The notes beneath the pieces are model-generated. The model was not told the origin of the DNA. It was given only the letters and a program-made list of their open reading frames with translations, and did no database searches. Of a DNA stretch of 64,000 bases, positions 1 to 64,000 are shown one piece after another (position 1 is the stretch's first letter; every line of letters starts with the position of its first letter). The position numbers and the translations under genes were made by a program. Origin of the DNA: Thalassobius vesicularis (GTDB lineage: Bacteria > Pseudomonadota > Alphaproteobacteria > Rhodobacterales > Rhodobacteraceae); contig NZ_SSMD01000005.1 of NCBI RefSeq assembly GCF_004799325.1, forward strand, positions 186,001-250,000, read 5' to 3'.

Positions 1-395
1 TGATCTTCATGTTCTTCACCATGGCGAACGTCGGCCTGCCGGGCACCTCGGGCTTCATCGGTGAATTCCTGACGCTGATGGGCGCATTCAAGGCCAACAC
101 CTGGGTGGCGGCTGTGGCGACCTCGGGCGTGATCTTCTCGGCGGGTTATGCGCTGTGGCTGTACCGCCGCGTCGTGTTCGGCGACCTGATCAAGGAAAGC
201 CTGAAAACCATCACCGACATGACCGCGCGCGAAAAGGCAATCTTTGCCCCGCTGGTCGTCATGACCCTGCTGCTGGGTGTCTACCCCGCACTGGTCACCG
301 ACATCATCGGCCCCTCGGTCGAGGCGCTGGTCCACAACTATGACATGGCACTTGCGGAGGGTCACACCGCCACGCAAGTCGCCGCATCGCACTGA
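1..395 (+). CDS. nuoM: NADH-quinone oxidoreductase subunit M (NuoM), 3' part
   Basis: C-terminal part of a membrane-embedded, antiporter-like proton-pumping subunit of respiratory complex I. The reading frame runs in from before base 1 (codons from base 3). The fragment keeps the conserved [12 protein letters not shown] segment of NuoM, a hydrophobic helix ([19 protein letters not shown]) and a final helix around [14 protein letters not shown] before a short polar tail. nuoN follows after 17 bases, the usual end of a nuo operon. The ATG at base 9 is internal, not a start. The assignment rests on the conserved segment plus the adjacent nuoN. Confidence 0.95.
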
Positions 396-412
396 AACGG
401 GAGCCCTGAGAG

Positions 413-1852
413 ATGATCCAGGCTGATCTGAACATTATCCTGCCCGAAATCCTGCTGTCGGTTTACGCGATGCTGGCACTGCTGCTGGCCGTCTACACCG
501 GCAAGGATCGCATGGCCGCCCTGCTGACCTGGGCGACCGCTGCGGTGCTGATCGTTGTGGCCGCATGGATCGGGCTGAACGGGGCGGGGGACAATGTCGC
601 CTTCAGCGGCTTGTTCCACGATGACGCGTTCGCTCGTTTCGCCAAGGTCGTGATCCTGCTGGGCGGCGCCGCCGTTCTGGTCATGAGCCAGGAATACATG
701 TCGCGCCGCGGCCTGCTGCGGTTCGAGTATCCGGTGCTGGTCGTGCTGGCCACCGTCGGCATGATGGTCATGGTGTCCGCCGCTGACCTGATGACCCTGT
801 ACATGGGTCTGGAACTGCAGTCGCTGTCGCTTTACGTCGTTGCTGCCCTGCGCCGCGACAGCGCCAAGTCGACCGAAGCCGGCATGAAATACTTCGTGCT
901 GGGCGCACTGTCCTCGGGTCTGCTGCTGTACGGCTCCTCGCTGGTTTACGGCTTTGCCGGCACCACCCAGTTCTCGGGCATCATCACTGCCGCTGGCGAA
1001 GGCCACGCCTCGCTGGGTCTGCTGTTCGGTCTGGTCTTCGTGATGTCGGGCCTGGCGTTCAAGATCTCGGCCGTGCCCTTCCACATGTGGACCCCGGACG
1101 TCTACGAAGGTTCGCCGACCCCGGTCACCGCCTTCTTCGCCACCGCGCCGAAAATGGCTGCGATGGGTCTGTTCGCCCGCGTGCTGCATGACGCCTTTGG
1201 TGGCGTGACCGCCGACTGGCAGCAGATCATCTCGCTGCTGGCGCTGCTGTCGATGTATGTCGGTGCCGTCGCTGCGATCGGTCAGACCAACATCAAGCGT
1301 CTGATGGCCTATTCGTCGATCGCCCACATGGGCTATGCGATGATGGGTCTGGCCGCTGGCACCGCCTTTGGCGTGCAGTCGCTGCTGATCTACATGGCGA
1401 TCTACGTGACCATGAACGTCGGCACCTTCGCCTTCATCCTGTCGATGGAGCGTGATGGCCAGCCCGTCACCGACATCAAGGCGCTGAACCTTTACGCCAA
1501 GCGCGAGCCCGCCAAGGCGCTGGCCGTGCTGGTGCTGATGTTCAGCCTGGCCGGTGTGCCGCCGATGGTTGGCTTCTTCGGTAAGTTCTACGTGCTGAAA
1601 GCTGCCTACGATGCCGGTCTGATCTGGCTGGCGGTGCTGGGTGTCGTCGCTTCGGTCATCGGTGCGTTCTACTACCTGCGCATCGTGTTCTACATGTACT
1701 TCGGCAACGAGGGCGAGGCGCTGGACAAGAACCGTTCGCCGATCCTGTACGGCTTCCTGATGGCTTCGGCTGCGGTGATGCTGTTCGGTGTGGTCAACCT
1801 GTTCGGCATCGAGGCGCCCGCCGCTGCGGCTGCCGCGACGCTGGTCAACTGA
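413..1852 (+). CDS. nuoN: NADH-quinone oxidoreductase subunit N (NuoN)
   Basis: A 479-residue integral membrane protein, normal length for NuoN, the last antiporter-like subunit of the complex I membrane arm. Hydrophobic helices run along the whole chain. Conserved segments include the lysine-bearing [20 protein letters not shown] (near residues 220-240) and [13 protein letters not shown] (near 295-307), both typical of the Mrp-like proton channel family. The C-terminus ends in a run of alanines. A strong intrinsic terminator follows, so this is the last gene of the nuo operon. The long antisense reading frame over this gene is a GC-rich shadow. Confidence 0.97.
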
Positions 1853-1877
1853 TTGACTCGACGGATAAAACCTTTGG

Positions 1878-1909
1878 GTGACGCGCCTTGTGCGCGTCAC
1901 TTTGCTTTT
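1878..1909 (+). terminator. Intrinsic terminator of the nuo operon
   Basis: Perfect 9-bp stem GTGACGCGC (1878-1886) and GCGCGTCAC (1892-1900) around a CTTGT loop, followed by TTTGCTTTTG. It lies 25 bases after the nuoN stop and before birA. A TTG codon in the loop opens the birA frame, but the hairpin makes that TTG an unlikely start. Confidence 0.85.
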
Positions 1910-1929
1910 GCGAACCGGGGATGCCTGAC

Positions 1930-2679
1930 ATGACCGATTGGCCCGAAGGCTACGGCCGCCGCGTGCTGGCCACCGTCGACAGCACCAACGCCGAGGCCGC
2001 GCGCATCGCGCCCTCGCTCAGCGGGCCCGAATGGATTCTGGGCTTGCGCCAGACCGCCGGACGTGGCCGCCGGGGCCGTGCCTGGACCGACCCGCAGGGC
2101 AATTTTGCAGGCACCCTGGTGATGCGCCCGGCAGAAACCCCCGACCGGATCGCGCTGCGCTCTTTCGTAGCGTCTCTGGCGCTCTATGACGCCGTGGTCG
2201 CCGCAACCGGGCGCGAGGATCTGCTGGCCCTGAAATGGCCCAACGATGTACTGCTGAACGGCGGCAAGCTGGCCGGCATCCTGCTGGAAAGCGCGGGCAA
2301 CGGTGCGGGCGTCAGCCACATCGCCATCGGGATCGGCGTCAATCTCGCCACCTCTCCGGATGTTGCGCAGGTCGAACCCGGCGCCACCCGCCCGGTCAGC
2401 CTGTTCGGCGAAACCGGCATCCGCATCACGCCCGAGGCGTTCCTTGACCTGCTGGCCCCCGCCTATGCCCGGCACGAGGACACGTTCCGAACCTACGGCT
2501 TTGCCCCCATCCGGCAACTCTGGCTGTCCCGTGCGGCGCGCCTGGGGCAGGTGATCACCGCCAGAACCATGCGTCAGGAAACCACCGGAACCTTCGAGAC
2601 GGTGGACGAGACGGGCAATATTGTCCTATCCACCCCCAAGGGGCGGGAGGTCATCCCGGCGGCCGAGATATTTTTCTGA
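1930..2679 (+). CDS. birA: Biotin--[acetyl-CoA-carboxylase] ligase (BirA)
   Basis: Attaches biotin to the carboxyl carrier protein of acetyl-CoA carboxylase and other biotin enzymes via biotinyl-5'-AMP. It has the ligase motif GRGRRGR at residues 44-50 and KWPNDV near 102-107, followed by the GKLAGIL segment. There is no N-terminal helix-turn-helix, so it is a monofunctional (class I) ligase without the repressor role of the E. coli enzyme. Start: ATG 1930 has GGGG nine bases upstream. ATG 1921 in the same frame is possible. A longer frame begins with TTG inside the nuo terminator and is rejected. coaX follows after 11 bases. Confidence 0.93.
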   Translation: MTDWPEGYGRRVLATVDSTNAEAARIAPSLSGPEWILGLRQTAGRGRRGRAWTDPQGNFAGTLVMRPAETPDRIALRSFVASLALYDAVVAATGREDLLALKWPNDVLLNGGKLAGILLESAGNGAGVSHIAIGIGVNLATSPDVAQVEPGATRPVSLFGETGIRITPEAFLDLLAPAYARHEDTFRTYGFAPIRQLWLSRAARLGQVITARTMRQETTGTFETVDETGNIVLSTPKGREVIPAAEIFF

Positions 2680-2690
2680 GGGAGACAGGA

Positions 2691-3470
2691 ATGCTTCTGG
2701 CTATCGACACTGGCAACACGAATACCGTTTTCTCGATCTGGGACGGCGAGTCCATTCGTTGCACCTTGCGCATCGCCACCAACCACCAGCGCACCGCGGA
2801 TGAGTATTTCGTCTGGCTGGACCGCCTTTTACAGCACCACAAGATCGACATGGACATCAACGCGGTCATCATCAGCTCGACCGTGCCGCGCGTCGTGTTC
2901 AACCTGCGGGTCCTGGCGGATCGCTATTTCAACTGTCGCCCGCTTGTCGTGGGCAAACCCGACTGCCTGCTGCCCAATGCCCCCCGCGTGGACGAGGGTA
3001 CCCAGGTCGGCCCCGACCGTCTGGTCAACACTGCAGGCGCGTTTGACCGCTACGGCGGCGACCTGATCGTCGTGGATTTCGGCACCGCCACCACCTTTGA
3101 CGTGGTGGCAGAGGACGGCGCCTATGTCGGCGGCGTCATTGCCCCCGGCGTGAACCTGTCGCTGCAGGCCCTGCACGAAATGGCCGCCGCCCTGCCGCAT
3201 GTGGACGTCACCAAGCCGCAGCGCGTGATCGGCACCAACACCGTCGCCTGTATGCAAAGCGGTATCTTCTGGGGCTATGTCGGCCTTGTACGCGGCATTT
3301 GCGAACATATCCGTGCCGAATATGACCGGCCGATGCGGATCATCTCGACAGGCGGTCTGGCTCCGCTATTTGGTCAGGGGGACACGCTGTTTGACGTGTT
3401 CGACGAATATCTCACCATTCATGGCCTGACGGTCATCCATCAATACAACAAGGACCAGGGCAACACATGA
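2691..3470 (+). CDS. coaX: Type III pantothenate kinase (CoaX)
   Basis: Phosphorylates pantothenate, the first step of coenzyme A synthesis. The 259-residue length is typical of the CoaX (type III, ASKHA-fold) kinases. Motifs seen are the N-terminal phosphate loop AIDTGNTNT (residues 4-12), GPDRLVN and VVDFGTATTFDVV in the middle of the chain, and ISTGGLA near the C-terminus. A clear GGGAGACAGGA ribosome site precedes ATG 2691. The stop overlaps the RNase J start (ATGA). birA-coaX-rnj is a recurring order in Rhodobacteraceae. Confidence 0.96.
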   Translation: MLLAIDTGNTNTVFSIWDGESIRCTLRIATNHQRTADEYFVWLDRLLQHHKIDMDINAVIISSTVPRVVFNLRVLADRYFNCRPLVVGKPDCLLPNAPRVDEGTQVGPDRLVNTAGAFDRYGGDLIVVDFGTATTFDVVAEDGAYVGGVIAPGVNLSLQALHEMAAALPHVDVTKPQRVIGTNTVACMQSGIFWGYVGLVRGICEHIRAEYDRPMRIISTGGLAPLFGQGDTLFDVFDEYLTIHGLTVIHQYNKDQGNT

Positions 3471-5134
3471 GCAAGGATCGACTGATTTACCTCCCTCTCG
3501 GCGGCGCGGGGGAGATCGGGATGAACTGCTATGTCTACGGCTACGGCCCCGAGGACGAGGAACGCCTGATCCTCGTCGATCTCGGCGTGGCCTTCCCGGA
3601 CATGGACACGACCCCCGGCATCGATCTGATCATGCCCGACATCTCGTGGCTGATCGAGCGCCGCAACCGGCTAGAGGCGATCTTCATCACCCACGCGCAC
3701 GAGGATCACGTCGGCGCGGTCGGGCATCTTTACGAAAAGCTGGGCGCCCCGGTCTATGCCCGCGCTTTCACCGCCAACATCGCGCGCGGCAAGATGGCCG
3801 AGTACGGCCTGTCGGATCGCTCGGTTACGACCGTACAACCTTGGCCCGAAACCGTACAAGCGGGCCCGTTCAAGGTCGGTTTCCTGCCGATTTCGCACTC
3901 GATTCCCGAAAGCTCGGCGCTGGTGATCGACTCGCCCGAAGGCCGCGTCGTGCATACCGGCGACTTCAAGCTGGACCCCACCCCGATCGTGGGCGAGGGT
4001 TTTGATCCCGATCTCTGGGCCTCGGTCGCAGCCCCCGGCGTCAGGGCGCTGATCTGTGATTCCACCAATGTTTTCAATCCCTTCGCAGGCCGTTCCGAGG
4101 CCAGCATCGCGGATGAAATCACCAACCTCGTCTCCGAGGCGCCGCACATGGTGGTGGCGACGACCTTCGCCTCCAACGTCGCGCGCGTGAAAACGCTGGC
4201 CGAGGCAGGCCAACGCGCCGGCCGCTCGGTCTGCCTGATGGGCCGCGCCATGCGCCGCATGATCCAGGCTGCCATCGAAACCGGCGTCCTGACAGATTTT
4301 CCCAATGTTATCAGTCCCGAAGATGCCGCCAGCCTGCCGCGCGAAAACGTCATGCTGCTGGTCACCGGCAGCCAGGGCGAACGCCGCGCCGCCTCTGCCC
4401 AGCTGGCCGGGGGCAAGTACAACGGCATCACGCTGAAAGCGGGCGACCTGTTCCTGTTCTCCTCGAAAACCATTCCGGGGAACGAACGCGGCGTGATCCG
4501 CATCATGAACCAGTTCTCGGAAATGGGCGTGGACGTGATCGACGACACGCAAGGCCGTTACCACGTCTCGGGCCACGCCAACCGTCCCGACCTGGTGACC
4601 ATGCACAAGCTGGTGAAACCGCAGATCATCGTGCCGATGCACGGCGAACACCGCCACCTGCGCGAACACGCAAAACTGGCTGAATCCAACGGGTTCCAGT
4701 CGATTGTGGCCCCGAACGGAGTGATGGTTTCACTGTCCGGAAAGGGCCCCAAAGTGGCGGGCTACGTCGAAACCGGCCGCACTTATCTGGACGGCCGCTG
4801 CCTGATCGGCGCGTTGGACGGCGTTGTGCGCGACCGTATCCGCATGGCGCTGAATGGCCATGTCCTGGTGACGGTCATCATAGATGAAGACGGAAAACCC
4901 CTGGGCGAGCCCTGGTGCGAAGTCCGCGGCCTGTCCGAAACCGGCCGCTCGAACGCACCGCTGGTGGACGCGCTTGAGGAAGACCTGGACCAGTTCATGG
5001 GCCGCGCCAAAGGCGCCACGCTGCGCGATGACGATAAGCTTGAGGCCGAATTGAAAAAGGTGGTCCGCAAGACTGCGCTTGACGAAATCGGTAAGAAGCC
5101 CGAAGTCACCGTGGTGATCAGTCGTCTGATGTAA
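3467..5134 (+). CDS. rnj: Ribonuclease J
   Basis: A metallo-beta-lactamase/beta-CASP ribonuclease with endo- and 5'-3' exonuclease activity in RNA maturation and decay. The zinc motif HAHEDH is at residues 76-81, with further metal ligands in ISHS and HTGDF. The beta-CASP region includes TGSQGE, and MHGEHRHL follows. The 555-residue length fits the family. Start ATG 3467 overlaps the coaX stop by four bases, implying coupled translation. The gene is followed by a palindromic repeat block, which probably also serves as its transcription end. Confidence 0.96.
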   Translation: MSKDRLIYLPLGGAGEIGMNCYVYGYGPEDEERLILVDLGVAFPDMDTTPGIDLIMPDISWLIERRNRLEAIFITHAHEDHVGAVGHLYEKLGAPVYARAFTANIARGKMAEYGLSDRSVTTVQPWPETVQAGPFKVGFLPISHSIPESSALVIDSPEGRVVHTGDFKLDPTPIVGEGFDPDLWASVAAPGVRALICDSTNVFNPFAGRSEASIADEITNLVSEAPHMVVATTFASNVARVKTLAEAGQRAGRSVCLMGRAMRRMIQAAIETGVLTDFPNVISPEDAASLPRENVMLLVTGSQGERRAASAQLAGGKYNGITLKAGDLFLFSSKTIPGNERGVIRIMNQFSEMGVDVIDDTQGRYHVSGHANRPDLVTMHKLVKPQIIVPMHGEHRHLREHAKLAESNGFQSIVAPNGVMVSLSGKGPKVAGYVETGRTYLDGRCLIGALDGVVRDRIRMALNGHVLVTVIIDEDGKPLGEPWCEVRGLSETGRSNAPLVDALEEDLDQFMGRAKGATLRDDDKLEAELKKVVRKTALDEIGKKPEVTVVISRLM

Positions 5135-5141
5135 GAAGGCT

Positions 5142-5270
5142 GGGGGCGCTGCCCCCGCCGTTTGAAATCTGCGATTTCCAACGACTCCCCCGGGATATTT
5201 TCAAAAAGAAGAAGCGCAGCCGTGTTTTCTTCTTTTCCCAAATATCCCGGGGTCTGGGGCAGAGCCCCAG
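5142..5270. repeat. Dispersed palindromic repeat, two inverted copies
   Basis: First copy: hairpin GGGGGC-GCT-GCCCCC (5142-5156), an imperfect inverted repeat GAAATC/GATTTC, then CCCCCGGGATATTTTC followed by AAAAAGAAGAAG up to 5214. Second copy, inverted: CTTCTTTTCCC from 5229, AAATATCCCGGGG to 5252, then hairpin CTGGGGC-AGA-GCCCCAG (5254-5270). The two face each other between convergent rnj and the helicase gene. The same element occurs at six other places in this window. The hairpins may end transcription, but the conserved arm is more than a plain terminator. Confidence 0.85.
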
Positions 5271-5342
5271 CTGCGAGGAAGCGGCCAAAGGCCGATTTCG
5301 AGAAAACCTGCGCGCCCCAACGGGCGCACTATGGGATCGCGT

Positions 5343-6779
5343 TTAGCCTGCGCGACGCTCGTCGAAGCTGAGCGCGATGAAGCTGGGCAGGTGATCGCCC
5401 ATGCCCACGACATCGCCGCCGCGGGGTTTGCGGTCGCGCCGATCATTGCGGGGCTGGGACTCGCGCAGTTCGCGTTGTTCGCGGGCCGGGGCCGCAGGTT
5501 CCTTGGCTGTTTCCTTGACAGGTTCCTTCGCCTCGACCGGCTTGTCCGCGGACTTTTTCGAGCGCGAGCTGCGCGAGGAGCGTGCCGGTTTCTCGGCGTC
5601 CTTCTTGGCTTCCGGCTCGGGCTTGTGGTCCTTCAGCGGGTTTTCCAGACGCGGGATTTCCAGCTTCACCAAGTCCTCGATCGCGGCGAAGTTCTTTTCG
5701 TCGCGCGGGGTGCAGATCATCATCGCGGTGCCTTTGCGGCCTGCGCGGCCGGTGCGGCCGATGCGGTGGACGTAATCCTCGGAATGCGAGGGGACGTCGA
5801 AGTTGAACACGTGGCTGACATTCGGAATGTCCAGGCCGCGTGCGGCCACGTCCGAGGCGACCAGGAAGCGCAGCGTGCCGTCGCGGAATTCGTCCAGCGT
5901 TTTCATGCGGACCTTCTGGTCCAAATCGCCGTGGATCGCGGCCGCGTCATAGCCGTATTTCTTCAGGCTTTTCGCGGTGATATCGACGTCGACCTTGCGG
6001 TTGCAGAAGATGATCGCGTTCTTGCAGTTCTCGCCTTCGCTGTCGATCAGCGCGCGCAGCAGGGTGCGTTTTTCCGATGCTTCACGATCTTTGCGCGAGG
6101 CTTTGAACATCACCACGCCCTGCGTGATGGTGTCCGAGGTGGTGGCCTGACGGGCGACCTCGATCCGCTCGGGGGCGGACAGGAAGGTGTTGGTGATCCG
6201 CTCGATCTCGGGCGCCATCGTGGCCGAGAAGAACAGCGTCTGGCGGGTGAACGGGGTCAGGCTGAAGATCCGCTCGATATCGGGGATGAAGCCCATGTCC
6301 AGCATCCGGTCGGCCTCGTCCACCACCATGATCTGCACGCCGGTCAGCAGCAGTTTGCCGCGCTCGAAATGGTCCAGCAGGCGGCCGGGGGTGGCGATCA
6401 GCACGTCGACGCCGCGGTCGATCAGCGCGTCCTGTTCCTTGAACGAGACGCCGCCGATCAGCAGGGCCTTGGTCAGTTTCAGGTGCTTGGTGTAGGTGTC
6501 GAAGTTTTCGGCCACCTGGGCGGCCAGTTCGCGCGTCGGGCACAGCACTAGCGAACGCGGCATACGGGCGCGGGCGCGGCCCTTGGCCAGCAGCGTGATC
6601 ATCGGCAGCGTGAAGCTGGCGGTCTTGCCGGTGCCCGTCTGCGCGATGCCCAGAACGTCGCGGCCTTCCAGTGCGGGCGGAATGGCGCCTGCCTGGATCG
6701 GGGTCGGCTTTTCATAGCCGGCCTCTTCGATGGCTTTCAGGACTTTGGGATCGAGCTTCAGATCAGAGAATTTTGTCAT
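5343..6779 (-). CDS. rhlE: DEAD-box ATP-dependent RNA helicase (RhlE type)
   Basis: Unwinds or remodels RNA using ATP, probably in ribosome assembly or mRNA decay. All DEAD-box motifs are visible: Q motif with PTPIQ, AQTGTGKT (46-53), PTRELA (81-86), TPGR, VVDEADRMLD with DEAD at 154-157, SAT (185-187), ARGLDIP and HRIGRTGRAG. The tail from about residue 385 is a low-complexity, Lys/Arg/Glu/Ser-rich extension ending near RRDRKPRGG, as in RhlE proteins that use a basic tail to bind RNA. Its mRNA leader carries a hairpin against the start codon (6785-6799). Monocistronic and convergent to rnj. Confidence 0.93.
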   Translation of the reverse strand: MTKFSDLKLDPKVLKAIEEAGYEKPTPIQAGAIPPALEGRDVLGIAQTGTGKTASFTLPMITLLAKGRARARMPRSLVLCPTRELAAQVAENFDTYTKHLKLTKALLIGGVSFKEQDALIDRGVDVLIATPGRLLDHFERGKLLLTGVQIMVVDEADRMLDMGFIPDIERIFSLTPFTRQTLFFSATMAPEIERITNTFLSAPERIEVARQATTSDTITQGVVMFKASRKDREASEKRTLLRALIDSEGENCKNAIIFCNRKVDVDITAKSLKKYGYDAAAIHGDLDQKVRMKTLDEFRDGTLRFLVASDVAARGLDIPNVSHVFNFDVPSHSEDYVHRIGRTGRAGRKGTAMMICTPRDEKNFAAIEDLVKLEIPRLENPLKDHKPEPEAKKDAEKPARSSRSSRSKKSADKPVEAKEPVKETAKEPAAPAREQRELRESQPRNDRRDRKPRGGDVVGMGDHLPSFIALSFDERRAG

Positions 6780-6784
6780 GTGTA

Positions 6785-6799
6785 TCCGTATTTTACGGA
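6785..6799 (-). promoter_or_regulatory. Hairpin adjoining the rhlE start codon
   Basis: On the message the sequence reads UCCGUA-AAA-UACGGA, a perfect 6-bp stem ending five bases before the AUG at 6779, with flanking GUG/CAC that could extend it. The only Shine-Dalgarno-like bases near the start (CGGA) lie in the 3' arm, so the fold would hide them. A temperature- or helicase-responsive switch is an inference only. Confidence 0.4.
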
Positions 6800-6922
6800 C
6801 ACTTTCAGGCCCGTAGCATCAATGGAAGTCAGGCCGCAAGCGGCCCCTTGGGTCGTGCACTTAGGTCTTCCTGTGGGCGCGGTATAGCTCTAACAGCGGC
6901 TTTGGTCAATGCGGCCAGAAGG

Positions 6923-7870
6923 TTAGCCTTTTTGGCTGTCCGGAAAGTGGTCTTTGCGCTTGCGCGCCAGGTCCAGGGGGTATGACGACAGCAGCCCCTC
7001 CTGGTGCAGCCGGTCCAGCAGGGCGGGGGTGGCGGTGCAGACTTCTTCGTAGAACACGCGCAGGCCCGCCTCGCCGCTTTCGTCCAGCAGCGTGCTGAAC
7101 AGTTGGTGCATCGAGGCGCCGCCCGGACTGGCCGCCCGCAGTTCCGACCGGTACGAGCCCCGGTTCAGCCGGAACCGGAACGCGCGGGCGAAATCCTCCC
7201 ACGATTTGGCGTGCAGGTGCAGCAGTTCTACCCCGGTCAGTTCCTGTTGGCCGGGGTTCTGCTCGCCATTCAGGATCACGTTGTGGATGCGCGCGTCCAG
7301 CCCCGGGATGCCGGTGCGGTAGATCAGCTTGCCCTGCACATGGGACAGGAACCCGCCGTTCAGATGCTCGCCGAACGTGGGGTAGACGCGCAGGGTCTGG
7401 CGGTCGCGGGTGGCGCGCTCCAGCGTGAAGCGTTTGAAGTGGGTCAGCAGGCCGGGGGCCGGACTGGCCAGCGCCTCGGAGGGGCGCATCCGCGCGACAA
7501 GGCAGTCGTCGGGCAGGGCGGCCAGCAGGTCGGGCAGGGGGGCGGCGGGCCAGATCAGCTCGTCCACGTCGATATGGGCCAGCCAGTCCACATCGGGGGG
7601 CAGGGCATAGGCGTGTGCGGCGTTGTCCACCTGCCGGACCTGATGCTTGCCGGGGCGGCGGCCGCGCGCTTGCCAATAGGCGTCATCGCACAACACGGGC
7701 CGGATTTTCGGATGCGCGGACAGGCTGTCAAAGGCAGTGCGGTTGTCGTCGTCCAGATAGATGTACAGCCGCTGCGCCCCCAACTCCAGGTGATGCGCGC
7801 AGAACGCCTCGATCTCGGCCGTCGGGGCCTTGATCGTGCTGACGATGCCCCAGCTGTTGCCCATGCTCAT
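6923..7870 (-). CDS. Glycosyltransferase family 2 protein (Glyco_tranf_2_4-like)
   Basis: Predicted sugar transferase of 315 residues. It opens with GIVSTIKAPTAEIEAF and HHLELGAQRLYIYLDDD, then has HIDVDELIWP with the DxD-type metal/nucleotide-sugar motif, the layout of the glycosyltransferase-2-like family (Pfam Glyco_tranf_2_4). No membrane segment is evident. Start ATG 7870 overlaps the stop of the upstream paralogue (ATGA), so the two are translationally coupled. Longer in-frame starts would run into that upstream gene and are rejected. The acceptor and sugar are unknown. Related domains occur in this window at 7867-9609, 38221-39291, 39293-41596 and 42237-43295. Confidence 0.8.
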   Translation of the reverse strand: MSMGNSWGIVSTIKAPTAEIEAFCAHHLELGAQRLYIYLDDDNRTAFDSLSAHPKIRPVLCDDAYWQARGRRPGKHQVRQVDNAAHAYALPPDVDWLAHIDVDELIWPAAPLPDLLAALPDDCLVARMRPSEALASPAPGLLTHFKRFTLERATRDRQTLRVYPTFGEHLNGGFLSHVQGKLIYRTGIPGLDARIHNVILNGEQNPGQQELTGVELLHLHAKSWEDFARAFRFRLNRGSYRSELRAASPGGASMHQLFSTLLDESGEAGLRVFYEEVCTATPALLDRLHQEGLLSSYPLDLARKRKDHFPDSQKG

Positions 7871-9609
7871 TCCTCCGATCCGGGCAGTGCGCCGAAGTGG
7901 CGGGTCACCTTTGCGTCCAGATCCAGCGGGTAACGCAGCAGCATCCCGTGTTGTTCCAGCGCGGCCACCAGCGCTGGCGAGGCTTCGCACACTTCGGCAA
8001 AGAACGCGCGGATGCCGTCGTCGCCGCTATCGTCTTGCAGGAATTGCAGGATGTCCAGCAGGCGCATCTTGTTCTCGTCGGTCTTGCGGTACGACCCGCG
8101 CGTCATGCGAAATGCCATGTGGTCGCGGAAGAACGGCCAGTCGGGGGCGTGCGCGTGGCCAAGGCGGATCTGGTCGTCCGTCGCCCGGTTGGCGATCTCG
8201 TCCCCGCCCTGAAACGCGCCGTGGATGCCGACGCGGATGCCGTCCAGCCCGCAACGGACAAAGTTCTTGCCTTCGCGGTGGCTGACAAATCCGCCCGGCA
8301 GGTGGGCGCCGAAATTGGGATAGATATCCTCCAGCACGCCGCGCTTGTGACCGGCCTGCGCCGGGGTCAGTTTGAACAGCTCATCGCCCTGACTGCCGGC
8401 CAGCAATTCAGCCGGAGGCAGGCGCAGCATCGCGTCCGTCACCGGAACGGAGGCCAGCAGTTCGCGCATCGGCACCTGAGGCATCAGGAACTCGTCCACG
8501 TCGATATGCGCGATCCAGTGCAGCCCCGGCTGGTAATAGGCCTGCGTCGCCAGATAGGCCTGCCGCATCTGGTGCGCCTTCATCCGAGGCTTTTTCTGCG
8601 CCTCCCAGAACGCGCCGTCGCAGGCGATGACGCTGATCTTGTCGTGGCGCGACAGGTACTCGGCCACGCCGGGTTGCGGGTCGTCCAGATACAGCGTGAC
8701 CCGGTCCGCGCCCAGCTCCAGATGGTGTGCGGCAAACCGCGCGATGTCCAAAAGCGGCGCCTTCACCATCGAGACCGTGCCCCAGCGCAGCCCGTCCGCC
8801 CCTTGCGGCAGGGCGGCGGCGGGCACCTTTGCCATCCGTTCCTTGCGGGTGCGCCCCTTGCGGCGGATGCCCTGCGCCTCGCGCGCGGTGCGCATGTGCT
8901 GGAAGCGGGCGAACAGCGTGGCGGGGTCTTCGATCAGCAGGGTCAGCAGACGGCGGGCCAGCGGGCGCAACACCTTGTCCTTGCTTGTTTGTTCCCAAAG
9001 CGAGGCCAGCATGTTCACGTCCAGCCCGCCATTATCCAGACTGTACGGGTCCATCCGCATCGGCAGTGCAGCGTGGGATTTCTGGCCGTCAAACGGGGTG
9101 TCCGGTGACAGGCCGGAAAACAGTCGCTCGGCCTCGTACAGCTTCATCATCCCGAACAGCACCGACAGCGCCTGACCCAGCTTGCGCTGCGCTGCGTTCT
9201 GACCGTGGTCGCCAAAGGTGGTGACGGCCGAGACCAGCCAGCGCGGGTCAAGCTCGGCCAGCAGAAACGCGGCCTCCTCGGCCCATAGCCGCACGAACAG
9301 CTGCGCGGTGTGGGCGGGCTGTTCCTTGCGGCGCAGGTGGGCGATCAGCAGGCCGTGCAGGTGCAACAGCGCCGGCCGGTCGCCGAATTGCAGCGCCAGT
9401 TCGCGGTACTTGCGGGCGTACCCGCTGCGCGAAATCCCCATTTCCGGCGCGTCGGGGTCGATCAGACGGGTTTTCAGCGAGGCCAGCTCCACGTCCAGCG
9501 GCGGCAGCGCCTCGTCGTCCTCGGTGCTCAGCGCCTCCTGCCGTTCGGCGGCGCGCTTGAGGATGGCGCGGAAACCGCCGGGAAAGGGGGTGAATCTGTC
9601 GTCGCTCAT
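7867..9609 (-). CDS. Glycosyltransferase family 2 protein with helical N-terminal domain
   Basis: A 580-residue protein. Residues 1 to about 265 form a mostly helical, charged region without a motif I recognise. A basic linker (RRKGRTRKERM) leads to a C-terminal glycosyltransferase-2-like domain starting at GTVSMVKAPLLDIARF and containing HHLELGADRVTLYLDD and HIDVDEFLMP. The C-terminal part is clearly paralogous to the overlapping downstream gene. Start ATG 9609 (MSDDRFT) is chosen over ATG 9636 because the latter adds a low-complexity segment. No good ribosome site is seen for either. The pair forms a two-gene operon of unknown acceptor. Confidence 0.78.
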   Translation of the reverse strand: MSDDRFTPFPGGFRAILKRAAERQEALSTEDDEALPPLDVELASLKTRLIDPDAPEMGISRSGYARKYRELALQFGDRPALLHLHGLLIAHLRRKEQPAHTAQLFVRLWAEEAAFLLAELDPRWLVSAVTTFGDHGQNAAQRKLGQALSVLFGMMKLYEAERLFSGLSPDTPFDGQKSHAALPMRMDPYSLDNGGLDVNMLASLWEQTSKDKVLRPLARRLLTLLIEDPATLFARFQHMRTAREAQGIRRKGRTRKERMAKVPAAALPQGADGLRWGTVSMVKAPLLDIARFAAHHLELGADRVTLYLDDPQPGVAEYLSRHDKISVIACDGAFWEAQKKPRMKAHQMRQAYLATQAYYQPGLHWIAHIDVDEFLMPQVPMRELLASVPVTDAMLRLPPAELLAGSQGDELFKLTPAQAGHKRGVLEDIYPNFGAHLPGGFVSHREGKNFVRCGLDGIRVGIHGAFQGGDEIANRATDDQIRLGHAHAPDWPFFRDHMAFRMTRGSYRKTDENKMRLLDILQFLQDDSGDDGIRAFFAEVCEASPALVAALEQHGMLLRYPLDLDAKVTRHFGALPGSEE

Positions 9610-9652
9610 GCCGCGAGAATGGCGCGAGGGCGACACCGCCGCAAGGCCTGCG

Positions 9653-10273
9653 TCACGGGATCAACGACGCCGCGTCCGGGTGCAGCCGCGGCTGATAGCC
9701 CGCCGCCAGCACCTGCACGATCGGCTGCGGTGTCAGGACGGTCACCTCGCCCAAGGGGCGGGCCGTCGCGCTGACATAGCCGCCGGGGGTATAGCGCAGG
9801 GCGGCGGTCTCGGTCAGCAGATAGGGCGCGTCGGTCAGCACAAAGGCTCCGGCGGGCAGGGTGTCGGCCTGTGCGCGGTGGCGGATCTGCACGCGCCTGC
9901 GATCCACCCTTGCGGCGTGCAGGGTCCGGTCGATGGTCTGGGTGCTGGCCGTGCCGCCAAAGGCCCGGTCCCACGCGGCGCGGAACCGTCCGGCATCGGC
10001 GTGGCGGCATTGGTGGCAGGGGCGGTGCCCGGCGGCCAGCGCCACGGCCTCGTCCAGGAAAAACAGCGCGGTCCAGCCGTTGTCCGGCATCGGCCCGTGA
10101 TAGCGTTCGCGAAAGCTGACCTCGCAGCACACCCAATGCGGATGCCGCCAACGCGCCGTGCCCAGCCGGCCATCCGGCCCGTGCAGGATGCCCCGGTTCC
10201 CCGTCAGCGTCCCCCGCCCGGGATGCGAGACGATCTCGCCCGTGGGCAGAACACGGTTTTGCAGCGGGCTCAT
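9653..10273 (-). CDS. Conserved hypothetical protein with Ada-like Cys motif
   Basis: A 206-residue soluble protein that I cannot assign with certainty. The centre holds a CC pair (HWVCCEVSF) and the segment ALAAGHRPCHQCR. The latter resembles the GYRPCKRC part of the zinc/methyl-acceptor domain of Ada proteins, so the cysteines may bind a metal. No helix-turn-helix or methyltransferase domain is visible. Start ATG 10273 overlaps the stop of the upstream esterase (ATGA), so the two are probably cotranscribed. A longer frame reaching 10870 is antisense-like extension inside the esterase gene and is rejected. Confidence 0.65.
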   Translation of the reverse strand: MSPLQNRVLPTGEIVSHPGRGTLTGNRGILHGPDGRLGTARWRHPHWVCCEVSFRERYHGPMPDNGWTALFFLDEAVALAAGHRPCHQCRHADAGRFRAAWDRAFGGTASTQTIDRTLHAARVDRRRVQIRHRAQADTLPAGAFVLTDAPYLLTETAALRYTPGGYVSATARPLGEVTVLTPQPIVQVLAAGYQPRLHPDAASLIP

Positions 10274-11130
10274 GACGGCCCCCACAGGCCGGTGTCGCGC
10301 AGAAAGGCGTCCAGCTCGGCGGTATAGGCGGGGTGCAGGCCGATCGCCTCGTTGATGGCGCGGTGCGACAGGTCGATCGGCAGCACCCGCGCCACCCCGC
10401 CAAGCGCCGTCAGGCTGGTGGCAAAGGTGCGCGCCTGCGGGCAGGGGTTCACGCGCTGGGTCGAGCAGACCAGCAACATCGGTGGGGCCGAGGGCTGCAA
10501 CCGCGCCAGCGGCGAGACCTGCGTCCAGAACGCGGGGTCGTCCCCGAAGGCCTGCATATACAGCGGCGAGGGCGCGGTGCTCATGATCGTCAGCGGGTCC
10601 AGCATCGCCGTGTCCAGCGCGACCGAGGCCAGCCAACCCCGCGCGCCCATCGCCTGCGCCAGCCCCGGATCGGCCGAGATCAGCGCCACCAGATGCGCGC
10701 CCGCCGAATGCCCGACCAGCGCCACGCGCTGCGCAGAGCCGCCCCATTCCACCGCATGGTCCTGCACATAGGCCAGCGCGCGCGCCACGTCCTGCGCCTG
10801 CTCCAGCGGGTTGGCCTCGGGTAGCAGGCGGTAGTTCACGCTGACCACGATGGCCCCCAGCGCCGTCCAATGCGCGGCCTTGTTGCGCCAGACCGGATCG
10901 TTGGCCTTGTCACCAAAGCGCCAGCCGCCGCCATGCACCAGCACGATCACCGGCGCATTCGCGGTGGTCTGGGGCAGGTAGACGTCCAGCTGCTGTTTGG
11001 GGTCGGGGCCATAGGGCAGGTCGGCCAGATCGGGCTGCGCGGCCAGCGGCGCGGCGCACAGGGTCAGCGCGGCCAGCACAAGGGCCAGCAGTCGACAATA
11101 CAGGGATTTGGCAGCGCGCCGGGCAGACAT
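10270..11130 (-). CDS. Exported alpha/beta hydrolase (esterase/lipase family)
   Basis: A serine hydrolase of the HSL/carboxylesterase type, 286 residues. An N-terminal signal peptide (basic start, hydrophobic LLALVLAALTLCAAPLA, cleavage near AQ at residue 31) suggests a periplasmic site. The oxyanion-hole motif VHGGGW is at residues 65-70 and the nucleophile elbow GHSAG at 140-144. The acid and His residues lie in the C-terminal part (SHRAINE). Start ATG 11130 has GAAAGAG upstream; the ATG at 11211 would add residues in front of the signal peptide. Substrate unknown. Coupled to the downstream Cys-motif protein. Confidence 0.85.
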   Translation of the reverse strand: MSARRAAKSLYCRLLALVLAALTLCAAPLAAQPDLADLPYGPDPKQQLDVYLPQTTANAPVIVLVHGGGWRFGDKANDPVWRNKAAHWTALGAIVVSVNYRLLPEANPLEQAQDVARALAYVQDHAVEWGGSAQRVALVGHSAGAHLVALISADPGLAQAMGARGWLASVALDTAMLDPLTIMSTAPSPLYMQAFGDDPAFWTQVSPLARLQPSAPPMLLVCSTQRVNPCPQARTFATSLTALGGVARVLPIDLSHRAINEAIGLHPAYTAELDAFLRDTGLWGPS

Positions 11131-11228
11131 GTCTCTTTCCGATCCATCAGCGGTGGACAGGGTTAATGATCCGAGTCTGTGGCAGAAATAGGGCGCCGGG
11201 GCCATTTGCACAGGCCCCGGCGTCGGCG

Positions 11229-12839
11229 TTATTCGCCGTGCATTTCCTTGGTCGCGGTCAGCTTGATCTCGGGGTGATCACGCTCGACGCGGTCGATGTC
11301 CCATTGCAGGCGGGTCAGGTAGACGATGTCGCCGTCGTGGTCATGCGCGATGTGCTGCTTGTTCACGTTGACGAATTTCTCGACCTCCAGCTTGGGGCCG
11401 GACACCCAGCGCGCGCTGGTGAATTGCGTCTGCTCGAACCGCACGGGCAGGCCGTATTCCAGCTCGATCCGAGAGGCCAGAACCTCGAACTGCAGCGCCC
11501 CCACGACGCCCACGATAAAGCCCGAGCCGATGTTGGGCTTGAACACCTTGGCAGCGCCTTCCTCGGCGAATTGCATCAGCGCCTTTTCCAGGTGCTTGGC
11601 CTTCATCGGGTCGGCGGCGCGCACGGTCTGCAGCAGTTCCGGCGCGAAGGACGGGATGCCGGTGGCGCGCAGGGCCTCGCCCTCGGTCAGCGTGTCGCCG
11701 ATGCGCAGCTGGCCGTGGTTCGGGATGCCGATGATGTCGCCGGCCCAGGCTTCTTCGGCCAGTTCGCGGTCAGCGGCCAGGAACAGCACCGGGTTCGAGA
11801 TCGCCATCGGTTTCTTCGAACGGACGTGCAGCAGTTTCATGCCCCGCTCAAAATGCCCCGAGGCCAGACGCACGAAGGCCACGCGGTCGCGGTGCTTGGG
11901 GTCCATGTTGGCCTGCACCTTGAACACAAAGCCCGCGACCTTGGTTTCCTCGGGCAGGATCTGGCGCGGGGCGGCCTGTTGCGGCTGCGGCTCGGGGCCG
12001 TATTCCGCGATACCGTCCATCAGTTCCTTCACGCCGAACGAGTTGATCGCCGAGCCGAACCAGATCGGGGTCATATGCCCCTCCAGCACGGATTGCGGGT
12101 TCAGCGCGGGCAGCAGCTCGCGCGCCATCTCGATCTCTTCGCGCAGCTTGGCGACCAGATCGGCGGGCACGTGCTTTTCCAGCAGCGGATCGTCCAGGCC
12201 CTTGATCTTGATCGACTCGGCCACCTTGTTGCGGTCGGCGCGGTCCATCAGTTCCAGCCGGTCATGCAGCAGGTCGTAACAGCCGACGAAATCGCGGCCC
12301 GTCCCGATCGGCCAGCTGGCCGGGGTGACGTCGATGGCCAGCATTTCCTGAATCTCGTCGATGATCTCGAACGTGTCGCGGGATTCGCGGTCCATCTTGT
12401 TACAGAAGGTCAGGATCGGCAGATCGCGCAGGCGGCAGACCTCGAACAGCTTCTGCGTCTGGCTTTCCACGCCTTTCGCGCCGTCGATCACCATGATGGC
12501 GGCGTCCACGGCGGTCAGCGTGCGGTAGGTATCTTCCGAGAAGTCCGAGTGGCCGGGCGTGTCCACCAGGTTGAAGCGGAACTTGCCGAAATCGAACGAC
12601 ATGGCCGAGGCGGACACGGAAATCCCGCGGTCCTGCTCCATCTTCATGAAGTCGGACCGGGTCCGCCGTGCCTCGCCCTTGGCGCGCACCTGGCCCGCCA
12701 TCTGGATCGCGCCGCCGTACAGCAGGAATTTTTCCGTCAACGTCGTTTTACCGGCGTCCGGGTGCGAGATGATCGCGAAGGTACGGCGCCGCGCGATTTC
12801 GGGCGGCAGTTCGGGGCGGTTCGAGGCACTGTCCAACAT
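11229..12839 (-). CDS. prfC: Peptide chain release factor 3 (RF3)
   Basis: A translational GTPase that removes RF1/RF2 from the ribosome after peptide release. The G domain has the P-loop SHPDAGKTT (about residues 25-33), the switch region with TRSDFMKMEQDRGISV, VDTPGHSDFSEDTYR and FCNKMDRESRD, all typical of PrfC. Domains II and III follow to a length of 536 residues. Start ATG 12839 gives the expected N-terminus (MLDSASNRPEL). The longer frame to 13100 reads through the neighbouring stress-protein gene. Monocistronic. Confidence 0.96.
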   Translation of the reverse strand: MLDSASNRPELPPEIARRRTFAIISHPDAGKTTLTEKFLLYGGAIQMAGQVRAKGEARRTRSDFMKMEQDRGISVSASAMSFDFGKFRFNLVDTPGHSDFSEDTYRTLTAVDAAIMVIDGAKGVESQTQKLFEVCRLRDLPILTFCNKMDRESRDTFEIIDEIQEMLAIDVTPASWPIGTGRDFVGCYDLLHDRLELMDRADRNKVAESIKIKGLDDPLLEKHVPADLVAKLREEIEMARELLPALNPQSVLEGHMTPIWFGSAINSFGVKELMDGIAEYGPEPQPQQAAPRQILPEETKVAGFVFKVQANMDPKHRDRVAFVRLASGHFERGMKLLHVRSKKPMAISNPVLFLAADRELAEEAWAGDIIGIPNHGQLRIGDTLTEGEALRATGIPSFAPELLQTVRAADPMKAKHLEKALMQFAEEGAAKVFKPNIGSGFIVGVVGALQFEVLASRIELEYGLPVRFEQTQFTSARWVSGPKLEVEKFVNVNKQHIAHDHDGDIVYLTRLQWDIDRVERDHPEIKLTATKEMHGE

Positions 12840-12880
12840 GCTCGCGCATATATTTGCGCGCGCGGGGCTTGGCAAGGAAA

Positions 12881-13714
12881 TCAGGCGCGGGCGATCAGCA
12901 CGTCGCAGGGCGGGTCGCGCAACAGGTCGGTGGCCAGACTGCCCAGCAGCGCGCGATGCGCCCCCGCGCGGCCATGCGCCCCGGCGGTGATCAGTTGCGC
13001 GCGGGACTCGTGCGCGGTGCGGTTCAGCTGCATCCACGCCCCGCCTGTGGGAAACTGGGTATGGCCCAGCGTCACCGGCAGCGCATGCCCCGCGCGCCAT
13101 TGCGCATCGGCCGTGTGCGCATCCGCAATCATCGCCGCGTGCAGCGCATGGCGCGCTTGGTCCGAGTGTCCGGCCAGCCCCTCATAGGGCAAGTACAGCG
13201 CGTGCACCGGGATCATCGCTGCCTTCGGGGCCAGCGCGTGGCCCAGGTTCAGCGCCGCCGTCGCCGAGGGCGAGAAATCCGTCGCCGCAAGGATCGTGTC
13301 ATAGGGCTGGTCGGCGCGCTCCTTGACCACCAGCACCGGGCAATTCGTCAGCCGCACCACGCGTTGCGAGGTCGTCTCGCGCAGGCCGTCCATCAGCGTG
13401 CGGGGGCGGTGCGTGCCCAGCACCAGCAGCGAGGGCGACAGGTCGCCCACCCAGTCCAGCAAGGTCTCGGTCGGGTCGCCGACGCAGGGCAGAACCTTGT
13501 AGTCCAGCCCCTTGGCGGCCGAGGCGGCGAAACGTTCCAGATGCTCGGTCGTGCGCGGCTGGATGTGGCGCAGCACGTCGTCCGGCATCGCGTCGTCCAG
13601 CACGTGCAGCAGGCTTAGCCGGGCGCCATGCTCGCGCGCCAGCAGTACGGCGCGGGCGACGGCGCGGTCGGCGCGCGGAGACAGGTCAGTGGCAACGACG
13701 ATATGCTTGGTCAT
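12881..13714 (-). CDS. Universal stress protein, tandem UspA domains
   Basis: A 277-residue protein with two UspA folds in a row. The first begins KHIVVATDLSPRADRAVARA and includes LLVLGTHRP. The second begins YDTILAATDFSPSATAALN and ends with TAGAHGRAGAHRALLGS, which fits the ATP-binding pattern G-x2-G-x9-G-S/T. The first domain lacks that full pattern. Such tandem proteins bind adenine nucleotides and respond to starvation or oxygen stress. Start ATG 13714 has GGAGAA upstream. It stands alone between prfC and the Hint gene. Confidence 0.9.
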   Translation of the reverse strand: MTKHIVVATDLSPRADRAVARAVLLAREHGARLSLLHVLDDAMPDDVLRHIQPRTTEHLERFAASAAKGLDYKVLPCVGDPTETLLDWVGDLSPSLLVLGTHRPRTLMDGLRETTSQRVVRLTNCPVLVVKERADQPYDTILAATDFSPSATAALNLGHALAPKAAMIPVHALYLPYEGLAGHSDQARHALHAAMIADAHTADAQWRAGHALPVTLGHTQFPTGGAWMQLNRTAHESRAQLITAGAHGRAGAHRALLGSLATDLLRDPPCDVLIARA

Positions 13715-13774
13715 GGCGGTTCTCCGGGGTGACTTGCCTGCATTGTGCCGCAAGACCCCCGATGCGCCAAGGGA

Positions 13775-14779
13775 TTAGCCTGTGGTGGCGCGTCGCAGCA
13801 GGCTGACCACATCGGCGCGGCAGGCGATCGCCTCGCCGACCTCCAGGTCCTGATGATCGCGCGCATCGTGGTGCTGGCCGCCGTCCAGCAGCCGCGCCGC
13901 CAAATCGTCGGGCAGGGCAGGGCTGGTGGTGTCGTCCAGCAGCAGGGTTTCCGTGGCGATCCCCTCGGCAAAGATGATCTGGTGCCGGTCGAACAGCAGC
14001 TGGAAATAGTCGACAAAGCCGCCCTCCAGCCGCCGCACCGAGTCGCCGTTGACCAGATGCCGCGCGCGCACCAGTACCTCGGCGCGGCCCGCGCCCAGCT
14101 GGTCGCTGCGCTGGTAGATGAACAGCCGGTGATCGGGGCTGACCACCAACGCCTCGGTGTTGTGCAGGGTGCCGGCGGCGATGCGGACCGGGGCCAGATC
14201 GCCCTCGGCGCGGATGGTGGACTGGCCGATCCAGCGCAGCTCTTGCGGGCCGTCGTCGCGGGTCAGGATGCGGTCGCCGACGCGCAGATCCTCGACCCGG
14301 CGCTGTTCGCCCGTGGCCAGCGTGACATGCGTCCCGCGCGAGAAGGACACGCAGGCCACCTGCGCCAGCCGTGCGGCGATGGCGTCACGCTCGATGCCGA
14401 CCAGCAGGTAATCGGTCTTGCTGGCCAGCCCGGCCAGCGGCAGGGCGTAGATCGCACCGATATGGCCCTCGTCCAGCTCGACCAGCACCAGCAGCTCGCT
14501 GGTGCGCCCGTCCGGCGACATCATCGTCAGGCAACTGTCCAGCACCAGCGCCGCCCCCGGTGTCCCCGTCGCGCTGTCCTGCGCGATGCGGAACCGGCCC
14601 GCCCCATCGGGGATCAGTGACAGGCTCAGCATCGGCCCATCGGCCAGACCATAGGTATCGTCCGGGATCAGATCGTCCGCCACCGACAGCGCATCGCCCA
14701 GATTCGCGCCATGCTCCACCCGCAGCCGGGCTGCGGGCAGCACGTTCAGCGACAGCGTGGTTCGGGATGGTTTCGACAT
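13775..14779 (-). CDS. Hint (Hedgehog/intein) domain protein
   Basis: A 334-residue protein with a C-terminal Hint domain of the Hint_2 type. After an N-terminal beta-rich region (residues 1-140), the domain starts at Cys143 (CVSFSRGTHVTLATG), followed by VEDLRVGDRILTRDDG, the ELRWIGQ strand and VSPDHRLFI, the usual order in alphaproteobacterial Hint_2 proteins. Those are often joined to RTX or secreted domains, but no RTX repeats or signal peptide are visible here. Whether it self-cleaves is unknown. Convergent or co-oriented partners give no functional clue. Confidence 0.82.
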   Translation of the reverse strand: MSKPSRTTLSLNVLPAARLRVEHGANLGDALSVADDLIPDDTYGLADGPMLSLSLIPDGAGRFRIAQDSATGTPGAALVLDSCLTMMSPDGRTSELLVLVELDEGHIGAIYALPLAGLASKTDYLLVGIERDAIAARLAQVACVSFSRGTHVTLATGEQRRVEDLRVGDRILTRDDGPQELRWIGQSTIRAEGDLAPVRIAAGTLHNTEALVVSPDHRLFIYQRSDQLGAGRAEVLVRARHLVNGDSVRRLEGGFVDYFQLLFDRHQIIFAEGIATETLLLDDTTSPALPDDLAARLLDGGQHHDARDHQDLEVGEAIACRADVVSLLRRATTG

Positions 14780-14948
14780 AAGGCCCCATAGGTTCCGGGC
14801 GGCGGATCAGCCCGCGCGCCCGGGTGGTCTAGCCTAGGATTGTGGCACCGTCAGGTCAACGCGGCGGAGATTTCCTGACACCCCCCGCATTGCCAACCCC
14901 CCGACCGCGCCCTAGACCTTGGGGCAGGAAAAACAGGGGAGAGACAGG

Positions 14949-15728
14949 ATGGATCTGGGAATCAAGGGTAAACGCGCATTGGTCTGCGCCTCCAGCAAGG
15001 GCCTTGGCCGTGGCTGCGCCGAGGCTTTGGCAGAGGCAGGCGTCGATCTGATCATGAACGCACGCGGCGCCGACGCGCTAGAGGCGACCGCCGCCGACAT
15101 TCGCGCCAAATACGGCGTGACTGTCGTGACCGTCGCCGCCGATGTGACCTCGGACGCTGGCCGCGCCAAGGTGCTGGAGGCCGCGCAGGGTGTCGACATC
15201 CTCGTCACCAACGCGGGCGGCCCGCCCCCCGGCATGTGGACGGATTGGGAGCGTGACGACTTCATCAAGGCGCTGGACGCCAACATGCTGACGCCCATCG
15301 CGCTGATGAAGGCGCTGCTGCCCGGCATGATCGACAAGGGCTGGGGCCGCGTGGTCAACATCACCTCGGTCTCGGTCAAGGCGCCGATCGCGGTGCTGGG
15401 CCTGTCGAACTCGGCCCGCGCGGGGCTGACGGGCTATGTCGCCGGAACCTCGCGTCAGGTGGCCAAGCACGGCGTCATCATCAACAACCTGCTGCCGGGG
15501 CAACACGCGACCGACCGCATCGCCTCGCTGGATGCGCGGGCGGCGGATCAGTCCGGCGTGCCCGTCGCGCAGGTGACGGCAACGCGTCAAGCCTCGATTC
15601 CGGTCGGGCGCGACGGCGATCCGCGCGACTTCGGTGCGATGTGCGCATTTTTGTGCTCGCGTCATGCTGCTTTCATCGTTGGGCAGAATGTTCTGCTGGA
15701 CGGCGGCGCAACCAACACCACGATGTAA
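14949..15728 (+). CDS. SDR family oxidoreductase, atypical active site
   Basis: A 259-residue Rossmann-fold protein related to 3-oxoacyl-ACP reductases. The dinucleotide loop is CASSKGLGRG (residues 14-23), NAGG follows in the middle, and the C-terminus has FLCSRHAAFIVGQNVLLDGG. The usual YxxxK pair is not seen: at the expected place the sequence is LSNSARAGLTGY, so Ser and Arg seem to stand where Tyr and Lys normally act. A subfamily with this pattern exists, but its substrate is not known to me. Start ATG 14949 follows GGGGAGAGACAGG. Monocistronic. Confidence 0.85.
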   Translation: MDLGIKGKRALVCASSKGLGRGCAEALAEAGVDLIMNARGADALEATAADIRAKYGVTVVTVAADVTSDAGRAKVLEAAQGVDILVTNAGGPPPGMWTDWERDDFIKALDANMLTPIALMKALLPGMIDKGWGRVVNITSVSVKAPIAVLGLSNSARAGLTGYVAGTSRQVAKHGVIINNLLPGQHATDRIASLDARAADQSGVPVAQVTATRQASIPVGRDGDPRDFGAMCAFLCSRHAAFIVGQNVLLDGGATNTTM

Positions 15729-15821
15729 GCGCACCTGCGTCACCGGGGCGATTGCGCATTGCCCCGGTGTTTTCCAATGTACGAAAAACCGGCAAAATCT
15801 TACGTTTTCCAGAGGGCGGCC

Positions 15822-16862
15822 ATGAAACACGAGAATGTTCAGGACTATTACGGCAAGGTTTTGCAGGGCAGTGACGATCTGCAAACCAACGCCTGTTGCA
15901 CCCCCGACGCCATGCCCGACTACGTCAAGGCCGCGCTGTCCGCGATCCATGACGAGGTGCTGACCCGCTATTACGGCTGCGGTCTGGTGATGCCGCTGGC
16001 GCTCGAAGGGGCGCGCGTGCTGGATCTGGGCTGCGGCGCGGGGCGCGATGTCTACGCGCTGGCGCAGTTGGTCGGGCCCAAGGGCCGCGTCGTCGGCGTC
16101 GACATGACGCCCGAGCAACTGGACGTCGCCCGCCGCCATCAGGCCTGGCACGCCGAGCAGTTCGGCTATGAAAATGTTGAATTCCACCAAGGCTTTATCG
16201 AGCAGCTGGACCAGCTGGGGCTGGAACCCGGCAGCTTTGATGTGATCGTCTCGAACTGCGTGGTGAACCTGTCCACCGACAAACTGGCCGTGCTGCGCGG
16301 GGCGTATCACCTGCTCAAACCGGGCGGCGAGATGTATTTCTCGGACGTCTACGCCGATCGCCGCGTGCCGCAGGCCATGGCCGAGGACGAGGTTCTGTAC
16401 GGCGAATGCCTGTCCGGCGCGCTCTACTGGAACGACTTCCTGACGCTGGCCAAGCGTGCCGGGTTCGACGACCCGCGCCTTGTCACGCACCGCCCGCTGA
16501 CCATCGAAAACCCCACGCTCGAGGCGCGGATCGCGCCGCTCAGCTTCACCTCGGCCACTTACCGTCTGTTCAAACTGGACGGGCTGGAAACCGCCTGCGA
16601 GGATTACGGTCAGGCCGTGATCTACAACGGCACCATCCCCCACGCCCCCCACGCGTTCGAGCTGGACGACCACCACGTCATGCAAACCGGCAAGGTGTTC
16701 CCCGTCTGCGGCAACACGTGGAAAATGCTGGCGGACACGCGTTTTGCCCCGCATTTCCGCTTCATTGGCGATTTTTCCACCCATTACGGCATCTTCGAGG
16801 GCTGCGGCGGCGAAAGCCCGTTCGAACGCGAAACGGGCGTTTCCGCCGCATCGTGCTGCTAA
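15822..16862 (+). CDS. arsM: Arsenite S-adenosylmethionine methyltransferase (ArsM-like)
   Basis: Predicted to methylate As(III) to volatile or less toxic species. The SAM site is LDLGCGAGRD (about 67-76). Cysteines 25, 53, 146 and 196 repeat the spacing of the four functional cysteines of characterised ArsM enzymes (28 residues between the first two, 50 between the last two). The protein is 346 residues long and ends in an extra SCC (Cys345-346), with GCGG shortly before. No other ars gene is adjacent. Start ATG 15822 is preceded by AGAGGGCGG. An N-terminal extension from 15759 is unlikely. Confidence 0.88.
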   Translation: MKHENVQDYYGKVLQGSDDLQTNACCTPDAMPDYVKAALSAIHDEVLTRYYGCGLVMPLALEGARVLDLGCGAGRDVYALAQLVGPKGRVVGVDMTPEQLDVARRHQAWHAEQFGYENVEFHQGFIEQLDQLGLEPGSFDVIVSNCVVNLSTDKLAVLRGAYHLLKPGGEMYFSDVYADRRVPQAMAEDEVLYGECLSGALYWNDFLTLAKRAGFDDPRLVTHRPLTIENPTLEARIAPLSFTSATYRLFKLDGLETACEDYGQAVIYNGTIPHAPHAFELDDHHVMQTGKVFPVCGNTWKMLADTRFAPHFRFIGDFSTHYGIFEGCGGESPFERETGVSAASCC

Positions 16863-16939
16863 GGCTTGTGCGTGGGGGCGTGGCTTGTTATCTGGCTTTT
16901 GAAACCCGATAAAATTCATCGGAAAACCGCGAGGCCCGC

Positions 16940-18034
16940 GTGCAGCTGACTGCCCCAAGACTGGAAATCCGCAACATCGTCCGCTCGTTCGGCGGGCAGC
17001 GCGTGGTGGATGACGTGTCCTTGCGGGTGATGCCGGGGCAGGTGACCTGCCTGCTTGGCCCCTCGGGCTGTGGCAAATCCACGACCCTGCGCATGATCGC
17101 CGGGGTCGAGATGCAGGACAGCGGCGAGATTTACGTCGACGGCAAGCTGATCTGCGACACCGTATTCCGCATCCCGCCCGAACGCCGCCATATCGGCCTG
17201 ATGTTCCAGGATTTCGCGCTGTTCCCGCACTTGAGTGTCGGGGAAAACGTCGCTTTCGGCCTGAAGGGCGCGAAGGACGAAAAACGCGCCCGGGTCGAAG
17301 AGTTGCTGGACAAGGTCGGGCTGAAACGCTTCATCGACAGCTTCCCCTACCTGCTGTCGGGCGGTGAACAACAGCGCGTCGCGCTGGCCCGTGCGCTGGC
17401 GCCGCGTCCCAAGATCATGCTGATGGACGAGCCGTTCTCGGGCCTCGACAACCGTCTGCGCGACGATATCCGCGACCAGACGCTGGAGTTGCTGAAGGAA
17501 GAGGACGCCGCCGTTCTGCTGGTGACGCACGAACCCGAAGAAGCGATGCGCATGGCCGACGAGATCGCCTTGATGCGCAAGGGCAAGATCGTCCAGCAGG
17601 GCGCGCCCTACAACATCTACAACGCTCCGATCGACAAATCAGCGGTGGCGTTCTTCAGTGATATCAACGTGATACGCGGTACCGTGAAGGGCGCGCTGAC
17701 CGATACGCCCTTTGGCCAATTCCTGGCCCCCGGTGTGCCGGACGGCGCGCAGGTGGATATCGTGATCCGCCCGCAGCACCTGAAAATCGACTTTGATCGC
17801 GCGGGCAAGGGCCCGCTGCCCACCCCCCAAGACGGCGTCGCTGCACGGGGCGAGGTGGTGCGCGCGCGCTTCATGGGGTCGGAAAGCCTGGTGGAAATCC
17901 GCATGGATTTCGACGGCTCGATCCTGAAGGCGACGGTGCCCAACGTCTTCCTGCCCAAGCCCGGCAAACCGCTGTGGCTGATGTTCCGGCGCGACCGTTG
18001 TTTCGTGTTTCCGGCCGGCAAGGGCGCGCATTAG
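16940..18034 (+). CDS. ABC transporter ATP-binding protein (iron/putrescine importer type)
   Basis: A 364-residue ATPase of the FbpC/PotA class. Walker [10 protein letters not shown] is at residues 40-48, the Q-loop at MFQDFALFP, the signature LSGGEQQR, Walker [12 protein letters not shown], the H-loop LVTHEP and a C-terminal TOBE-like regulatory domain ([13 protein letters not shown] onward). The best family match is the Fe(III) importer ATPase, but no permease or binding protein lies beside it, so the substrate is open. The start is GTG 16940. No strong ribosome site is evident. It stands between arsM and tatA. Confidence 0.85.
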
Positions 18035-18171
18035 GCGCCGCTCCGCCGAACATATACGAAAAATACGGTATTGCGGCGCTTTGGTTCTTCCAACCGGGGC
18101 GGTTCATCATTAGATACGAAGCGTGTTTTCGTAGGGTTCGCCAACAAGAACCCAGGAAAGGGAGAAACAAT

Positions 18172-18387
18172 ATGCTTAACAATATCGGCCTTCCCGGCCT
18201 TCTGCTGATTGCCGTCGTTGTGCTGGTGCTGTTCGGCCGTGGCAAGATCAGCTCGCTGATGGGCGAAGTGGGCAAGGGCATCACCTCGTTCAAGAAGGGC
18301 ATCAACGATGGCGCGAAGGAACTGGAAGACCAGAAAGCCGACGCCGCCAAGGACGTGACGCCCGAGTCCGAGAAGGACAAGGCCTGA
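18172..18387 (+). CDS. tatA: Sec-independent protein translocase TatA
   Basis: Small pore-forming subunit of the twin-arginine translocase, 71 residues. The N-terminal helix [20 protein letters not shown] is followed by the FGRGKI hinge, an amphipathic helix ([20 protein letters not shown]) and a charged tail, the standard TatA layout. Start ATG 18172 has AGGAAAGGGAGAA upstream. tatB begins three bases after the stop. The promoter for tatABC probably lies in 18035-18171, where a short inverted repeat TACGAA/TTCGTA (18115-18133) is seen. Confidence 0.95.
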
Positions 18388-18390
18388 TCC

Positions 18391-19002
18391 ATGTTCGACA
18401 TCGGCTGGACCGAGTTTCTGCTCATCGCGATTGTCGCTCTGATCGTCGTGGGGCCGAAGGATTTGCCGGGCTTGTTCCGCTCGGTCGGCCGGTTTGTCGG
18501 CAAGGCAAAAGGCATGGCGCGGGAATTCAGCCGCGCCATGGAAGACGCGGCAGATGAGTCGGGTGTGAAAGACATCTCGGCCTCGTTGCGGGCTGCGGCC
18601 AACCCCAAGCAATTCGGGATGGACAAGGTCAAAGAGGCGACCGACAGCTTCAAGGCGTGGGAGCCCAGCTCCTCGCTGGATCCTGAGCGCGCCGCGATGG
18701 CCAAGAAAATCCACGACGCAACCGCGAAGAAGGGCGAGGAAATCCGCGCCTCCGAAGCGGCTGCCGAGGCGGCCAAGGCCGAGCCTGCTGAGCAGGTGGC
18801 TGAAAAGGCCGCCGACAAGGCCGCCGACAAGGCCCCCGCCGAGCCGGCCAAGAAGGCCCCGGCGAAAAAGCCTGCGGCCAAGAAAACCGCAGCCAAGACG
18901 ACGGCCGCCAAACCCGCCGCAGCCGCTGACAAGCCTGCCGCGAAAAAGGCTCCGGCCAAGAAGGCCGCGAAAAAGACCCCCTCCGCCGAGGATAAGGCAT
19001 GA
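18391..19002 (+). CDS. tatB: Sec-independent protein translocase TatB
   Basis: Receptor subunit that works with TatC to bind twin-arginine signal peptides, 203 residues. The N-terminal helix ([21 protein letters not shown]) ends with the conserved GPKDLP hinge of TatB, followed by an amphipathic helix. From about residue 145 the tail is an Ala/Lys/Pro-rich, strongly basic low-complexity stretch ([14 protein letters not shown] type) on the cytoplasmic side. This contrasts with the acidic tail of TatC. The stop overlaps the tatC start by four bases. Confidence 0.95.
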
Positions 19003-19952
19003 GCAAGCCCGAAGAGATCGAAGATACCAGCGCGCCCCTGATCGAGCACCTGGCCGAACTGCGGACGCGCCTGATCCACTCGGTCAGCGCCTTCATCGTC
19101 GGCATGGTGATCTGTTTCACGGTCTGGAACCCGATCTTCAACTTCCTGACCCACCCGCTGTGCCAGGCCATGGCCGAGCGTGGGCATAGCGACTGCGGCC
19201 TGATCCTGATCAAGCTGCAAGAGGGCTTCTTTGTCGCCATCTCGATCTCGCTGGTCGGGGGGCTGGTGCTGTCCTTCCCCTACATCGCCTTCCAGATGTG
19301 GCGCTTCGTGGCCCCGGGGCTGTACAAGTCCGAACGCGGTGCGTTCCTGCCGTTCCTGATCGCCTCGCCGTTCATGTTCTTTCTGGGTGCCTCGTTCGCC
19401 TATTTCGTCGTCACTCCGATGGCCTTCGACTTCTTCCTGGGCTTCCAGCAGGTCGGCTCGGTCCTGAACGAGGGCGACGTCGAGAACGCCACCGCAGGCA
19501 TCGCTTTCCAAGGCTCGGCGCAGGAATACCTGAGCCTGACGATCAAGTTCATCGTGGCGTTTGGCCTGTGCTTCCAGCTGCCGGTGCTGCTGACCCTGAT
19601 GGGCAAGGCCGGTTTGGTCAGCGCCGAGGGCCTGACCAACGTGCGCAAATACGCCATCGTCGGCATCCTGATCCTGGCCGCCATCGTGACCCCGCCGGAT
19701 GTGGTGACGCAGGTCATCCTGTTCGTGGTGGTCTACGGCCTTTACGAGATCTCGATCTTCCTGGTCCGCCGCGTCGAGAAAAAGCGCGAGGAACGCCTGC
19801 GCGCCGAAGGTTACTATGACGACGAAGAAGATGAGGATGAAGACGAGCCCGAAGCCGAGGCCGTGCATGACGACCCGCTTCTGACTGACGATCCGCTGAT
19901 GAAAGAGTTCGACGAGGACGAAGAGGCGGACGACAAGGACAAGTCCAAGTGA
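18999..19952 (+). CDS. tatC: Sec-independent protein translocase TatC
   Basis: Core membrane subunit of the twin-arginine translocase, 317 residues, predicted six helices. The N-terminal [14 protein letters not shown], the [22 protein letters not shown] loop and ATVTPPD-like [11 protein letters not shown] are conserved TatC features. After residue 265 the chain ends in a long acidic tail ([12 protein letters not shown], then [13 protein letters not shown]), longer than in E. coli TatC. Start ATG 18999 overlaps tatB; the stop overlaps the next gene (GTGA). The exported Tat substrate candidate in this window is the peroxidase at 26171. Confidence 0.96.
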
Positions 19953-20788
19953 AGAAACACCTGAAACGAATTGCAGCGGCGCTGGAGCGGATGGCTCCGG
20001 CGCCGCTCGACGCTCCTGACTTCGACGCGGCAGACGCGTTCGTCTGGCATGTGGAACCTGACCGGCTGGAGCCCGTCGCCAAGGTCAACCGGGTCGATCT
20101 GGCACTGCTGATCGGGGTGAACCGCTCGCGCGATACGCTGCTGGCCAACACGCTGCAATTCGCGCGCGGCCTGCCGGCGAACAACGCCCTGCTGTGGGGC
20201 TCGCGCGGGATGGGGAAATCCTCGCTGGTCAAAGCCGTCCATGCTGAGGTTCTGGCCAAGGGTCAGTCGCTGAAAATCGTCGAGCTGCAACGCGAAGACC
20301 TGCCCAGCGTGTCGCGCCTGATGAACCTGCTGCGCGCCAGCCAGCACCGTTTCCTGCTGTTCTGCGACGACCTGTCGTTCAGCCATGACGACCAGCATTA
20401 CAAATCGCTGAAGGCCGTGCTGGACGGCGGCATCGAAGGCCGCCCGGATAACGTGGTGTTCTACGCCACCTCGAACCGCCGCCACCTGATGCCGCGCGAC
20501 ATGATCGAGAACGAACGCTCCAACGCCATCAACCCGTCTGAGGCGGTCGAGGAGAAGGTCTCGCTCTCCGACCGCTTTGGTCTTTGGCTGGGCTTCCACC
20601 CCTGCACGCAGGATGATTACCTGGCGATGATCCGGGGCTATTGCGATGCTTACGGCGTGCAGATCGACGACGAAACCCTGCGCGCCGAGGCGATCGAGTG
20701 GCAAGCAACCCGTGGGTCGCGCTCGGGCCGTGTGGCGTGGCAGTATTTCACTGATCTGGCCGGGCGCAAGGGTGTGGCGATCAGCTAA
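19949..20788 (+). CDS. DUF815 family ATP-binding protein
   Basis: A 279-residue AAA-type ATPase of the DUF815 family, function unknown. The Walker A motif GSRGMGKSS lies at residues 84-92, and [10 protein letters not shown] supplies a Walker B-like strand. A sensor-like [14 protein letters not shown] segment follows. The start is GTG 19949, overlapping the tatC stop, with AAGGAC upstream, so it is part of the tatABC operon. The DUF815-tat linkage is common in Rhodobacteraceae, but a role in export is not established. Confidence 0.85.
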
Positions 20789-20810
20789 GCGCCTGCGCAG
20801 AAACGAAAAA

Positions 20811-20832
20811 GGCCCGCCATTGGCGGGCCTTT
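20811..20832. terminator. Bidirectional intrinsic terminator
   Basis: Stem GGCCCGCC (20811-20818) / GGCGGGCC (20822-20829) with an ATT loop. It is preceded by AAAAA and followed by TTTCG, so it can end both the tat operon on the plus strand and the nlpD-like gene on the minus strand. Confidence 0.85.
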
Positions 20833-20836
20833 CGCG

Positions 20837-22033
20837 TTATTGGATATAGGGTGTCGGGTCCACCGCGTCGAAGCCCTTGCGCACTTCGAAATGCACGTAG
20901 TTCGACTTGCCCGAGCGAATCTTGCCCACGCTCTGGCCGCGCTTCACGTTGTCGCCCTTCTTGACCGAGATCGCGTCGATATTGGCGTAGACGGTCAGCA
21001 GGTTGTCGGGGTGCTTGATCAGCAGGATCGGCACCTGATCGGCATCCGTGGTGATCGCGGCAACGGTGCCGTCCGCAGCGGCCCGGATCGACGTCCCGGC
21101 GGCAGCGGCGATGTCGATGCCATCGTTCTTGCCCTTCTTGTAGTCCCGCACGATCGAGCCGTTGACCGGCAGATCCATCTTGGATTTGCGCGTTTGCGTC
21201 TTGCCCAGATCGGGGGCGCCGGTCGGGTTTCCGGCCTTGGCGGCGGGCACGGTCTTTTCCGCCGGCAGCGGCTTGGCCGAGCTGGGCGGCACCGGCGTCG
21301 GGCTGCCCTGACCGGGTTGGGTGGTCTTTGCCGGCCGTGCGGGCGGCTGGGCGTCCGGCACGGGGATCAGCAGGTACTGGCCTTCGCGGATCGCGAAATC
21401 CGGCCCCAGACCGTTCCATTCGGCCAGCGCCCGGACCGAGACATTGTACATCCGCGAAATCGTATAGGCCGTCTCGCCGCGCTGCACCTTGTGGCGGATC
21501 GGCTCGATCCCGACAGGGGCGGCCTTGTCCGACGCACCGCCGGTCTTGGGCAACTCGGTGGTTTCCACCTTCGACGCCGAGGCGCGGTCAATCGCACCCC
21601 CCGCGATGCTGGCGATATCCACGTTCGAGGGCGGCTGGATCGGGCCGGTCCCCTCGGCACCCGTCGCGGGCGAGGGTTCGGACACCCGGCGCGGCAGGGC
21701 CAGCACCTCGTCCCGGCGCAGCACGTCGCCGGTCTGCACGCCGTTGTAGCGGGCCAGTTCCTCGGGGCTCATGCCGATCCGGTTGGCGACATCGGCGACG
21801 GTATCCCCGCCACGCGCCACGACAACCTGATAGCCGGGGTAGGAAATCACGCCGCGATTGTCGGGCCGTGGCCGTTGCCCGGTCACCTGGCGCGCCGCGT
21901 CCGAGGTGCTGAGCGCATTGCCGAAATTGCCGCGCAGGTCGAAATCCAGCGGCTTGTCGCACCCGGCCAGCAGGGCCAGGGCAGTGCCCGCAAGGATCAG
22001 GCGGGCCGGAGTGAAACGGCGGGTCTGGGTCAT
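20837..22033 (-). CDS. nlpD: NlpD-like lipoprotein: two LysM and a degenerate M23 domain
   Basis: A cell-envelope protein of 398 residues that likely activates peptidoglycan amidases at division. A lipoprotein signal ends in LLAGC with Cys25. LysM domains lie near residues 68-114 and 179-225, joined by Pro/Thr-rich linkers. The M23 domain occupies about 288-398. The metal sites look broken: Asn303 stands where the first His of HxxxD should be, and Tyr379 replaces the first His of HxH, as in enzymatically inactive NlpD. Start ATG 22033 has AGAGGA upstream. It lies downstream of surE-pcm, the classical surE-pcm-nlpD order. Confidence 0.9.
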   Translation of the reverse strand: MTQTRRFTPARLILAGTALALLAGCDKPLDFDLRGNFGNALSTSDAARQVTGQRPRPDNRGVISYPGYQVVVARGGDTVADVANRIGMSPEELARYNGVQTGDVLRRDEVLALPRRVSEPSPATGAEGTGPIQPPSNVDIASIAGGAIDRASASKVETTELPKTGGASDKAAPVGIEPIRHKVQRGETAYTISRMYNVSVRALAEWNGLGPDFAIREGQYLLIPVPDAQPPARPAKTTQPGQGSPTPVPPSSAKPLPAEKTVPAAKAGNPTGAPDLGKTQTRKSKMDLPVNGSIVRDYKKGKNDGIDIAAAAGTSIRAAADGTVAAITTDADQVPILLIKHPDNLLTVYANIDAISVKKGDNVKRGQSVGKIRSGKSNYVHFEVRKGFDAVDPTPYIQ

Positions 22034-22097
22034 CTCGATGTCCTCTTTGCGCCCCTTGTTGGCCGGGGCTTTGCTGTGATCGGGCGCGTGTCCCGGT

Positions 22098-22751
22098 TTA
22101 CTCGTCCCGCGCCAGCCCTTCGACCAGCGGGACGAAGCGAACCGGGCGCAATTCATCATACTCGAATCCGCCTTCGTGGCGCCGGACCCGGATCAGACTT
22201 TGCACCGCGTCCGACTGCCCCACGGGCAACACCATGATACCCCCGATTTTCAGCTGGGCCAAGAGCGGCCCGGGCGGGTCTTCGGCTGCAGCAGTCACAA
22301 GGATGCGATCAAACGGCGCCTGATCGGGCAAACCAAAGCTGCCATCGGCGGTAAAAGCGGTGATATTGACCAGGTTCAGCGCGTCAAACGCCTCGCGCGC
22401 CTCACGCACCAGGCGGCGATGCCGGTCCACCGTGTAGACGCGCCGCGCCAGCTGGCTCAGGATCGCGGCCTGATAGCCCGAGCCCGTGCCCACCTCCAGC
22501 ACCTTGTCGCGCGGCGTGACCTCCAGCGCCTGGGTCATCAGTCCGACAACCGACGGCTGGCTGATCGTCTGGCCGCAGGCGATGGGCAGGGGCATGTCCT
22601 CATAGGCGCGCTCGGCGAACAAGCCGCGCACGAACAGGCCGCGGTCGATCTTCTCCATGGCGGACAGCACGCGCTGATCCGTCACCCCGCGCGATCGCAG
22701 GGCGAACAGGAACTGCATCTTGCGCGTGGCCTCCTCGGAGTCGTCGATCAT
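22098..22751 (-). CDS. pcm: Protein-L-isoaspartate O-methyltransferase
   Basis: Repairs proteins damaged by isoaspartate formation, using SAM. A 217-residue protein with the PCMT pattern: RGLFV and the [14 protein letters not shown] loop, the SAM motif [13 protein letters not shown] near residues 85-97, and YTVDRHRRL. The C-terminal strand region GGIMVLPVG is present. Start ATG 22751 overlaps the surE stop (ATGA). Part of surE-pcm-nlpD, a conserved stress/repair set. Confidence 0.94.
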
Positions 22752-23530
22752 TCAAGCCCCTTCAATGTGTCCAGCAGCGCGTGATCGGTCAGATCCGCCC
22801 GCATCGGCGTGACCGAGACATAACCATCCAGGTTCACGGCGGCATCCGTACCGGGCGCCGTGGGCTTGTGCTGATCGCCGCCCTTGATCCACAGGAACTG
22901 ACGCCCCGAAGGCGATAGATGCGGCTCGCAGGCAAAGCGCGTATGCTCGCGGAACCCTTGCGGCACGATCCGCATCCCCTTCACGCCACCAGCGGACTCG
23001 GGCGGGAAGTTGATGTTGAAGAACAGCCGATACCCCTCACGCTCGTCCGGCCAGCTGGCCAGCAGCTTGCGCAGGATCGCCGGGCCATGCACGCGCGCGG
23101 CCTCGAACTGGTCCTCGGCGTGGAAATTGTTCGGCCCCAGATATTGCGACATCGCGATCGAGGGGATGCGCTGCAGCGCCCCCTCCATCGCCGCGCCCAA
23201 CGTCCCTGAATACAGCGCATTCTCGGCCGAGTTGTTGCCCCGGTTCACCCCCGACAGGATCAGATCGGGCCGCGCGTCCTTCATCACGTGATGCAGGCCC
23301 GCCAGCACGCAATCCGCCGGGCTGCCCTCGGCCGCGTAACGCCGATCGGCCATCTTCGACACCATCATCGGATGGGTATAGCTGATGCAATGGCCCACAC
23401 CGGATTGCTCAAAGGCAGGCGCCACGGTCCAGACCTCTCCGTCCGGACCCGCCAGATCGGTGGCGATCTCGTGCATCGCGGCCAGCCCCGGCGCGTTGAT
23501 CCCGTCGTCATTGGTGATGAGAATACGCAT
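22748..23530 (-). CDS. surE: 5'/3'-nucleotidase SurE
   Basis: A metal-dependent phosphatase acting on nucleoside monophosphates and possibly short polyphosphate, 260 residues. The metal site [11 protein letters not shown] is at residues 4-14, and [19 protein letters not shown] supplies the conserved second motif. Start ATG 23530 is the first codon of a normal SurE N-terminus (MRILITNDD). It is the first gene of the surE-pcm-nlpD operon. An interspersed repeat lies upstream between it and the SDR gene. Confidence 0.96.
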
Positions 23531-23648
23531 GAACCCCGCCTTTTTCTGCCTCTTGGACCTTTACTAGCGGGGCGGTCCGCCTCGGGCAAGCGCAGAACCC
23601 GCCTGCGTCAAGACACGCAACGGCAACGCCCGTTTCCAGTCGTCCGTG

Positions 23649-23705
23649 CTTCTTCTTTTTCCAAATATCCCGGGGGGAGGCCGCAGGCCGGGGGGCAGCG
23701 CCCCC
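23649..23705. repeat. Dispersed palindromic repeat copy
   Basis: Starts CTTCTTCTTTTTCC, continues AAATATCCCGGGGGG, then GGCCGCAGGCC, and ends with the hairpin GGGGGC-AGC-GCCCCC (23691-23705). The hairpin stops nine bases short of the end of the minus-strand SDR gene (23715). Same family as 5142-5270. Confidence 0.85.
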
Positions 23706-23714
23706 TAACCACGC

Positions 23715-24356
23715 TTACAGCAGGCCGTCCAGCAGCCGTTTGGCTTCGTCGCGCGGCTGCGCCAGCTTGGACTTGTCCTCGCCGGGGAAGAACCGCGCGC
23801 GGGTGGCGGTGGCCATCGGGCGGGGTTCCAGCACATGCACGCGCGGGCCGGTCTTCACCGTTTCCGCCGCCCAGCTGCGCGCCAGCGCCGATTGCGCCGC
23901 CTTGGTCGAGCCATAAGCGCCAAAGAACTTCTCGCCCATGTGCGCGTCGTCAAAGAACAGCGCGGTGCCGGTCTCGCCCAGCAGCGGTGCGATGAACGGG
24001 ATCAGCTTGCCGGTCGCGGTGACGTTGCAGGCGACCGATTTGTCCCAATCCTTCTGGTCGATGAAGGCCGCAGGCGACAGCTGCGTCGCAAACACCGCCG
24101 TATGCGCCCAGACATCCACAGACCCCCACCGGTCATAGATCGAGCGGCACAGCTGCGCCATCGCGTCCATGTTGGTGATGTCCATGGGGGCCAGCGTCGC
24201 CTGGCCGCCAAGGGCCTTGATGCGGTCGTCCAGCTCTTCCAGCGCGCCGGTGGTGCGACCCACGGCGACGATGTGATGGGTATGGCAAAGCGCCTCGGCC
24301 AGGCCAGCGCCCAGGCCGCGGGTTGCTCCGGTGATGAGGGCGATTTTCTGTGTCAT
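23715..24356 (-). CDS. SDR family oxidoreductase lacking the usual catalytic Ser
   Basis: A 213-residue short-chain dehydrogenase-like protein. It has the cofactor loop TGATRGLGAG (about 9-18), VAVGRTTG at the end of the second strand and a YGSTK sequence giving the YxxxK pair. The Ser normally about 13 residues before that Tyr is not there: the strand reads LFFDDAHMGEKFFGAY. The protein is also short for the family. Start ATG 24356 gives the standard MTQKIALITG N-terminus. Substrate unknown. Divergent from the exported protein at 24467. Confidence 0.8.
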   Translation of the reverse strand: MTQKIALITGATRGLGAGLAEALCHTHHIVAVGRTTGALEELDDRIKALGGQATLAPMDITNMDAMAQLCRSIYDRWGSVDVWAHTAVFATQLSPAAFIDQKDWDKSVACNVTATGKLIPFIAPLLGETGTALFFDDAHMGEKFFGAYGSTKAAQSALARSWAAETVKTGPRVHVLEPRPMATATRARFFPGEDKSKLAQPRDEAKRLLDGLL

Positions 24357-24466
24357 GCGCGGGGTGTGAGCCGAATTCCGCAGCAGGTCAAGGGGAAAGC
24401 ACCACGTAAACCGGCGTTGCACATCTGGTCGCAGTCAGGGATGCTGCGGGGCAGGAGGACCTGCCG

Positions 24467-25042
24467 ATGCGTTGCCTGACCCTGACTCTTGCTGCTGTGC
24501 TGCTGATGCCCTTGGCCGGAGCTGCCAGCGCGGCTTGCGTAACGATTGGCGGGGGGCAGGCCAGCCTGTGCGCCAGCTCGGTTCTGGCCGGGCAGGGGAC
24601 CAACACCTATGGCCCTGACAATCTGGCGGACGAAGACATGACCACCGCCTGGTGCGAGGGCACGGACGGCACCGGCGTGGGCCAGCGCCTCAGCCTGACG
24701 GTGCATGGCGGGGGGGCGGTCGATCACCTGCTGTTGGCGAATGGCTACCAGAAATCCGGCCGCACCTATGAGCGCAACGGCAGGCTCCGCGATGTTCTGG
24801 TGCGGATCGCGGGGCAGGCGGATCGGCTCTATACGTTGCAGGATCAGGCGGGATGGCAACGGCTGGACCTGCCCACGTTGTCCGGTGTGCCGCAGATCGA
24901 GCTGGAAATCGCCAGCGTCTATCCCGGCTCGAAGTGGACGGATACCTGTGTGTCGGGGCTGCGGATCGGTCAGGCAGACGCCGGCCCTGCGGTGCAACCC
25001 GGCCCGGCCAAGGACGGCCCCTTGCCGAAATGGTTGGAGTAA
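24467..25042 (+). CDS. Exported protein with NADase-type glycan-binding-like domain
   Basis: A 191-residue secreted or periplasmic protein. The signal peptide is MRCLTLTLAAVLLMPLAGAA with likely cleavage at ASA-AC. The mature part has YGPDNLADEDMTTAWCEG, a GxGQRLSL strand, LLANGYQKS and TYERNGRLRDVLV, resembling the discoidin-like glycan-binding domain linked to bacterial NADase-type proteins. Two or three disulfides are possible from its cysteines. There is no catalytic domain. ATG 24467 is preceded by GGAGGA. Convergent with the DUF2199 gene, with only three bases between. Confidence 0.7.
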   Translation: MRCLTLTLAAVLLMPLAGAASAACVTIGGGQASLCASSVLAGQGTNTYGPDNLADEDMTTAWCEGTDGTGVGQRLSLTVHGGGAVDHLLLANGYQKSGRTYERNGRLRDVLVRIAGQADRLYTLQDQAGWQRLDLPTLSGVPQIELEIASVYPGSKWTDTCVSGLRIGQADAGPAVQPGPAKDGPLPKWLE

Positions 25043-25045
25043 GCC

Positions 25046-25603
25046 CTAGTCGCGCTGCAAATGCGGGCGGATGTCGTCGCCGCAGGCCGCGTAGAGGTCC
25101 AGCAGCGTGTCAAAGCTGATTCCGCGCTGTTGTGCCTCGGCCAGTGGTCCGTCAGTCGCTGTGATGACCGGGCGCGACTGGTGCGAGGGAAAGGACAGCG
25201 TGACCTCGGTCGCGTCCAGGTTCGGCAATTCGTTCGCCATTTCGACGGTCACCGGCGCCGGTAGCGCGACCTGCGGCGTGTCCCAAGTCTCCAGATAGGC
25301 GTAAAACGTCTGATCGGGTACGCGGACCCAGGGGGTGATGTGCACGTCCTCATCCGCGCCCTGCACGGGCAAAGAGATCACGGCCTTCAGGTAGCGCGCA
25401 TCGCCCGCTCGGCACAGATCGGCGGCCAGCTGATCGGCCCCGACCTTGACGAACGGTTCGGCCCCGCGGGGATGGTGCGGCCAGTCCGAGGGATGATCAA
25501 ACCCGATATCATAGATGCCAGAAAACTGACGGCCACAGCACGGGCAGGCACGGGTTTCATCGTTGAAACGCCGCCAGCGGGCGTCGAGGGAAAGCAGGGA
25601 CAT
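25046..25603 (-). CDS. DUF2199-like protein
   Basis: A 185-residue soluble protein. A CPCC cysteine motif near the N-terminus (RACPCCGRQFSG) is followed by DIGFDHPSDW, which matches the pattern I associate with DUF2199 (C-x-C-x-x..., then FDxPxxW). The remainder has HITPWVRV and TFYAYLETWD strands. No function is known for the family. No signal peptide. Start ATG 25603. Convergent with the exported protein at 24467. Confidence 0.7.
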   Translation of the reverse strand: MSLLSLDARWRRFNDETRACPCCGRQFSGIYDIGFDHPSDWPHHPRGAEPFVKVGADQLAADLCRAGDARYLKAVISLPVQGADEDVHITPWVRVPDQTFYAYLETWDTPQVALPAPVTVEMANELPNLDATEVTLSFPSHQSRPVITATDGPLAEAQQRGISFDTLLDLYAACGDDIRPHLQRD

Positions 25604-25662
25604 GGGCGGGCCTTTGGTGACGTGCGCCCAACGTAAGGCCGCCCCGCAAAGGGGGCAAGCCG

Positions 25663-25965
25663 TTACTGGCCGGGGATGCGCAGGGTCTGGCTATCGCCGT
25701 TGCGAGCCAGAACGATCATGCCGTCCTCGATCGCGGCGACCAGGTGGCCGCTGATGCGATCCCCCTCGCTGACCTTGTGCACGCGGCCCGATTTCTGCAG
25801 CAGTGCGCTGGCGCCTTTGGCGGACAGAAGGGTGCCAAGCAGTACCAGCCGCTCGTCGGGCAGAGCCTGGGATTGCGTGGCGGCCTCGGTCACTTTGGGT
25901 GGTGTCGGCGTGGTCGAGGTGTCGTCGGTCTCAGGCTCTTGGTCGGTGCTCATCATGTGGGTCAT
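25663..25965 (-). CDS. Small hypothetical protein, PilP/GspC-like C-terminus
   Basis: A 100-residue protein. Residues 1-45 are acidic and Thr/Pro-rich (low complexity). The C-terminal half, LLGTLLSAKGASALLQKSG through DRISGHLVAAIEDGMIVLARNGDSQTLRIPG, resembles the small beta domain of type IV pilus PilP or type II secretion GspC proteins. No membrane segment or other secretion gene is present, so the similarity may only reflect fold. Starts at 25965, 25956 and 25953 are all possible; no ribosome site decides. Divergent from the peroxidase gene. Confidence 0.5.
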   Translation of the reverse strand: MTHMMSTDQEPETDDTSTTPTPPKVTEAATQSQALPDERLVLLGTLLSAKGASALLQKSGRVHKVSEGDRISGHLVAAIEDGMIVLARNGDSQTLRIPGQ

Positions 25966-25993
25966 GTCAGGCAGGCGGGATGTCGCTGCGCCG

Positions 25994-26036
25994 CCGCATA
26001 TGCATGGCCGCTGTCCCAAGGGAAACCCGCATATGC
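25994..26036. promoter_or_regulatory. Two CCGCATATGC palindromes in a divergent gap
   Basis: CCGCATATGC occurs at 25994-26003 and again at 26027-26036. Each holds the perfect 8-bp palindrome GCATATGC, and the copies are 33 bases apart (about three helical turns). They sit between the divergent small protein and the glutathione peroxidase gene, a plausible pair of operator sites. No regulator is identified. Confidence 0.3.
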
Positions 26037-26170
26037 GAAAGCACAGGCGCGATGGGCGGGGTTTGGCTTGGGGGCGGGGTGTGATGTGCGAAGTTCCGCC
26101 TGAAAATACCGGTCTGTCGCGGGACTTGTCCGCAAACCAGCCTATCTGCCTAAAAAACGGAGGGTTTCAC

Positions 26171-26740
26171 ATGACAGATTTCACGATGAACCGCCGCGCG
26201 GCCCTGGTCGGGATGGCAGGGGCGATTCTGGCGGGCAGGGCGGGCGCTGCTGGCGCTGGCGCGGTGTGGGACTTCAGCTTTGACGCGCTGGAGGGTGGGC
26301 CGATGCCGCTGTCGCAATGGCGGGGCAATGTGCTGCTGGTGGTGAACACCGCGTCCTTCTGCGGCTACACCCCGCAATTCGAAGGGCTGGCCGCGCTGTG
26401 GCAGGCCTATCAGGACAAGGGGCTGGTGGTGATCGGGGTCTCGTCGAACTCGTTCCGGCAAGAGGCGAAGGACGCCGAGAAGGTGCGCGAGGTCTGCACG
26501 CTGGTCTACGGCGCGGATTTCCCGATGACAGCGACGGTCGAGGTGACCGGGCGCGACGCACATCCGTTCTTTCGCTGGGCCGAGGCGGAGGGCGGGCGCA
26601 AGGTGCGGCCGGCGTGGAACTTCAACAAGTACCTGGTCGGCCGGGATGGCGCGTTTCTGGGACACTGGGGGTCAAAAACCGCGCCGATGTCGCCGGGGCT
26701 GCGTGGCGCCGTCGAGGCGGCGCTGGCGGCGGGGGTGTGA
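26171..26740 (+). CDS. Glutathione peroxidase-family protein with Tat-like signal
   Basis: A 189-residue thiol peroxidase. The N-terminus MNRRAALVGMAGAILAG has a twin-arginine followed by a hydrophobic stretch and AGAAGAG, suggesting Tat export to the periplasm. The catalytic Cys64 lies in NTASFCGYTPQFEGL, and WNFNKYLV supplies the Trp and Asn. The usual NQFGxQE segment reads NSFRQE, so the tetrad Gln is not obvious. No selenocysteine codon is used. ATG 26171 follows the ribosome site GGAGGG. It is probably thioredoxin-dependent like most bacterial members (family knowledge). Confidence 0.88.
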   Translation: MTDFTMNRRAALVGMAGAILAGRAGAAGAGAVWDFSFDALEGGPMPLSQWRGNVLLVVNTASFCGYTPQFEGLAALWQAYQDKGLVVIGVSSNSFRQEAKDAEKVREVCTLVYGADFPMTATVEVTGRDAHPFFRWAEAEGGRKVRPAWNFNKYLVGRDGAFLGHWGSKTAPMSPGLRGAVEAALAAGV

Positions 26741-26756
26741 TGGGGGTGTGAAAAAA

Positions 26757-26824
26757 GGGGGGCGCTGCCCCCCTTCTTGGCCTGCGGCCAATTCATCCCC
26801 CCGGGATATTTACGAAAAGAAGAA
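26757..26824. repeat. Dispersed palindromic repeat copy
   Basis: Hairpin GGGGGGC-GCT-GCCCCCC (26757-26773), the inverted repeat TTGGCC/GGCCAA (26777-26791), then CCCCCCGGGATATTTACG and AAAAGAAGAA ending one base before the purF stop. It fills the convergent gap between the peroxidase gene and purF. Confidence 0.85.
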
Positions 26825-28291
26825 TTACTCGGCTGCTTTCAGCCGGAACCCTTTCTCGATCATGTCCGAGGGCTGGATCGGGTATTCGCCCGAGAAGCAC
26901 GCGTCGCAATATTGCGGGCATTTTGTGTCGCGGCCCTTGGCTTCGCCAACGGCGCGGTAGAGGCCGTCGAGCGAGATGAACTTGAGGCTGTCCACGGCCA
27001 GATGTTGGCGCATTTCCTCTTCGTTCATGGTGGCGGCCAGCAGCTTTTCACGTTGCGGCGTGTCCACACCGTAGAAGCAGGGCCAGGCGGTGGGCGGCGA
27101 GGCGATGCGGAAGTGCACCTCGGCGGCGCCGGCGTCCAGGATCATTTCCTTGATCTTGCGCGAGGTGGTGCCGCGGACGACCGAGTCGTCAACCAGGATG
27201 ACCCGCTTGTCCTTGACCAGGGCGCGGTTGACGTTGAGCTTCAGACGCACACCCATGTTGCGGATCTGCTCGGTCGGTTCGATAAAGGTCCGGCCCATGT
27301 ACTGGTTGCGGGTGATGCCCAGGCCGAAGGGGATGCCGCTTTCGTGGGCAAAGCCGATCGCCGCGGGCGTGCCGCTGTCGGGGACGGGACAGACCAGGTC
27401 GGCGTCGACCGGGGCCTCGCGGGCCAGTTCCACGCCGATCTGGCGGCGGGTCTCATAGACCGAGCGGCCACGGATGATGCTGTCGGGGCGCGAGAAATAC
27501 ACGTGCTCGAAGATGCAGAACTTGGCCGGTTGCGGGCGGAAGGGGCGCACGCTTTCGATGCCGTGCTTTTCCGAGATGACGACCATCTCGCCCGGTTCGA
27601 TCTCGCGGACGAATTCGGCGCCGATGATGTCCAGCGCGCAGGTTTCCGAGCTGAGCGCCCAGCCTTCGCCGATCTTGCCCAGCACCAGCGGGCGCACGCC
27701 CATCGGGTCGCGGACGCCGATCAGCTTGGTCCGGGTCATGGCGACGACGCTGAAGGCGCCTTCGACGCGGCGCAGGGCGTCTTCCACCCGTTCGGGGATG
27801 TTGCGCTGCAACGAGCGGGCCATCAGGTGGATGATGCATTCGCTGTCCGAGGAGGACTGGAAGATCGAGCCACGCTCGATCAGTTCCTTGCGCAGGGCGT
27901 CGGCGTTGGTCAGGTTGCCGTTATGCGCGATGGCCGCGCCACCCATCGAGAATTCGCCAAAGAACGGCTGCACGTCGCGGATGGCCGCGCCCTTGGACCC
28001 GGCGGTCGAGTAGCGCACATGCCCGATGGCCAGCGGCCCGGGCAGCGTCTGCATCAGCGATTGCGAGGTGAAGTTGTCGCGGACATAGCCAAAGCGGCGG
28101 GCGCTGTTGAAGCCGTGTTCGGGGTGATAGCTGACGATCCCGCCCGCCTCTTGCCCACGATGTTGCAGGGCGTGCATCCCCAGGGCCACGAAGTTGGCAG
28201 CATCGGCGACGCCGATGACGCCGAAAACGCCGCACTCCTCCTTCAGCTTATCATCGTCGAAGGGGTGGGCGGGCGGCATGAGCTTGGACAA
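26825..28291 (-). CDS. purF: Amidophosphoribosyltransferase (PurF)
   Basis: First committed enzyme of purine synthesis: PRPP plus glutamine gives phosphoribosylamine. 488 residues. A short propeptide (19 residues with the chosen start) precedes the N-terminal nucleophile Cys20 in KEECGVFGV. The PRPP loop VILVDDSVVRGTTS is clear. CPQYCDACF and further cysteines match the Fe-S containing Bacillus-type enzyme. The start is TTG 28291, supported by GGAG seven bases upstream; the next ATG (28279) would lack a ribosome site but keep the enzyme intact. cvpA-purF is a common pair, here split by a terminator. Confidence 0.96.
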   Translation of the reverse strand: MSKLMPPAHPFDDDKLKEECGVFGVIGVADAANFVALGMHALQHRGQEAGGIVSYHPEHGFNSARRFGYVRDNFTSQSLMQTLPGPLAIGHVRYSTAGSKGAAIRDVQPFFGEFSMGGAAIAHNGNLTNADALRKELIERGSIFQSSSDSECIIHLMARSLQRNIPERVEDALRRVEGAFSVVAMTRTKLIGVRDPMGVRPLVLGKIGEGWALSSETCALDIIGAEFVREIEPGEMVVISEKHGIESVRPFRPQPAKFCIFEHVYFSRPDSIIRGRSVYETRRQIGVELAREAPVDADLVCPVPDSGTPAAIGFAHESGIPFGLGITRNQYMGRTFIEPTEQIRNMGVRLKLNVNRALVKDKRVILVDDSVVRGTTSRKIKEMILDAGAAEVHFRIASPPTAWPCFYGVDTPQREKLLAATMNEEEMRQHLAVDSLKFISLDGLYRAVGEAKGRDTKCPQYCDACFSGEYPIQPSDMIEKGFRLKAAE

Positions 28292-28376
28292 GGCTGTGCT
28301 CCGAATCCGTTGGCGGGCAGTTTGGCCCTTACATAGGGCGTGGGAACGCGACTGTCACGAAAGGATCATAAAGAAA

Positions 28377-28399
28377 CCGCCCGTGAAATGCACGGGCGG
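28377..28399 (-). terminator. Intrinsic terminator after cvpA
   Basis: Perfect 9-bp stem CCGCCCGTG (28377-28385) / CACGGGCGG (28391-28399). Read on the minus strand it is followed by TTTCTTTATG. It ends radA-cvpA transcription and implies a separate promoter for purF in 28292-28376. The plus-strand side also carries GTATGTTTTT. Confidence 0.8.
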
Positions 28400-28446
28400 T
28401 GTATGTTTTTGCTGCGATGCAGCGTCCTGCGGCATTGTTGCACAGG

Positions 28447-29001
28447 TCACTTGACGCAGGAATTGGTCAGTTCTTCGTATTGCTTGGTGATCCAGCCAAG
28501 CGCAGCTTCGGGGTTTTCGTTCTCGATCTTGCCGGTCATCTTGGCGAAAACCTTGGCCGAGCGGCTGTCATCCACCATCGGGATCTGCTGCGAGGTGATG
28601 ACTGTCTCGTAGACGAAAAACGCGATGGCGACCAACAGGATGCCGCGCAGCACGCCGAACAGAAAGCCAAGCCCCTGATCCAGCCCGCCCAGCATCGAGC
28701 GTTGCACCAGCGACGAGAACAGCGGCGTGAACAGCGATGCGATCACCAGCGCCACAGCAAAGACGGCGGCGAAGGCGGCGATCACGCTCAGCTCGCAGCT
28801 GTCGGCGATGAATTCGCCCAGCACCGGGATTTCCTTAACCAGCGGCTGCACTTGCGGCGCAAAGATATAGGCCAGAACCGCAGCGGCGATCCAGCCGGCG
28901 ATGGCCAGACCTTCGCGGACCAGGCCACGCGAATAGGCCAGCAGCGCCGAGAGGATGATGACAGCAGCCACAACGCCGTCGATGAGGGTGAAGCCTTCCA
29001 T
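28447..29001 (-). CDS. cvpA: CvpA family membrane protein
   Basis: A 184-residue inner-membrane protein with four predicted helices (about 8-28, 32-48, 68-92, 104-124) and a cytoplasmic tail. The family is linked to colicin V production in E. coli and to envelope homeostasis; its molecular role is unsettled. The N-terminus FTLIDGVVAAVIILSALLAY and the LGGLDQGLGFLFGVLRGILL segment are typical. Start ATG 29001 lies 29 bases after the radA stop, so it is cotranscribed with radA. Confidence 0.9.
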   Translation of the reverse strand: MEGFTLIDGVVAAVIILSALLAYSRGLVREGLAIAGWIAAAVLAYIFAPQVQPLVKEIPVLGEFIADSCELSVIAAFAAVFAVALVIASLFTPLFSSLVQRSMLGGLDQGLGFLFGVLRGILLVAIAFFVYETVITSQQIPMVDDSRSAKVFAKMTGKIENENPEAALGWITKQYEELTNSCVK

Positions 29002-29030
29002 AAGCCCGTCCTTGTTTGCCAGCGCCCAGC

Positions 29031-30395
29031 TTAACCCGCGCCGAAGATTTCTCCAACAAAGGCGGTCAGGTCCCCGAATTGCCGTAGGGTCATCCCGCCC
29101 GCGCCGCCTTGCTTGCCGCCAGACGGTGCGATTGCCGTGGTGAAACCAAGTTTTTGCGCTTCTTTCAACCTGTTTTCCGTCTGACCCACCGGGCGCAGCG
29201 CCCCGGACAGAGAGATTTCCCCGAAAAGCACCGTATCGGCGGGCAGGGCCACGTCCTCGCGTGCCGACAGCAGGGCGGCGGCCACGGCCAGATCGGCGGC
29301 AGGCTCAGAGATCTTCAAGCCGCCGGCCACGTTCAGGTACACGTCCAGCCCGGTGAAGGGGATGCCGCAGCGCGCCTCCAGAACAGCCAGAATCATCGCC
29401 AGCCGCGCGCTGTCCCAGCCCACCACGGTGCGGCGCGGATTGGCCTGCGGGGTGGGGGCGACCAGCGCCTGGAATTCGACCAGCACGGGGCGGGTGCCCT
29501 CGACCCCGGCAAACACGACCGAGCCGGGTGTGGGTTCGCCCCGTTCCGACAGGAACAGCGCCGAGGGGTTGGTGACCTGCGCCAGCCCCTCGCCGGTCAT
29601 CTCGAAGACGCCGATCTCGTCCGCGGGGCCAAAGCGGTTCTTGACGGCGCGCAGGATGCGGAACTGGTGGCCGCGCTCGCCTTCGAAATAGAGGACGGTA
29701 TCGACCATGTGCTCCACCACGCGCGGGCCGGCGATCTGGCCTTCTTTGGTGACGTGGCCCACCAGCACGACGGACATGCCCTTGCGCTTGGCAAAGGTCG
29801 TCAGCTCGTGCGCGGCGGCGCGCACCTGCGCCACGCTGCCCGGAGCACTTTCGACATTGTCGGCCCACATGGTCTGGATCGAGTCGATGATGGCCAGCTG
29901 CGGTTTCTCGGCGTCCAGCGTTGTCAGGATGTCGCGCAGGTTGGTTTCCGCGCCCAGTTGCACCGGCGCATCCGTCAGACCCAGACGCTGGGCGCGCATT
30001 CGGACCTGCGCGCTGGCCTCTTCGCCCGAGATATAGACGGTCTTCAGCCCGGCCTGCGCGAACCGCGCGGCGGCCTGCAACAACAGGGTGGACTTGCCGA
30101 TCCCCGGATCGCCGCCCACCAGAATGGCGCTGGCAGGCACCAGACCGCCGCCAAGGACGCGGTCCAGCTCCTCCATCCCGCTATTGGTGCGCGGAGGCGG
30201 GGTTTCCTGCGTCGCAAGATCGGTCAGTTGGATCGCCGCGCCACGCATGGCGCCCAGCGATTTCGCGGCTGGACCGGCGGACAGGGGGGCCTCTTCGACG
30301 ATGGTATTCCACTCGCCGCAGGCATCGCACCGCCCGGACCACTTGTTGAAACTGGCCCCGCAGGCCGAACAGGAGAAGGTTTTCGCTTTTGCCAT
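29031..30395 (-). CDS. radA: DNA repair protein RadA
   Basis: A RecA-like ATPase that drives branch migration in recombination, 454 residues. The N-terminal zinc finger uses Cys9, Cys12, Cys23 and Cys26. Walker A is in GGDPGIGKSTL, the RadA-specific VKNRFGPADE motif follows, and the C-terminal part is Lon protease-like (NVAGGLKISEPAADLAVA). Start ATG 30395 is the expected MAKAK N-terminus; the frame upstream to 30473 overlaps the pqiA-like gene. Operon order pqiA-like, radA, cvpA. Confidence 0.96.
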   Translation of the reverse strand: MAKAKTFSCSACGASFNKWSGRCDACGEWNTIVEEAPLSAGPAAKSLGAMRGAAIQLTDLATQETPPPRTNSGMEELDRVLGGGLVPASAILVGGDPGIGKSTLLLQAAARFAQAGLKTVYISGEEASAQVRMRAQRLGLTDAPVQLGAETNLRDILTTLDAEKPQLAIIDSIQTMWADNVESAPGSVAQVRAAAHELTTFAKRKGMSVVLVGHVTKEGQIAGPRVVEHMVDTVLYFEGERGHQFRILRAVKNRFGPADEIGVFEMTGEGLAQVTNPSALFLSERGEPTPGSVVFAGVEGTRPVLVEFQALVAPTPQANPRRTVVGWDSARLAMILAVLEARCGIPFTGLDVYLNVAGGLKISEPAADLAVAAALLSAREDVALPADTVLFGEISLSGALRPVGQTENRLKEAQKLGFTTAIAPSGGKQGGAGGMTLRQFGDLTAFVGEIFGAG

Positions 30396-30426
30396 GCCGC
30401 AGTGATGCCTCAGGGCCGGGGCGCGG

Positions 30427-30858
30427 TCAAACCTGTTCCTTGCGCGCGGCGATGGAAATCCCCAACGAGGCAAGGATACAGCCGGTGAACAGGTAGAGAC
30501 CCCAGGCGACCTCGATCCGGCCGACGCCGATGCCCTTGGCGAGGGTGATGTAGAGCGCGATCAGAAAAATGTCCGCCATCGCCAGCTTGCCCAGCAGGTT
30601 CAGAGCGGGCAGCGTGCGCTTGTCCAGCAGGTTGAAATGGATCAGCGCCAGGCCGATGGTCTTCAGGTAGGGCGCGAACAGGGCAAAGGCGGTAACGATC
30701 AGCGCCAGAAACACGTCCGTTTCCCACAGGCTTTGCAGGCCCGAGATGACGCTGATCTCGGATAGGCCGAACAGAGGCAACAGCCCCGCGCGCAACAGCG
30801 GCGCGAACCAGGCGACGGGAAACAGGACCAAAAGGGACAGGTTGAGGTATTTCAGCAT
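30427..30858 (-). CDS. Paraquat-inducible protein A-like membrane protein
   Basis: A 143-residue inner-membrane protein with about four helices (LLVLFPVAWFAPLLRAG, VFLALIVTAFALFAPYLK, MADIFLIALYITLA, YLFTGCILASLGISIA). The KTIGLALI and LLGKLAMADIFLI segments match the PqiA family (half-length, single-domain form), whose members work with MCE-type lipid transport. This fits the mlaFE-like genes just upstream. Start ATG 30858; longer frames begin inside the upstream hairpins. Confidence 0.78.
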   Translation of the reverse strand: MLKYLNLSLLVLFPVAWFAPLLRAGLLPLFGLSEISVISGLQSLWETDVFLALIVTAFALFAPYLKTIGLALIHFNLLDKRTLPALNLLGKLAMADIFLIALYITLAKGIGVGRIEVAWGLYLFTGCILASLGISIAARKEQV

Positions 30859-30878
30859 GTCGCTCCTCTCTGGTGGGG

Positions 30879-30926
30879 CCAAATTCTTTCTAAGAATTTG
30901 GACAAGAATTTTTGAAAAATTCTTGT
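30879..30926. repeat. Tandem pair of AT-rich perfect hairpins
   Basis: First hairpin CCAAATTCTT-TCT-AAGAATTTGG (30879-30901). Second hairpin ACAAGAATTTTT-G-AAAAATTCTTGT (30902-30926), directly abutting. The second ends four bases before the stop end of the ABC ATPase gene on the minus strand, so it can act as its terminator. The architecture recurs at 36026-36074, also just after a minus-strand stop. Confidence 0.85.
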
Positions 30927-30929
30927 GCG

Positions 30930-31676
30930 TCACCGGACCGCTTCAATGGGGCCCTCGGCGCGGCCGTGGATGAACTGGTCCAGATACGGATCGCCCGAGG
31001 CATCCATCTGCCCAACAGGCCCGGTCCATTTGATTACGCCCTCGTGCAGCATCGCCACGTTATCGGCAATCGCGCGGACGCTGGTCATGTCGTGGGTGAT
31101 GGTCATGGCCGTGGCGCCCATCTCGACGACGATCTCGCGGATCAGCTCGTTGATGACGCCCGACATGATCGGATCCAGCCCGGTGGTCGGCTCGTCAAAG
31201 AAAATGATCTCGGGCTCGGCCGCGATGGCGCGGGCCAGGCCCACGCGCTTTTGCATGCCGCCCGACAGCTCGGCCGGGAACTTGTCAGCCACGTCCGGTT
31301 TCAGCCCGACGCGGCGCAGTTTCTCGATGGCGATCTCTCGCGCTTCGGCCTTGGGCCGTTTCAGCGAACCGCGCAGCAGGCGGAAAGCCACGTTCTGCCA
31401 TACGGGCAACGAGTCAAACAGCGCACCGCCCTGGAACAGCATCCCGAAGCGCGCCAAGAACGCATCGCGGTCGCCCTGCGTCACGTCCTGCCCGTCCAGC
31501 GTGATCGTGCCGCTGTCAGGCGTCACCAGCCCCAGCACGCATTTCAGCGCCACCGATTTCCCGGTGCCCGAGCCGCCGATGATCACCATCGACGTGCCCT
31601 TGGGGATCGTCAGGTTCACGCCGCGCAGCACGCGGTTGTTGCCAAAGGCCTTGTGGACGTCGTTCAGCTCGATCAT
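30930..31676 (-). CDS. ABC transporter ATP-binding protein (MlaF-like)
   Basis: ATPase of a lipid-transport type ABC system, 248 residues. Walker A GGSGTGKS is near residues 36-43, the Q-loop MLFQGGALFDSLPVWQNV has the MlaF-type GGALF, the signature is LSGGMQKR, Walker B IIFFDEPTTGLDP and the H-loop ITHDM. Start ATG 31676 overlaps the stop of the permease gene (ATGA). No MCE (MlaD) or MlaC gene is next to it, so the partner is elsewhere or missing. Probably retrograde phospholipid transport (inference from family). Confidence 0.88.
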   Translation of the reverse strand: MIELNDVHKAFGNNRVLRGVNLTIPKGTSMVIIGGSGTGKSVALKCVLGLVTPDSGTITLDGQDVTQGDRDAFLARFGMLFQGGALFDSLPVWQNVAFRLLRGSLKRPKAEAREIAIEKLRRVGLKPDVADKFPAELSGGMQKRVGLARAIAAEPEIIFFDEPTTGLDPIMSGVINELIREIVVEMGATAMTITHDMTSVRAIADNVAMLHEGVIKWTGPVGQMDASGDPYLDQFIHGRAEGPIEAVR

Positions 31677-32455
31677 GCGGTGAAAAAGACCTCCGTCAGC
31701 AGGTAGTTCGCCGCCAGGATCAATACGCTGGCCGCCACCACGGCGGATTTCGTCGCCCGGCCCACGCCTTGCGCGCCGCGGCCCGAGTTCATGCCGTGAT
31801 AGCACCCCATCAACGCCACGATGAACCCGAAAGCCGCGCCCTTGATCAGGCCGGACACCACGTCGAACGTCTCCAGGAAATCGACGGTGTTGGTCAGATA
31901 GGCCGACGCGTTGAAGCCCAGCCGCGAGATGCCGACGAAATAGCCGCCCATGATCCCGATCACGTCGCCCACGCCCACCAGCACCGGCACCGCCAGTGTC
32001 GCCGCCAGCACGCGCGGCAGGGTCAGGTATTTCATCGGATGGGTCGACAGGGTGACCAGCGCGTCAATCTGCTCGGTCACTTTCATCGTGCCGATCTCGG
32101 CAGCGATCGAGCTTGCCACCCGCGCCGCCACCATCAGCCCGCCCAGCACCGGGCCCAGTTCTCGGACCATGCCAATGGCCACGATCGAGGGCACCACGGC
32201 CTCGGCATTGAACCGGCTGCCGCCCGCGTAGATCTGCAAAGCCAGCGCACCGCCCGTGAACAGCGTCGTCATGCCCACCACGGGCAGCGAAAGCCAACCG
32301 ATCTGGATCAGCGCGGCCAGAAACTCTCGCCCGTAAAACGGTGGGCGGAACAGGTGCGACACGGTTTCCACTGCATACAGCGTGACATGGCCGATCAGGG
32401 CCAATGCCGACAAAACCTGCCGACCCAACGCGGCCAGAGGGGCGGTCAGGCTCAT
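31673..32455 (-). CDS. ABC transporter permease (MlaE-like)
   Basis: A 260-residue permease with five to six predicted helices. The conserved MlaE signature [20 protein letters not shown], then [18 protein letters not shown] and [12 protein letters not shown], is clear. It forms the membrane part for the adjacent MlaF-like ATPase. Both ends overlap neighbours by four bases (alr upstream in the next frame, mlaF downstream), so alr, mlaE and mlaF form one tight transcription unit. Confidence 0.9.
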
Positions 32456-33495
32456 GCGCTCACATAGCGGCGGCGATACCGCGCCCCCAAAGAGGTCAGG
32501 ATTTCATAGCCAATCGTCCCGGCATTATCCGCCAGCATGTCCACGGTCTGATGCGCGTTCAGCAGATCCAGTTCTTTCGGCGTGTCCGCCAGATGCGTCA
32601 CATCCACGGTGATCAGATCCATCGAGATGCGCCCCACCACCGGACAGGCCACATCGCCCTGATAAACGAACGTCTTCGGCCCCATCGCGCGATGAATCCC
32701 ATCCGCATAGCCCGCCGAGACGGTCGCGATCCGCGACGGACGCGCCGCCGTCCAGGTGTTGGAATAGCCCACCGTCTCGCCGGCCTCGACCTCGCGGATC
32801 TGCACGACGGGCAGGCTGATATGCGCCACGGCGCGCGCCTGCTCGAACGGCAGGCCGCCATACATGCCGATCCCCGGCCGCGTGACGTCGAAATGGTAAT
32901 CCGGCCCAAGCAGGATCCCCCCGGTGGCCGAGAACGAGCGCGGCACGCCGCAGCCATCCGTCATCTCGCGGAAAGCCAACAATTGCTGGGTGTTCATCGG
33001 ATGATCCGGCTCGTCCGCGCAGGCCAAGTGCGACATGATCAGCTGGATGTTCTGCGCCAGCGCGATCTCGCGCAACGCCGCCCATTCGGCGGGCTCCATC
33101 CCCAGACGGTTCATGCCCGTGTCCAGTTGCACCCCGAACGGATGCCCCGGCAAGGCCTCGACATGGCGCAGCATCTGGTCGATCGAATTCAGCATCGGTA
33201 CCAGCTGCAAATCGTGGATCATGTCGGTATCCCCCGACATATGCCCCGAGAACACGCAAATCTCCGGCCCCGGCCCCAGCGCCTCGCGCACCGCCGCGGC
33301 CTCCTCGCAGGCGGCGACAAAGAACCGCCGCGCCCCGGCCGCCGCCAGCGCCCGCGCCACCCGGCCCGAGCCCAGCCCATAGCCATTGGCCTTCACCACA
33401 GCGGCGGTTTCCACCCCGCTGCCGGTCATCGCATCCAAAGCCCGCCAATTTTCGGTCAGGGCCGCCAGGTCAATCGTAAGTGTCGCAGTAGCCAT
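32452..33495 (-). CDS. alr: Alanine racemase
   Basis: PLP-dependent interconversion of L- and D-alanine for peptidoglycan. 347 residues. The PLP lysine is Lys35 in [10 protein letters not shown], and the catalytic Tyr of the second half is in VSAGYADG. The PGIGMYGG motif and [12 protein letters not shown] strand are standard. Start ATG 33495 gives a normal N-terminus; the extension to 33573 is rejected. Its stop overlaps the mlaE-like start, so cell-wall precursor and lipid transport genes are cotranscribed here. Confidence 0.95.
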
Positions 33496-33580
33496 GGCCC
33501 GTGTTTTGACAGAGTGCCCGAAATGGTCAAGCGCAATCGCGGCGCCCGCACCCGCCGCTCCCCAAACGGGCAAATCCTCG

Positions 33581-33654
33581 CTTCTTCTTTTTGAAAATAT
33601 CCCGGGGGTGAAGGTTGGAAATCCCCGATTTCCAACCGAGGGGGCAGCGCCCCC
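33581..33654. repeat. Dispersed palindromic repeat copy
   Basis: Begins CTTCTTCTTTTTG, continues AAAATATCCCGGGGG, then a perfect inverted repeat GGTTGGAAATC-CCC-GATTTCCAACC (33613-33637), and the hairpin GGGGGC-AGC-GCCCCC (33640-33654). It abuts the dnaB stop. The internal inverted repeat is also present, less perfect, in the first copy at 5160-5185. Confidence 0.88.
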
Positions 33655-35148
33655 TCAATACCCGCCGCGGTCCTCCGCGCCTTGCTGCCAGGCTTTGACC
33701 AGGTTGCCAAAGCGCGTGAACTGCGCCTCGAACGCCAACTCGACCGTGCCGATGGGGCCGTGACGCTGCTTGCCCACGATCACCTCGGCCTTGCCGTGCA
33801 GGCGCTCCATCGCGGCCTTCCACTCTTCCATCCGCTCCAGCTCGTGCTCGCCCGGCTTTTCGCGTTCCTTGTAGTACTCCTCGCGGAACACGAACATCAC
33901 CACGTCGGCATCCTGCTCGATCGAGCCCGATTCCCGCAGGTCCGAAAGCTGAGGCCGCTTGTCGTCGCGGCTTTCCACCTGACGCGACAGCTGTGACAGC
34001 GCGATCACCGGAATGTTCAGCTCTTTCGCGATCGCCTTCATCCCCATCGAGATTTCGGCAATCTCGTTCACCCGGTTATCCGACATGCCGCGGCACAGCT
34101 GCAGATAGTCGATGATCAACAGGTCCAGCCCATGCGTCCGCTTCAGGCGGCGCGCCCGTGCGGCCAGCTGGCTGATCGGAATGGCGGGGGTGTCGTCGAT
34201 GAACAGCGGGCAGGCTTCCAGCTCTTTCGCGGCTTCGACGAAACGGCGGAATTCGGCTTCGGTCATGTCACCCTGACGGATCCGGTGCGACGAAATCTCG
34301 GACGCCTCGGCCAGCACACGGCCCGCCAACTGCTCGGCGCTCATTTCGAGCGAGAAGAACCCGACCACGCCGCCATCCACGGTGCCCTCGGTGCCGTCCG
34401 ACTTGATCCCGCGCTTGTAGGCCTTGGCCACGTTGAACGCGATGTTGGTCGCAAGCGAGGTTTTCCCCATCGACGGACGACCGGCAAGGATCAGCAAGTC
34501 CGACGGGTGCAGGCCGCCCAGCTGCTTGTCCAGATCGACCAGCCCGGTCGAGATCCCGGCCATGCCACCGCCGCGTTGATACGCTTCGTTGGTGACGTTG
34601 ACTGCCTCGGTCACCGCCTTCAGGAACGACACGAACCCGCTGTCGGTCTTGCCCTGCTCGGACAGTTTGTACAGCGCCTGTTCGGCCTCGACGATCTGTT
34701 CCTTGGGTTCCGAGGCCACATCCACCCGCGCCGCCTTGGACGCGATGTTGTTGCCCAGCCCGATCAGCTCGCGCCGGATCGCCATGTCATAGATCATCTG
34801 CGCATAGTCGCGCGCCGCATAGGCCGAGATCGCCGCCCCCGCCAGACGCGCCAGATAGGCCGGCCCGCCCAGTTCCTTCAGGCCCGGATCGTCCTCCATG
34901 AACGCCTTCAGCGTCACCGGGCTGGCCAGCGTGTTCTTGGCGATGCGCGCGGCGGCCACCTCGTAGATGCGTGCGTGCACCGGGTCATAGAAATGCTGCG
35001 CCCCGATGATCGCGGCCACCCGGTCATAGATGTCGTTATTGGTCAGAATCGCGCCCAGAAGCTGTTGCTCAGCCTCGATGGAGTGCGGCATCGGGTCGGT
35101 GCCCTCGGTCTGCGGCTCGGTCCCGTCAATGCGTGCGATTTCGTTCAT
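33655..35148 (-). CDS. dnaB: Replicative DNA helicase DnaB
   Basis: Hexameric helicase of the replication fork, 497 residues. The N-terminal DnaB domain starts SIEAEQQLLGAIL. The RecA-like domain holds Walker A GRPSMGKTS, GFFSLEMSAEQLAGR, LLIIDYLQL and ALSQLSRQVESR, with the arginine-finger region near LRESGSIEQDADVV. No intein interrupts it. Start ATG 35148. A dispersed repeat follows the stop, separating it from alr. Confidence 0.97.
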   Translation of the reverse strand: MNEIARIDGTEPQTEGTDPMPHSIEAEQQLLGAILTNNDIYDRVAAIIGAQHFYDPVHARIYEVAAARIAKNTLASPVTLKAFMEDDPGLKELGGPAYLARLAGAAISAYAARDYAQMIYDMAIRRELIGLGNNIASKAARVDVASEPKEQIVEAEQALYKLSEQGKTDSGFVSFLKAVTEAVNVTNEAYQRGGGMAGISTGLVDLDKQLGGLHPSDLLILAGRPSMGKTSLATNIAFNVAKAYKRGIKSDGTEGTVDGGVVGFFSLEMSAEQLAGRVLAEASEISSHRIRQGDMTEAEFRRFVEAAKELEACPLFIDDTPAIPISQLAARARRLKRTHGLDLLIIDYLQLCRGMSDNRVNEIAEISMGMKAIAKELNIPVIALSQLSRQVESRDDKRPQLSDLRESGSIEQDADVVMFVFREEYYKEREKPGEHELERMEEWKAAMERLHGKAEVIVGKQRHGPIGTVELAFEAQFTRFGNLVKAWQQGAEDRGGY

Positions 35149-35233
35149 CAGTCCCTGTCTCCCAATGGGAGCTGTTCATACAAATCACGGCCCGTCAGGG
35201 CAACTTGTATAAATCTGGGGATAACCTGTGGGC

Positions 35234-35270
35234 GCCCCCGGATGTCATACATGATGCGGCATCCGGGGGC
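35234..35270 (-). terminator. Hairpin between pyrE and dnaB
   Basis: Perfect 11-bp stem GCCCCCGGATG (35234-35244) / CATCCGGGGGC (35260-35270) with a 15-base loop. No T-run follows on the minus strand. It probably marks the end of the pyrCE unit, though it could be part of the dnaB leader. Confidence 0.5.
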
Positions 35271-35326
35271 TGTCCGTCAATATCTGGGGTCAGGGCGCCG
35301 CACGCGGCAGCGCCCTATCCGAAAGA

Positions 35327-36007
35327 TCACGATTTTTTATGGGCCTCTTGCCAGGCGCGCGGGTTGGTCAGGAAGGCTTCGACTTCTTTCAGCGTCGCCT
35401 CGTCAAACGCACCCGAGGCGCGCGCTTCGGCCAGCACATCCCACCAGGTGCACAGGTGGTGCAGCTTAACGCCATGATCGCCCAAGGTTTTCTCGGTCTC
35501 GGGGAAAATGCCGTAGTAGAAGATCACCGCCGTATGCCCGCAGGACGCGCCGGTTTCGCGAATCGCGTCCACGAAAGACAGCTTGCTGCCGCCATCGGTG
35601 GTCAGATCCTCGACCAGCAGCACACGCTCGCCCTCGGTCATCGCGCCCTCGATGCGGGCGTTGCGGCCGTAGCCCTTTGGCTTCTTGCGCACATATGTCA
35701 TCGGCAGGGCCATGCGCTCGGCCACCATCGCGGCAAAGGGGATGCCCGCGGTTTCGCCACCGGCGATGTTGTCGAACGCCTCGAACCCGGCCTCGCGCAT
35801 TACGGTGGCGGTCAGGAAATCCATCAGGGTCGAGCGGATGCGCGGATACGAGATCAGCTTGCGGCAGTCGATATAGGTCGGGCTGGGCAGACCGCTGGCC
35901 AGGGTGAACGGCGTTTCCGCGTTAAAGTGCACGGCCTTGATCTCCAGCAGCATGCGGGCGGTCAGGCGGGCGATTTCTTCCTTGGACGGGTGAGAAGAGG
36001 GGATCAT
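35327..36007 (-). CDS. pyrE: Orotate phosphoribosyltransferase (PyrE)
   Basis: Converts orotate and PRPP to OMP in pyrimidine synthesis. 226 residues, with the PRPP loop [14 protein letters not shown] at 129-142, the flexible loop [17 protein letters not shown] and the [15 protein letters not shown]-terminal motif. Start ATG 36007. It follows pyrC, from which it is separated by the AT-rich double hairpin. Confidence 0.96.
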
Positions 36008-36025
36008 GTGATATCCTTTCTGGGT

Positions 36026-36074
36026 GTCCGGAAAATTTCAAATTTTCCGGACAAATTTCTTTGCAAGAAATTTG
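36026..36074. repeat. Tandem pair of AT-rich perfect hairpins
   Basis: First hairpin GTCCGGAAAATTT-C-AAATTTTCCGGAC (36026-36052). Second hairpin CAAATTTCTT-TGC-AAGAAATTTG (36052-36074). It lies four bases after the end of pyrC on the minus strand and before pyrE. Same architecture as 30879-30926, sharing the AAATTTCTT/AAGAAATTT type stem. Confidence 0.85.
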
Positions 36075-36078
36075 GCGG

Positions 36079-37119
36079 TCAAGCGTCGACGTGCCAATGA
36101 ACCGGGAAACCCGGGTCGAACACGGTCACGGGGCCATCGCCGCTGATGATCTTGGCCGGCCATTGCGCCGCGTCGCCCTTGGTCAGGGTGATCGTGCCCT
36201 CGTTCATCGGCTTGCGATAGAAGACCGGCCCGTTGCGCGAGGCGAAGCCTTCCAGCTTGTCCAACGCGCCTTCTTCCTCGAACACATGCGCCAGCAGGGC
36301 CATCGTGTTGGTCGCGGTAAAGCATCCGGCGCAGCCGCAGGCGCATTCCTTCAGCGGGTCCACATGCGGCGCGCTATCCGTGCCCAAGAAGAACCGCGTA
36401 TCGCCCGAGGTGGCCGCAGCGCGCAGCGCCAGGCGGTGTTCTTCGCGCTTGGCGACGGGCAGGCAGTAGTAATGCGGCTTGATCCCGCCCACCAGGATGT
36501 GGTTGCGGTTGATGATCAGGTGGTGCGTGGTGATCGTGGCGCCCAGATCGGCGTCGTTGGCCTTCACATACTCGACCCCGTTCGAGGTGGTGATATGTTC
36601 CATCACCACGCGCAGTCCGGGGGTGGCGCGGCGGATCGGGTCCAGCACGCGGTCGATGAACACGGCCTCGCGGTCAAAGATGTCCACCGCAGGGTCCGTA
36701 ACCTCGCCATGCACGCACAGGGGCATGCCGATCTCGGCCATCTTCTCCAGCACCGGGCGCACCTTGTCGAAATCCCGCACGCCCGAGGCCGAGTTGGTTG
36801 TCGCCCCGGCCGGGTACAGCTTTACCGCGGTGCAGATGCCTGCCGCATGGGCGGCGGCCACGTCGGCCGGGTCGGTATCCTCGGTCAGGTACAGGGTCAT
36901 CAGCGGCTCGAACGCCATGCCCTCGGGCAGCGCGGCCATGATCCGCTCGCGGTAGGCGGCGGCCTGGGCACCGGTGACGACGGGCGGCACCAGGTTCGGC
37001 ATGATGATGGCCCGTGCGAAATGGCGGGCGGTTTCGGGCAGGACGGCCTTCAGCATCGCGCCATCGCGCAGATGCAGGTGCCAGTCGTCGGGGCGTGTGA
37101 TGGTGATCGAGGTGCTCAT
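36079..37119 (-). CDS. pyrC: Dihydroorotase (PyrC)
   Basis: Zinc enzyme cyclising carbamoyl-aspartate to dihydroorotate. 346 residues, class II (E. coli type). The first metal motif HLHLRDG is at about 14-20. [12 protein letters not shown] supplies the region of the carboxylated lysine. HGEV, MEHITT and GTDSAPH complete the site. Start ATG 37119 ([14 protein letters not shown]). It forms a two-gene pyrimidine unit with pyrE. Confidence 0.96.
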
Positions 37120-37179
37120 ACCCTCGCGATTACACCCATCTGGCGCTTTGGACCAGTGGGCAGCGCGTGGATTCTTGCC

Positions 37180-38133
37180 TCAGGCGGCGGGAAACTGGAA
37201 CTTGCCCTCGGCTGCGGCCTTTTCCAGCGCGTCCAGCCGGCGGCGGATGCGCGGTGCGTGCATCCGGGCCACCACGTTGCGGCACAGCAGCGTGGCCAGA
37301 TAGGGGCGATCCTGCACGTCCAGCCGCGCCAGCAACCCGCGCAGATAACCGGGGTGATCGCGACGGGCGCGGTACATTCTGGCAAAGGCAGCCGCCGAGA
37401 ACGTCCCGCGCCCCGCCTGGCTGAGGACGGCGAAGAGCAGATCCATCGTCAACAGCTCGGTTTGCAGCGCATCGCCCATGTTGGGCATGCGCAGCTTGGT
37501 CACGTTGGGGCGCGTGAACAGCGAGGCATGCATCGCATCAAGGTGTTCATGCGGGTCGTAAAAGACAAAGACCTGCTCGGCGGCATCCACCATGTCGGGG
37601 CCATAGCCGAAGCGGTCGGTGAACGAGGTGCGGCGCATCTCGGTAAAGCGTTCTTCCCATTCAGTCACGCGCGGGTCCAGCGTGGCCTGCGGCTGCACCG
37701 CCAGCACCGTCGCACCGGGGGCCGCCACCGAGAACGCCGCCGCCGCATAACCGCAGGGGCCGGCGCCGTAGAACACGACGCGCTCGAATTCCTCAAAGAA
37801 CCCATCGTCGATCAGCTGGTCGAACATCGCGTAAACCGCCGGGTCGCGGAACCAGGTGTCGCCGTCCGAGATCAGCGCCAGATGCGACCAGCCATGCTCG
37901 CGCGCGATTTCCCAGCCAAAGGGTTGCGCGGTTTCCGACAGGGCCTGGATGCCCTGATACGACTCGAACGTCACGATCAGTGTTTCGTCCTGGTCAACGA
38001 AGGACGCGAAATGGCGGTCGCCCAAAGGCTCGAAAAACCCGGTTTCCTCCGAGATTTCCTGGAGTTTTCCCAGCCAGGACGGCCGTTTTAGGCCGTTCAT
38101 GGGGGTTTCCAGCAGTTTCTTCAGATCGGTCAT
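37180..38133 (-). CDS. Uncharacterised alphaproteobacterial protein (alpha/beta-fold-like)
   Basis: A 317-residue soluble protein I cannot assign. The middle has VVFYGAGPCGYAAAAFSVAAPGATVLAVQP, which looks like a strand-turn-helix of an alpha/beta hydrolase-like or nucleotide-binding fold but without a clear Ser nucleophile. LALISDGDTWFRDPAVYAMFDQLIDDGFF precedes it. Homologues in Rhodobacteraceae are, as I recall, labelled phosphoadenosine phosphosulfate reductase, but no CysH motif is present, so I do not use that name. Start ATG 38133. Placed between pyrC and the GT operon. Confidence 0.65.
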   Translation of the reverse strand: MTDLKKLLETPMNGLKRPSWLGKLQEISEETGFFEPLGDRHFASFVDQDETLIVTFESYQGIQALSETAQPFGWEIAREHGWSHLALISDGDTWFRDPAVYAMFDQLIDDGFFEEFERVVFYGAGPCGYAAAAFSVAAPGATVLAVQPQATLDPRVTEWEERFTEMRRTSFTDRFGYGPDMVDAAEQVFVFYDPHEHLDAMHASLFTRPNVTKLRMPNMGDALQTELLTMDLLFAVLSQAGRGTFSAAAFARMYRARRDHPGYLRGLLARLDVQDRPYLATLLCRNVVARMHAPRIRRRLDALEKAAAEGKFQFPAA

Positions 38134-38220
38134 GCCATACTTCCTTCGGAGTCTGCGCCCTGCACACTCTTATCTATGCAAGTTGACTACTGCTCCATTG
38201 GGGCGAAAATGCGGAAAATC

Positions 38221-39291
38221 CTAGGGCTTTGTAGGGGGCTTTGTGGACAATTCCTGTGCGCGCCGGGCATGCTGGGTCAGATAGCGCGCGGCTTGCGGCG
38301 GAACAGGGCGCGCGGGCGGGGTCATCATCAGCCGCCCCATCAGCGCGCGATAGGGTTCATGTTCCAGCAACTCGACCAGCCGGGATTTGCGCCATGCCAC
38401 AGCGTTTTCATGCAGCTCGGCCAGCACCGGATCGGCCATCAGCGCCGCCAGTTCCGCGCGCATCTTCGGCGTCATCGCGTGGATCGAGCGATCCTCCTCC
38501 ACGCACCAGTTCCGTTCGACCCAATAGTCCATGCCCAGCATGTGGTCGGAATGCACGGCGCGGCCACGATCGGCCTTCAGCAGATAACTCTCCATCGCGC
38601 CCAGCGGATAGTGGTTCAGCTGCGCCAGCTTGTAGTTCGGCTGGCCGTAATTGCTGAAAATCCGCGTGGTCTTGAACTTGTCGTCCAGCTCGCGCCCTTC
38701 GCCATCGAACCAGCGCGCGTCCGCCAGCCGGTCGGCGCGCGGCTCGCGTGGGCGGTGGACGCCCAGCTTGCCGTAAGAGCCGTCATTGCGATGCAGCGTC
38801 TTGAACATCGCGCTGCGCCACGGCCAGTACAGGATTTCGGGGGCTGCATGGGTGAACTGCTCGGTGATCGGCTTGTCCTCGTAGGGTACGATCCCGGCAT
38901 TGCCGAACAGCCGCCATGTCAGCGTGATCGCGGTCGCCTCGGGTAGGGCGCGGGTCAGCGCCTGTACGGTCCGGTCGCCCACATGGATGTTGACGAATTC
39001 GTCCACGTCCAGCGGCAGCACCCAATCCGCCCGCCGCACCACCGGCAGGTCCGAGGCCCGGTTCAGCGCCGTGAACTGGATGCCCTGCGCGTCATACGGC
39101 CCCTCGTTACGCTTGTGCACGACCAGCCCCATCTCGGCCAGCCGGTCCAGCATCGCATCCGTGCCGTCCTGGCAGTCGTTCGAGAACACAAGGAATTCGC
39201 CGAACCCGCAGGCGCGGTGATGCGCCAGCCATTCCAGCAGAAAACCCGCCTCGTTTCGCACGCTCAGGATGGCAAGGAAGGTGTCGGGCAT
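38221..39291 (-). CDS. Glycosyltransferase family 2 protein (Glyco_tranf_2_4-like)
   Basis: A 356-residue predicted glycosyltransferase. It starts FLAILSVRNEAGFLLEWLAHH, with FGEFLVFSNDCQDGTDAMLD and the metal motif LDVDEFVNIHVGD near residues 92-104. The C-terminal half (KTLHRNDGSYGKLGVHRP, LNHYPLGAMESYLLKADRGRAVHSD) is shared with the other paralogues in this operon. No membrane helix. Start ATG 39291 lies one base after the stop of the upstream fusion gene. Last gene of a four-gene unit; acceptor unknown. Confidence 0.83.
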   Translation of the reverse strand: MPDTFLAILSVRNEAGFLLEWLAHHRACGFGEFLVFSNDCQDGTDAMLDRLAEMGLVVHKRNEGPYDAQGIQFTALNRASDLPVVRRADWVLPLDVDEFVNIHVGDRTVQALTRALPEATAITLTWRLFGNAGIVPYEDKPITEQFTHAAPEILYWPWRSAMFKTLHRNDGSYGKLGVHRPREPRADRLADARWFDGEGRELDDKFKTTRIFSNYGQPNYKLAQLNHYPLGAMESYLLKADRGRAVHSDHMLGMDYWVERNWCVEEDRSIHAMTPKMRAELAALMADPVLAELHENAVAWRKSRLVELLEHEPYRALMGRLMMTPPARPVPPQAARYLTQHARRAQELSTKPPTKP

Positions 39292-39292
39292 C

Positions 39293-41596
39293 TCAGCTAT
39301 CCATATCCAGCGCCAGCGCCCAGGCGACGCGTTCCGTTTCGGTCAGTTTCACCGCCAGCGCCTGTTCATAGAGCTCCTGAAACTCGGGCATGGCGTGCAG
39401 TTCATCCGCCTTGGCGCGGTGCCATTTCAGCCCGCGCTCGTGCAGGTCACGCAAGGCGTCATCCTGCATCAGCCGGTCATATTCAGCCCTCACGCGCGGG
39501 ATGTTGCGTTGGATCGTCAGGTCGCGGTGGTCGTTCCAGTCCATCCGTATCCAGTAATTCAACCCGATCGAGCGGTCCACATGCAGCGCCCGCCCGCGTT
39601 GGCGTTTGACCAGAAAACTCTCGGCCGAGCGCAGCGCGTAATGGTTCAGCTGGATCAGGTCATAACCGATGGATTTTTTCGAGCTGCGCCAACCATTTCG
39701 GATCGCCTCGCCGGTCATGTCCTGACCCGATCCGTTCACCCATTTCACCTGCCCCTCCATCCCGTCGGTCAACTTGTTGGGGCGGTGGCAGCTGAGCTTG
39801 CCATAGGCGCCGATATTGCGGAACAGCGTCTTGAAGCCCCAGACGGTGTGCGGCTTGGGGCAGAATTTCGGGGCGCAGCGGTCGAATTGCTCGATCACGA
39901 AACGGTCGGCCAGATTGGTGACGCCCGAATGGCCGAACAGCCGCCATGTCATCGCCACGTTGGTGGCATCCGGCACGGCGTCAAACAGCGCGGCCAAGGT
40001 GCCGTTACCGCAGCGGATATTCATGAACTCGTCCACGTCGATATGTGCGATCCATCTGGCGGCCTGCATCACCGGCTCTTTCAGCGCCTGATCCAGCGCG
40101 TATTGCTGGGGCGAGTTGCCTTTCCACGCGTCGTTATTGCGGTGGGTGATGATGCCCATCGCGTCCAGACGGGTCAGGATTTCCTCGGTCCCGTCGCTGC
40201 AATCGTTTGAGTAGATGAGGAAATTTTCCACCCCGATCGCGCGGTGATAGGCGATCCATTCAACGATATAAGGCGCCTCGTTCTTCATGCAGCCGACGAT
40301 GACGGTGCCGGTTTTTGCCTCGCTCGTTGGATAGGCGGGGCCGGGGACGCCTTCGTTGATGCTGCCCAGCCGGTCATGCGGCTTGAACGAGGAATGTTGC
40401 AACCGCGCGAAATTCTCCAACGCCTGAGGCGGCATCAACGCCTGCGCCTGTGCGCTGGGGCCGTTGGTGGGCTTGGCAGCGGACGGGCGCGCGGCGCGTT
40501 TCTCGGTCCGGGTGTGGCGGTCGATCCGGGCCATGAAGGCCAGCAGGTATTGCGTCGCGCGATAGCCGTTTTGCGGGTCGTCCTCTTGCCACGCGGGCAG
40601 GGGGGCGTCCGGCGTCAGGCAGGAGGCCAACGCGGGGTTGGCGGCGATCAGCGCGGCGTTCACCTCCGCGAACCCCTCGGAAATCGCGGCCAGAGACCCC
40701 GGTGCAATCGGCGGGCCGTCCAGCGCGATCTCCTCCATGAACCCTTTCCACAGCTTGCGCGAGACGATCCGGTCTGACCGTGCCAGCAGCCGCAGCAGCA
40801 GGTCGTTCAACTGCCGCCCCCGCGCCACATGCGCCGCAGATGGGGCGGACGTCTCGGCCTCCTCGGCCTTGCCGATCTGCGCCTCGATCCCGAATGCCGA
40901 GCGGAGTTCATCTGTCACCAGCTCAGACCCGAACAGCACCGCATCATAGGGCCGCAACGTGACCGACCCCGCGCCGAACACCGCCTCCCACTCTTGCACA
41001 AGGCGCGGGTAGTCCAGCCAGAAGGCGGGGCATTGGGTTTCCTGAAACTGCGCCTTTTCAGGCTCGATCCGGTGCCCGTCCAACAGCGCGTCGTCCCACC
41101 AATCGGCGCTGCCCGCCATCTCCTGCTCCAAGGCCAGCGAGGCGGCGCGTCCCTCCATCACCTGTTGTGCATAGTGGCGGGCCAGCAGGCGGGCCTGTTC
41201 GTCCACATGGGCGATGATGCGGATGTCCTGCGACAGCGGCAGCAGCAGATCGCGCAGCCGTTCCAATTCCGAGGGCCGCGACAGGCCGCACAGCTGGCTG
41301 CACGACAGGATCAGCACCTCGGGCTTGTGCGTCTCGACCTCGGACGCCAGTTTGCGCGCCAGATCAGTGCGCAACTGCTCTTGCACCGATGCCTCGCCAA
41401 AGCCGCGCGCGTGGCGTAGCGGGTCGACATGGTCGGGGTCCGTTACGGCCATGAACAGCCGGGTATGGTTCCGCGCCCCCGGAGAGCGCGCGTAAAGAAA
41501 CCCCTTACCGATCAGCTGCTCGCGCTTGGCGGCCAGAACCTCTTGCAGTCGCGCGGCGCCGCATTGTTCCAGCCCGATATGTAGATCAATACGCAT
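39293..41596 (-). CDS. Fusion: sulfotransferase-like domain plus family 2 glycosyltransferase
   Basis: A 767-residue two-domain protein. Residues 1 to about 310 look like a sulfotransferase fold (HIGLEQCGAARLQ at 6-18, KREQLIGKGFLYARSPG, LRPYDAVLFG), but the phosphosulfate loop, usually HIGxxKTGTT, is degenerate with EQCGA in place of KTGTT. After a linker, residues from about 430 form a glycosyltransferase-2-like domain: VGCMKNEAPYIVEWIAYHR, FLIYSNDCSDGTEE and HIDVDEFMNIRCG. Start ATG 41596 shares one base with the upstream stop. A longer frame to 41779 reads through that gene and is rejected. The N-terminal domain may bind rather than catalyse. Confidence 0.78.
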   Translation of the reverse strand: MRIDLHIGLEQCGAARLQEVLAAKREQLIGKGFLYARSPGARNHTRLFMAVTDPDHVDPLRHARGFGEASVQEQLRTDLARKLASEVETHKPEVLILSCSQLCGLSRPSELERLRDLLLPLSQDIRIIAHVDEQARLLARHYAQQVMEGRAASLALEQEMAGSADWWDDALLDGHRIEPEKAQFQETQCPAFWLDYPRLVQEWEAVFGAGSVTLRPYDAVLFGSELVTDELRSAFGIEAQIGKAEEAETSAPSAAHVARGRQLNDLLLRLLARSDRIVSRKLWKGFMEEIALDGPPIAPGSLAAISEGFAEVNAALIAANPALASCLTPDAPLPAWQEDDPQNGYRATQYLLAFMARIDRHTRTEKRAARPSAAKPTNGPSAQAQALMPPQALENFARLQHSSFKPHDRLGSINEGVPGPAYPTSEAKTGTVIVGCMKNEAPYIVEWIAYHRAIGVENFLIYSNDCSDGTEEILTRLDAMGIITHRNNDAWKGNSPQQYALDQALKEPVMQAARWIAHIDVDEFMNIRCGNGTLAALFDAVPDATNVAMTWRLFGHSGVTNLADRFVIEQFDRCAPKFCPKPHTVWGFKTLFRNIGAYGKLSCHRPNKLTDGMEGQVKWVNGSGQDMTGEAIRNGWRSSKKSIGYDLIQLNHYALRSAESFLVKRQRGRALHVDRSIGLNYWIRMDWNDHRDLTIQRNIPRVRAEYDRLMQDDALRDLHERGLKWHRAKADELHAMPEFQELYEQALAVKLTETERVAWALALDMDS

Positions 41597-42240
41597 CAGA
41601 CAGGTTCCGCCGCGGGGTCGACGCCGGGATTGCGGTTGGCCTTGCCCCACCAGCCGATCTCGATCCCCAGAAACGCGCCCAACTGCGCGCGCGCGTCCGC
41701 GGCCTGCATGTCCAGCAGCAGAAACTGCGGGCTGTCCTGAAACAGCCGCTCCAGATGCGCGTAATGGGCGCTGATCCATTGCGTGCGCTGTGCGTCCGTC
41801 GCCCCGTAGCCGCGCGGCAGGCCCGGCACATGGCCGTCCGGCAACCGTTCACTGCCCAGGTTTGACCACCGCAAGATCGAGCTCGACATCGCCGTCGCAG
41901 GCCGCCACGAGGCCACGAACTTCGCACCGGGATGGTGGCTGCGGATCGCCTCGATCAGGCCGAAATCCATCTGCGGCCACAGCGAATGCCCCTCGCGCAG
42001 GGTACTGAGTTCCGAGAACCCGTCGAACAGATCCAACCCGTGCAGCGGATCGCCGGTTTCGAAATAGCCGCGATACATCAGATCGCCCAGAAACGCGTCA
42101 TGCAGGCTCTTGTCCGGGGTCTGGCGTTTGCGGATGCGGTAATCGGCCACGCGCAAACCAGACAGGCGCAGCGCCCGCGCCAGCGTCGTCGTGCCGGATT
42201 TGGGCAGGCCCAGATTGATGATGCGCAGTCGCTCGCTCAT
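41596..42240 (-). CDS. Sulfotransferase family protein (P-loop)
   Basis: A 214-residue protein with the 5'-phosphosulfate loop LGLPKSGTTTL (residues 10-20) and a likely 3'-phosphate region FVASWRPATAMSSSILRWSN. This fits PAPS-dependent sulfotransferases that modify sugars or lipids. Short for the family but complete. The start overlaps the stop of the upstream glycosyltransferase (ATGA) and its stop overlaps the fusion gene by one base, so it is a core member of the operon. Substrate unknown; the operon suggests a surface glycan. Confidence 0.8.
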   Translation of the reverse strand: MSERLRIINLGLPKSGTTTLARALRLSGLRVADYRIRKRQTPDKSLHDAFLGDLMYRGYFETGDPLHGLDLFDGFSELSTLREGHSLWPQMDFGLIEAIRSHHPGAKFVASWRPATAMSSSILRWSNLGSERLPDGHVPGLPRGYGATDAQRTQWISAHYAHLERLFQDSPQFLLLDMQAADARAQLGAFLGIEIGWWGKANRNPGVDPAAEPV

Positions 42241-43295
42241 GCCTCGACCCCCAGTTTGGCCATCAGCGCCAGTTCGGCGTCGATCAGGGCAGGGGCCGTG
42301 AGCAGCTGGTCGCGCATCTGGCGGTACGCGTCCTGCTGCATCAGCGCATCGCGCCGCGCCCGGTGGCGGGCCACGCAGTCGTCATGCAGGGCGGCAATCT
42401 CGGGGTCGGATTTCAGCCGCGCAATCTCGGCCTCCAGCGCCGGCAGCATCCGCAGGATCGAGGTCTCCTCAACCCCGCCGTCATTCCGTTCCCGCCAATA
42501 GGTATCGTCAAAGGCGCGGTTGGCGCGGTTCACGTCGCCCCTGTCGTTCTTGACCAGATAACTGTCCAATGACCGCAGCGCGTAATGGTTCAGTGTCGCG
42601 AAATCGCGCGCGCCCTTGGCCGGAAACTTGCGGATGCGGCGCGGATTGGCGGCGATCAGGAACTTGTGCGGCACCTCGCGCCCCGATCCATCCGTCCAGC
42701 GCGGGTGCTTGCGCGGAGGCAGCTTCTCTCGGAAAAACGGCCGATGCGCGCCGAAGTATTTCAACGGGAAATCCTTGCGCATCAAGGTCTTGACCTCGAT
42801 CGCCAACTCGCCGCACCAGATGTCGGGGTTATGTGTCCGCCTGAATTGCGCAATGACTGGGCGGTCCTCGTGCCGCTCAACCCCGGCATTGGCGAAAAAC
42901 TGGAACGTGACCGAGATCGCCTGAGGATCACCACAAGCCGCAATCAGCGCCGGGATGGTGTGATCGCCCACATGGATGTTCAGAAACTCGTCCACATCAG
43001 CGACCCAGACCCAATCAGCGCCGCTGATGACATCCTGCTTCTGCGCATCGCGCAGCGCCTCCATCTGGTAATTCCGCCCCTCGGCCGGGTTCGGCAGATG
43101 CCGCACGATCCTCCGCGCCGCCAGCGCATCCAGCAAGGCATACGTCCCATCCGTGCAATCGTTCGAGTAGAACAGGAAATCGCGCACCCCGATCACCCGC
43201 TGATAGGCGATCCATTCCAGCAGGAACGGCCCCTCGTTCTTGACGCAGGTAACGGCGGCGATCCGCATCGCGCTCTGATCGTGTTGCTCACTCAT
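42237..43295 (-). CDS. Glycosyltransferase family 2 protein (Glyco_tranf_2_4-like)
   Basis: First gene of the operon. It begins MSEQHDQSAMRIAAVTCVKNEGPF, with FLLEWIAYQR, DFLFYSNDCTDGTYALLD and VADVDEFLNIHVGD, the same domain as its paralogues at 38221 and 39293. The C-terminal part has LNHYALRSLDSYLVKNDRGDVNR. About 352 residues from ATG 43295. ATG 43310 and ATG 43268 are also possible; none has a good ribosome site. Divergent from the moxR-like gene, with 170 bases between that should hold both promoters. Confidence 0.8.
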   Translation of the reverse strand: MSEQHDQSAMRIAAVTCVKNEGPFLLEWIAYQRVIGVRDFLFYSNDCTDGTYALLDALAARRIVRHLPNPAEGRNYQMEALRDAQKQDVISGADWVWVADVDEFLNIHVGDHTIPALIAACGDPQAISVTFQFFANAGVERHEDRPVIAQFRRTHNPDIWCGELAIEVKTLMRKDFPLKYFGAHRPFFREKLPPRKHPRWTDGSGREVPHKFLIAANPRRIRKFPAKGARDFATLNHYALRSLDSYLVKNDRGDVNRANRAFDDTYWRERNDGGVEETSILRMLPALEAEIARLKSDPEIAALHDDCVARHRARRDALMQQDAYRQMRDQLLTAPALIDAELALMAKLGVEA

Positions 43296-43465
43296 GACGG
43301 CACTGCCCATGCTCCGGTTGCGGGTCTGCCCGTTCTACCCCGGAAATCCTTACCGGAATCATGACAGCCTCGGCCCCCAGCGTCAACGTCACCCCGCATC
43401 TGCGCCTTTGGTGCTACTTGACGCGCCCCCCCGCGCCTGCATGGATGGGGAACGGGAGGACGGAC

Positions 43466-44374
43466 ATGAGCGACATCACTTCAATCGACGACGTGCAAAC
43501 CGCGCTGGCACAGCAGAACTACGTCTGCGGCCGCGCCCTGGCCACGGTGACCTTTCTGTCGCTGAAACTGGGCCGCCCGCTGTTCCTCGAGGGCGAGGCC
43601 GGCACCGGCAAGACCGAGATCGCCAAGGCCATCGCCACCGCCCTCGGCCGCCGCCTGATCCGACTGCAATGCTACGAAGGGCTGGACGCCGCCAGCGCCG
43701 TCTACGAATGGAACTTCGCCGCCCAGATGATCGCCATCCGCACCGCCGAGGCGTCAGGCGGCGCCAACCGCGACGCCCTGAAAACGGAACTCTTCACCGA
43801 GGACTACCTGATCGAACGCCCCCTCCTGCAGGCCATGCGCCCGCAACCCGGTGGCGCCCCCGTCCTGCTGATCGACGAGTTGGACCGCACCGACGAACCG
43901 TTCGAGGCCTTCCTGCTCGAAGCCCTCTCCGACTTCCAGGTCACCATCCCGGAACTCGGCACCATCCACGCGCCCGAACCGCCCATCGTCATCCTCACCT
44001 CCAACCGCACCCGCGAGGTGCACGACGCCCTCAAGCGCCGCTGCCTCTACCATTGGGTCGACTACCCCACCTTCGACCGCGAACTCGACATCCTGCACGC
44101 CCGCGCCCCCGAAGCCGCAGAATCCCTCTCGCGCGAGGTTGTCGCCTTCGTCCAGCGCCTGCGCACCGAGGACCTGTTCAAGAAACCCGGCGTGGCCGAA
44201 ACCATCGACTGGGCCAAATGCCTGCTCGCCCTCGACGTGCTCTCGCTCTCGCCCGAAGTCATCGCCGACACCATCGGCGCCATCCTCAAATACCAGGACG
44301 ACATCCAGCGCCTGCAAGGCTCCGAGGCCAAGCGCCTGCTGGACGACTCCCGCGCCGCCCTCGCGCCCGCCTGA
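43466..44374 (+). CDS. MoxR-family AAA ATPase (CoxD-like)
   Basis: A 302-residue AAA+ chaperone. Walker A GEAGTGKTE is near residues 43-51, Walker B VLLIDELDRTDEPFEAFLLE is typical of MoxR, and sensor 1 is ILTSNRTREVHDALKRRCLYHWVDYP. CoxD, the closest described type, helps insert the Cu-S-Mo site of aerobic CO dehydrogenase. ATG 43466 follows GGGAGGA. A VWA-domain gene follows, as in cox clusters. The fit to Mo-hydroxylase maturation is inferred from the neighbours. Confidence 0.9.
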   Translation: MSDITSIDDVQTALAQQNYVCGRALATVTFLSLKLGRPLFLEGEAGTGKTEIAKAIATALGRRLIRLQCYEGLDAASAVYEWNFAAQMIAIRTAEASGGANRDALKTELFTEDYLIERPLLQAMRPQPGGAPVLLIDELDRTDEPFEAFLLEALSDFQVTIPELGTIHAPEPPIVILTSNRTREVHDALKRRCLYHWVDYPTFDRELDILHARAPEAAESLSREVVAFVQRLRTEDLFKKPGVAETIDWAKCLLALDVLSLSPEVIADTIGAILKYQDDIQRLQGSEAKRLLDDSRAALAPA

Positions 44375-44376
44375 TG

Positions 44377-44430
44377 CTTCTTCTTTTTGCAAATATCCTC
44401 GGGGGGTGTGGGGGGCAGACAGCCCCCCAC
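44377..44430. repeat. Dispersed palindromic repeat copy
   Basis: Begins CTTCTTCTTTTTGC two bases after the moxR-like stop, continues AAATATCCTCGGGGGG, and ends with the hairpin GTGGGGGGC-AGACA-GCCCCCCAC (44408-44430) just before the ribosome site region of the VWA gene. This is the only copy inside a co-directional gene pair in which the T-rich end faces the upstream stop. Confidence 0.82.
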
Positions 44431-44445
44431 CTCTACGGGTGACAC

Positions 44446-45708
44446 ATGGTGCAACTCCCCGATCTTCCGCTCCCGGACAACCCCAAGCTCACCCATAACA
44501 TCACCCATTTCGCCCGCGCCCTGCGCAAGGCGGGGTTGCCGATCGGGCCGGGCCGGGTGATCGACGCCATCCGCGCCGTGCAGGCCGCGGGGTTCACCGA
44601 CAAACGCGATTTCTACTGGGTTCTGCACGCCTGTTTCGTGAACCGCCCCGAACATCGCGTGATCTTCTCCCAGGTCTTCCGGCTCTACTGGCGCGATCCG
44701 CGCTACATGGAGCACATGATGGCGATGATGCTCCCCGCCATTCGCGGCGTGCAAGAGGAACGCCCCGCGCAGGCCGCCGAGAAACGCGCCGCCGAGGCGC
44801 TGCTCGAAGGCCAGATGCCCGACATCCCCCAGCCCGAAGGCGGCGAGGAAGAGACCCAGATCGAGGTCGACGCCTCCTACACCATGTCTGCCGAGGAACG
44901 CCTCAAGACCCTCGATTTCGAGCTGATGAGCGCCGAGGAAGTGCGCCAGGCCAAGCGGATGCTGGCGCGGCTGAAGCTACCCGTGAAACCGATCGCCACG
45001 CGCCGGATGCAAGCCAGTTTGCAGGGCCGTCAGGTCGATTGGCGCGGCACCATGCGGGCGATGATGCGGCGCGGTGGTGAACCCTGTGATTTGGCGCTCA
45101 AATCACACAAAACCCGTTATCCGAACCTGATCGTGCTGTGCGATATCTCCGGCTCGATGAGCCAATACAGCCGCATGGTTTTGCATTTTTTGCATGCCGT
45201 CGCGAATGAAAAAGGGGCGGGCTGGGCGCGTGTGCACGCCTTCACCTTTGGCACGCGGCTGACCAATATCACCCGTCATCTGGCCACCCGCGACGTCGAT
45301 CAGGCGCTGAAATCCGCCGGGGCCGAGGCGCAGGATTGGCAGGGAGGTACGCGAATTGGCGAGTGTTTACATGCATTTAACCGCGACTGGTCGCGCCGGG
45401 TCATGGGGCAGGGCGCGGTCGTTCTGCTGATCACCGACGGGCTGGACCGGGGCGATCCCGTCGCGCTGGAAAAAGAGGTCGAGCGCCTCCACCTCTCCTC
45501 GCGCCGGCTGATCTGGCTGAACCCCTTGCTGCGCTGGGACGGTTTCGCGCCCAAGGCCCAAGGCATCAAAGCCATGCTCCCCCATGTCGACGCCTTCCGC
45601 GCCGGCCACTCCATCGCCACGCTGGAGCAACTCGCCGACGCCATCTCGCGCCCCGAAGACGGCGGCGAGAAAGCCCGCCTGATGGCCCTGCTGCGCGCCG
45701 AGGGCTGA
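44446..45708 (+). CDS. VWA domain protein (CoxE-like)
   Basis: A 420-residue protein with a C-terminal von Willebrand A domain. The metal-ion site DISGSMSQYS lies near residue 230, with GGTRIGECLHAFN and LLITDGLDRGD further on. The N-terminal helical part is typical of CoxE. MoxR/VWA pairs act together in metal-centre insertion (family knowledge). Stem-loop repeat upstream; start ATG 44446. Part of the 43466-47735 set. Confidence 0.9.
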   Translation: MVQLPDLPLPDNPKLTHNITHFARALRKAGLPIGPGRVIDAIRAVQAAGFTDKRDFYWVLHACFVNRPEHRVIFSQVFRLYWRDPRYMEHMMAMMLPAIRGVQEERPAQAAEKRAAEALLEGQMPDIPQPEGGEEETQIEVDASYTMSAEERLKTLDFELMSAEEVRQAKRMLARLKLPVKPIATRRMQASLQGRQVDWRGTMRAMMRRGGEPCDLALKSHKTRYPNLIVLCDISGSMSQYSRMVLHFLHAVANEKGAGWARVHAFTFGTRLTNITRHLATRDVDQALKSAGAEAQDWQGGTRIGECLHAFNRDWSRRVMGQGAVVLLITDGLDRGDPVALEKEVERLHLSSRRLIWLNPLLRWDGFAPKAQGIKAMLPHVDAFRAGHSIATLEQLADAISRPEDGGEKARLMALLRAEG

Positions 45709-45783
45709 CACTTTCGTCGTACGCCGACGGGGGCAGACAGCGGCGAAACCTGTGCTAATCTGCGCCCCAGAGGGAGGCTCATC

Positions 45784-46749
45784 ATGGACCGTTTCGACAA
45801 TATTCCCGAGATCGCGCTGGACTGGCACCGCTCTGGCAAGGGCGCGGCTTTGGCGACCGTGGTGGAAACCTGGGGTAGTGCCCCGCGCCGGGTGGGTAGC
45901 CAACTGGCCGTCTCGGGCGAGGGCGAGATCATGGGCTCGGTTTCCGGCGGCTGCGTCGAGGGCGCGGTCGTGATGGAGGCGCTTGAGGCTCTGGAAGACG
46001 GCAAGGCCCGCGTGTTGGAGTTCGGCGTCAGCGACGGCGACGCCTTTGCCGTGGGTCTGGCCTGTGGCGGCACCATCCGCGTGCTTGTCGAGCCGGTCGG
46101 AGAGGCCTTGCCCGTTGGTCTGCTAGAAGAGTTGGTCGCCGCCCGCGCCGCCCGGCGGCCTGTCGCCGTGGTGGCCGATCTGGTCGACGGTGACCGCGTG
46201 CTGACCCATCACGGCTATGCCGAGCGGTTCCGCATGGACCGCTCGGGGTTCGAGGAGGAGGGGCGGTTCTTCGTCTCGATCCACAACCCGCCGCTGCGGA
46301 TGATCATCGTGGGGGCAGTGCATATCGCGCAGGCGCTGGTGCCGATGGCCCAGCTGGCGGGCTACGACCTGACGCTGATCGACCCGCGCGAGGCGTTCGG
46401 CTCGGATGCGCGGTTCCCTGGCGAGCGGATCCTGCACGATTGGCCCGATGATGCCGTGCAAGAGTTGGGCCTGGACAGTCGCACCGCGCTGGTGCTGCTG
46501 TCGCATGACCCCAAGATCGACGACCCCGCGCTGGAGCAGGCGCTGGCGGCAAACGTGTTCTACATCGGTGCGCTTGGCTCGACCCGGACCCATGCCAAAC
46601 GGGTGGACCGGCTGACCGCGCGCGGCTTCACGCCCGAACAAATCGGCCGCATCCACGGCCCCGTAGGGTTGGACATCGGTGCCGCCAGCCCCGCGGAAAT
46701 CGCCGTGTCGATCCTGGCGGAATGCACGCAAGTGCTGAGAAAAGGATGA
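45784..46749 (+). CDS. XdhC/CoxF family protein
   Basis: A 321-residue maturation factor of molybdenum hydroxylases. The XdhC N-terminal domain has SVSGGCVEGAVVMEAL, and the C-terminal Rossmann domain starts MIIVGAVHIAQALVPMA. ALGSTRTHAKRVDRL is a conserved XdhC strand. Such proteins bind molybdopterin cofactor and help sulfurate it. GGGAGG precedes ATG 45784. The stop overlaps the next gene by four bases. Confidence 0.92.
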   Translation: MDRFDNIPEIALDWHRSGKGAALATVVETWGSAPRRVGSQLAVSGEGEIMGSVSGGCVEGAVVMEALEALEDGKARVLEFGVSDGDAFAVGLACGGTIRVLVEPVGEALPVGLLEELVAARAARRPVAVVADLVDGDRVLTHHGYAERFRMDRSGFEEEGRFFVSIHNPPLRMIIVGAVHIAQALVPMAQLAGYDLTLIDPREAFGSDARFPGERILHDWPDDAVQELGLDSRTALVLLSHDPKIDDPALEQALAANVFYIGALGSTRTHAKRVDRLTARGFTPEQIGRIHGPVGLDIGAASPAEIAVSILAECTQVLRKG

Positions 46750-47735
46750 AGTTCGGCCCCGTTCCTCCGTCGCAGGCCGAAGGCGCGATCCTGGCGCATT
46801 CGCTGGAATTGCCCGGGCAAAAGCTGCGCAAGGGGGTGGTTCTGAACGCGGAGCATGTCGCGGCGATGCAGGCGGCCGGGCTGGACTCGGTTATCGTCGC
46901 GCGCTTGTCCGAAGATGACCTGCACGAGGATGCCGCGGCGGCGCAATTGGCGGCGGCACTGGTGCCCGCGCCCAAGGGGCTGCGCCTGACCGAGGCCTTC
47001 ACCGGGCGTGTCAATGTCCTGGCCGAGGGGCCGGGTGTGGCGCTGCTGGACGAGGCGCGGCTGAACGCGGTCAACGAAGTGCATCCGATGATCACCGTCG
47101 CGACGGTTCCGCCCTATCAGCAAATGGGCCCGCGCGGCATGGTGGCGACGGTCAAGATCATCTCTTACGGGGTGCCCGTCGCCGATCTGGAGCGGGCCTG
47201 CGCGTTGGCGGACAGTGCGATCAGTTTCGCGCCGCCGGTGCTGAAGACGGCCTCGTTGATCGTGACCGAAATCCCGGGTGGTGCGGGCGAAAAAGGCGTT
47301 CCTGCGATCGCCGCACGGCTGGAGGCTTTGGGGGTGACGCTGGAGCAGGTTGTCACCGTGCCACACCGCGAGGGCCCTCTGGCGCAGGCGTTGCAGGCCG
47401 CGCAGGGGGAGTTGAAGCTGATCCTGACAGGCTCGGCCACGTCGGACCCAATGGATGTGGCGCCGCAGGCGGTGCGTCGGGCGGGGGGGCAGATCGAACG
47501 GTTCGGGATGCCTGTCGATCCGGGCAACCTGTTGTTTTTGGGCAGTTTAGGAGAGGCGTCGGTGATCGGCCTGCCCGGCTGCGCGCGCTCGCCCGCGCTG
47601 AACGGGGCGGATTGGGTGCTGTCACGCGTGGTCTGCGGCGTTGCGGTTGGGGCGGCTGATATTGCCCGTATGGGGGTGGGCGGTTTGCTGAAGGAAATCC
47701 CGACCCGACCAATGCCACGACGGGGAAAATCCTGA
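46746..47735 (+). CDS. Molybdopterin-binding protein (MoeA/MoaB-like)
   Basis: A 329-residue protein. The N-terminus AILAHSLELPGQKLRKGVVL resembles the molybdopterin-binding partner of Mo-hydroxylase clusters. The C-terminal part has the MoCF-like core LILTGSATSDPMDVAPQAV and GMPVDPGNLLFLG. It starts at ATG 46746, overlapping the xdhC-like stop. MoxR-VWA-XdhC-MoeA-like genes usually accompany the structural genes of an aerobic CO dehydrogenase-like enzyme, which are absent here. Confidence 0.88.
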   Translation: MKFGPVPPSQAEGAILAHSLELPGQKLRKGVVLNAEHVAAMQAAGLDSVIVARLSEDDLHEDAAAAQLAAALVPAPKGLRLTEAFTGRVNVLAEGPGVALLDEARLNAVNEVHPMITVATVPPYQQMGPRGMVATVKIISYGVPVADLERACALADSAISFAPPVLKTASLIVTEIPGGAGEKGVPAIAARLEALGVTLEQVVTVPHREGPLAQALQAAQGELKLILTGSATSDPMDVAPQAVRRAGGQIERFGMPVDPGNLLFLGSLGEASVIGLPGCARSPALNGADWVLSRVVCGVAVGAADIARMGVGGLLKEIPTRPMPRRGKS

Positions 47736-47780
47736 TCGGTGCGAGACCTTCGGGCCGCAGTTTTGCGGTGCCGTTGGAAT

Positions 47781-47807
47781 TGAGTATTTGGATCAGAAAG
47801 AAGCCAG
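47781..47807. repeat. 27-base repeat, copy 1
   Basis: TGAGTATTTGGATCAGAAAG followed by AAGCCAG. The identical 27 bases occur at 57254-57280. It lies between the MoeA-like gene and a convergent methyltransferase gene. No inverted structure is evident. It is probably a further class of dispersed intergenic element. Confidence 0.8.
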
Positions 47808-47833
47808 GGGTTGGGTTTTGGGCCGGGGCGGGT

Positions 47834-48427
47834 TCAGGCCGGTTTGCGCGCGACGAAATCGATGAGAGCGGACATACCGGAGTGGCCGCGGCCTTCCTGG
47901 ACTTCGCGTTCGTAGGCGCGGCATTCGAGGATGTCCCAGCCGACGAAGGCGGCGCGCAGGATCACATCGGTGTACATGTTTTCGGGAAAGGGCGGGCCGC
48001 CGGTGCCATGCTCCAGCTGTTTGGGGGTGTAGCCGTGCAACATCATCAGGCCGCCGGGTTTGACCGACGCTTTCATGCCGTCGAACAGGCGTTTGCGGTC
48101 GTGCGGGCCGACGAACTGGATAAAGATGCCAGCGACCAGATCGTATTGCGCGGGCCAGTCGTGGCGCAGCACGTCCGCATGCTGGATGTCCACGGATACG
48201 CCGCGATCCGACGCCAGTGCGCGGGCTTTGCGGATGGCGGAGGGGGCGAATTCCAGCGCCGTGACCTGCATGCCGCGCTGTGCCATGAAGACCGAGTTGC
48301 GCCCCTCGCCGTCGGCAACAGACAGCGCCGTTGCGCCGGGGATCAGCAGGTTGGCATGTTCGGACAGAAAGCGCGCGGGTTCGGTGCCGAAGACGTATTC
48401 ATCGGTGGCGTATCGCTGTTCCCACAT
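47834..48427 (-). CDS. Class I SAM-dependent methyltransferase
   Basis: A 197-residue methyltransferase related to TehB/thiopurine types. It begins MWEQRYATDEYVFGTEPARF, has the SAM loop ALSVADGEGRNSVFMA (the third strand is VTALEFAPSAI), and PGGLMMLHGY near the C-terminus. Substrate unknown; homologues are linked to tellurite resistance, which is not shown here. Start ATG 48427 follows AGGAGAGG. The infC terminator lies upstream. Confidence 0.82.
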   Translation of the reverse strand: MWEQRYATDEYVFGTEPARFLSEHANLLIPGATALSVADGEGRNSVFMAQRGMQVTALEFAPSAIRKARALASDRGVSVDIQHADVLRHDWPAQYDLVAGIFIQFVGPHDRKRLFDGMKASVKPGGLMMLHGYTPKQLEHGTGGPPFPENMYTDVILRAAFVGWDILECRAYEREVQEGRGHSGMSALIDFVARKPA

Positions 48428-48448
48428 GGGCCTCTCCTGAAAACACAA

Positions 48449-48479
48449 CGCCCCCACGTTTGAAACAAACGCAGGGGCG
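48449..48479 (-). terminator. Intrinsic terminator after infC
   Basis: Stem CGCCCC..CGTTTG (48449-48462) / CAAACG..GGGGCG (48466-48479), with a two-base internal mismatch and an AAA loop. On the minus strand it is followed by TTGTGTTTTC. It lies 23 bases after the infC stop. Confidence 0.75.
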
Positions 48480-48502
48480 CGGCAAATCACTGTTGCGTCA
48501 GA

Positions 48503-49048
48503 TTACTTGGACAGCGGCCCGATCATCATGATCATCTGGCGGCCTTCCATCTTCGGCATGTTCTCGACCTTGCCGACCTCTTTGACGTCCTCGGCCACAC
48601 GTTCCAGCAGCTCGCGGCCCAGGTTCTGGTGGGCCATTTCGCGGCCACGGAAGCGCAGGGTGATCTTCACCTTGTCGCCGCCTTCAAGGAACTTCAGGAC
48701 CGAGCGCATCTTGACCTCGTAGTCGTGCGTGTCGGTGCCGGGGCGGAACTTGATCTCTTTGACCTCGATGATCTTCTGCTTCTTGCGAGCTTCGGATTCA
48801 CGCTTCTGCTGTTCGTACTTGAACTTGCCGAAGTCCATAATCTTGCACACCGGCGGCGTGGCGTTCGGAGAAATCTCGACCAGGTCCAGGCCAGCCTCTT
48901 CGGCCATGCTCAGGGCTTGTTGCGGCGAGACGACGCCGACGTTTTCCCCGTCCGCACCAATCAGGCGGATTTCAGAGCCACGGATACGGTCGTTGATACG
49001 GGGACCGGTTTCACGCGACGGCGGGGCATTGTGAGGTCTGCGAGCTAT
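48503..49048 (-). CDS. infC: Translation initiation factor IF-3, AUA start
   Basis: IF-3 of 181 residues. Reading upstream of the first in-frame ATG (48907) shows a complete IF-3 N-terminus: [19 protein letters not shown], then [20 protein letters not shown]. This runs back to an ATA codon at 49046-49048. The ribosome site AAGGA lies eight bases before that ATA, and no ATG, GTG or TTG is available there. infC in E. coli uses AUU, and rare starts allow autoregulation by IF-3 (established). The C-terminal domain includes [18 protein letters not shown] terminator follows. Confidence 0.92.
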
Positions 49049-49242
49049 GGTTTTGTTCCTTCGATAATTGACGAATTTTGCGGCTGTAACCTATCCCCGG
49101 GGCTGGCTTTCTTCAAGCGGCAAAACGGTGCCGATGATGCAAACCGATCGCTTTTCCCCCTTGTCGTGGCGTTGGTGTCGGAACATGTGTCCTGTGAAGG
49201 ACCGCTGTTGGTGAGCCGTCCAAGGAAATAAGGAAGACATTC

Positions 49243-49911
49243 ATGAAAAGCTTTGTTGGGATTGCCGTTGTGGCTGCTCTGGCCGTGCTGGGGTATTTTG
49301 TTCTGACCCCCAAGAACGAGCCGGTAGAGGCTCAGGCGCCCGCGCAAGCAAGTGAACCGGCAGCGGCCACCGATACCGCGCGTGACCATGCCGAGGCCGC
49401 GGCCGCCGAGGCGAAGGCCGCCGCCGAAGCTGCTGCTGCCGAAGCCAAAGCTGCCGCCGAGGCCGCTGCTGCAGAGGCTAAAGCAGCTGCCGAGGCCGCT
49501 GCCGCCGAAGCAAAAGCTGCTGCCGAAGCTGCCGCTGCCGAAGCCAAGGCCGCTGCTGAAGCTGCCGCCGCTGCCGCAAAAGAGCAGGCGACCGAAGCCG
49601 TGGAGGCAGCCAAGGACGCAGCTGGCAACGTGATGGAGAAAGCCGCCGAGGCTGTTGAGCAGGCCAAAGAGGCGGTGACCAGCGAACCCGTCGCCGAGGC
49701 AACCACCGCCGCCGAAACCGCCGCGCCGTCGCTGGGCGAGCTGTTCACCCTCGAGGGTTTTGACTACGACAAGGCCATCGCCGCCATCGATGCGTCGGAA
49801 CTGGACGCCGCCACCAAGATGACCACCAAGGCCGCTCTGGAAGGCGCGCGGGACAACCCCGAAGTTCTGGCCAAAGTGCTGGAGCAGGCACGGGGCGCGC
49901 TGGGTCTCTGA
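49243..49911 (+). CDS. Membrane-anchored Ala/Glu/Lys repeat protein
   Basis: A 222-residue protein with an N-terminal membrane helix (FVGIAVVAALAVLGYFVL). Residues 50-112 form about five and a half copies of an 11-residue unit, AEAAAAEAKAA. A further Ala/Glu/Lys-rich stretch and a C-terminal region of about 60 residues (SLGELFTLEGFDYDKAIAAID onward) follow. The repeat resembles TolA rods or histone H1-like tails, but no TolA C-terminal domain is recognised. DNA repeats of 33 bases are imperfect. Start ATG 49243 with AAGGAAG upstream. Function unknown. Confidence 0.8.
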   Translation: MKSFVGIAVVAALAVLGYFVLTPKNEPVEAQAPAQASEPAAATDTARDHAEAAAAEAKAAAEAAAAEAKAAAEAAAAEAKAAAEAAAAEAKAAAEAAAAEAKAAAEAAAAAAKEQATEAVEAAKDAAGNVMEKAAEAVEQAKEAVTSEPVAEATTAAETAAPSLGELFTLEGFDYDKAIAAIDASELDAATKMTTKAALEGARDNPEVLAKVLEQARGALGL

Positions 49912-49931
49912 TCCGGTCCGCAGGCCAAAAG

Positions 49932-49965
49932 AAAACGCCGCGCCCGAAAAGGCGCGGCGTTTTTT
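49932..49965. terminator. Bidirectional intrinsic terminator
   Basis: Perfect 13-bp stem AAAACGCCGCGCC (49932-49944) / GGCGCGGCGTTTT (49951-49963) with a CGAAAA loop and a T-run. It ends the repeat protein gene and, on the other strand, the fpr gene. Confidence 0.9.
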
Positions 49966-49984
49966 ATTGCGTAAAGCGAATGGG

Positions 49985-50833
49985 TTAGTCCAGGAACGCT
50001 TTCTCGACCACGTAATGCTGCGGCGAGGAGTTGGCGCCTTCGACAAGCCCGTAATCTTCCAGCATCTGCTTGATTTCCAGGTTGAAGGCCAGGTTGCCGC
50101 AGACCATCGCGCGGTCGCATTCCTTGGTCAGCGGCGGCACGCCCAGATCCTCGAACGCCTCGCCCGAGCGCATCAGGTCGGTGATGCGGCCCATCTTGGG
50201 GCTCTCTTCGCGGGTGGTGGTCGGGTAATACTTGATCTTCTTCCAGAAGCCTTCGCCGATCAGTTCGTTCAGCAGTTCGTCGGTTTTCAGGCTTTCAATC
50301 AGCTCGCGGCCGTATTGCAGCTCGCCCACTTCGCGACAGGTGTGGGTGATGATGACCTCGTCGTAATCCTGATAGGTCTGCGGTTCACGCAGCAGCGAGG
50401 CGAAAGGCGCAAAGCCGGTGCCGGTGGCAAAGAACCACAGACGATGGCCGGGCAGCAGGGCGTCGTGCACCAGCGTGCCGACAGGCTTGGGTCGCAGGAT
50501 CACCTCGTCACCCACCTGGATGTGCTGCAGTTTCGAAGTCAGCGGGCCGTCCTGCACCTTGATCGAGTAGAACTCCAGCTCCTCGTCCCAGCTGGGCGAG
50601 GCGATGGAATAGGCGCGCAGCAGCGGTTTTTGCTTGCCGGTCTTGGGGTCCGGGTCGCCCATCAGGCCGATCATCACGAACTCGCCCGAACGGAACCGCA
50701 GCGACGCGGGGCGCGTGCAGCGGAACGAGAACAGGCGGTCGGTCCAGTGTTTGACCTCGGTCACGGTCTGGGCGTCGGGCAGGTGGGGGACTTTTACGGC
50801 TTTCGCTTCGGTCACAGGTCTAATCTCGGTCAT
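49985..50833 (-). CDS. fpr: Ferredoxin--NADP+ reductase
   Basis: A FAD enzyme moving electrons between NADPH and ferredoxin/flavodoxin. 282 residues. FAD motif RAYS is at residues 73-76 and the NADP motif GTGFAPF near 138-144. CGNLAFNLEIK is the usual third motif. It lies last in the sulfate-reduction operon, so it is the likely electron source for the sulfite reductase (inference). Start ATG 50833 is 79 bases after the DUF934 stop. Confidence 0.94.
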   Translation of the reverse strand: MTEIRPVTEAKAVKVPHLPDAQTVTEVKHWTDRLFSFRCTRPASLRFRSGEFVMIGLMGDPDPKTGKQKPLLRAYSIASPSWDEELEFYSIKVQDGPLTSKLQHIQVGDEVILRPKPVGTLVHDALLPGHRLWFFATGTGFAPFASLLREPQTYQDYDEVIITHTCREVGELQYGRELIESLKTDELLNELIGEGFWKKIKYYPTTTREESPKMGRITDLMRSGEAFEDLGVPPLTKECDRAMVCGNLAFNLEIKQMLEDYGLVEGANSSPQHYVVEKAFLD

Positions 50834-50912
50834 ATGTCCATTTTGCCGGTGGTCTAAACCAGCATTCCCCAGTTATCTTTGATCCATGTCAGATGAAAGG
50901 CGGCAAGGGGCC

Positions 50913-51323
50913 TCAGCCCCGGCGCAGCCTGGATTGATAGTCGTTTTCCTGCCAATCGGAGCGGAATTGCCACTGATCGGCAGGCTGACGGGCGGCGAGG
51001 TCGTCGTTGATTTCCACCTCGTCAAAGCCAGAGCGGCGCGCCATCGTGTACTGATCCGCGATCACGTGGCCATGCGCGCGCAGACGGCCCGTGTAGCCCA
51101 TCAGCCGCAGACGTTTGGCCAGTGTGAACCCGCGCCCGTCCGAGAAAGCCGGGAACGCGATGCGCACCATTTGCAGATGGGCCAGCTGTTCGGTCAGTGC
51201 TTCGGGTTCGGCGTCCGAGGGCACGTCCAGCGACAGCACGTCATTGGCGGCCTCGCCCAGGGCGGTGAATCCGCCGGTCCAGTCATCAGGGCCAAAGCCC
51301 GCATCGGTCACGATCACGCTCAT
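50913..51323 (-). CDS. DUF934 family protein
   Basis: A 136-residue protein of the DUF934 family, function unknown. The family marks sulfate-assimilation operons in proteobacteria. Conserved-looking segments include VRIAFPAFSDGRGFTLAKRLR and a later HGHVIADQYTMARRSGFDEVE. It may tune or assist CysH or CysI. Start ATG 51323 overlaps the cysH stop (ATGA); a longer frame to 51374 is rejected. Confidence 0.88.
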   Translation of the reverse strand: MSVIVTDAGFGPDDWTGGFTALGEAANDVLSLDVPSDAEPEALTEQLAHLQMVRIAFPAFSDGRGFTLAKRLRLMGYTGRLRAHGHVIADQYTMARRSGFDEVEINDDLAARQPADQWQFRSDWQENDYQSRLRRG

Positions 51324-52063
51324 TGCGCTGCTCCTGTTCTGACGAGTTTGCCGTCCACCATGTGGATGCCGCACTCGGTTTTCTCACTGCCGCGCCAACG
51401 GCCTGCACGTTCGTCTTCGCCCGGCTTGACCGCCGAGGTGCAGGGCCGGCAGCCAATCGACGGAAACCCTTTGGAAACAAGGGGATGCCTCGGCAGACGG
51501 TTGTTGATCAGGTAATCCTGAACGTCCTGTTTGTCCCAATGGGCCAGCGGGTTGACCTTGATCCGGCGGTCGTCTTCGTTTTCGAAGAAGTCCAGCGCGG
51601 CGCGGCTGGCGCCCTGAAACCGTTTGCGGCCGGTGATCCAGGCGTCGAAACCGCTGAGCGCGTCCTCCAGTGGGCGGGTCTTGCGCAGGTCGCAGCAGGC
51701 GTCGGTGTCGCGCAGATGCAGCGCGCCGTAAGGGTCCTGTGCGTCCAGATCAGCCTTGCTGGCCTGGATCACGCGGACATCCGTCAGCCCCAGCCGTTCC
51801 GAGACATCCCGTTGATATTGCAGGGTTTCCGGGAACAGCATCATGGTGTCGATGAACAGAACCGGCGTGGTGCGGTCCACCATCGCCACCATGTGCAGCA
51901 ACACGACGCTTTCCGCGCCGAACGAGGACACCATGGCGATCCGGCCGACCTGACTGTCGGACATGGCCCGCTTCAGCACCGCGCTGGCCGCGTGGTGCTG
52001 ATAGCGCCGGTTCAGATGCTCCACACGCTCGTCGATCGAGCCAAGCGGTTGTTCAAGCGGCAT
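51320..52063 (-). CDS. cysH: Phosphoadenylyl/adenylyl-sulfate reductase (CysH), Fe-S type
   Basis: Reduces activated sulfate to sulfite. 247 residues. PP-loop motif SSFGAESVVLLH is near residues 46-57. Cys123-Cys124 (DACCDLRK) plus Cys205 and Cys208 (GCRPCT) form the CC...CxxC set that binds a 4Fe-4S cluster, typical of APS-using bacterial enzymes. The catalytic Cys231 lies in TECGIH. Start ATG 52063 overlaps the cysI gene by eleven bases. APS rather than PAPS is the likely substrate (family knowledge). Confidence 0.94.
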   Translation of the reverse strand: MPLEQPLGSIDERVEHLNRRYQHHAASAVLKRAMSDSQVGRIAMVSSFGAESVVLLHMVAMVDRTTPVLFIDTMMLFPETLQYQRDVSERLGLTDVRVIQASKADLDAQDPYGALHLRDTDACCDLRKTRPLEDALSGFDAWITGRKRFQGASRAALDFFENEDDRRIKVNPLAHWDKQDVQDYLINNRLPRHPLVSKGFPSIGCRPCTSAVKPGEDERAGRWRGSEKTECGIHMVDGKLVRTGAAQ

Positions 52064-53720
52064 TTTTCCTCGCAGCCTCCGGGTAGAGGGCGGCCTTGAA
52101 CGGGTCCAGGCCAAGGCGGCGGTAGGCCTCGAGGAAGGTTTCCTCGGGGGTTTCGCGCAGTTCCAGGTAGGCGCGGATGATTCGCTCGATGGCGTCCACG
52201 ATCTCGTCATAGGCAAAGCCCGGGCCGGCGCGTTCGCCGATCACCATGTCCTGCGTGCCGTCGCCGCCCAGCGTGATCTGGTAGTTCTCGACGCCCGCGC
52301 GATCCAGACCCAGAATGCCGATATGGCCGACATGGTGGTGGCCGCAGGCATTGATGCAGCCCGAGATCTTGATCTTCAACGGACCGACCTCATGCTCCAG
52401 CTTAAGCTCTTCGAAACGCACGGCAATTTGCTGCGCGACGGGGATCGCGCGGGCAGTCGCCAGGGCGCAATAATCCATGCCGGGGCAGGCGATGATGTCG
52501 CTGATCAGGCCGATATTCGCGGTCGCCAGACCCTGCGATTTCAGCGCGGCGTGCAGCGCGGGCAGGTCCGATTTGTGGACATGCGGCAGGATCACGTTCT
52601 GCTCGTGGCTGATGCGCAGTTCATCGTGCGCATACTGTTGCGCCAGATCGGCCAGCAGACGCATCTGGTCGCTGGTCGCATCGCCCGGCGTTTGCCCGTG
52701 CGCCTTGAGCGAAACGGTCACGATCGCATAGCCCGGCGCCTTGTGCGCAGACAGGTTGGTGTCAGCCCAAGAGCGGAAGACGGGATCGTTTTCGTAAGCC
52801 GTATCAAAGGCTTGCGTGTCCTTGTCCGCAAAGTCAGGCGCGGCGAACATGGCTTCGATCTCGGCCAGGGCCTCTTGATCGACGCCCGAGAACAGCGGGC
52901 GCAGCTCGGCAAAGCGCGCCTCGACAAGATCGCGGTAAGTGTCGAGCCCGTTTTCGTTCACGGTGATCTTGATTCGCGCCTTGTACTTGTTGTCGCGACG
53001 ACCCAGCAGGTTGTAGACGCTGACGACCGCCTCGAGGTAGGGCAGCAGGTCGGCCTTGGGCAGGAAGTCCTTGATAACCTTACCAACAACCGGGGTCCGG
53101 CCCAGACCGCCACCGACGATCACCTGCACGCCTTCGACGCCGTCGCGCGACACCAGACGCAGGCCGATGTCATGCGCGGCGGTGACGGCGCGGTCCTGCG
53201 CGCTGCCGGTTATCGCGATCTTGAACTTTCGCGGCAGGAACTGGAATTCCGGGTGATCGGTGGACCATTGGCGGATCAGCTCGGCCAGCGGGCGGGGGTC
53301 GTTAACCTCTTCGGCGGTGGCACCGGCGAAATGGTCCGAGGTCACGTTGCGGATCGTGTTCCCCGAGGTCTGAATCGCGTGCAGGTTCACCTCGGCCAGC
53401 GCGTCCAGGATATCCGGCACGTCGGGCAGCTTGGGCCAGTTGTACTGGATGTTCTGACGGGTGGTGAAGTGACCGTAGCCCTTGTCGAATTTGTCAGCGA
53501 TCACAGCCAGTTGGCGCATCTGGGCGCCGTTCAGCGTGCCATAGGGAATGGCCACGCGGAGCATGTAGGCGTGCAGCTGCAGGTACAGGCCGTTCATCAG
53601 GCGCAGGGGGCGGAATTCGTCCTCGGTCAGCGAGCCGTCAATGCGGCGCGCGACCTGTTGACGAAACTGGGCATTCCGGGCGGCCAGAAATTTTTTGTCG
53701 AAGTCCGAATATTTATACAT
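52053..53720 (-). CDS. cysI: Nitrite/sulfite reductase, siroheme Fe-S hemoprotein
   Basis: Reduces sulfite to sulfide. 555 residues from ATG 53720. The coupled siroheme and 4Fe-4S ligands are Cys412, Cys418 (CPGMDYC), Cys455 and Cys459 (GCINACGHHHVG). No CysJ flavoprotein is nearby; fpr may supply electrons via ferredoxin. ATG 53720 is preferred over the GTG at 53723 because GAGG lies seven bases before it. The start overlaps the DUF2849 stop (TGATG). Confidence 0.92.
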   Translation of the reverse strand: MYKYSDFDKKFLAARNAQFRQQVARRIDGSLTEDEFRPLRLMNGLYLQLHAYMLRVAIPYGTLNGAQMRQLAVIADKFDKGYGHFTTRQNIQYNWPKLPDVPDILDALAEVNLHAIQTSGNTIRNVTSDHFAGATAEEVNDPRPLAELIRQWSTDHPEFQFLPRKFKIAITGSAQDRAVTAAHDIGLRLVSRDGVEGVQVIVGGGLGRTPVVGKVIKDFLPKADLLPYLEAVVSVYNLLGRRDNKYKARIKITVNENGLDTYRDLVEARFAELRPLFSGVDQEALAEIEAMFAAPDFADKDTQAFDTAYENDPVFRSWADTNLSAHKAPGYAIVTVSLKAHGQTPGDATSDQMRLLADLAQQYAHDELRISHEQNVILPHVHKSDLPALHAALKSQGLATANIGLISDIIACPGMDYCALATARAIPVAQQIAVRFEELKLEHEVGPLKIKISGCINACGHHHVGHIGILGLDRAGVENYQITLGGDGTQDMVIGERAGPGFAYDEIVDAIERIIRAYLELRETPEETFLEAYRRLGLDPFKAALYPEAARKNAA

Positions 53721-54022
53721 CACGCCACCTCTGCCTGCTTGCCGTGGAAATAATTCGAGGGGCCGGTGCGGCGGAAATCCTCGCGGAAATGGGTCGGCTC
53801 AGGGCCGTTCTCGCCCTTGCTGACGTCGATCAGATAGGCGCCAACCACTTGATTACGTTGACGTTCTGCATCCAGAAGGCGCATCTGGGCGTGGGCCTCG
53901 TCCTCGATCAGTTCAGCCTGGCACATCTGGCGCGTCCAGGTGTCGGCGGTGGTCAGATAGACCACGTCACCTTCGAGCAACGCGTTGGCGGTGATGACCT
54001 TGGGAGTGAAAGGACGGGGCAT
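53720..54022 (-). CDS. DUF2849 family protein
   Basis: A 100-residue protein that is the first gene of the sulfate-reduction operon. MPRPFTPKVITANALLEGDVVYLT and AHAQMRLLDAERQRNQVVGAYLIDV fit DUF2849, a family confined mainly to alphaproteobacterial sulfite reductase operons. Function unknown. In relatives a siroheme synthase gene often lies just upstream, but here it is absent. ATG 54022 is chosen; the longer frame to 54442 runs antisense to the regulator gene. Confidence 0.88.
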   Translation of the reverse strand: MPRPFTPKVITANALLEGDVVYLTTADTWTRQMCQAELIEDEAHAQMRLLDAERQRNQVVGAYLIDVSKGENGPEPTHFREDFRRTGPSNYFHGKQAEVA

Positions 54023-54063
54023 CGGGTGTATCCTCTGCTTGGGAAATCGTTTCGGATGTCGTG

Positions 54064-54117
54064 TTGACTTGCTGTGCAATATAGAAAATATTCCCCCTAT
54101 TCCGCCATATGCGGGAA
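54064..54117. promoter_or_regulatory. Divergent control region of the sulfur operon and its Lrp-type gene
   Basis: On the plus strand TTGACT (54064-54069) and AATATT (54087-54092), 17 bases apart, could be a promoter for the regulator gene. On the minus strand TATATT (54078-54083) could be a -10 for the sulfur operon without a good -35. The imperfect dyad TTCCGCCATATGCGGGAA (54100-54117) lies beside them and may be an operator. The region is notably AT-rich. Confidence 0.4.
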
Positions 54118-54188
54118 GAAATAAGGACATCATCGAGTTTGGCACCCAAAACCGAACGGATTGTTCCAAATGAAGCGGAGAAAGAAAA

Positions 54189-54650
54189 ATGTCGGTTCGG
54201 CTGGATGAGACGGACAGAAAAATCCTTGTGGAGATGCAACGCGATGCGGGGCAATCCCTAGACGAAATCGCGCGCAAAGTCGGGTCGTCAAAGACGCCGG
54301 TGTGGAATCGAATCCGCAAGATGCGCGAGGCCGGCGTCATGGGCCCGCAGACCGTGGTGCTGGACGCCGAGAAGCTGGGGTTCGACGCGTGCTTCTTCGT
54401 GCTGATCCGCACGTCCGAGCACGAGGCTGAGTGGCAGCGCAAGTTCCTGAAAGCATTGCAAGATCGCGCGGAAGTGCAAGAGGCGCACCGGCTGGCGGGG
54501 GATATCGACTATATCCTGAAAGTGCGCGTCAAGAACGCGCGCGCCTACGACGAATTCTATCAGTCGCTGATTTCCGAGGTGAAGGTGCACAACGTCACGG
54601 CGCTGCTGTCGATGGAGGAAATCAAGTCCACGACGGCCCTGCCATTGTGA
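54189..54650 (+). CDS. Lrp/AsnC family transcriptional regulator
   Basis: A 153-residue regulator. The N-terminal helix-turn-helix spans about residues 18-45 (SLDEIARKVGSSKTPVWNRIRKMREAGV), followed by a RAM ligand-binding domain with ALQDRAEVQEAHRLAGDIDYILKV. It is transcribed away from the sulfur-assimilation operon and probably controls it, perhaps sensing a sulfur amino acid (inference). ATG 54189 follows a GGAG site. Confidence 0.9.
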   Translation: MSVRLDETDRKILVEMQRDAGQSLDEIARKVGSSKTPVWNRIRKMREAGVMGPQTVVLDAEKLGFDACFFVLIRTSEHEAEWQRKFLKALQDRAEVQEAHRLAGDIDYILKVRVKNARAYDEFYQSLISEVKVHNVTALLSMEEIKSTTALPL

Positions 54651-54688
54651 GAATTTTGTCCTGACAGGGCGGACGGTAAAGTGACAAA

Positions 54689-54718
54689 CGCCGCGCGACT
54701 CGGGGAGAGCGCGCGGCG
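54689..54718 (+). terminator. GC hairpin after the Lrp-type gene
   Basis: Perfect 9-bp stem CGCCGCGCG (54689-54697) / CGCGCGGCG (54710-54718) with a 12-base loop and no T-run. It lies 38 bases after the regulator stop and may end its transcript. Confidence 0.5.
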
Positions 54719-54750
54719 GGGTCACGATCCGTTCAGACGGAAATTTGTAA

Positions 54751-54782
54751 GGATTCGGGACGTTTTCGCACGTCCCGAATCC
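54751..54782 (-). terminator. Intrinsic terminator after tyrS
   Basis: Perfect 13-bp stem GGATTCGGGACGT (54751-54763) / ACGTCCCGAATCC (54770-54782). On the minus strand it is followed by TTACAAATTTCC. It lies four bases after the tyrS stop. Confidence 0.8.
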
Positions 54783-54786
54783 GGGG

Positions 54787-56040
54787 TCAGTCGGCCAGTT
54801 TGACCAGCGCGTGCCGCTTCTTGCCGGCCGACAGTTTGACCGGCGAGGACAGCGCACCGGCGTCCAGCATCAGGCCGGCGTCGGTCAGCGGCTCGTCGTC
54901 GATGCGCGCGCCACCCTCGGCGATCAGGCGCTTGGCGTCCTTGCCGGATTTCGCCAGGCCCGAGCGGACAAGAGCCTGCACGATGGACAGGCCGTCGCCC
55001 AGCTCGGCGCGGGGGATTTCGACGGTGGGCAGGTCGTCACCGGCGCCACCCTTTTCGAAGACTTCACGCGCGGTCGCCTCGGCGGCGGCGGCGGCTTCGG
55101 CGCCGTGGCACAGGGTGGTGACCTCGTTGGCCAGGATCACCTTGGCGGCGTTAATGTCCGACCCGGCCAGCGCGCCCAGACGCTCGCATTCGTCCAGCGG
55201 CAGCTCGGTATAGAGCTTCAGGAACCGGCCCACATCGGCATCGGTGGTGTTGCGCCAGAACTGCCAGAACTCGTAGGGGCTGCGCATGTCGGCATTCAGC
55301 CAGACCGCGCCATCGGCGGATTTGCCCATCTTCTTGCCGTCCGAGGTGGTCAGCAGCGGCGAGGTCAGGCCAAAGATCTGGTTGTCCAGCACGCGGCGGG
55401 TCAGGTCGATGCCGTTGACGATATTGCCCCACTGGTCCGAGCCGCCCATTTGCAGCAGACAGCCATAGCGGCGGTTCAGCTCGAGGAAGTCATAGGCCTG
55501 CAGGATCATGTAGTTGAATTCGAGGAACGAGAGCGACTGCTCGCGGTCCAGACGCGATTTCACGGATTCAAACGACAGCATCCGGTTGACCGAGAAATGC
55601 CGCCCGATGTCGCGCAGGAAATCGAGGTAGTTGAGGCCGTCCAGCCACTCGGCATTGTTCAGCATCAAGGCGGGCGTGTCGGCGCGGTCGTAATCGAGGT
55701 ACTTGGCAAAGACCTTCTTGATCCCGGCGATGTTGTCGTCGATCTGGTCGGGGGTCAGCAGGGGGCGCTCATCCGCGCGGAACGAGGGATCGCCCACCTT
55801 GGTGGTGCCGCCGCCCATCAGGGTGATCGGCTGGTGGCCGGTCTTTTGCAGCCAGCGCAGCATCATGATCTGGATCAGGCTGCCGACGTGCAGCGATTTC
55901 GCCGTCGCGTCAAAGCCGATATAGGCCGGAACCACCCCTTTGCTCAGCACCTCGTCAAGGCCCTGATAATCGGTGCAATCGGCCAGAAAGCCGCGCTGCA
56001 TCATGACGGTCATGAAGTCCGATTTGGGGTGGTAGGTCAT
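54787..56040 (-). CDS. tyrS: Tyrosine--tRNA ligase
   Basis: Charges tRNA-Tyr. 417 residues. The class I signature HVGS is at residues 51-54 and the KMSKS-type loop reads KKMGKS. A C-terminal S4 RNA-binding domain ([24 protein letters not shown]) is present, and GSDQWGN is typical of TyrS. Start ATG 56040 gives the usual MTYHPKSDF. The longer frame to 56220 is antisense to anmK. Divergent from anmK. Confidence 0.96.
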
Positions 56041-56122
56041 GGTTTTGTCCCTTTGAACGTTGCGCGGCTGTGTATAGTGTGCAATCCGGGCAAGCGAAAC
56101 CGGTTTTCGGCAGGGTTGGGGT

Positions 56123-57226
56123 ATGAAAAACAGCGAACCGCTTTGGGTTCTGGGCACGATGTCGGGCACCTCGCTGGACGGGGTGGACGCGGCGATGGTG
56201 CTGACCGACGGCGTGCGCATTCTGGACTTCGGCGAAAGCGGCTATCGGCCCTATTCGGCTCAGGAACAGGCGGTGCTGCGCGCGGCCCTGGGACGCTGGC
56301 CCGGTGAGGACGGCGTGGCCGAGGCCGCCCGCATCGTCGAGGACGCACATCTGGAGCTGCTGTCAAGCATCGGCGGCGCGGCGCTGATCGGCTTTCACGG
56401 CCAGACCCTGGCGCATGACCCCGAGGGGCGCGGCACCCATCAGGCCGGAGACGGCGCCCGCCTGGCCGAGGAGTTGCGCATTCCGGTGGTGTGGGACTTC
56501 CGCTCAGCCGATGTAAGGATGGGCGGGCAGGGGGCCCCGTTGGCGCCGTTCTACCACTTCGCCTGCGCGCAATGGATCGGGGCGAAACGGCCGCTGGCGA
56601 TGCTGAACCTGGGCGGGGTGGGCAACATCACCTGGATCGACCCGCATAAACCCGGCCCGGAAACCCCGGGGGCGCTGCTGGCCTTCGATACTGGCCCCGC
56701 GAACGCGCCGCTGAACGACCTGATGATGCAACGCCGCGGCGAGCCTTTCGATCGCGACGGCTCGCTCGCATCTCAGGGCGAGGTGGTCGCCGGCGCGCTG
56801 GAGCTGTTCCTGGATGACGTGTATTTCCGCCGGATGCCGCCCAAGTCGCTGGACCGCGACGCCTTTGCCGACATGCTCGAGCTGGTGCGCGAACTGGACG
56901 ACGCCGATGCCGCCGCCACGATGACCGGCATGGCCGCCGCCGCCGTGATGCAGGCGATGGAACATTGCCCAATCCCGCCCGATCAGCTTCTGATCACCGG
57001 AGGTGGACGCCACAACCCCGTGATGATGGAAATGCTGCGCGTCGGCCTCGATTGCCCGGTCCATGCCATCGAAGAGGTCGGCCTGAACGGCGACATGCTG
57101 GAGGCGCAGGCCTTCGCCTACCTGGCCGCCCGGGTTCAACGCGGCCTACCCACGTCCTGCCCCACAACAACAGGTGTGCGCGCATTGGTCGGCGGCGGCG
57201 AAATCTCGTCGCCCTCCATTCTGTAG
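56123..57226 (+). CDS. anmK: Anhydro-N-acetylmuramic acid kinase
   Basis: Phosphorylates and opens 1,6-anhydroMurNAc in cell-wall recycling. 367 residues. The N-terminal ATP loop [13 protein letters not shown] is at residues 11-23; [25 protein letters not shown] and [15 protein letters not shown] are conserved. ATG 56123 follows AGGGTTGGGG. No other recycling genes are nearby. A pair of dispersed repeats lies downstream. Confidence 0.95.
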
Positions 57227-57253
57227 CGTCTTATCGGCGACACCGTTGCGCCG

Positions 57254-57280
57254 TGAGTATTTGGATCAGAAAGAAGCCAG
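57254..57280. repeat. 27-base repeat, copy 2
   Basis: The same 27 bases as at 47781-47807 (TGAGTATTTGGATCAGAAAG then AAGCCAG), starting 28 bases after the anmK stop. Bases just before both copies are also partly alike (CCGTTG). It is followed closely by a copy of the CTTCTTCTTTTT element. Confidence 0.8.
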
Positions 57281-57298
57281 AAGGCGCGCGCCCTTACC

Positions 57299-57362
57299 CT
57301 TCTTCTTTTTCCAAATATCCCGGGGGGTGAATGGCCGCAGGCCAGAGGGGGGCTGGCCCCCC
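57299..57362. repeat. Dispersed palindromic repeat copy
   Basis: CTTCTTCTTTTTCC then AAATATCCCGGGGGG, an inverted repeat TGGCC-GCA-GGCCA (57332-57344) and hairpin GGGGGGC-TG-GCCCCCC (57347-57362). The hairpin ends 23 bases before the end of the radical SAM gene on the minus strand. Confidence 0.85.
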
Positions 57363-57385
57363 ATACCCGCTCGCCGCAGGCGCAA

Positions 57386-58339
57386 TCAGGCCGAGCAGCT
57401 TGCCCCACCCAACACACAGAACTTTGCGCAATGGGGGTGGTTCAGGGCGACGGGGCGTTCGGCCTGTTCCAGCGTTTCGCCCAGTTCGAATTGCGGGTCG
57501 TAGGCTAGTAGGGTGCAGGCCAGAACGGTTGGTTTTTCGGCGCCCTTCCGTTTGACCACCATGCGGGAAGAGGCGCACATCACGTCGTCGGGAGATTTGT
57601 TCAAGATGCCCCAGCAGGCGGTGGTGATCTCGGGGACTTCGGCGGTCAGGTCCATTTCGGGGAAGAGGACGGTCTGGCCGGGGTTGTGCGGGTCGATGGC
57701 ATAGCCGCGCTCGGCGAACAAGCGGCCATAGCCGTCGCGGGCGGCGGCGTCGCTTTCGTGCCAGAGGGCGCGGCCTGCCACGGACATGGGGATGCCTGCA
57801 TCGCGCAGGAAGTCCATGCCTTGCAGGGTCTTGGCAAAGCTGCCGGGGCCGCGCTCGGCGTCGTGGCGGGTTTCGTCCCAGTGGTCCAGCGATACGCGCA
57901 GAGTCAGTTTGCCGGGGAAGGCGGCGTTCAGCTGGGTGAGGCCGTCGCGCATGTTGGGGCGCATCATCGGTAGCATGGCGTTGGTGAGGATCAGCACCTC
58001 GTGGCCGGCTTCCAGAGAGAGGCGGGCCATTTCGATGATCTCGGGGTTCATGAAGGGTTCGCCGCCGGTGAAGCCGATCTCGGTGATGGGCCAGGCGCGT
58101 TGGATGGTCTGGGCTAGGTACGAGGCGACTTCGGCCGCCGAAAGGTAGACCAGCGCGTCATTGGTGGGAGAGCTGTCGATATAGCAGTTCGCGCAGGTGA
58201 TGTTGCACAGGGTGCCGGTGTTGAACCACAGCGTGCGGGGATGGGTCAGCGCGACGGTGGCGCGGGTCTGGCCGTCTGCTGTCAGCTTTGGGTCCTGAAA
58301 CTTGCCCACGTTTGCACTGGTTACACTGTGATCTTTCAT
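57386..58339 (-). CDS. Radical SAM protein of unknown substrate
   Basis: A 317-residue radical SAM enzyme. The cluster motif is CNITCANCY (Cys45, Cys49, Cys52), GFTGGEPFMNPEII follows, and TLRVSLDHWDETRHD is typical of the barrel. The C-terminal part has several cysteines: ACWG, CASS, ACTL and the final CAKFCVLGGASC, so a second cluster (SPASM-like) is possible. Start ATG 58339. It is not in an operon with a peptide precursor or cofactor gene I can recognise. Divergent from zwf. Confidence 0.85.
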   Translation of the reverse strand: MKDHSVTSANVGKFQDPKLTADGQTRATVALTHPRTLWFNTGTLCNITCANCYIDSSPTNDALVYLSAAEVASYLAQTIQRAWPITEIGFTGGEPFMNPEIIEMARLSLEAGHEVLILTNAMLPMMRPNMRDGLTQLNAAFPGKLTLRVSLDHWDETRHDAERGPGSFAKTLQGMDFLRDAGIPMSVAGRALWHESDAAARDGYGRLFAERGYAIDPHNPGQTVLFPEMDLTAEVPEITTACWGILNKSPDDVMCASSRMVVKRKGAEKPTVLACTLLAYDPQFELGETLEQAERPVALNHPHCAKFCVLGGASCSA

Positions 58340-58421
58340 GGCGCGTCCGTTCGTTCTGATTGCGCGGCAGGCTAGTGTGTGCGGCAAGGGGAGGGAAGAG
58401 GCGCTTTTGGCCCTGACACCA

Positions 58422-58449
58422 TTGTGAACCGAGGGGGGTGTGCTAGACA
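58422..58449 (+). promoter_or_regulatory. Possible zwf promoter
   Basis: TTGTGA (58422-58427) and TAGACA (58444-58449) with 16 bases between, 56 bases before the zwf start. A weak match to a housekeeping promoter. Confidence 0.25.
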
Positions 58450-58505
58450 TTGGAGGGGGCCGCATCATCCGGGAACCTCTGGGGCCTGCAAACAAGGGGA
58501 AGGCG

Positions 58506-59963
58506 ATGGCATCGCGCGTGATTCCGGTCGATCCGTTCGACCTGGTGATATTTGGCGGCACCGGTGATCTGGCGCGGCGCAAGATATTGCCGGCGCTGTT
58601 CCGGCGCTTTTGCGCGGGCCAGATGGAGGAAGGGACGCGGATCATCGGGGCGGCACGCTCGCAGATGGACGACGTGGAATACCGGGCCTTCGTGGCCGAG
58701 GCGCTGCTGGAGTTCAACAGCGGTCATTCCGGGTGCGAGCCGGGCACGATCAAGCGGTTTCAGAAGACCCTGTCCTATGTCACGCTGGATGCGCGCGGAG
58801 AGGAAGGCTGGGACGCGCTGGCCGCCAAGATGCATCCGGGGCGGGTGCGGGCGTTCTATTTCTCGGTCGGGCCCAGCCTGTTCAGCGATCTGGCGCAGCG
58901 GTTGCACCAGTACGGGATGGCGGATCACGACGCGCGGATCGTGGTGGAAAAGCCGTTTGGCCGGGATCTGGCGACGGCACAGGCGCTGAACCGCTCGCTG
59001 GCCGAGCATTTCGACGAAAGCCAGATCTACCGGATCGACCATTACCTGGGCAAGGAAACCGTTCAGAACCTGATGGCGCTGCGCTTTGGCAATATGCTGT
59101 TCGAGCCGCTGTGGAACAGCCGTTACGTCGACCACATCCAGATCACCGTGGCCGAAACCGTGGGGGTTGGCGGACGGGGGGAATACTATGACCGCGCGGG
59201 GGCGATGCGGGACATGGTGCAGAACCACCTGATGCAGTTGCTGTGCCTGATTGCGATGGAGCCTCCGGCCAAGTTTGACCCGGACGCGGTACGCGACGAA
59301 AAGCTGAAGGTGATCCGCGCGCTGGGCGAGGTGGGGCGCGACGATCTGGTGCGCGGGCAGTACCTGGCCGATCACGAAAAGCCCGGATACCTGGAGCACG
59401 TGGAGAACCCGGACTCGATCACCGAAAGCTTTATCGCGATGAAGCTGAACGTGATCAACTGGCGCTGGGCGGGCACGCCGTTCTACCTGCGCACCGGCAA
59501 GCGGCTGAGCGACCGGGCGAGCGAGATCGCGGTTGTTTTCAAGGAGGCGCCGCACAACATCTTTACCGAGGATACCGGACGGCACCGGAACATCCTGACG
59601 ATCCGGTTGCAGCCGAATGAAGGCATCGACCTGGATGTGACCATCAAGGAGCCGGGGCCGGGTGGGATGCGGCTGGTGGACGTGCCGTTGGACATGACCT
59701 TTTCCGAGGCGCTGGGCCCGGATGCGGACGACGCGGCGGATGCCTACGAGCGGCTGATCATGGACGTGGTGCGCGGCAACCAGACGCTGTTCATGCGCGG
59801 CGACGAGGTGGAGGCCGCCTGGGCCTGGACCGACCCGATCATCGCCAGCTGGGAGGCGCGCGGCGACAAACCGATCCCGTATGCCACCGGCAGTTTCGGC
59901 CCAGAAGATGCGCTGGCGCTGCTGCACCGCTCGGGCCGCAAATGGCGGGAGATCCGGGCATGA
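58506..59963 (+). CDS. zwf: Glucose-6-phosphate dehydrogenase
   Basis: First enzyme of the oxidative pentose-phosphate and Entner-Doudoroff routes. 485 residues. The cofactor loop GGTGDLARRK is at 17-26 and the substrate motif RIDHYLGKE at 176-184. Start ATG 58506 has AAGGGGA upstream; the frame to 58440 lacks a site and is rejected. The stop overlaps the pgl start (ATGA). Confidence 0.96.
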   Translation: MASRVIPVDPFDLVIFGGTGDLARRKILPALFRRFCAGQMEEGTRIIGAARSQMDDVEYRAFVAEALLEFNSGHSGCEPGTIKRFQKTLSYVTLDARGEEGWDALAAKMHPGRVRAFYFSVGPSLFSDLAQRLHQYGMADHDARIVVEKPFGRDLATAQALNRSLAEHFDESQIYRIDHYLGKETVQNLMALRFGNMLFEPLWNSRYVDHIQITVAETVGVGGRGEYYDRAGAMRDMVQNHLMQLLCLIAMEPPAKFDPDAVRDEKLKVIRALGEVGRDDLVRGQYLADHEKPGYLEHVENPDSITESFIAMKLNVINWRWAGTPFYLRTGKRLSDRASEIAVVFKEAPHNIFTEDTGRHRNILTIRLQPNEGIDLDVTIKEPGPGGMRLVDVPLDMTFSEALGPDADDAADAYERLIMDVVRGNQTLFMRGDEVEAAWAWTDPIIASWEARGDKPIPYATGSFGPEDALALLHRSGRKWREIRA

Positions 59964-60631
59964 AGCTGATCGACTACGCCGACCGGGACATGCTGGCGAT
60001 CGATCTGGCGCAGCAACTGGCAGGGGAACTGACCGCCGCCCTGATGCACGAGGAGCGCGCGACGCTGATCGTGCCGGGGGGGACGACACCGGCGCCGATC
60101 TTTGATGCGCTTTGCGCGGCCGATCTGGACTGGGCGCGGGTGGACGTGATGCCCAGTGACGAGCGCTGGGTGCCCGAGGATCACCCCCGCTCGAACGGGC
60201 GTCTGATCCGGGAACGCTTGCTGGTGGGGCGGGCGGCTGCTGCGCGGTTCCTGCCGCTTTACGCTACGGCGGACACGCCCGAGCTGGCGCTGGGCCAGCT
60301 GGAGCAGGTCATCCGCCCCTATCTGCCCGCCGCGGTCGCCTTGCTGGGGATGGGAGAGGACATGCACACTGCCAGCCTGTTCCCGGATGCTGATGGTCTG
60401 GCGCAGGCGCTGGCCGCGGATGCGCCGTCGCTGGTGGCAATTCGTACGGCCGCCCAGCCCGAACCGCGCGTCAGCCTGAGCGCGCGGGCGCTGCGCGGGT
60501 CTTTGTCGCTGCATCTGGTGATCACCGGGCAGGCCAAACGCGACGCGCTGAGCGTGGCGCGCAATCAACCGCCCGAGCGCGCGCCGGTCGCCACCATTCT
60601 GGAAAACGCCGAAATCCATTGGGCTGCCTGA
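59960..60631 (+). CDS. pgl: 6-phosphogluconolactonase
   Basis: Hydrolyses 6-phosphogluconolactone. 223 residues of the NagB-like DevB type, with VPGGTTPAPIFDAL near residues 36-49, MPSDERWVPEDHPRSNGRLI, and LLGMGEDMHTASLFP. It follows zwf with a four-base overlap. The usual third partner, pgi or edd, is not next to it. Confidence 0.94.
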   Translation: MKLIDYADRDMLAIDLAQQLAGELTAALMHEERATLIVPGGTTPAPIFDALCAADLDWARVDVMPSDERWVPEDHPRSNGRLIRERLLVGRAAAARFLPLYATADTPELALGQLEQVIRPYLPAAVALLGMGEDMHTASLFPDADGLAQALAADAPSLVAIRTAAQPEPRVSLSARALRGSLSLHLVITGQAKRDALSVARNQPPERAPVATILENAEIHWAA

Positions 60632-60797
60632 TCTGCGGCGGCTGCCCCCGGTCTGGCCAACCTTGCAACACTCAAACCGAGAAAAGCCAACCGGGGGGTG
60701 CCGTCCGCAAGAGCTTCGGGCGTGTGCGCCTTCTGTGTAGGCAACTTTCAAGCTAGGTGATTCATGTGTCGGGTGCTGCGACGATTTTGCTGTGACG

Positions 60798-61226
60798 TTA
60801 CGTCACATTCGGGATGTCGAATTCCGGCGACGCCAGAGTGAAGCCCTCGAACTGAAACCCGGGAGAGACGGTGCAACCGACCAGCGTCCAGTCTCCGGTC
60901 GTTTGGGCGGATTGCCAGTGGTGCGGCGGCACGATGATCTGCGGCTGCTGCCCTGCGAGCAGGTCGGGGCCCAGCAAATGCTGCTGCGCGGGGCCTTGGG
61001 CGGTTTCCGACAGCGACAGGATCAGCGGGGCACCGGCGTAGAAGTGCCAGATCTCGGCGGCGTCCACGCTGTGCCAGTGGCTGCGTTCGGCTTGCCGGAG
61101 CAGGAAGTAGATGCAGGTGCCGGCGGGGCGGCCGCTGGCGGGGTCCTGCACCCAGGTCTGGCGGTAATGGCCGCCCTCGGGGTGGGGGATCAGGTTCAGA
61201 AGGTCGATGATCTGGTCGGCGGTCAT
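60798..61226 (-). CDS. Cupin domain protein (DUF985)
   Basis: A 142-residue single cupin. It begins MTADQIIDLLNLIPHPEGGHYRQTW with the PEGG(H/Y)YR motif of DUF985. HWHSVDAAEIWHFYAGAPL provides the metal-binding His pattern. PPHHWQSAQ and VSPGFQFEGFTL follow. The family fold suggests a sugar-related or binding role, but none is known. Its stop end overlaps the palindrome TGTGACGT-T-ACGTCACA (60791-60807). Convergent with pgl. Confidence 0.88.
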   Translation of the reverse strand: MTADQIIDLLNLIPHPEGGHYRQTWVQDPASGRPAGTCIYFLLRQAERSHWHSVDAAEIWHFYAGAPLILSLSETAQGPAQQHLLGPDLLAGQQPQIIVPPHHWQSAQTTGDWTLVGCTVSPGFQFEGFTLASPEFDIPNVT

Positions 61227-61241
61227 GGGGATCTTGGGGCA

Positions 61242-61733
61242 TTACGGGTTATAGGAGGGGATGCCGATGCCTATCCGTTTCCCACCGCAGAGGTCAAAAC
61301 CATAGTGCTGCGCCAGTTGCGATCCGGTCAGGTAGTAATACCCCGTCAGGGTAAAGCGCGCCTCGCGCAGGTACCAGGACCGTAGGCCCGGCGGGTAGTG
61401 GCTGGCGATGATCTGCGACCAATACTCGAACTGAGCCGGCGGCAGTTGCGCCCCGAAATCCGAGGGGCCGTGAAACCCGAACACGGTCTTGGGATGGATG
61501 CACAGGTTTGTCAGGGCCAACAACATCGTGCAGGAGGACAGACAATGTTGGCCCAGGATCGCCACGGTTTTTCCCGACTTGCTGAGGATGGCGATCTGGC
61601 GCTGACGGTCCGAGACCTTGCCGCCGTGATCGTCGCCGATCTGGACGCGGCCTGAGGTGGCGGCGGTGCCGCTCAGGGGCGTGGTGGCGAGGACCACGAA
61701 CACCGCCAGGGCGCGGCAGCAGAGGGGGAACAA
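61242..61733 (-). CDS. COG3904-like exported protein A
   Basis: A 163-residue protein with a signal peptide-like start (MFPLCCRALAVFVVLATTPLSG, cleavage near TAA). It carries GQHCLSSCTMLLAL (Cys64, Ser67, Cys68), a later Cys78, and FGFHGPS at 85-91, then QFEYWSQIIASHYP. The C-x-S-C-T plus GFHG pattern matches the periplasmic COG3904 type with a ClpP/crotonase-like fold, where the Ser may be a nucleophile (inference). The start is TTG 61733; no ATG or GTG is available upstream in frame. Paralogue of 62612-63115. Confidence 0.65.
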   Translation of the reverse strand: MFPLCCRALAVFVVLATTPLSGTAATSGRVQIGDDHGGKVSDRQRQIAILSKSGKTVAILGQHCLSSCTMLLALTNLCIHPKTVFGFHGPSDFGAQLPPAQFEYWSQIIASHYPPGLRSWYLREARFTLTGYYYLTGSQLAQHYGFDLCGGKRIGIGIPSYNP

Positions 61734-61856
61734 ACGGCGCGTTTTCGGCCTACTTTCCTCAAAGGTGAGTAAATGGTTGATATTTCAATCATAGCACGAT
61801 CACTTTCTTCTGCCAACCCTTGGCTTGAAGGGGCCGGTGTGGCCCCTTCGCGCCGT

Positions 61857-62357
61857 TCAACTGGCGGCTTTGCCGACCAGCAGGCCCGCGCCCTTTTCCG
61901 AGACAAACCCAAAGGCGTTGCCCAGAACCAGCGAGACGACGATCATGACCGCCGCCATCACGACGGCGCCCAGATCCCCCAGCGCCACGCCGGACAGCAG
62001 GCAGAACGCGGCGGTCGAGGCGTAGCCATAAACAGCGGCGGGGATCGTGGACAGCAGCGGCAGATGCGCGCCAAGGACCAGCACGACGACCGACACGCCG
62101 ACGATCCCCGAGGTCACGACGACCGAGCCGCCGACCGTGGCGACCATGAACAGCGCGATGGCGGCGACGGCAGCGCCCCAGGCGTGGTTGACGGCGGATT
62201 TGGCGAAGCCTGCGGTGCCGCCTCCGGTGTGGTAAAAGCTGCCCCAGCCGATGAACAGGGCCCAGACCGCCAGGCCATAGGGCGTGCCAAGGCACAGCCA
62301 GGTTGCGACGGCGGCCAGAACGCCGATCGAGATCGCGAGCGCGTTGATGAGATTCAT
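61857..62357 (-). CDS. DUF1097 family membrane protein
   Basis: A 166-residue inner-membrane protein with five to six hydrophobic helices (NALAISIGVLAAVATWLCLG, AWGAAVAAIALFMVA, VVVTSGIVGVSVVVLVLGA and others). GLAVWALFIGWGSFYHTGG and the Gly-rich segments match DUF1097. Function unknown; some relatives (YcdZ) are inner-membrane proteins. Start ATG 62357. It lies between the two COG3904-like genes on the same strand. Confidence 0.8.
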   Translation of the reverse strand: MNLINALAISIGVLAAVATWLCLGTPYGLAVWALFIGWGSFYHTGGGTAGFAKSAVNHAWGAAVAAIALFMVATVGGSVVVTSGIVGVSVVVLVLGAHLPLLSTIPAAVYGYASTAAFCLLSGVALGDLGAVVMAAVMIVVSLVLGNAFGFVSEKGAGLLVGKAAS

Positions 62358-62611
62358 GCTTGGTTTCCTCCCTAAAGCAGATGCGGCCGGCCGGATTGCA
62401 GATGGCGGCGGGTCCGCGGCCATAGCTTATCGGGGGGAGTTGCTGGCCGGTTATGGGACGTTGGTTTATACGACCACAAGGGGGTCGACTTTTGGCGCGT
62501 TCTTGTAAGGCGCTGATATTGAACGGGTATATTGTCGATTGCGCCCGTCCTGCCGGGATTTTCCGGGGGCGGGCGCCGCAGCTAAATGGTCGTACGACCC
62601 TGCCGAAATGC
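62358..62611. other. Gap with no recognisable gene
   Basis: 254 bases between the DUF1097 gene and COG3904-like gene B, both on the minus strand. No RNA gene, terminator hairpin or repeat of the two families was seen. It may hold the promoter for the DUF1097 gene. Confidence 0.4.
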
Positions 62612-63115
62612 CTAGCAGGCGGGGATGCCCAGGGCGATCAGTTGCGCGCCGGTCAGGTTGTAATAGCCCTTCTCGATGTGGCGGGCGGTCTTCATATACC
62701 AGCGCGCCAGATCGGCCGGATAGTAGGAGGCGATGACCTTGGACCAGTACTCGAACTGTTTGGAGCCAAGCGGGCGGCCGTGGTTCGAGGGGCCGTGAAA
62801 CCCGAAACTCGTGGTCGGGTAAACGCAGACATCCGGCGCGCCCAGATACATGGTGCACGAGGACAGGCAAACGCGGCCCCGGATCTCGACCCGGCCACCG
62901 GCGGCGGCGATTTTCTGGATCTCGGCCTTGCGTTGCGACACGACGCCGCCGCGGTCGTTCATCACGATATGCAGGGGTTTTTGCCGTGCATGCAGCAGGT
63001 CAGGCAAAGCCAAAAGAAACACAACGAAAAGCACAGTAACAATCGGTTCAATCGCGCAGTAGATCCATCTGCGTAAACGGGACGGCTGTGACGCCTCTTC
63101 GTAGATTTTCTCCAT
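62612..63115 (-). CDS. COG3904-like exported or anchored protein B
   Basis: A 167-residue paralogue of protein A. A cytoplasmic start (EKIYEEASQPSRLRRW) leads into a membrane helix (EPIVTVLFVVFLLALPDLL), so it may stay anchored. The core has GRVCLSSCTMYLG (Cys83, Ser86, Cys87), Cys97, FGFHGPS (104-110) and QFEYWSKVIASYYPADLARWY. The invariant shared positions with protein A suggest a common fold with a disulfide. Start 63115. No partner protease or substrate is known. The gene faces the enolase gene from the same strand. Confidence 0.68.
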   Translation of the reverse strand: MEKIYEEASQPSRLRRWIYCAIEPIVTVLFVVFLLALPDLLHARQKPLHIVMNDRGGVVSQRKAEIQKIAAAGGRVEIRGRVCLSSCTMYLGAPDVCVYPTTSFGFHGPSNHGRPLGSKQFEYWSKVIASYYPADLARWYMKTARHIEKGYYNLTGAQLIALGIPAC

Positions 63116-63266
63116 TGTCTCCCTTCCGATGCCCCCACCGGATTGCTCGCTTTCTGCGTGTGCAGATGAGAGATCAACGCAAGATTGATCAAATTGTTCC
63201 CGCTGACGTTGAAATTTTTTCGCCCCGACGGGTCATTTTTGGGCAAATCGTTGAGTCCAAACGAAA

Positions 63267-63290
63267 ACGGCCCGCCGATTGGCGGGCCGT
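63267..63290 (-). terminator. Intrinsic terminator of eno
   Basis: Perfect 10-bp stem ACGGCCCGCC (63267-63276) / GGCGGGCCGT (63281-63290) with a GATT loop. On the minus strand it is followed by TTTCGTTTGG. It lies 20 bases after the enolase stop. Confidence 0.88.
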
Positions 63291-63310
63291 CTGCATCCGA
63301 AAAAGCCGGA

Positions 63311-64000
<690 letters not shown>

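Follow-up and report, generated by a model that had tools for sequence, protein, structure and literature searches.

A compact operon of GT92-like glycosyltransferases, a predicted sulfotransferase and a putative pseudo-sulfotransferase in Rhodobacteraceae: a candidate glycan-decorating cassette

Described systems related to the locus

In the papers compared, the sulfated glycans that marine bacteria make are products of large capsule loci. The clusters of Vibrio sp. KMM 8419 and Cobetia marina KMM 1449 comprise approximately 70-80 genes and, in the portions of the two reports that were available, are described as containing nucleotide-sugar, ABC export and PAPS genes (PMC11641403, PMC11766843). 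The locus considered here (genes A-D) lies in a 64,000-nucleotide stretch of Thalassobius vesicularis DNA (contig NZ_SSMD01000005.1), referred to as the window. It shares with the capsule clusters, as far as these are covered by the available portions, the combination of glycosyltransferases and PAPS sulfotransferases for a marine bacterial glycan, but it is a small operon in a constant housekeeping context, and the three neighbours examined on either side include no nucleotide-sugar, PAPS, exporter or polymerase genes.

At the level of single domains, the C-terminal domain of C shares its fold with plant GalS1 (PDB 8d3t, 8d3z), and A, C and D all contain a DxD motif and match PF01697 over its cut-off. 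The bacterial domain is only 15% identical to GalS1, and the operon encodes three paralogues, one of them fused to a pseudo-sulfotransferase. B resembles SgdX2 (8y9p), Cpz8 (9kf1/9kf2) and the PF17784 family, with a common fold over nearly its full length (Z ~14-15), but it is 14-17% identical and set in a glycosyltransferase operon. The N-terminal domain of C has its fold in common with heparan 3-O-sulfotransferases and NDST (6xkg, 1nst, 8ccy; Z ~14), and in NDST, too, the sulfotransferase domain is linked to a second domain that modifies glycans; in C, however, the PAPS-binding residues are absent and the partner is a glycosyltransferase instead of a deacetylase. No description of the A-D locus or of a pseudo-sulfotransferase-glycosyltransferase fusion was found in the literature searched, which consisted mostly of titles and abstract openings and included few subscription papers.

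Organisation of the operon

The four minus-strand genes, with overlaps of 4 and 1 bases and a single-base gap as given by the first-pass annotation, were confirmed from the translations and the raw sequence (Table 1). A ends at 42237 within the ATGA that opens B at 42240, the B stop codon (41598-41596) and the C ATG (41596) have one A in common, and one base separates the C stop, ending at 39293, from D, which begins at 39291. Gene C as a whole, with both domains, spans 41596-39293 (minus strand), and A starts at 43295 or, alternatively, at 43310.

Table 1. Features of the operon and its conserved neighbour (positions in the window)
Feature	Coordinates	Strand	Basis
Gene A: GT92-like glycosyltransferase (PF13704), 352 aa	42237..43295	-	Pfam and metal motif
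Gene B: PAPS-type sulfotransferase, 214 aa, predicted active	41596..42240	-	PF17784, model, motif
Gene C, N-terminal domain: putative conserved pseudo-sulfotransferase, approximately residues 1-402, fold match 1-330	40391..41596	-	Model, alignment
Gene C, C-terminal part: GT92-like glycosyltransferase, model match from residue 428	39293..40390	-	PF13704/PF01697, model
Gene D: GT92-like glycosyltransferase, 356 aa	38221..39291	-	Pfam and metal motif
Gene E: conserved neighbour, no Pfam match over cut-off	37180..38133	-	

Chance packing of A-D is ruled out because the start/stop overlaps recur across genera: among the measured loci of other genomes, which nearly all belong to other genera, A and B overlap by 4 bases in 50/56, and B and C by 1 or 4 bases in 47/53. 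In the set of named loci, which has 12 B proteins in common with the measured loci, the corresponding counts are 68/75 and 66/72. The conserved unit is larger than these four genes, since E usually comes after D and many relatives carry an additional methyltransferase gene (F). BLAST identified the latter in the C-D interval of 38/67 named loci; the C-D gap exceeds 500 bases in 28/49 loci, and 24 of the 27 ORFs taken from it show a methyltransferase motif, while the other 3 look wrong-frame.

Distribution and co-inheritance

The A-D block occurs in roughly one in four of the family's sampled genera, with Sulfitobacter, Tateyamaria and Marinovum algicola among the carriers. Among 248 family genomes, A is matched at E <= 1e-80 in 68, while A, B and C are all absent in 179. 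Every C-carrying genome also contains A (65/65); B is present in 60 of these 65 genomes, and 60 of the 64 B carriers (E 1.9e-16 or better) have both A and C in the same genome, although the hypergeometric values for this co-occurrence ignore phylogeny. Three genomes contain A and no strong C match: in one (G056) a weak C match lies beside A and B, another (G118) holds a fragment at a contig end, and the third (G212) is 62% complete. Ten regions were taken as C without B; one of them (L117) is a contig break, and A and B of the same genome end another contig (L100).

The A-B-C-D set is therefore mostly, but not wholly, inherited as a block. Gene shuffling or independent loss, which the first-pass annotation regarded as contrary to its proposal, is seen only in part: A remains with C throughout, but B is missing in 5 of the 65 genomes and encoded apart from the operon in 4 of the 60 loci fetched, and D and E also occur without A-C. 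The absence or displacement of B in these cases suggests that its putative sulfation step is dispensable for A-C-D.

Glycosyltransferases A, C and D

PF13704 is matched by A (1.2e-20), by residues 438-536 of C (3.8e-22) and by D (2.6e-23), with 74-83 bits against a curated cut-off of 27.5, and PF01697 (GT92) also scores over its cut-off in all three (26-39.5 bits versus 23); NCBIfam gave no match for A-D. The proposed mutual paralogy of the three domains is borne out by pairwise identities of 36-41% (E 5e-78 to 4e-54). The DxD motif, which we take to be the metal-binding motif of glycosyltransferases, is strictly kept: both Asp residues of DVDEF in 132/132 rows for A (an alignment that includes shared genomes and the window itself), both Asp in 117/117 rows for D, and DVDE in 54/54 rows for C. 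The model of the C-terminal domain of C matches the GalS1 fold with Z 16.6 and an rmsd of 3.3 over 228 residues, C being the only one of the three for which a match to a solved GT92 enzyme was shown. In the glycosyltransferase tree, three own-genome loci (L001, L006, L008) gave no usable row, and as bootstrap support was not settled and long branches were flagged, only the grouping of A, C and D is used. Motifs and family matches together predict metal-dependent GT92-like transferases in all three cases.

Neighbourhood, PAPS supply and proposed function

On one side the block is flanked by xdhC, coxE and moxR, on the other by E, pyrC and pyrE (moxR, pyrC and pyrE being labels assigned from the Pfam class). 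The same flanks are found in relatives, and the address of the block, adjoining moxR and E-pyrC-pyrE, is stable. There is no sign of recent horizontal acquisition or of a mobile element, as the GC content of the region (0.625-0.657) is within the range of the window and the flanks are constant; a PHROGs search gave nothing, and B had no match in a plasmid collection. None of the proteins A-E has a strongly hydrophobic segment (highest 19-residue mean 1.49), which fits soluble enzymes. The PAPS synthesis genes that the first-pass annotation suggested looking for are present, in the form of an ATP sulfurylase-APS kinase fusion (PAPS synthase) on another contig than the operon. As APS kinase is near-universal in the family (232/248 genomes), its presence does not point to the A-D operon, and it was dropped as a discriminating partner.

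We consider A-B-C-D, together with E and often F, to be a cytoplasmic glycan-decorating cassette of marine Rhodobacteraceae/Roseobacteraceae, which would supply three residues and one sulfate for a glycan whose synthesis and export take place elsewhere, and assign this reading a probability of roughly 0.62. It draws on the order of the genes, on folds, on motifs kept or lost, on co-inheritance and on the presence of a PAPS synthase, as seen in sequences or predicted models. The conserved overlaps, the stable address, the soluble-looking proteins and the plasmid fusions of E-type domains described below also speak for it. The glycan would be started, polymerised and exported by genes outside the A-D locus. 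A, the C-terminal domain of C, and D would add residues to the acceptor, possibly of the galactose type by analogy with GalS1, which is presumably a galactan synthase, and B would move sulfate onto the glycan from PAPS made elsewhere in the genome. Within this scheme, we infer a sulfated product destined for the cell surface, together with the enzyme activities, the sugar identity, the step order and the cytoplasmic site. The original proposal of a compact system for building and sulfating a surface glycan is supported in part, by the compactness and co-inheritance of the set, a competent-looking B and the PAPS synthase, but the locus and its flanks do not encode a whole pathway.

Counting against this reading, the PF13704 and sulfotransferase folds leave donor and acceptor unfixed, and B could act on a lipid, a protein or a small molecule; the loss or displacement of B in some genomes, the near-universal APS kinase, the uncertain domain arrangement in C and the lack of a polymerase or exporter among the neighbours examined count against it as well. 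A membrane glycolipid (or lipid A/core), instead of a polymer, is rather unlikely as the substrate that is glycosylated and sulfated. Three sugars and one sulfate would fit a small fixed oligosaccharide, as would a set of three glycosyltransferases, one sulfotransferase and an optional methyltransferase with neither polymerase nor exporter among the neighbours examined, and the stable address is unlike the capsule loci of Vibrio and Cobetia, as these appear in the available portions of the reports (PMC11641403, PMC11766843); however, no lipid-related Pfam family occurs in A-E. If the decorating cassette is the correct reading, then, as a small unit at a fixed address in roughly one in four sampled genera of a family rich in marine members, it may give many roseobacters a surface feature in common.

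The sulfotransferase B

B matches PF17784 (Sulfotransfer_4) at 1.5e-5, spanning only 30 residues. PDB sequence searches with single proteins (B, C, E) and profiles (E, B, C) gave no convincing match; MHC matches (C), a designed helix bundle (E) and a Schistosoma sulfotransferase (B, E ~1) were set aside, and the solved-fold relatives of B and C were found only through predicted models. The B model (pLDDT 91) matches SgdX2 (Z 14.9) and Cpz8 (Z 14.2), with Schistosoma and tyrosylprotein sulfotransferases also among its nearest folds; the first 28 rows of the fold search are all sulfotransferases (Z 10.7-14.9), and P-loop kinases score lower (Z <=10.3). The PAPS-site positions, which we assume to be the Lys of the 5'-phosphosulfate loop and the Arg and Ser of the 3'-phosphate site, are retained as K14 (141/141 rows), R113 (141/141) and S121 (139/141), in a sample of 128 distinct sequences besides that of the window. 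By its sequence and model, B looks catalytically competent and is predicted to be active.

The 68 B matches consist of the window's own, 60 fetched loci and 7 that were left out (full-length matches in G056 and G046, two second copies, and three partial or weak ones). A class-level sample of 289 genomes contained three matches: the window's own, one in another member of the family and a weak one (6.7e-4) in another family.

B might instead be a small-molecule or protein sulfotransferase with a regulatory or historical tie to the glycosyltransferases, in line with its nearest folds, which belong to natural-product enzymes (SgdX2, Cpz8) and to Schistosoma and tyrosylprotein sulfotransferases, and with its location elsewhere in the genome in the four loci mentioned above, in three of which it is fused to a second sulfotransferase-like domain. 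This is improbable, because the start/stop overlap with both glycosyltransferase genes is conserved across genera and nearly all B carriers also contain A and C. The second domain of the three fusions, judged by eye, has Arg or Cys at the Lys position, as if the pairing of an active and a dead copy were a recurrent theme.

The pseudo-sulfotransferase-glycosyltransferase fusion C

Pfam gave no match to the N-terminal half of C. In the model, C consists of an N-terminal sulfotransferase-like and a C-terminal GalS1-like domain, in an arrangement that is uncertain (pTM 0.55), and the N-terminal domain matches the sulfotransferase 3rnl with Z 15.1 over 235 residues. The PAPS-loop Lys is found in 0/53 aligned rows and in 0/114 distinct C sequences with a recognised loop (the loop was unrecognised in 3 more). 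At the 3'-phosphate Arg position, Arg occurs in 1/53 rows and Asp/Glu in 46/53, and at the Ser position, Ser occurs in 3 of 53 rows and Arg in 42/53; one locus (L080 in G009), in which C is split into two frames, contributes no row. By contrast, free-standing relatives of the domain (21 ORFs from 20 loci, author-chosen among the weaker matches) contain K in 20/21, R in 20/21 (one gap each) and S in 12/13 aligned. The replacements in C are themselves largely conserved, with Asp/Glu for Arg and Arg for Ser.

Since the domain keeps its fold and G8, G32 and R150 are invariant across orthologues, it is under selection, and since the loop Lys and the 3' Arg are absent, it was filed as a pseudo-sulfotransferase rather than an enzyme. 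Alignment and model point to a conserved sulfotransferase fold that seems to have lost the use of PAPS. The first-pass annotation, which listed a sulfotransferase and a sulfotransferase-like/glycosyltransferase fusion, was correct for both folds, but only that of B is plausibly active; activity of both folds was rejected, for C, on account of the absent PAPS-site residues. An active N-terminal domain with unusual cofactor contacts, for which the retained fold, the three invariant positions and the few rows with Arg or Ser could be cited, is highly improbable, given the complete absence of the Lys and the replacement of residues that free-standing relatives mostly keep.

For the role of the pseudo-domain, we infer that acceptor binding or docking of B is the most likely, and either function could couple sulfation to the next sugar transfer. 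The corresponding pairing is put forward tentatively: the active sulfotransferase B would work with a dedicated, repurposed pseudo-sulfotransferase, which would bind the acceptor in sulfated or unsulfated form or provide a docking site for B, and in this way couple sulfation to the following glycosyl transfer. If true, the fusion would exemplify an inactive sulfotransferase that has been retained as a binding or scaffolding domain.

The conserved neighbour E

Of the 248 family genomes, 192 contain a match to E at E <= 0.001, distant matches included, and NCBIfam gave one match, far under the cut-off. The position of the Ser nucleophile is occupied by Gly in 108/111 rows and by Ser in none, and a fused E relative shows sub-threshold S9/abhydrolase matches. 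On this sequence evidence, E is perhaps an alpha/beta-hydrolase-like domain without the Ser nucleophile. On plasmids, relatives of E are fused to a GT92-like glycosyltransferase or to a sulfotransferase, and lie beside sugar genes.

Organization and conservation of the operon

The operon comprises three GT92-like glycosyltransferase (GT) genes, A, C and D, and a PAPS-type sulfotransferase gene, B, followed by the conserved neighbour gene E. As described in the first-pass annotation, A and B overlap by four bases, B and C overlap by one, and C and D are one base apart, which holds in the translations and in the raw sequence. The start/stop overlaps of A-B-C are conserved in the loci of other genomes.

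Genes of the operon, with positions within the window and Pfam matches
Gene	Position	Strand	Pfam
A	42237..43295 or 42237..43310 (two possible starts)	minus	PF13704 + PF01697
B	41596-42240	minus	weak Sulfotransfer_4 match
C	39293-41596	minus	first half no match; second half PF13704 + PF01697
D	38221-39291	minus	PF13704 + PF01697
E	37180-38133	minus	no match over cut-off

The GT domains of A, C and D share 36-41% identity and are mutual paralogues, as had been proposed. Each gene forms a separate group (support 100/100, 98/99 and 96/99, respectively) in a tree of 54 sequences (17 A, 15 C, 17 D and 5 others), and the paralogues are therefore probably older than the split of the sampled genera. 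Long branches are flagged in this tree and its bootstrap is unsettled; on tandem duplication as the origin of the paralogues it is silent. A second, distant pair of mutually overlapping PF13704 GT ORFs is located at 6923-9636 on the minus strand, the upstream one (7867-9636) having approximately 290 residues without a Pfam match ahead of its GT domain.

Among 248 genomes of the family, A is found in 68 (E <= 1e-80) and B in 66 (64 reaching E 1.9e-16 or better), and the N-terminal domain of C identifies 65 strong carriers (E 1e-42 or better); weaker matches of this query are other sulfotransferases. All 65 strong C carriers contain A, and 60 contain B. Of the A carriers, three lack a strong C: the first has A and B next to a weakly matching C, the second has a contig-end fragment, and the third is an incomplete assembly. 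Sampling 289 genomes across the class gave three matches to B: the genome of the window itself, a second member of the family and, weakly, a genome from a different family.

The order A-B-C is present in 54 of 60 fetched loci (C is cut or split in two of these), usually followed by D-E-pyrC-pyrE and with moxR-coxE-xdhC divergent upstream. In one genome, C is apparently split over two frames, by a frameshift or a sequencing error. B stands alone in four of the 60 loci, and these four genomes carry A-C-D elsewhere without B. Likewise, among the best 80 of 291 confirmed matches from a separate search, 71 show A-B-C in order and five B alone. Ten regions selected for C without adjacent B, one of them a mere contig break, contain A-C-D, with or without the methyltransferase gene F between C and D, wherever the contig reaches; in eight regions selected for E without A-C, E always adjoins pyrC and D is present in four. 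Together with the co-occurrence counts, these regions define A and C as the core, which B nearly always accompanies, with F as an optional and D-E as an independent part. The four-gene unit proposed in the first-pass annotation is thus real and conserved, but its extent was understated, and its genes are only partly lost independently in relatives: A and C stay together, whereas B can be missing and D or E can occur without them.

In 28 of 49 loci, C and D lie more than 500 bases apart, and the gene in this gap is a methyltransferase by BLAST in 38 of the 67 loci with C and D among the best 80 of 291 matches. Two examples of F were scanned; both exceed the PF05050 (FkbM) cut-off, and one also matches PF02475. 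F is absent from the window's locus.

The pseudo-sulfotransferase domain of C

The model of C (767 residues) has a mean pLDDT of 89 and a pTM of 0.55, which leaves the relative orientation of its domains uncertain. Residues 428-711 match the GT92 enzyme GalS1 (Z 16.6), and the GT part contains DVDE in 54/54 rows. Residues 1-330 match the bacterial sulfotransferase 3rnl (Z 15.1) and heparan 3-O-sulfotransferases/NDST (Z ~14), and profile alignment relates this domain to sulfotransferase-like proteins that occur free-standing in the same bacterial family. In 21 ORFs of these relatives, the loop Lys and the 3'-site Arg are each present in 20 (one gap each), and the Ser is found in 12 of the 13 ORFs aligned at its position. 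Within C, Lys occupies the loop position in none of 53 aligned rows, the window's row included, and in none of 114 distinct sequences with a recognised loop pattern; the 3'-site position is Asp/Glu in 46 of 53 rows (Arg in one), and Arg has replaced the Ser in 42 (three retain it). The Lys loss is identical in ten C rows from regions without adjacent B. G149 and R150 are invariant (53/53), and this strong conservation of other residues argues that the domain is kept for another purpose rather than decaying. Most likely, it binds the acceptor or B.

The sulfotransferase B

The B model (pLDDT 91) matches best the sulfotransferases SgdX2 (Z 14.9) and Cpz8 (Z 14.2, one Cpz8 entry containing PAP), followed by Schistosoma enzymes (Z 13-14), tyrosylprotein sulfotransferases (Z ~11) and then P-loop kinases. 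K14 and R113 are present in 141/141 rows and S121 in 139/141; they are the counterparts of the PAPS-contacting residues of known sulfotransferases. Based on its fold and these residues, B is predicted to be an active sulfotransferase.

In three other genomes (L051, also listed as L204; L052, also listed as L220; and L068), relatives of B carry a second, fused sulfotransferase-like domain, in which the loop Lys is replaced, as judged by eye, by Arg, Arg or Cys. Against the C N-domain profile, two match weakly (16.8 and 11.9 bits) and L052 does not match; all three match free-standing sulfotransferases by BLAST.

The neighbour gene E

E has matches in 192 of 248 family genomes, often several per genome and some distant. 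It may have an alpha/beta-hydrolase fold, judging by motif shape and sub-threshold matches. Two plasmids encode fusion proteins with an E-like domain: in Loktanella the domain follows a PF13704 GT and the gene adjoins rfb genes, and in Paracoccus albus it is joined to a sulfotransferase (PF13469) and the gene adjoins glf and glycosyltransferases. These fusions support a putative role of E in partnership with sulfotransferases and GTs. At the position that is Gly in E (108/111 rows; Ser in none), the two fusion proteins carry Ser.

A putative decorating cassette

The proposal of a complete system for building a surface glycan was an overreading. The simplest account is that A-E, with F in the genomes that have it, constitute a cytoplasmic cassette decorating a glycan that would be built and exported by loci elsewhere, with three predicted GT92-like transfer steps, one sulfation step and an optional methylation on the same glycan. 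None of A-E contains a strongly hydrophobic segment. The literature searched yielded no published description of this gene set. In the reports on Vibrio KMM 8419 (PMC11641403) and Cobetia KMM 1449 (PMC11766843), sulfated polysaccharides are linked to large capsule clusters, whereas the genes described here occupy a fixed address.

PAPS supply

The first-pass annotation had pointed to PAPS synthesis genes as a check, and the T. vesicularis genome has one APS kinase match, which forms part of a fusion with ATP sulfurylase encoded on a different contig and indicates that PAPS, the sulfate donor, can be made. An APS kinase is common in the family (232/248 genomes), so its presence alone is no pointer to the operon. 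This PAPS synthase (~184583-186664 of contig C1, outside the window) lies in frame after an N-terminal MarR_EPS regulator domain (TIGR04176, 90 bits vs a cut-off of 88). Judged solely by open-frame length (690-797 aa), the PAPS synthase appears to have this form in 51 of the 248 family genomes; B is present in 22 of these 51 vs 42 of the remaining 197 (Fisher p 0.002, without correction for phylogeny). The shared reading frame and this association with B suggest that PAPS supply is tied to exopolysaccharide control.
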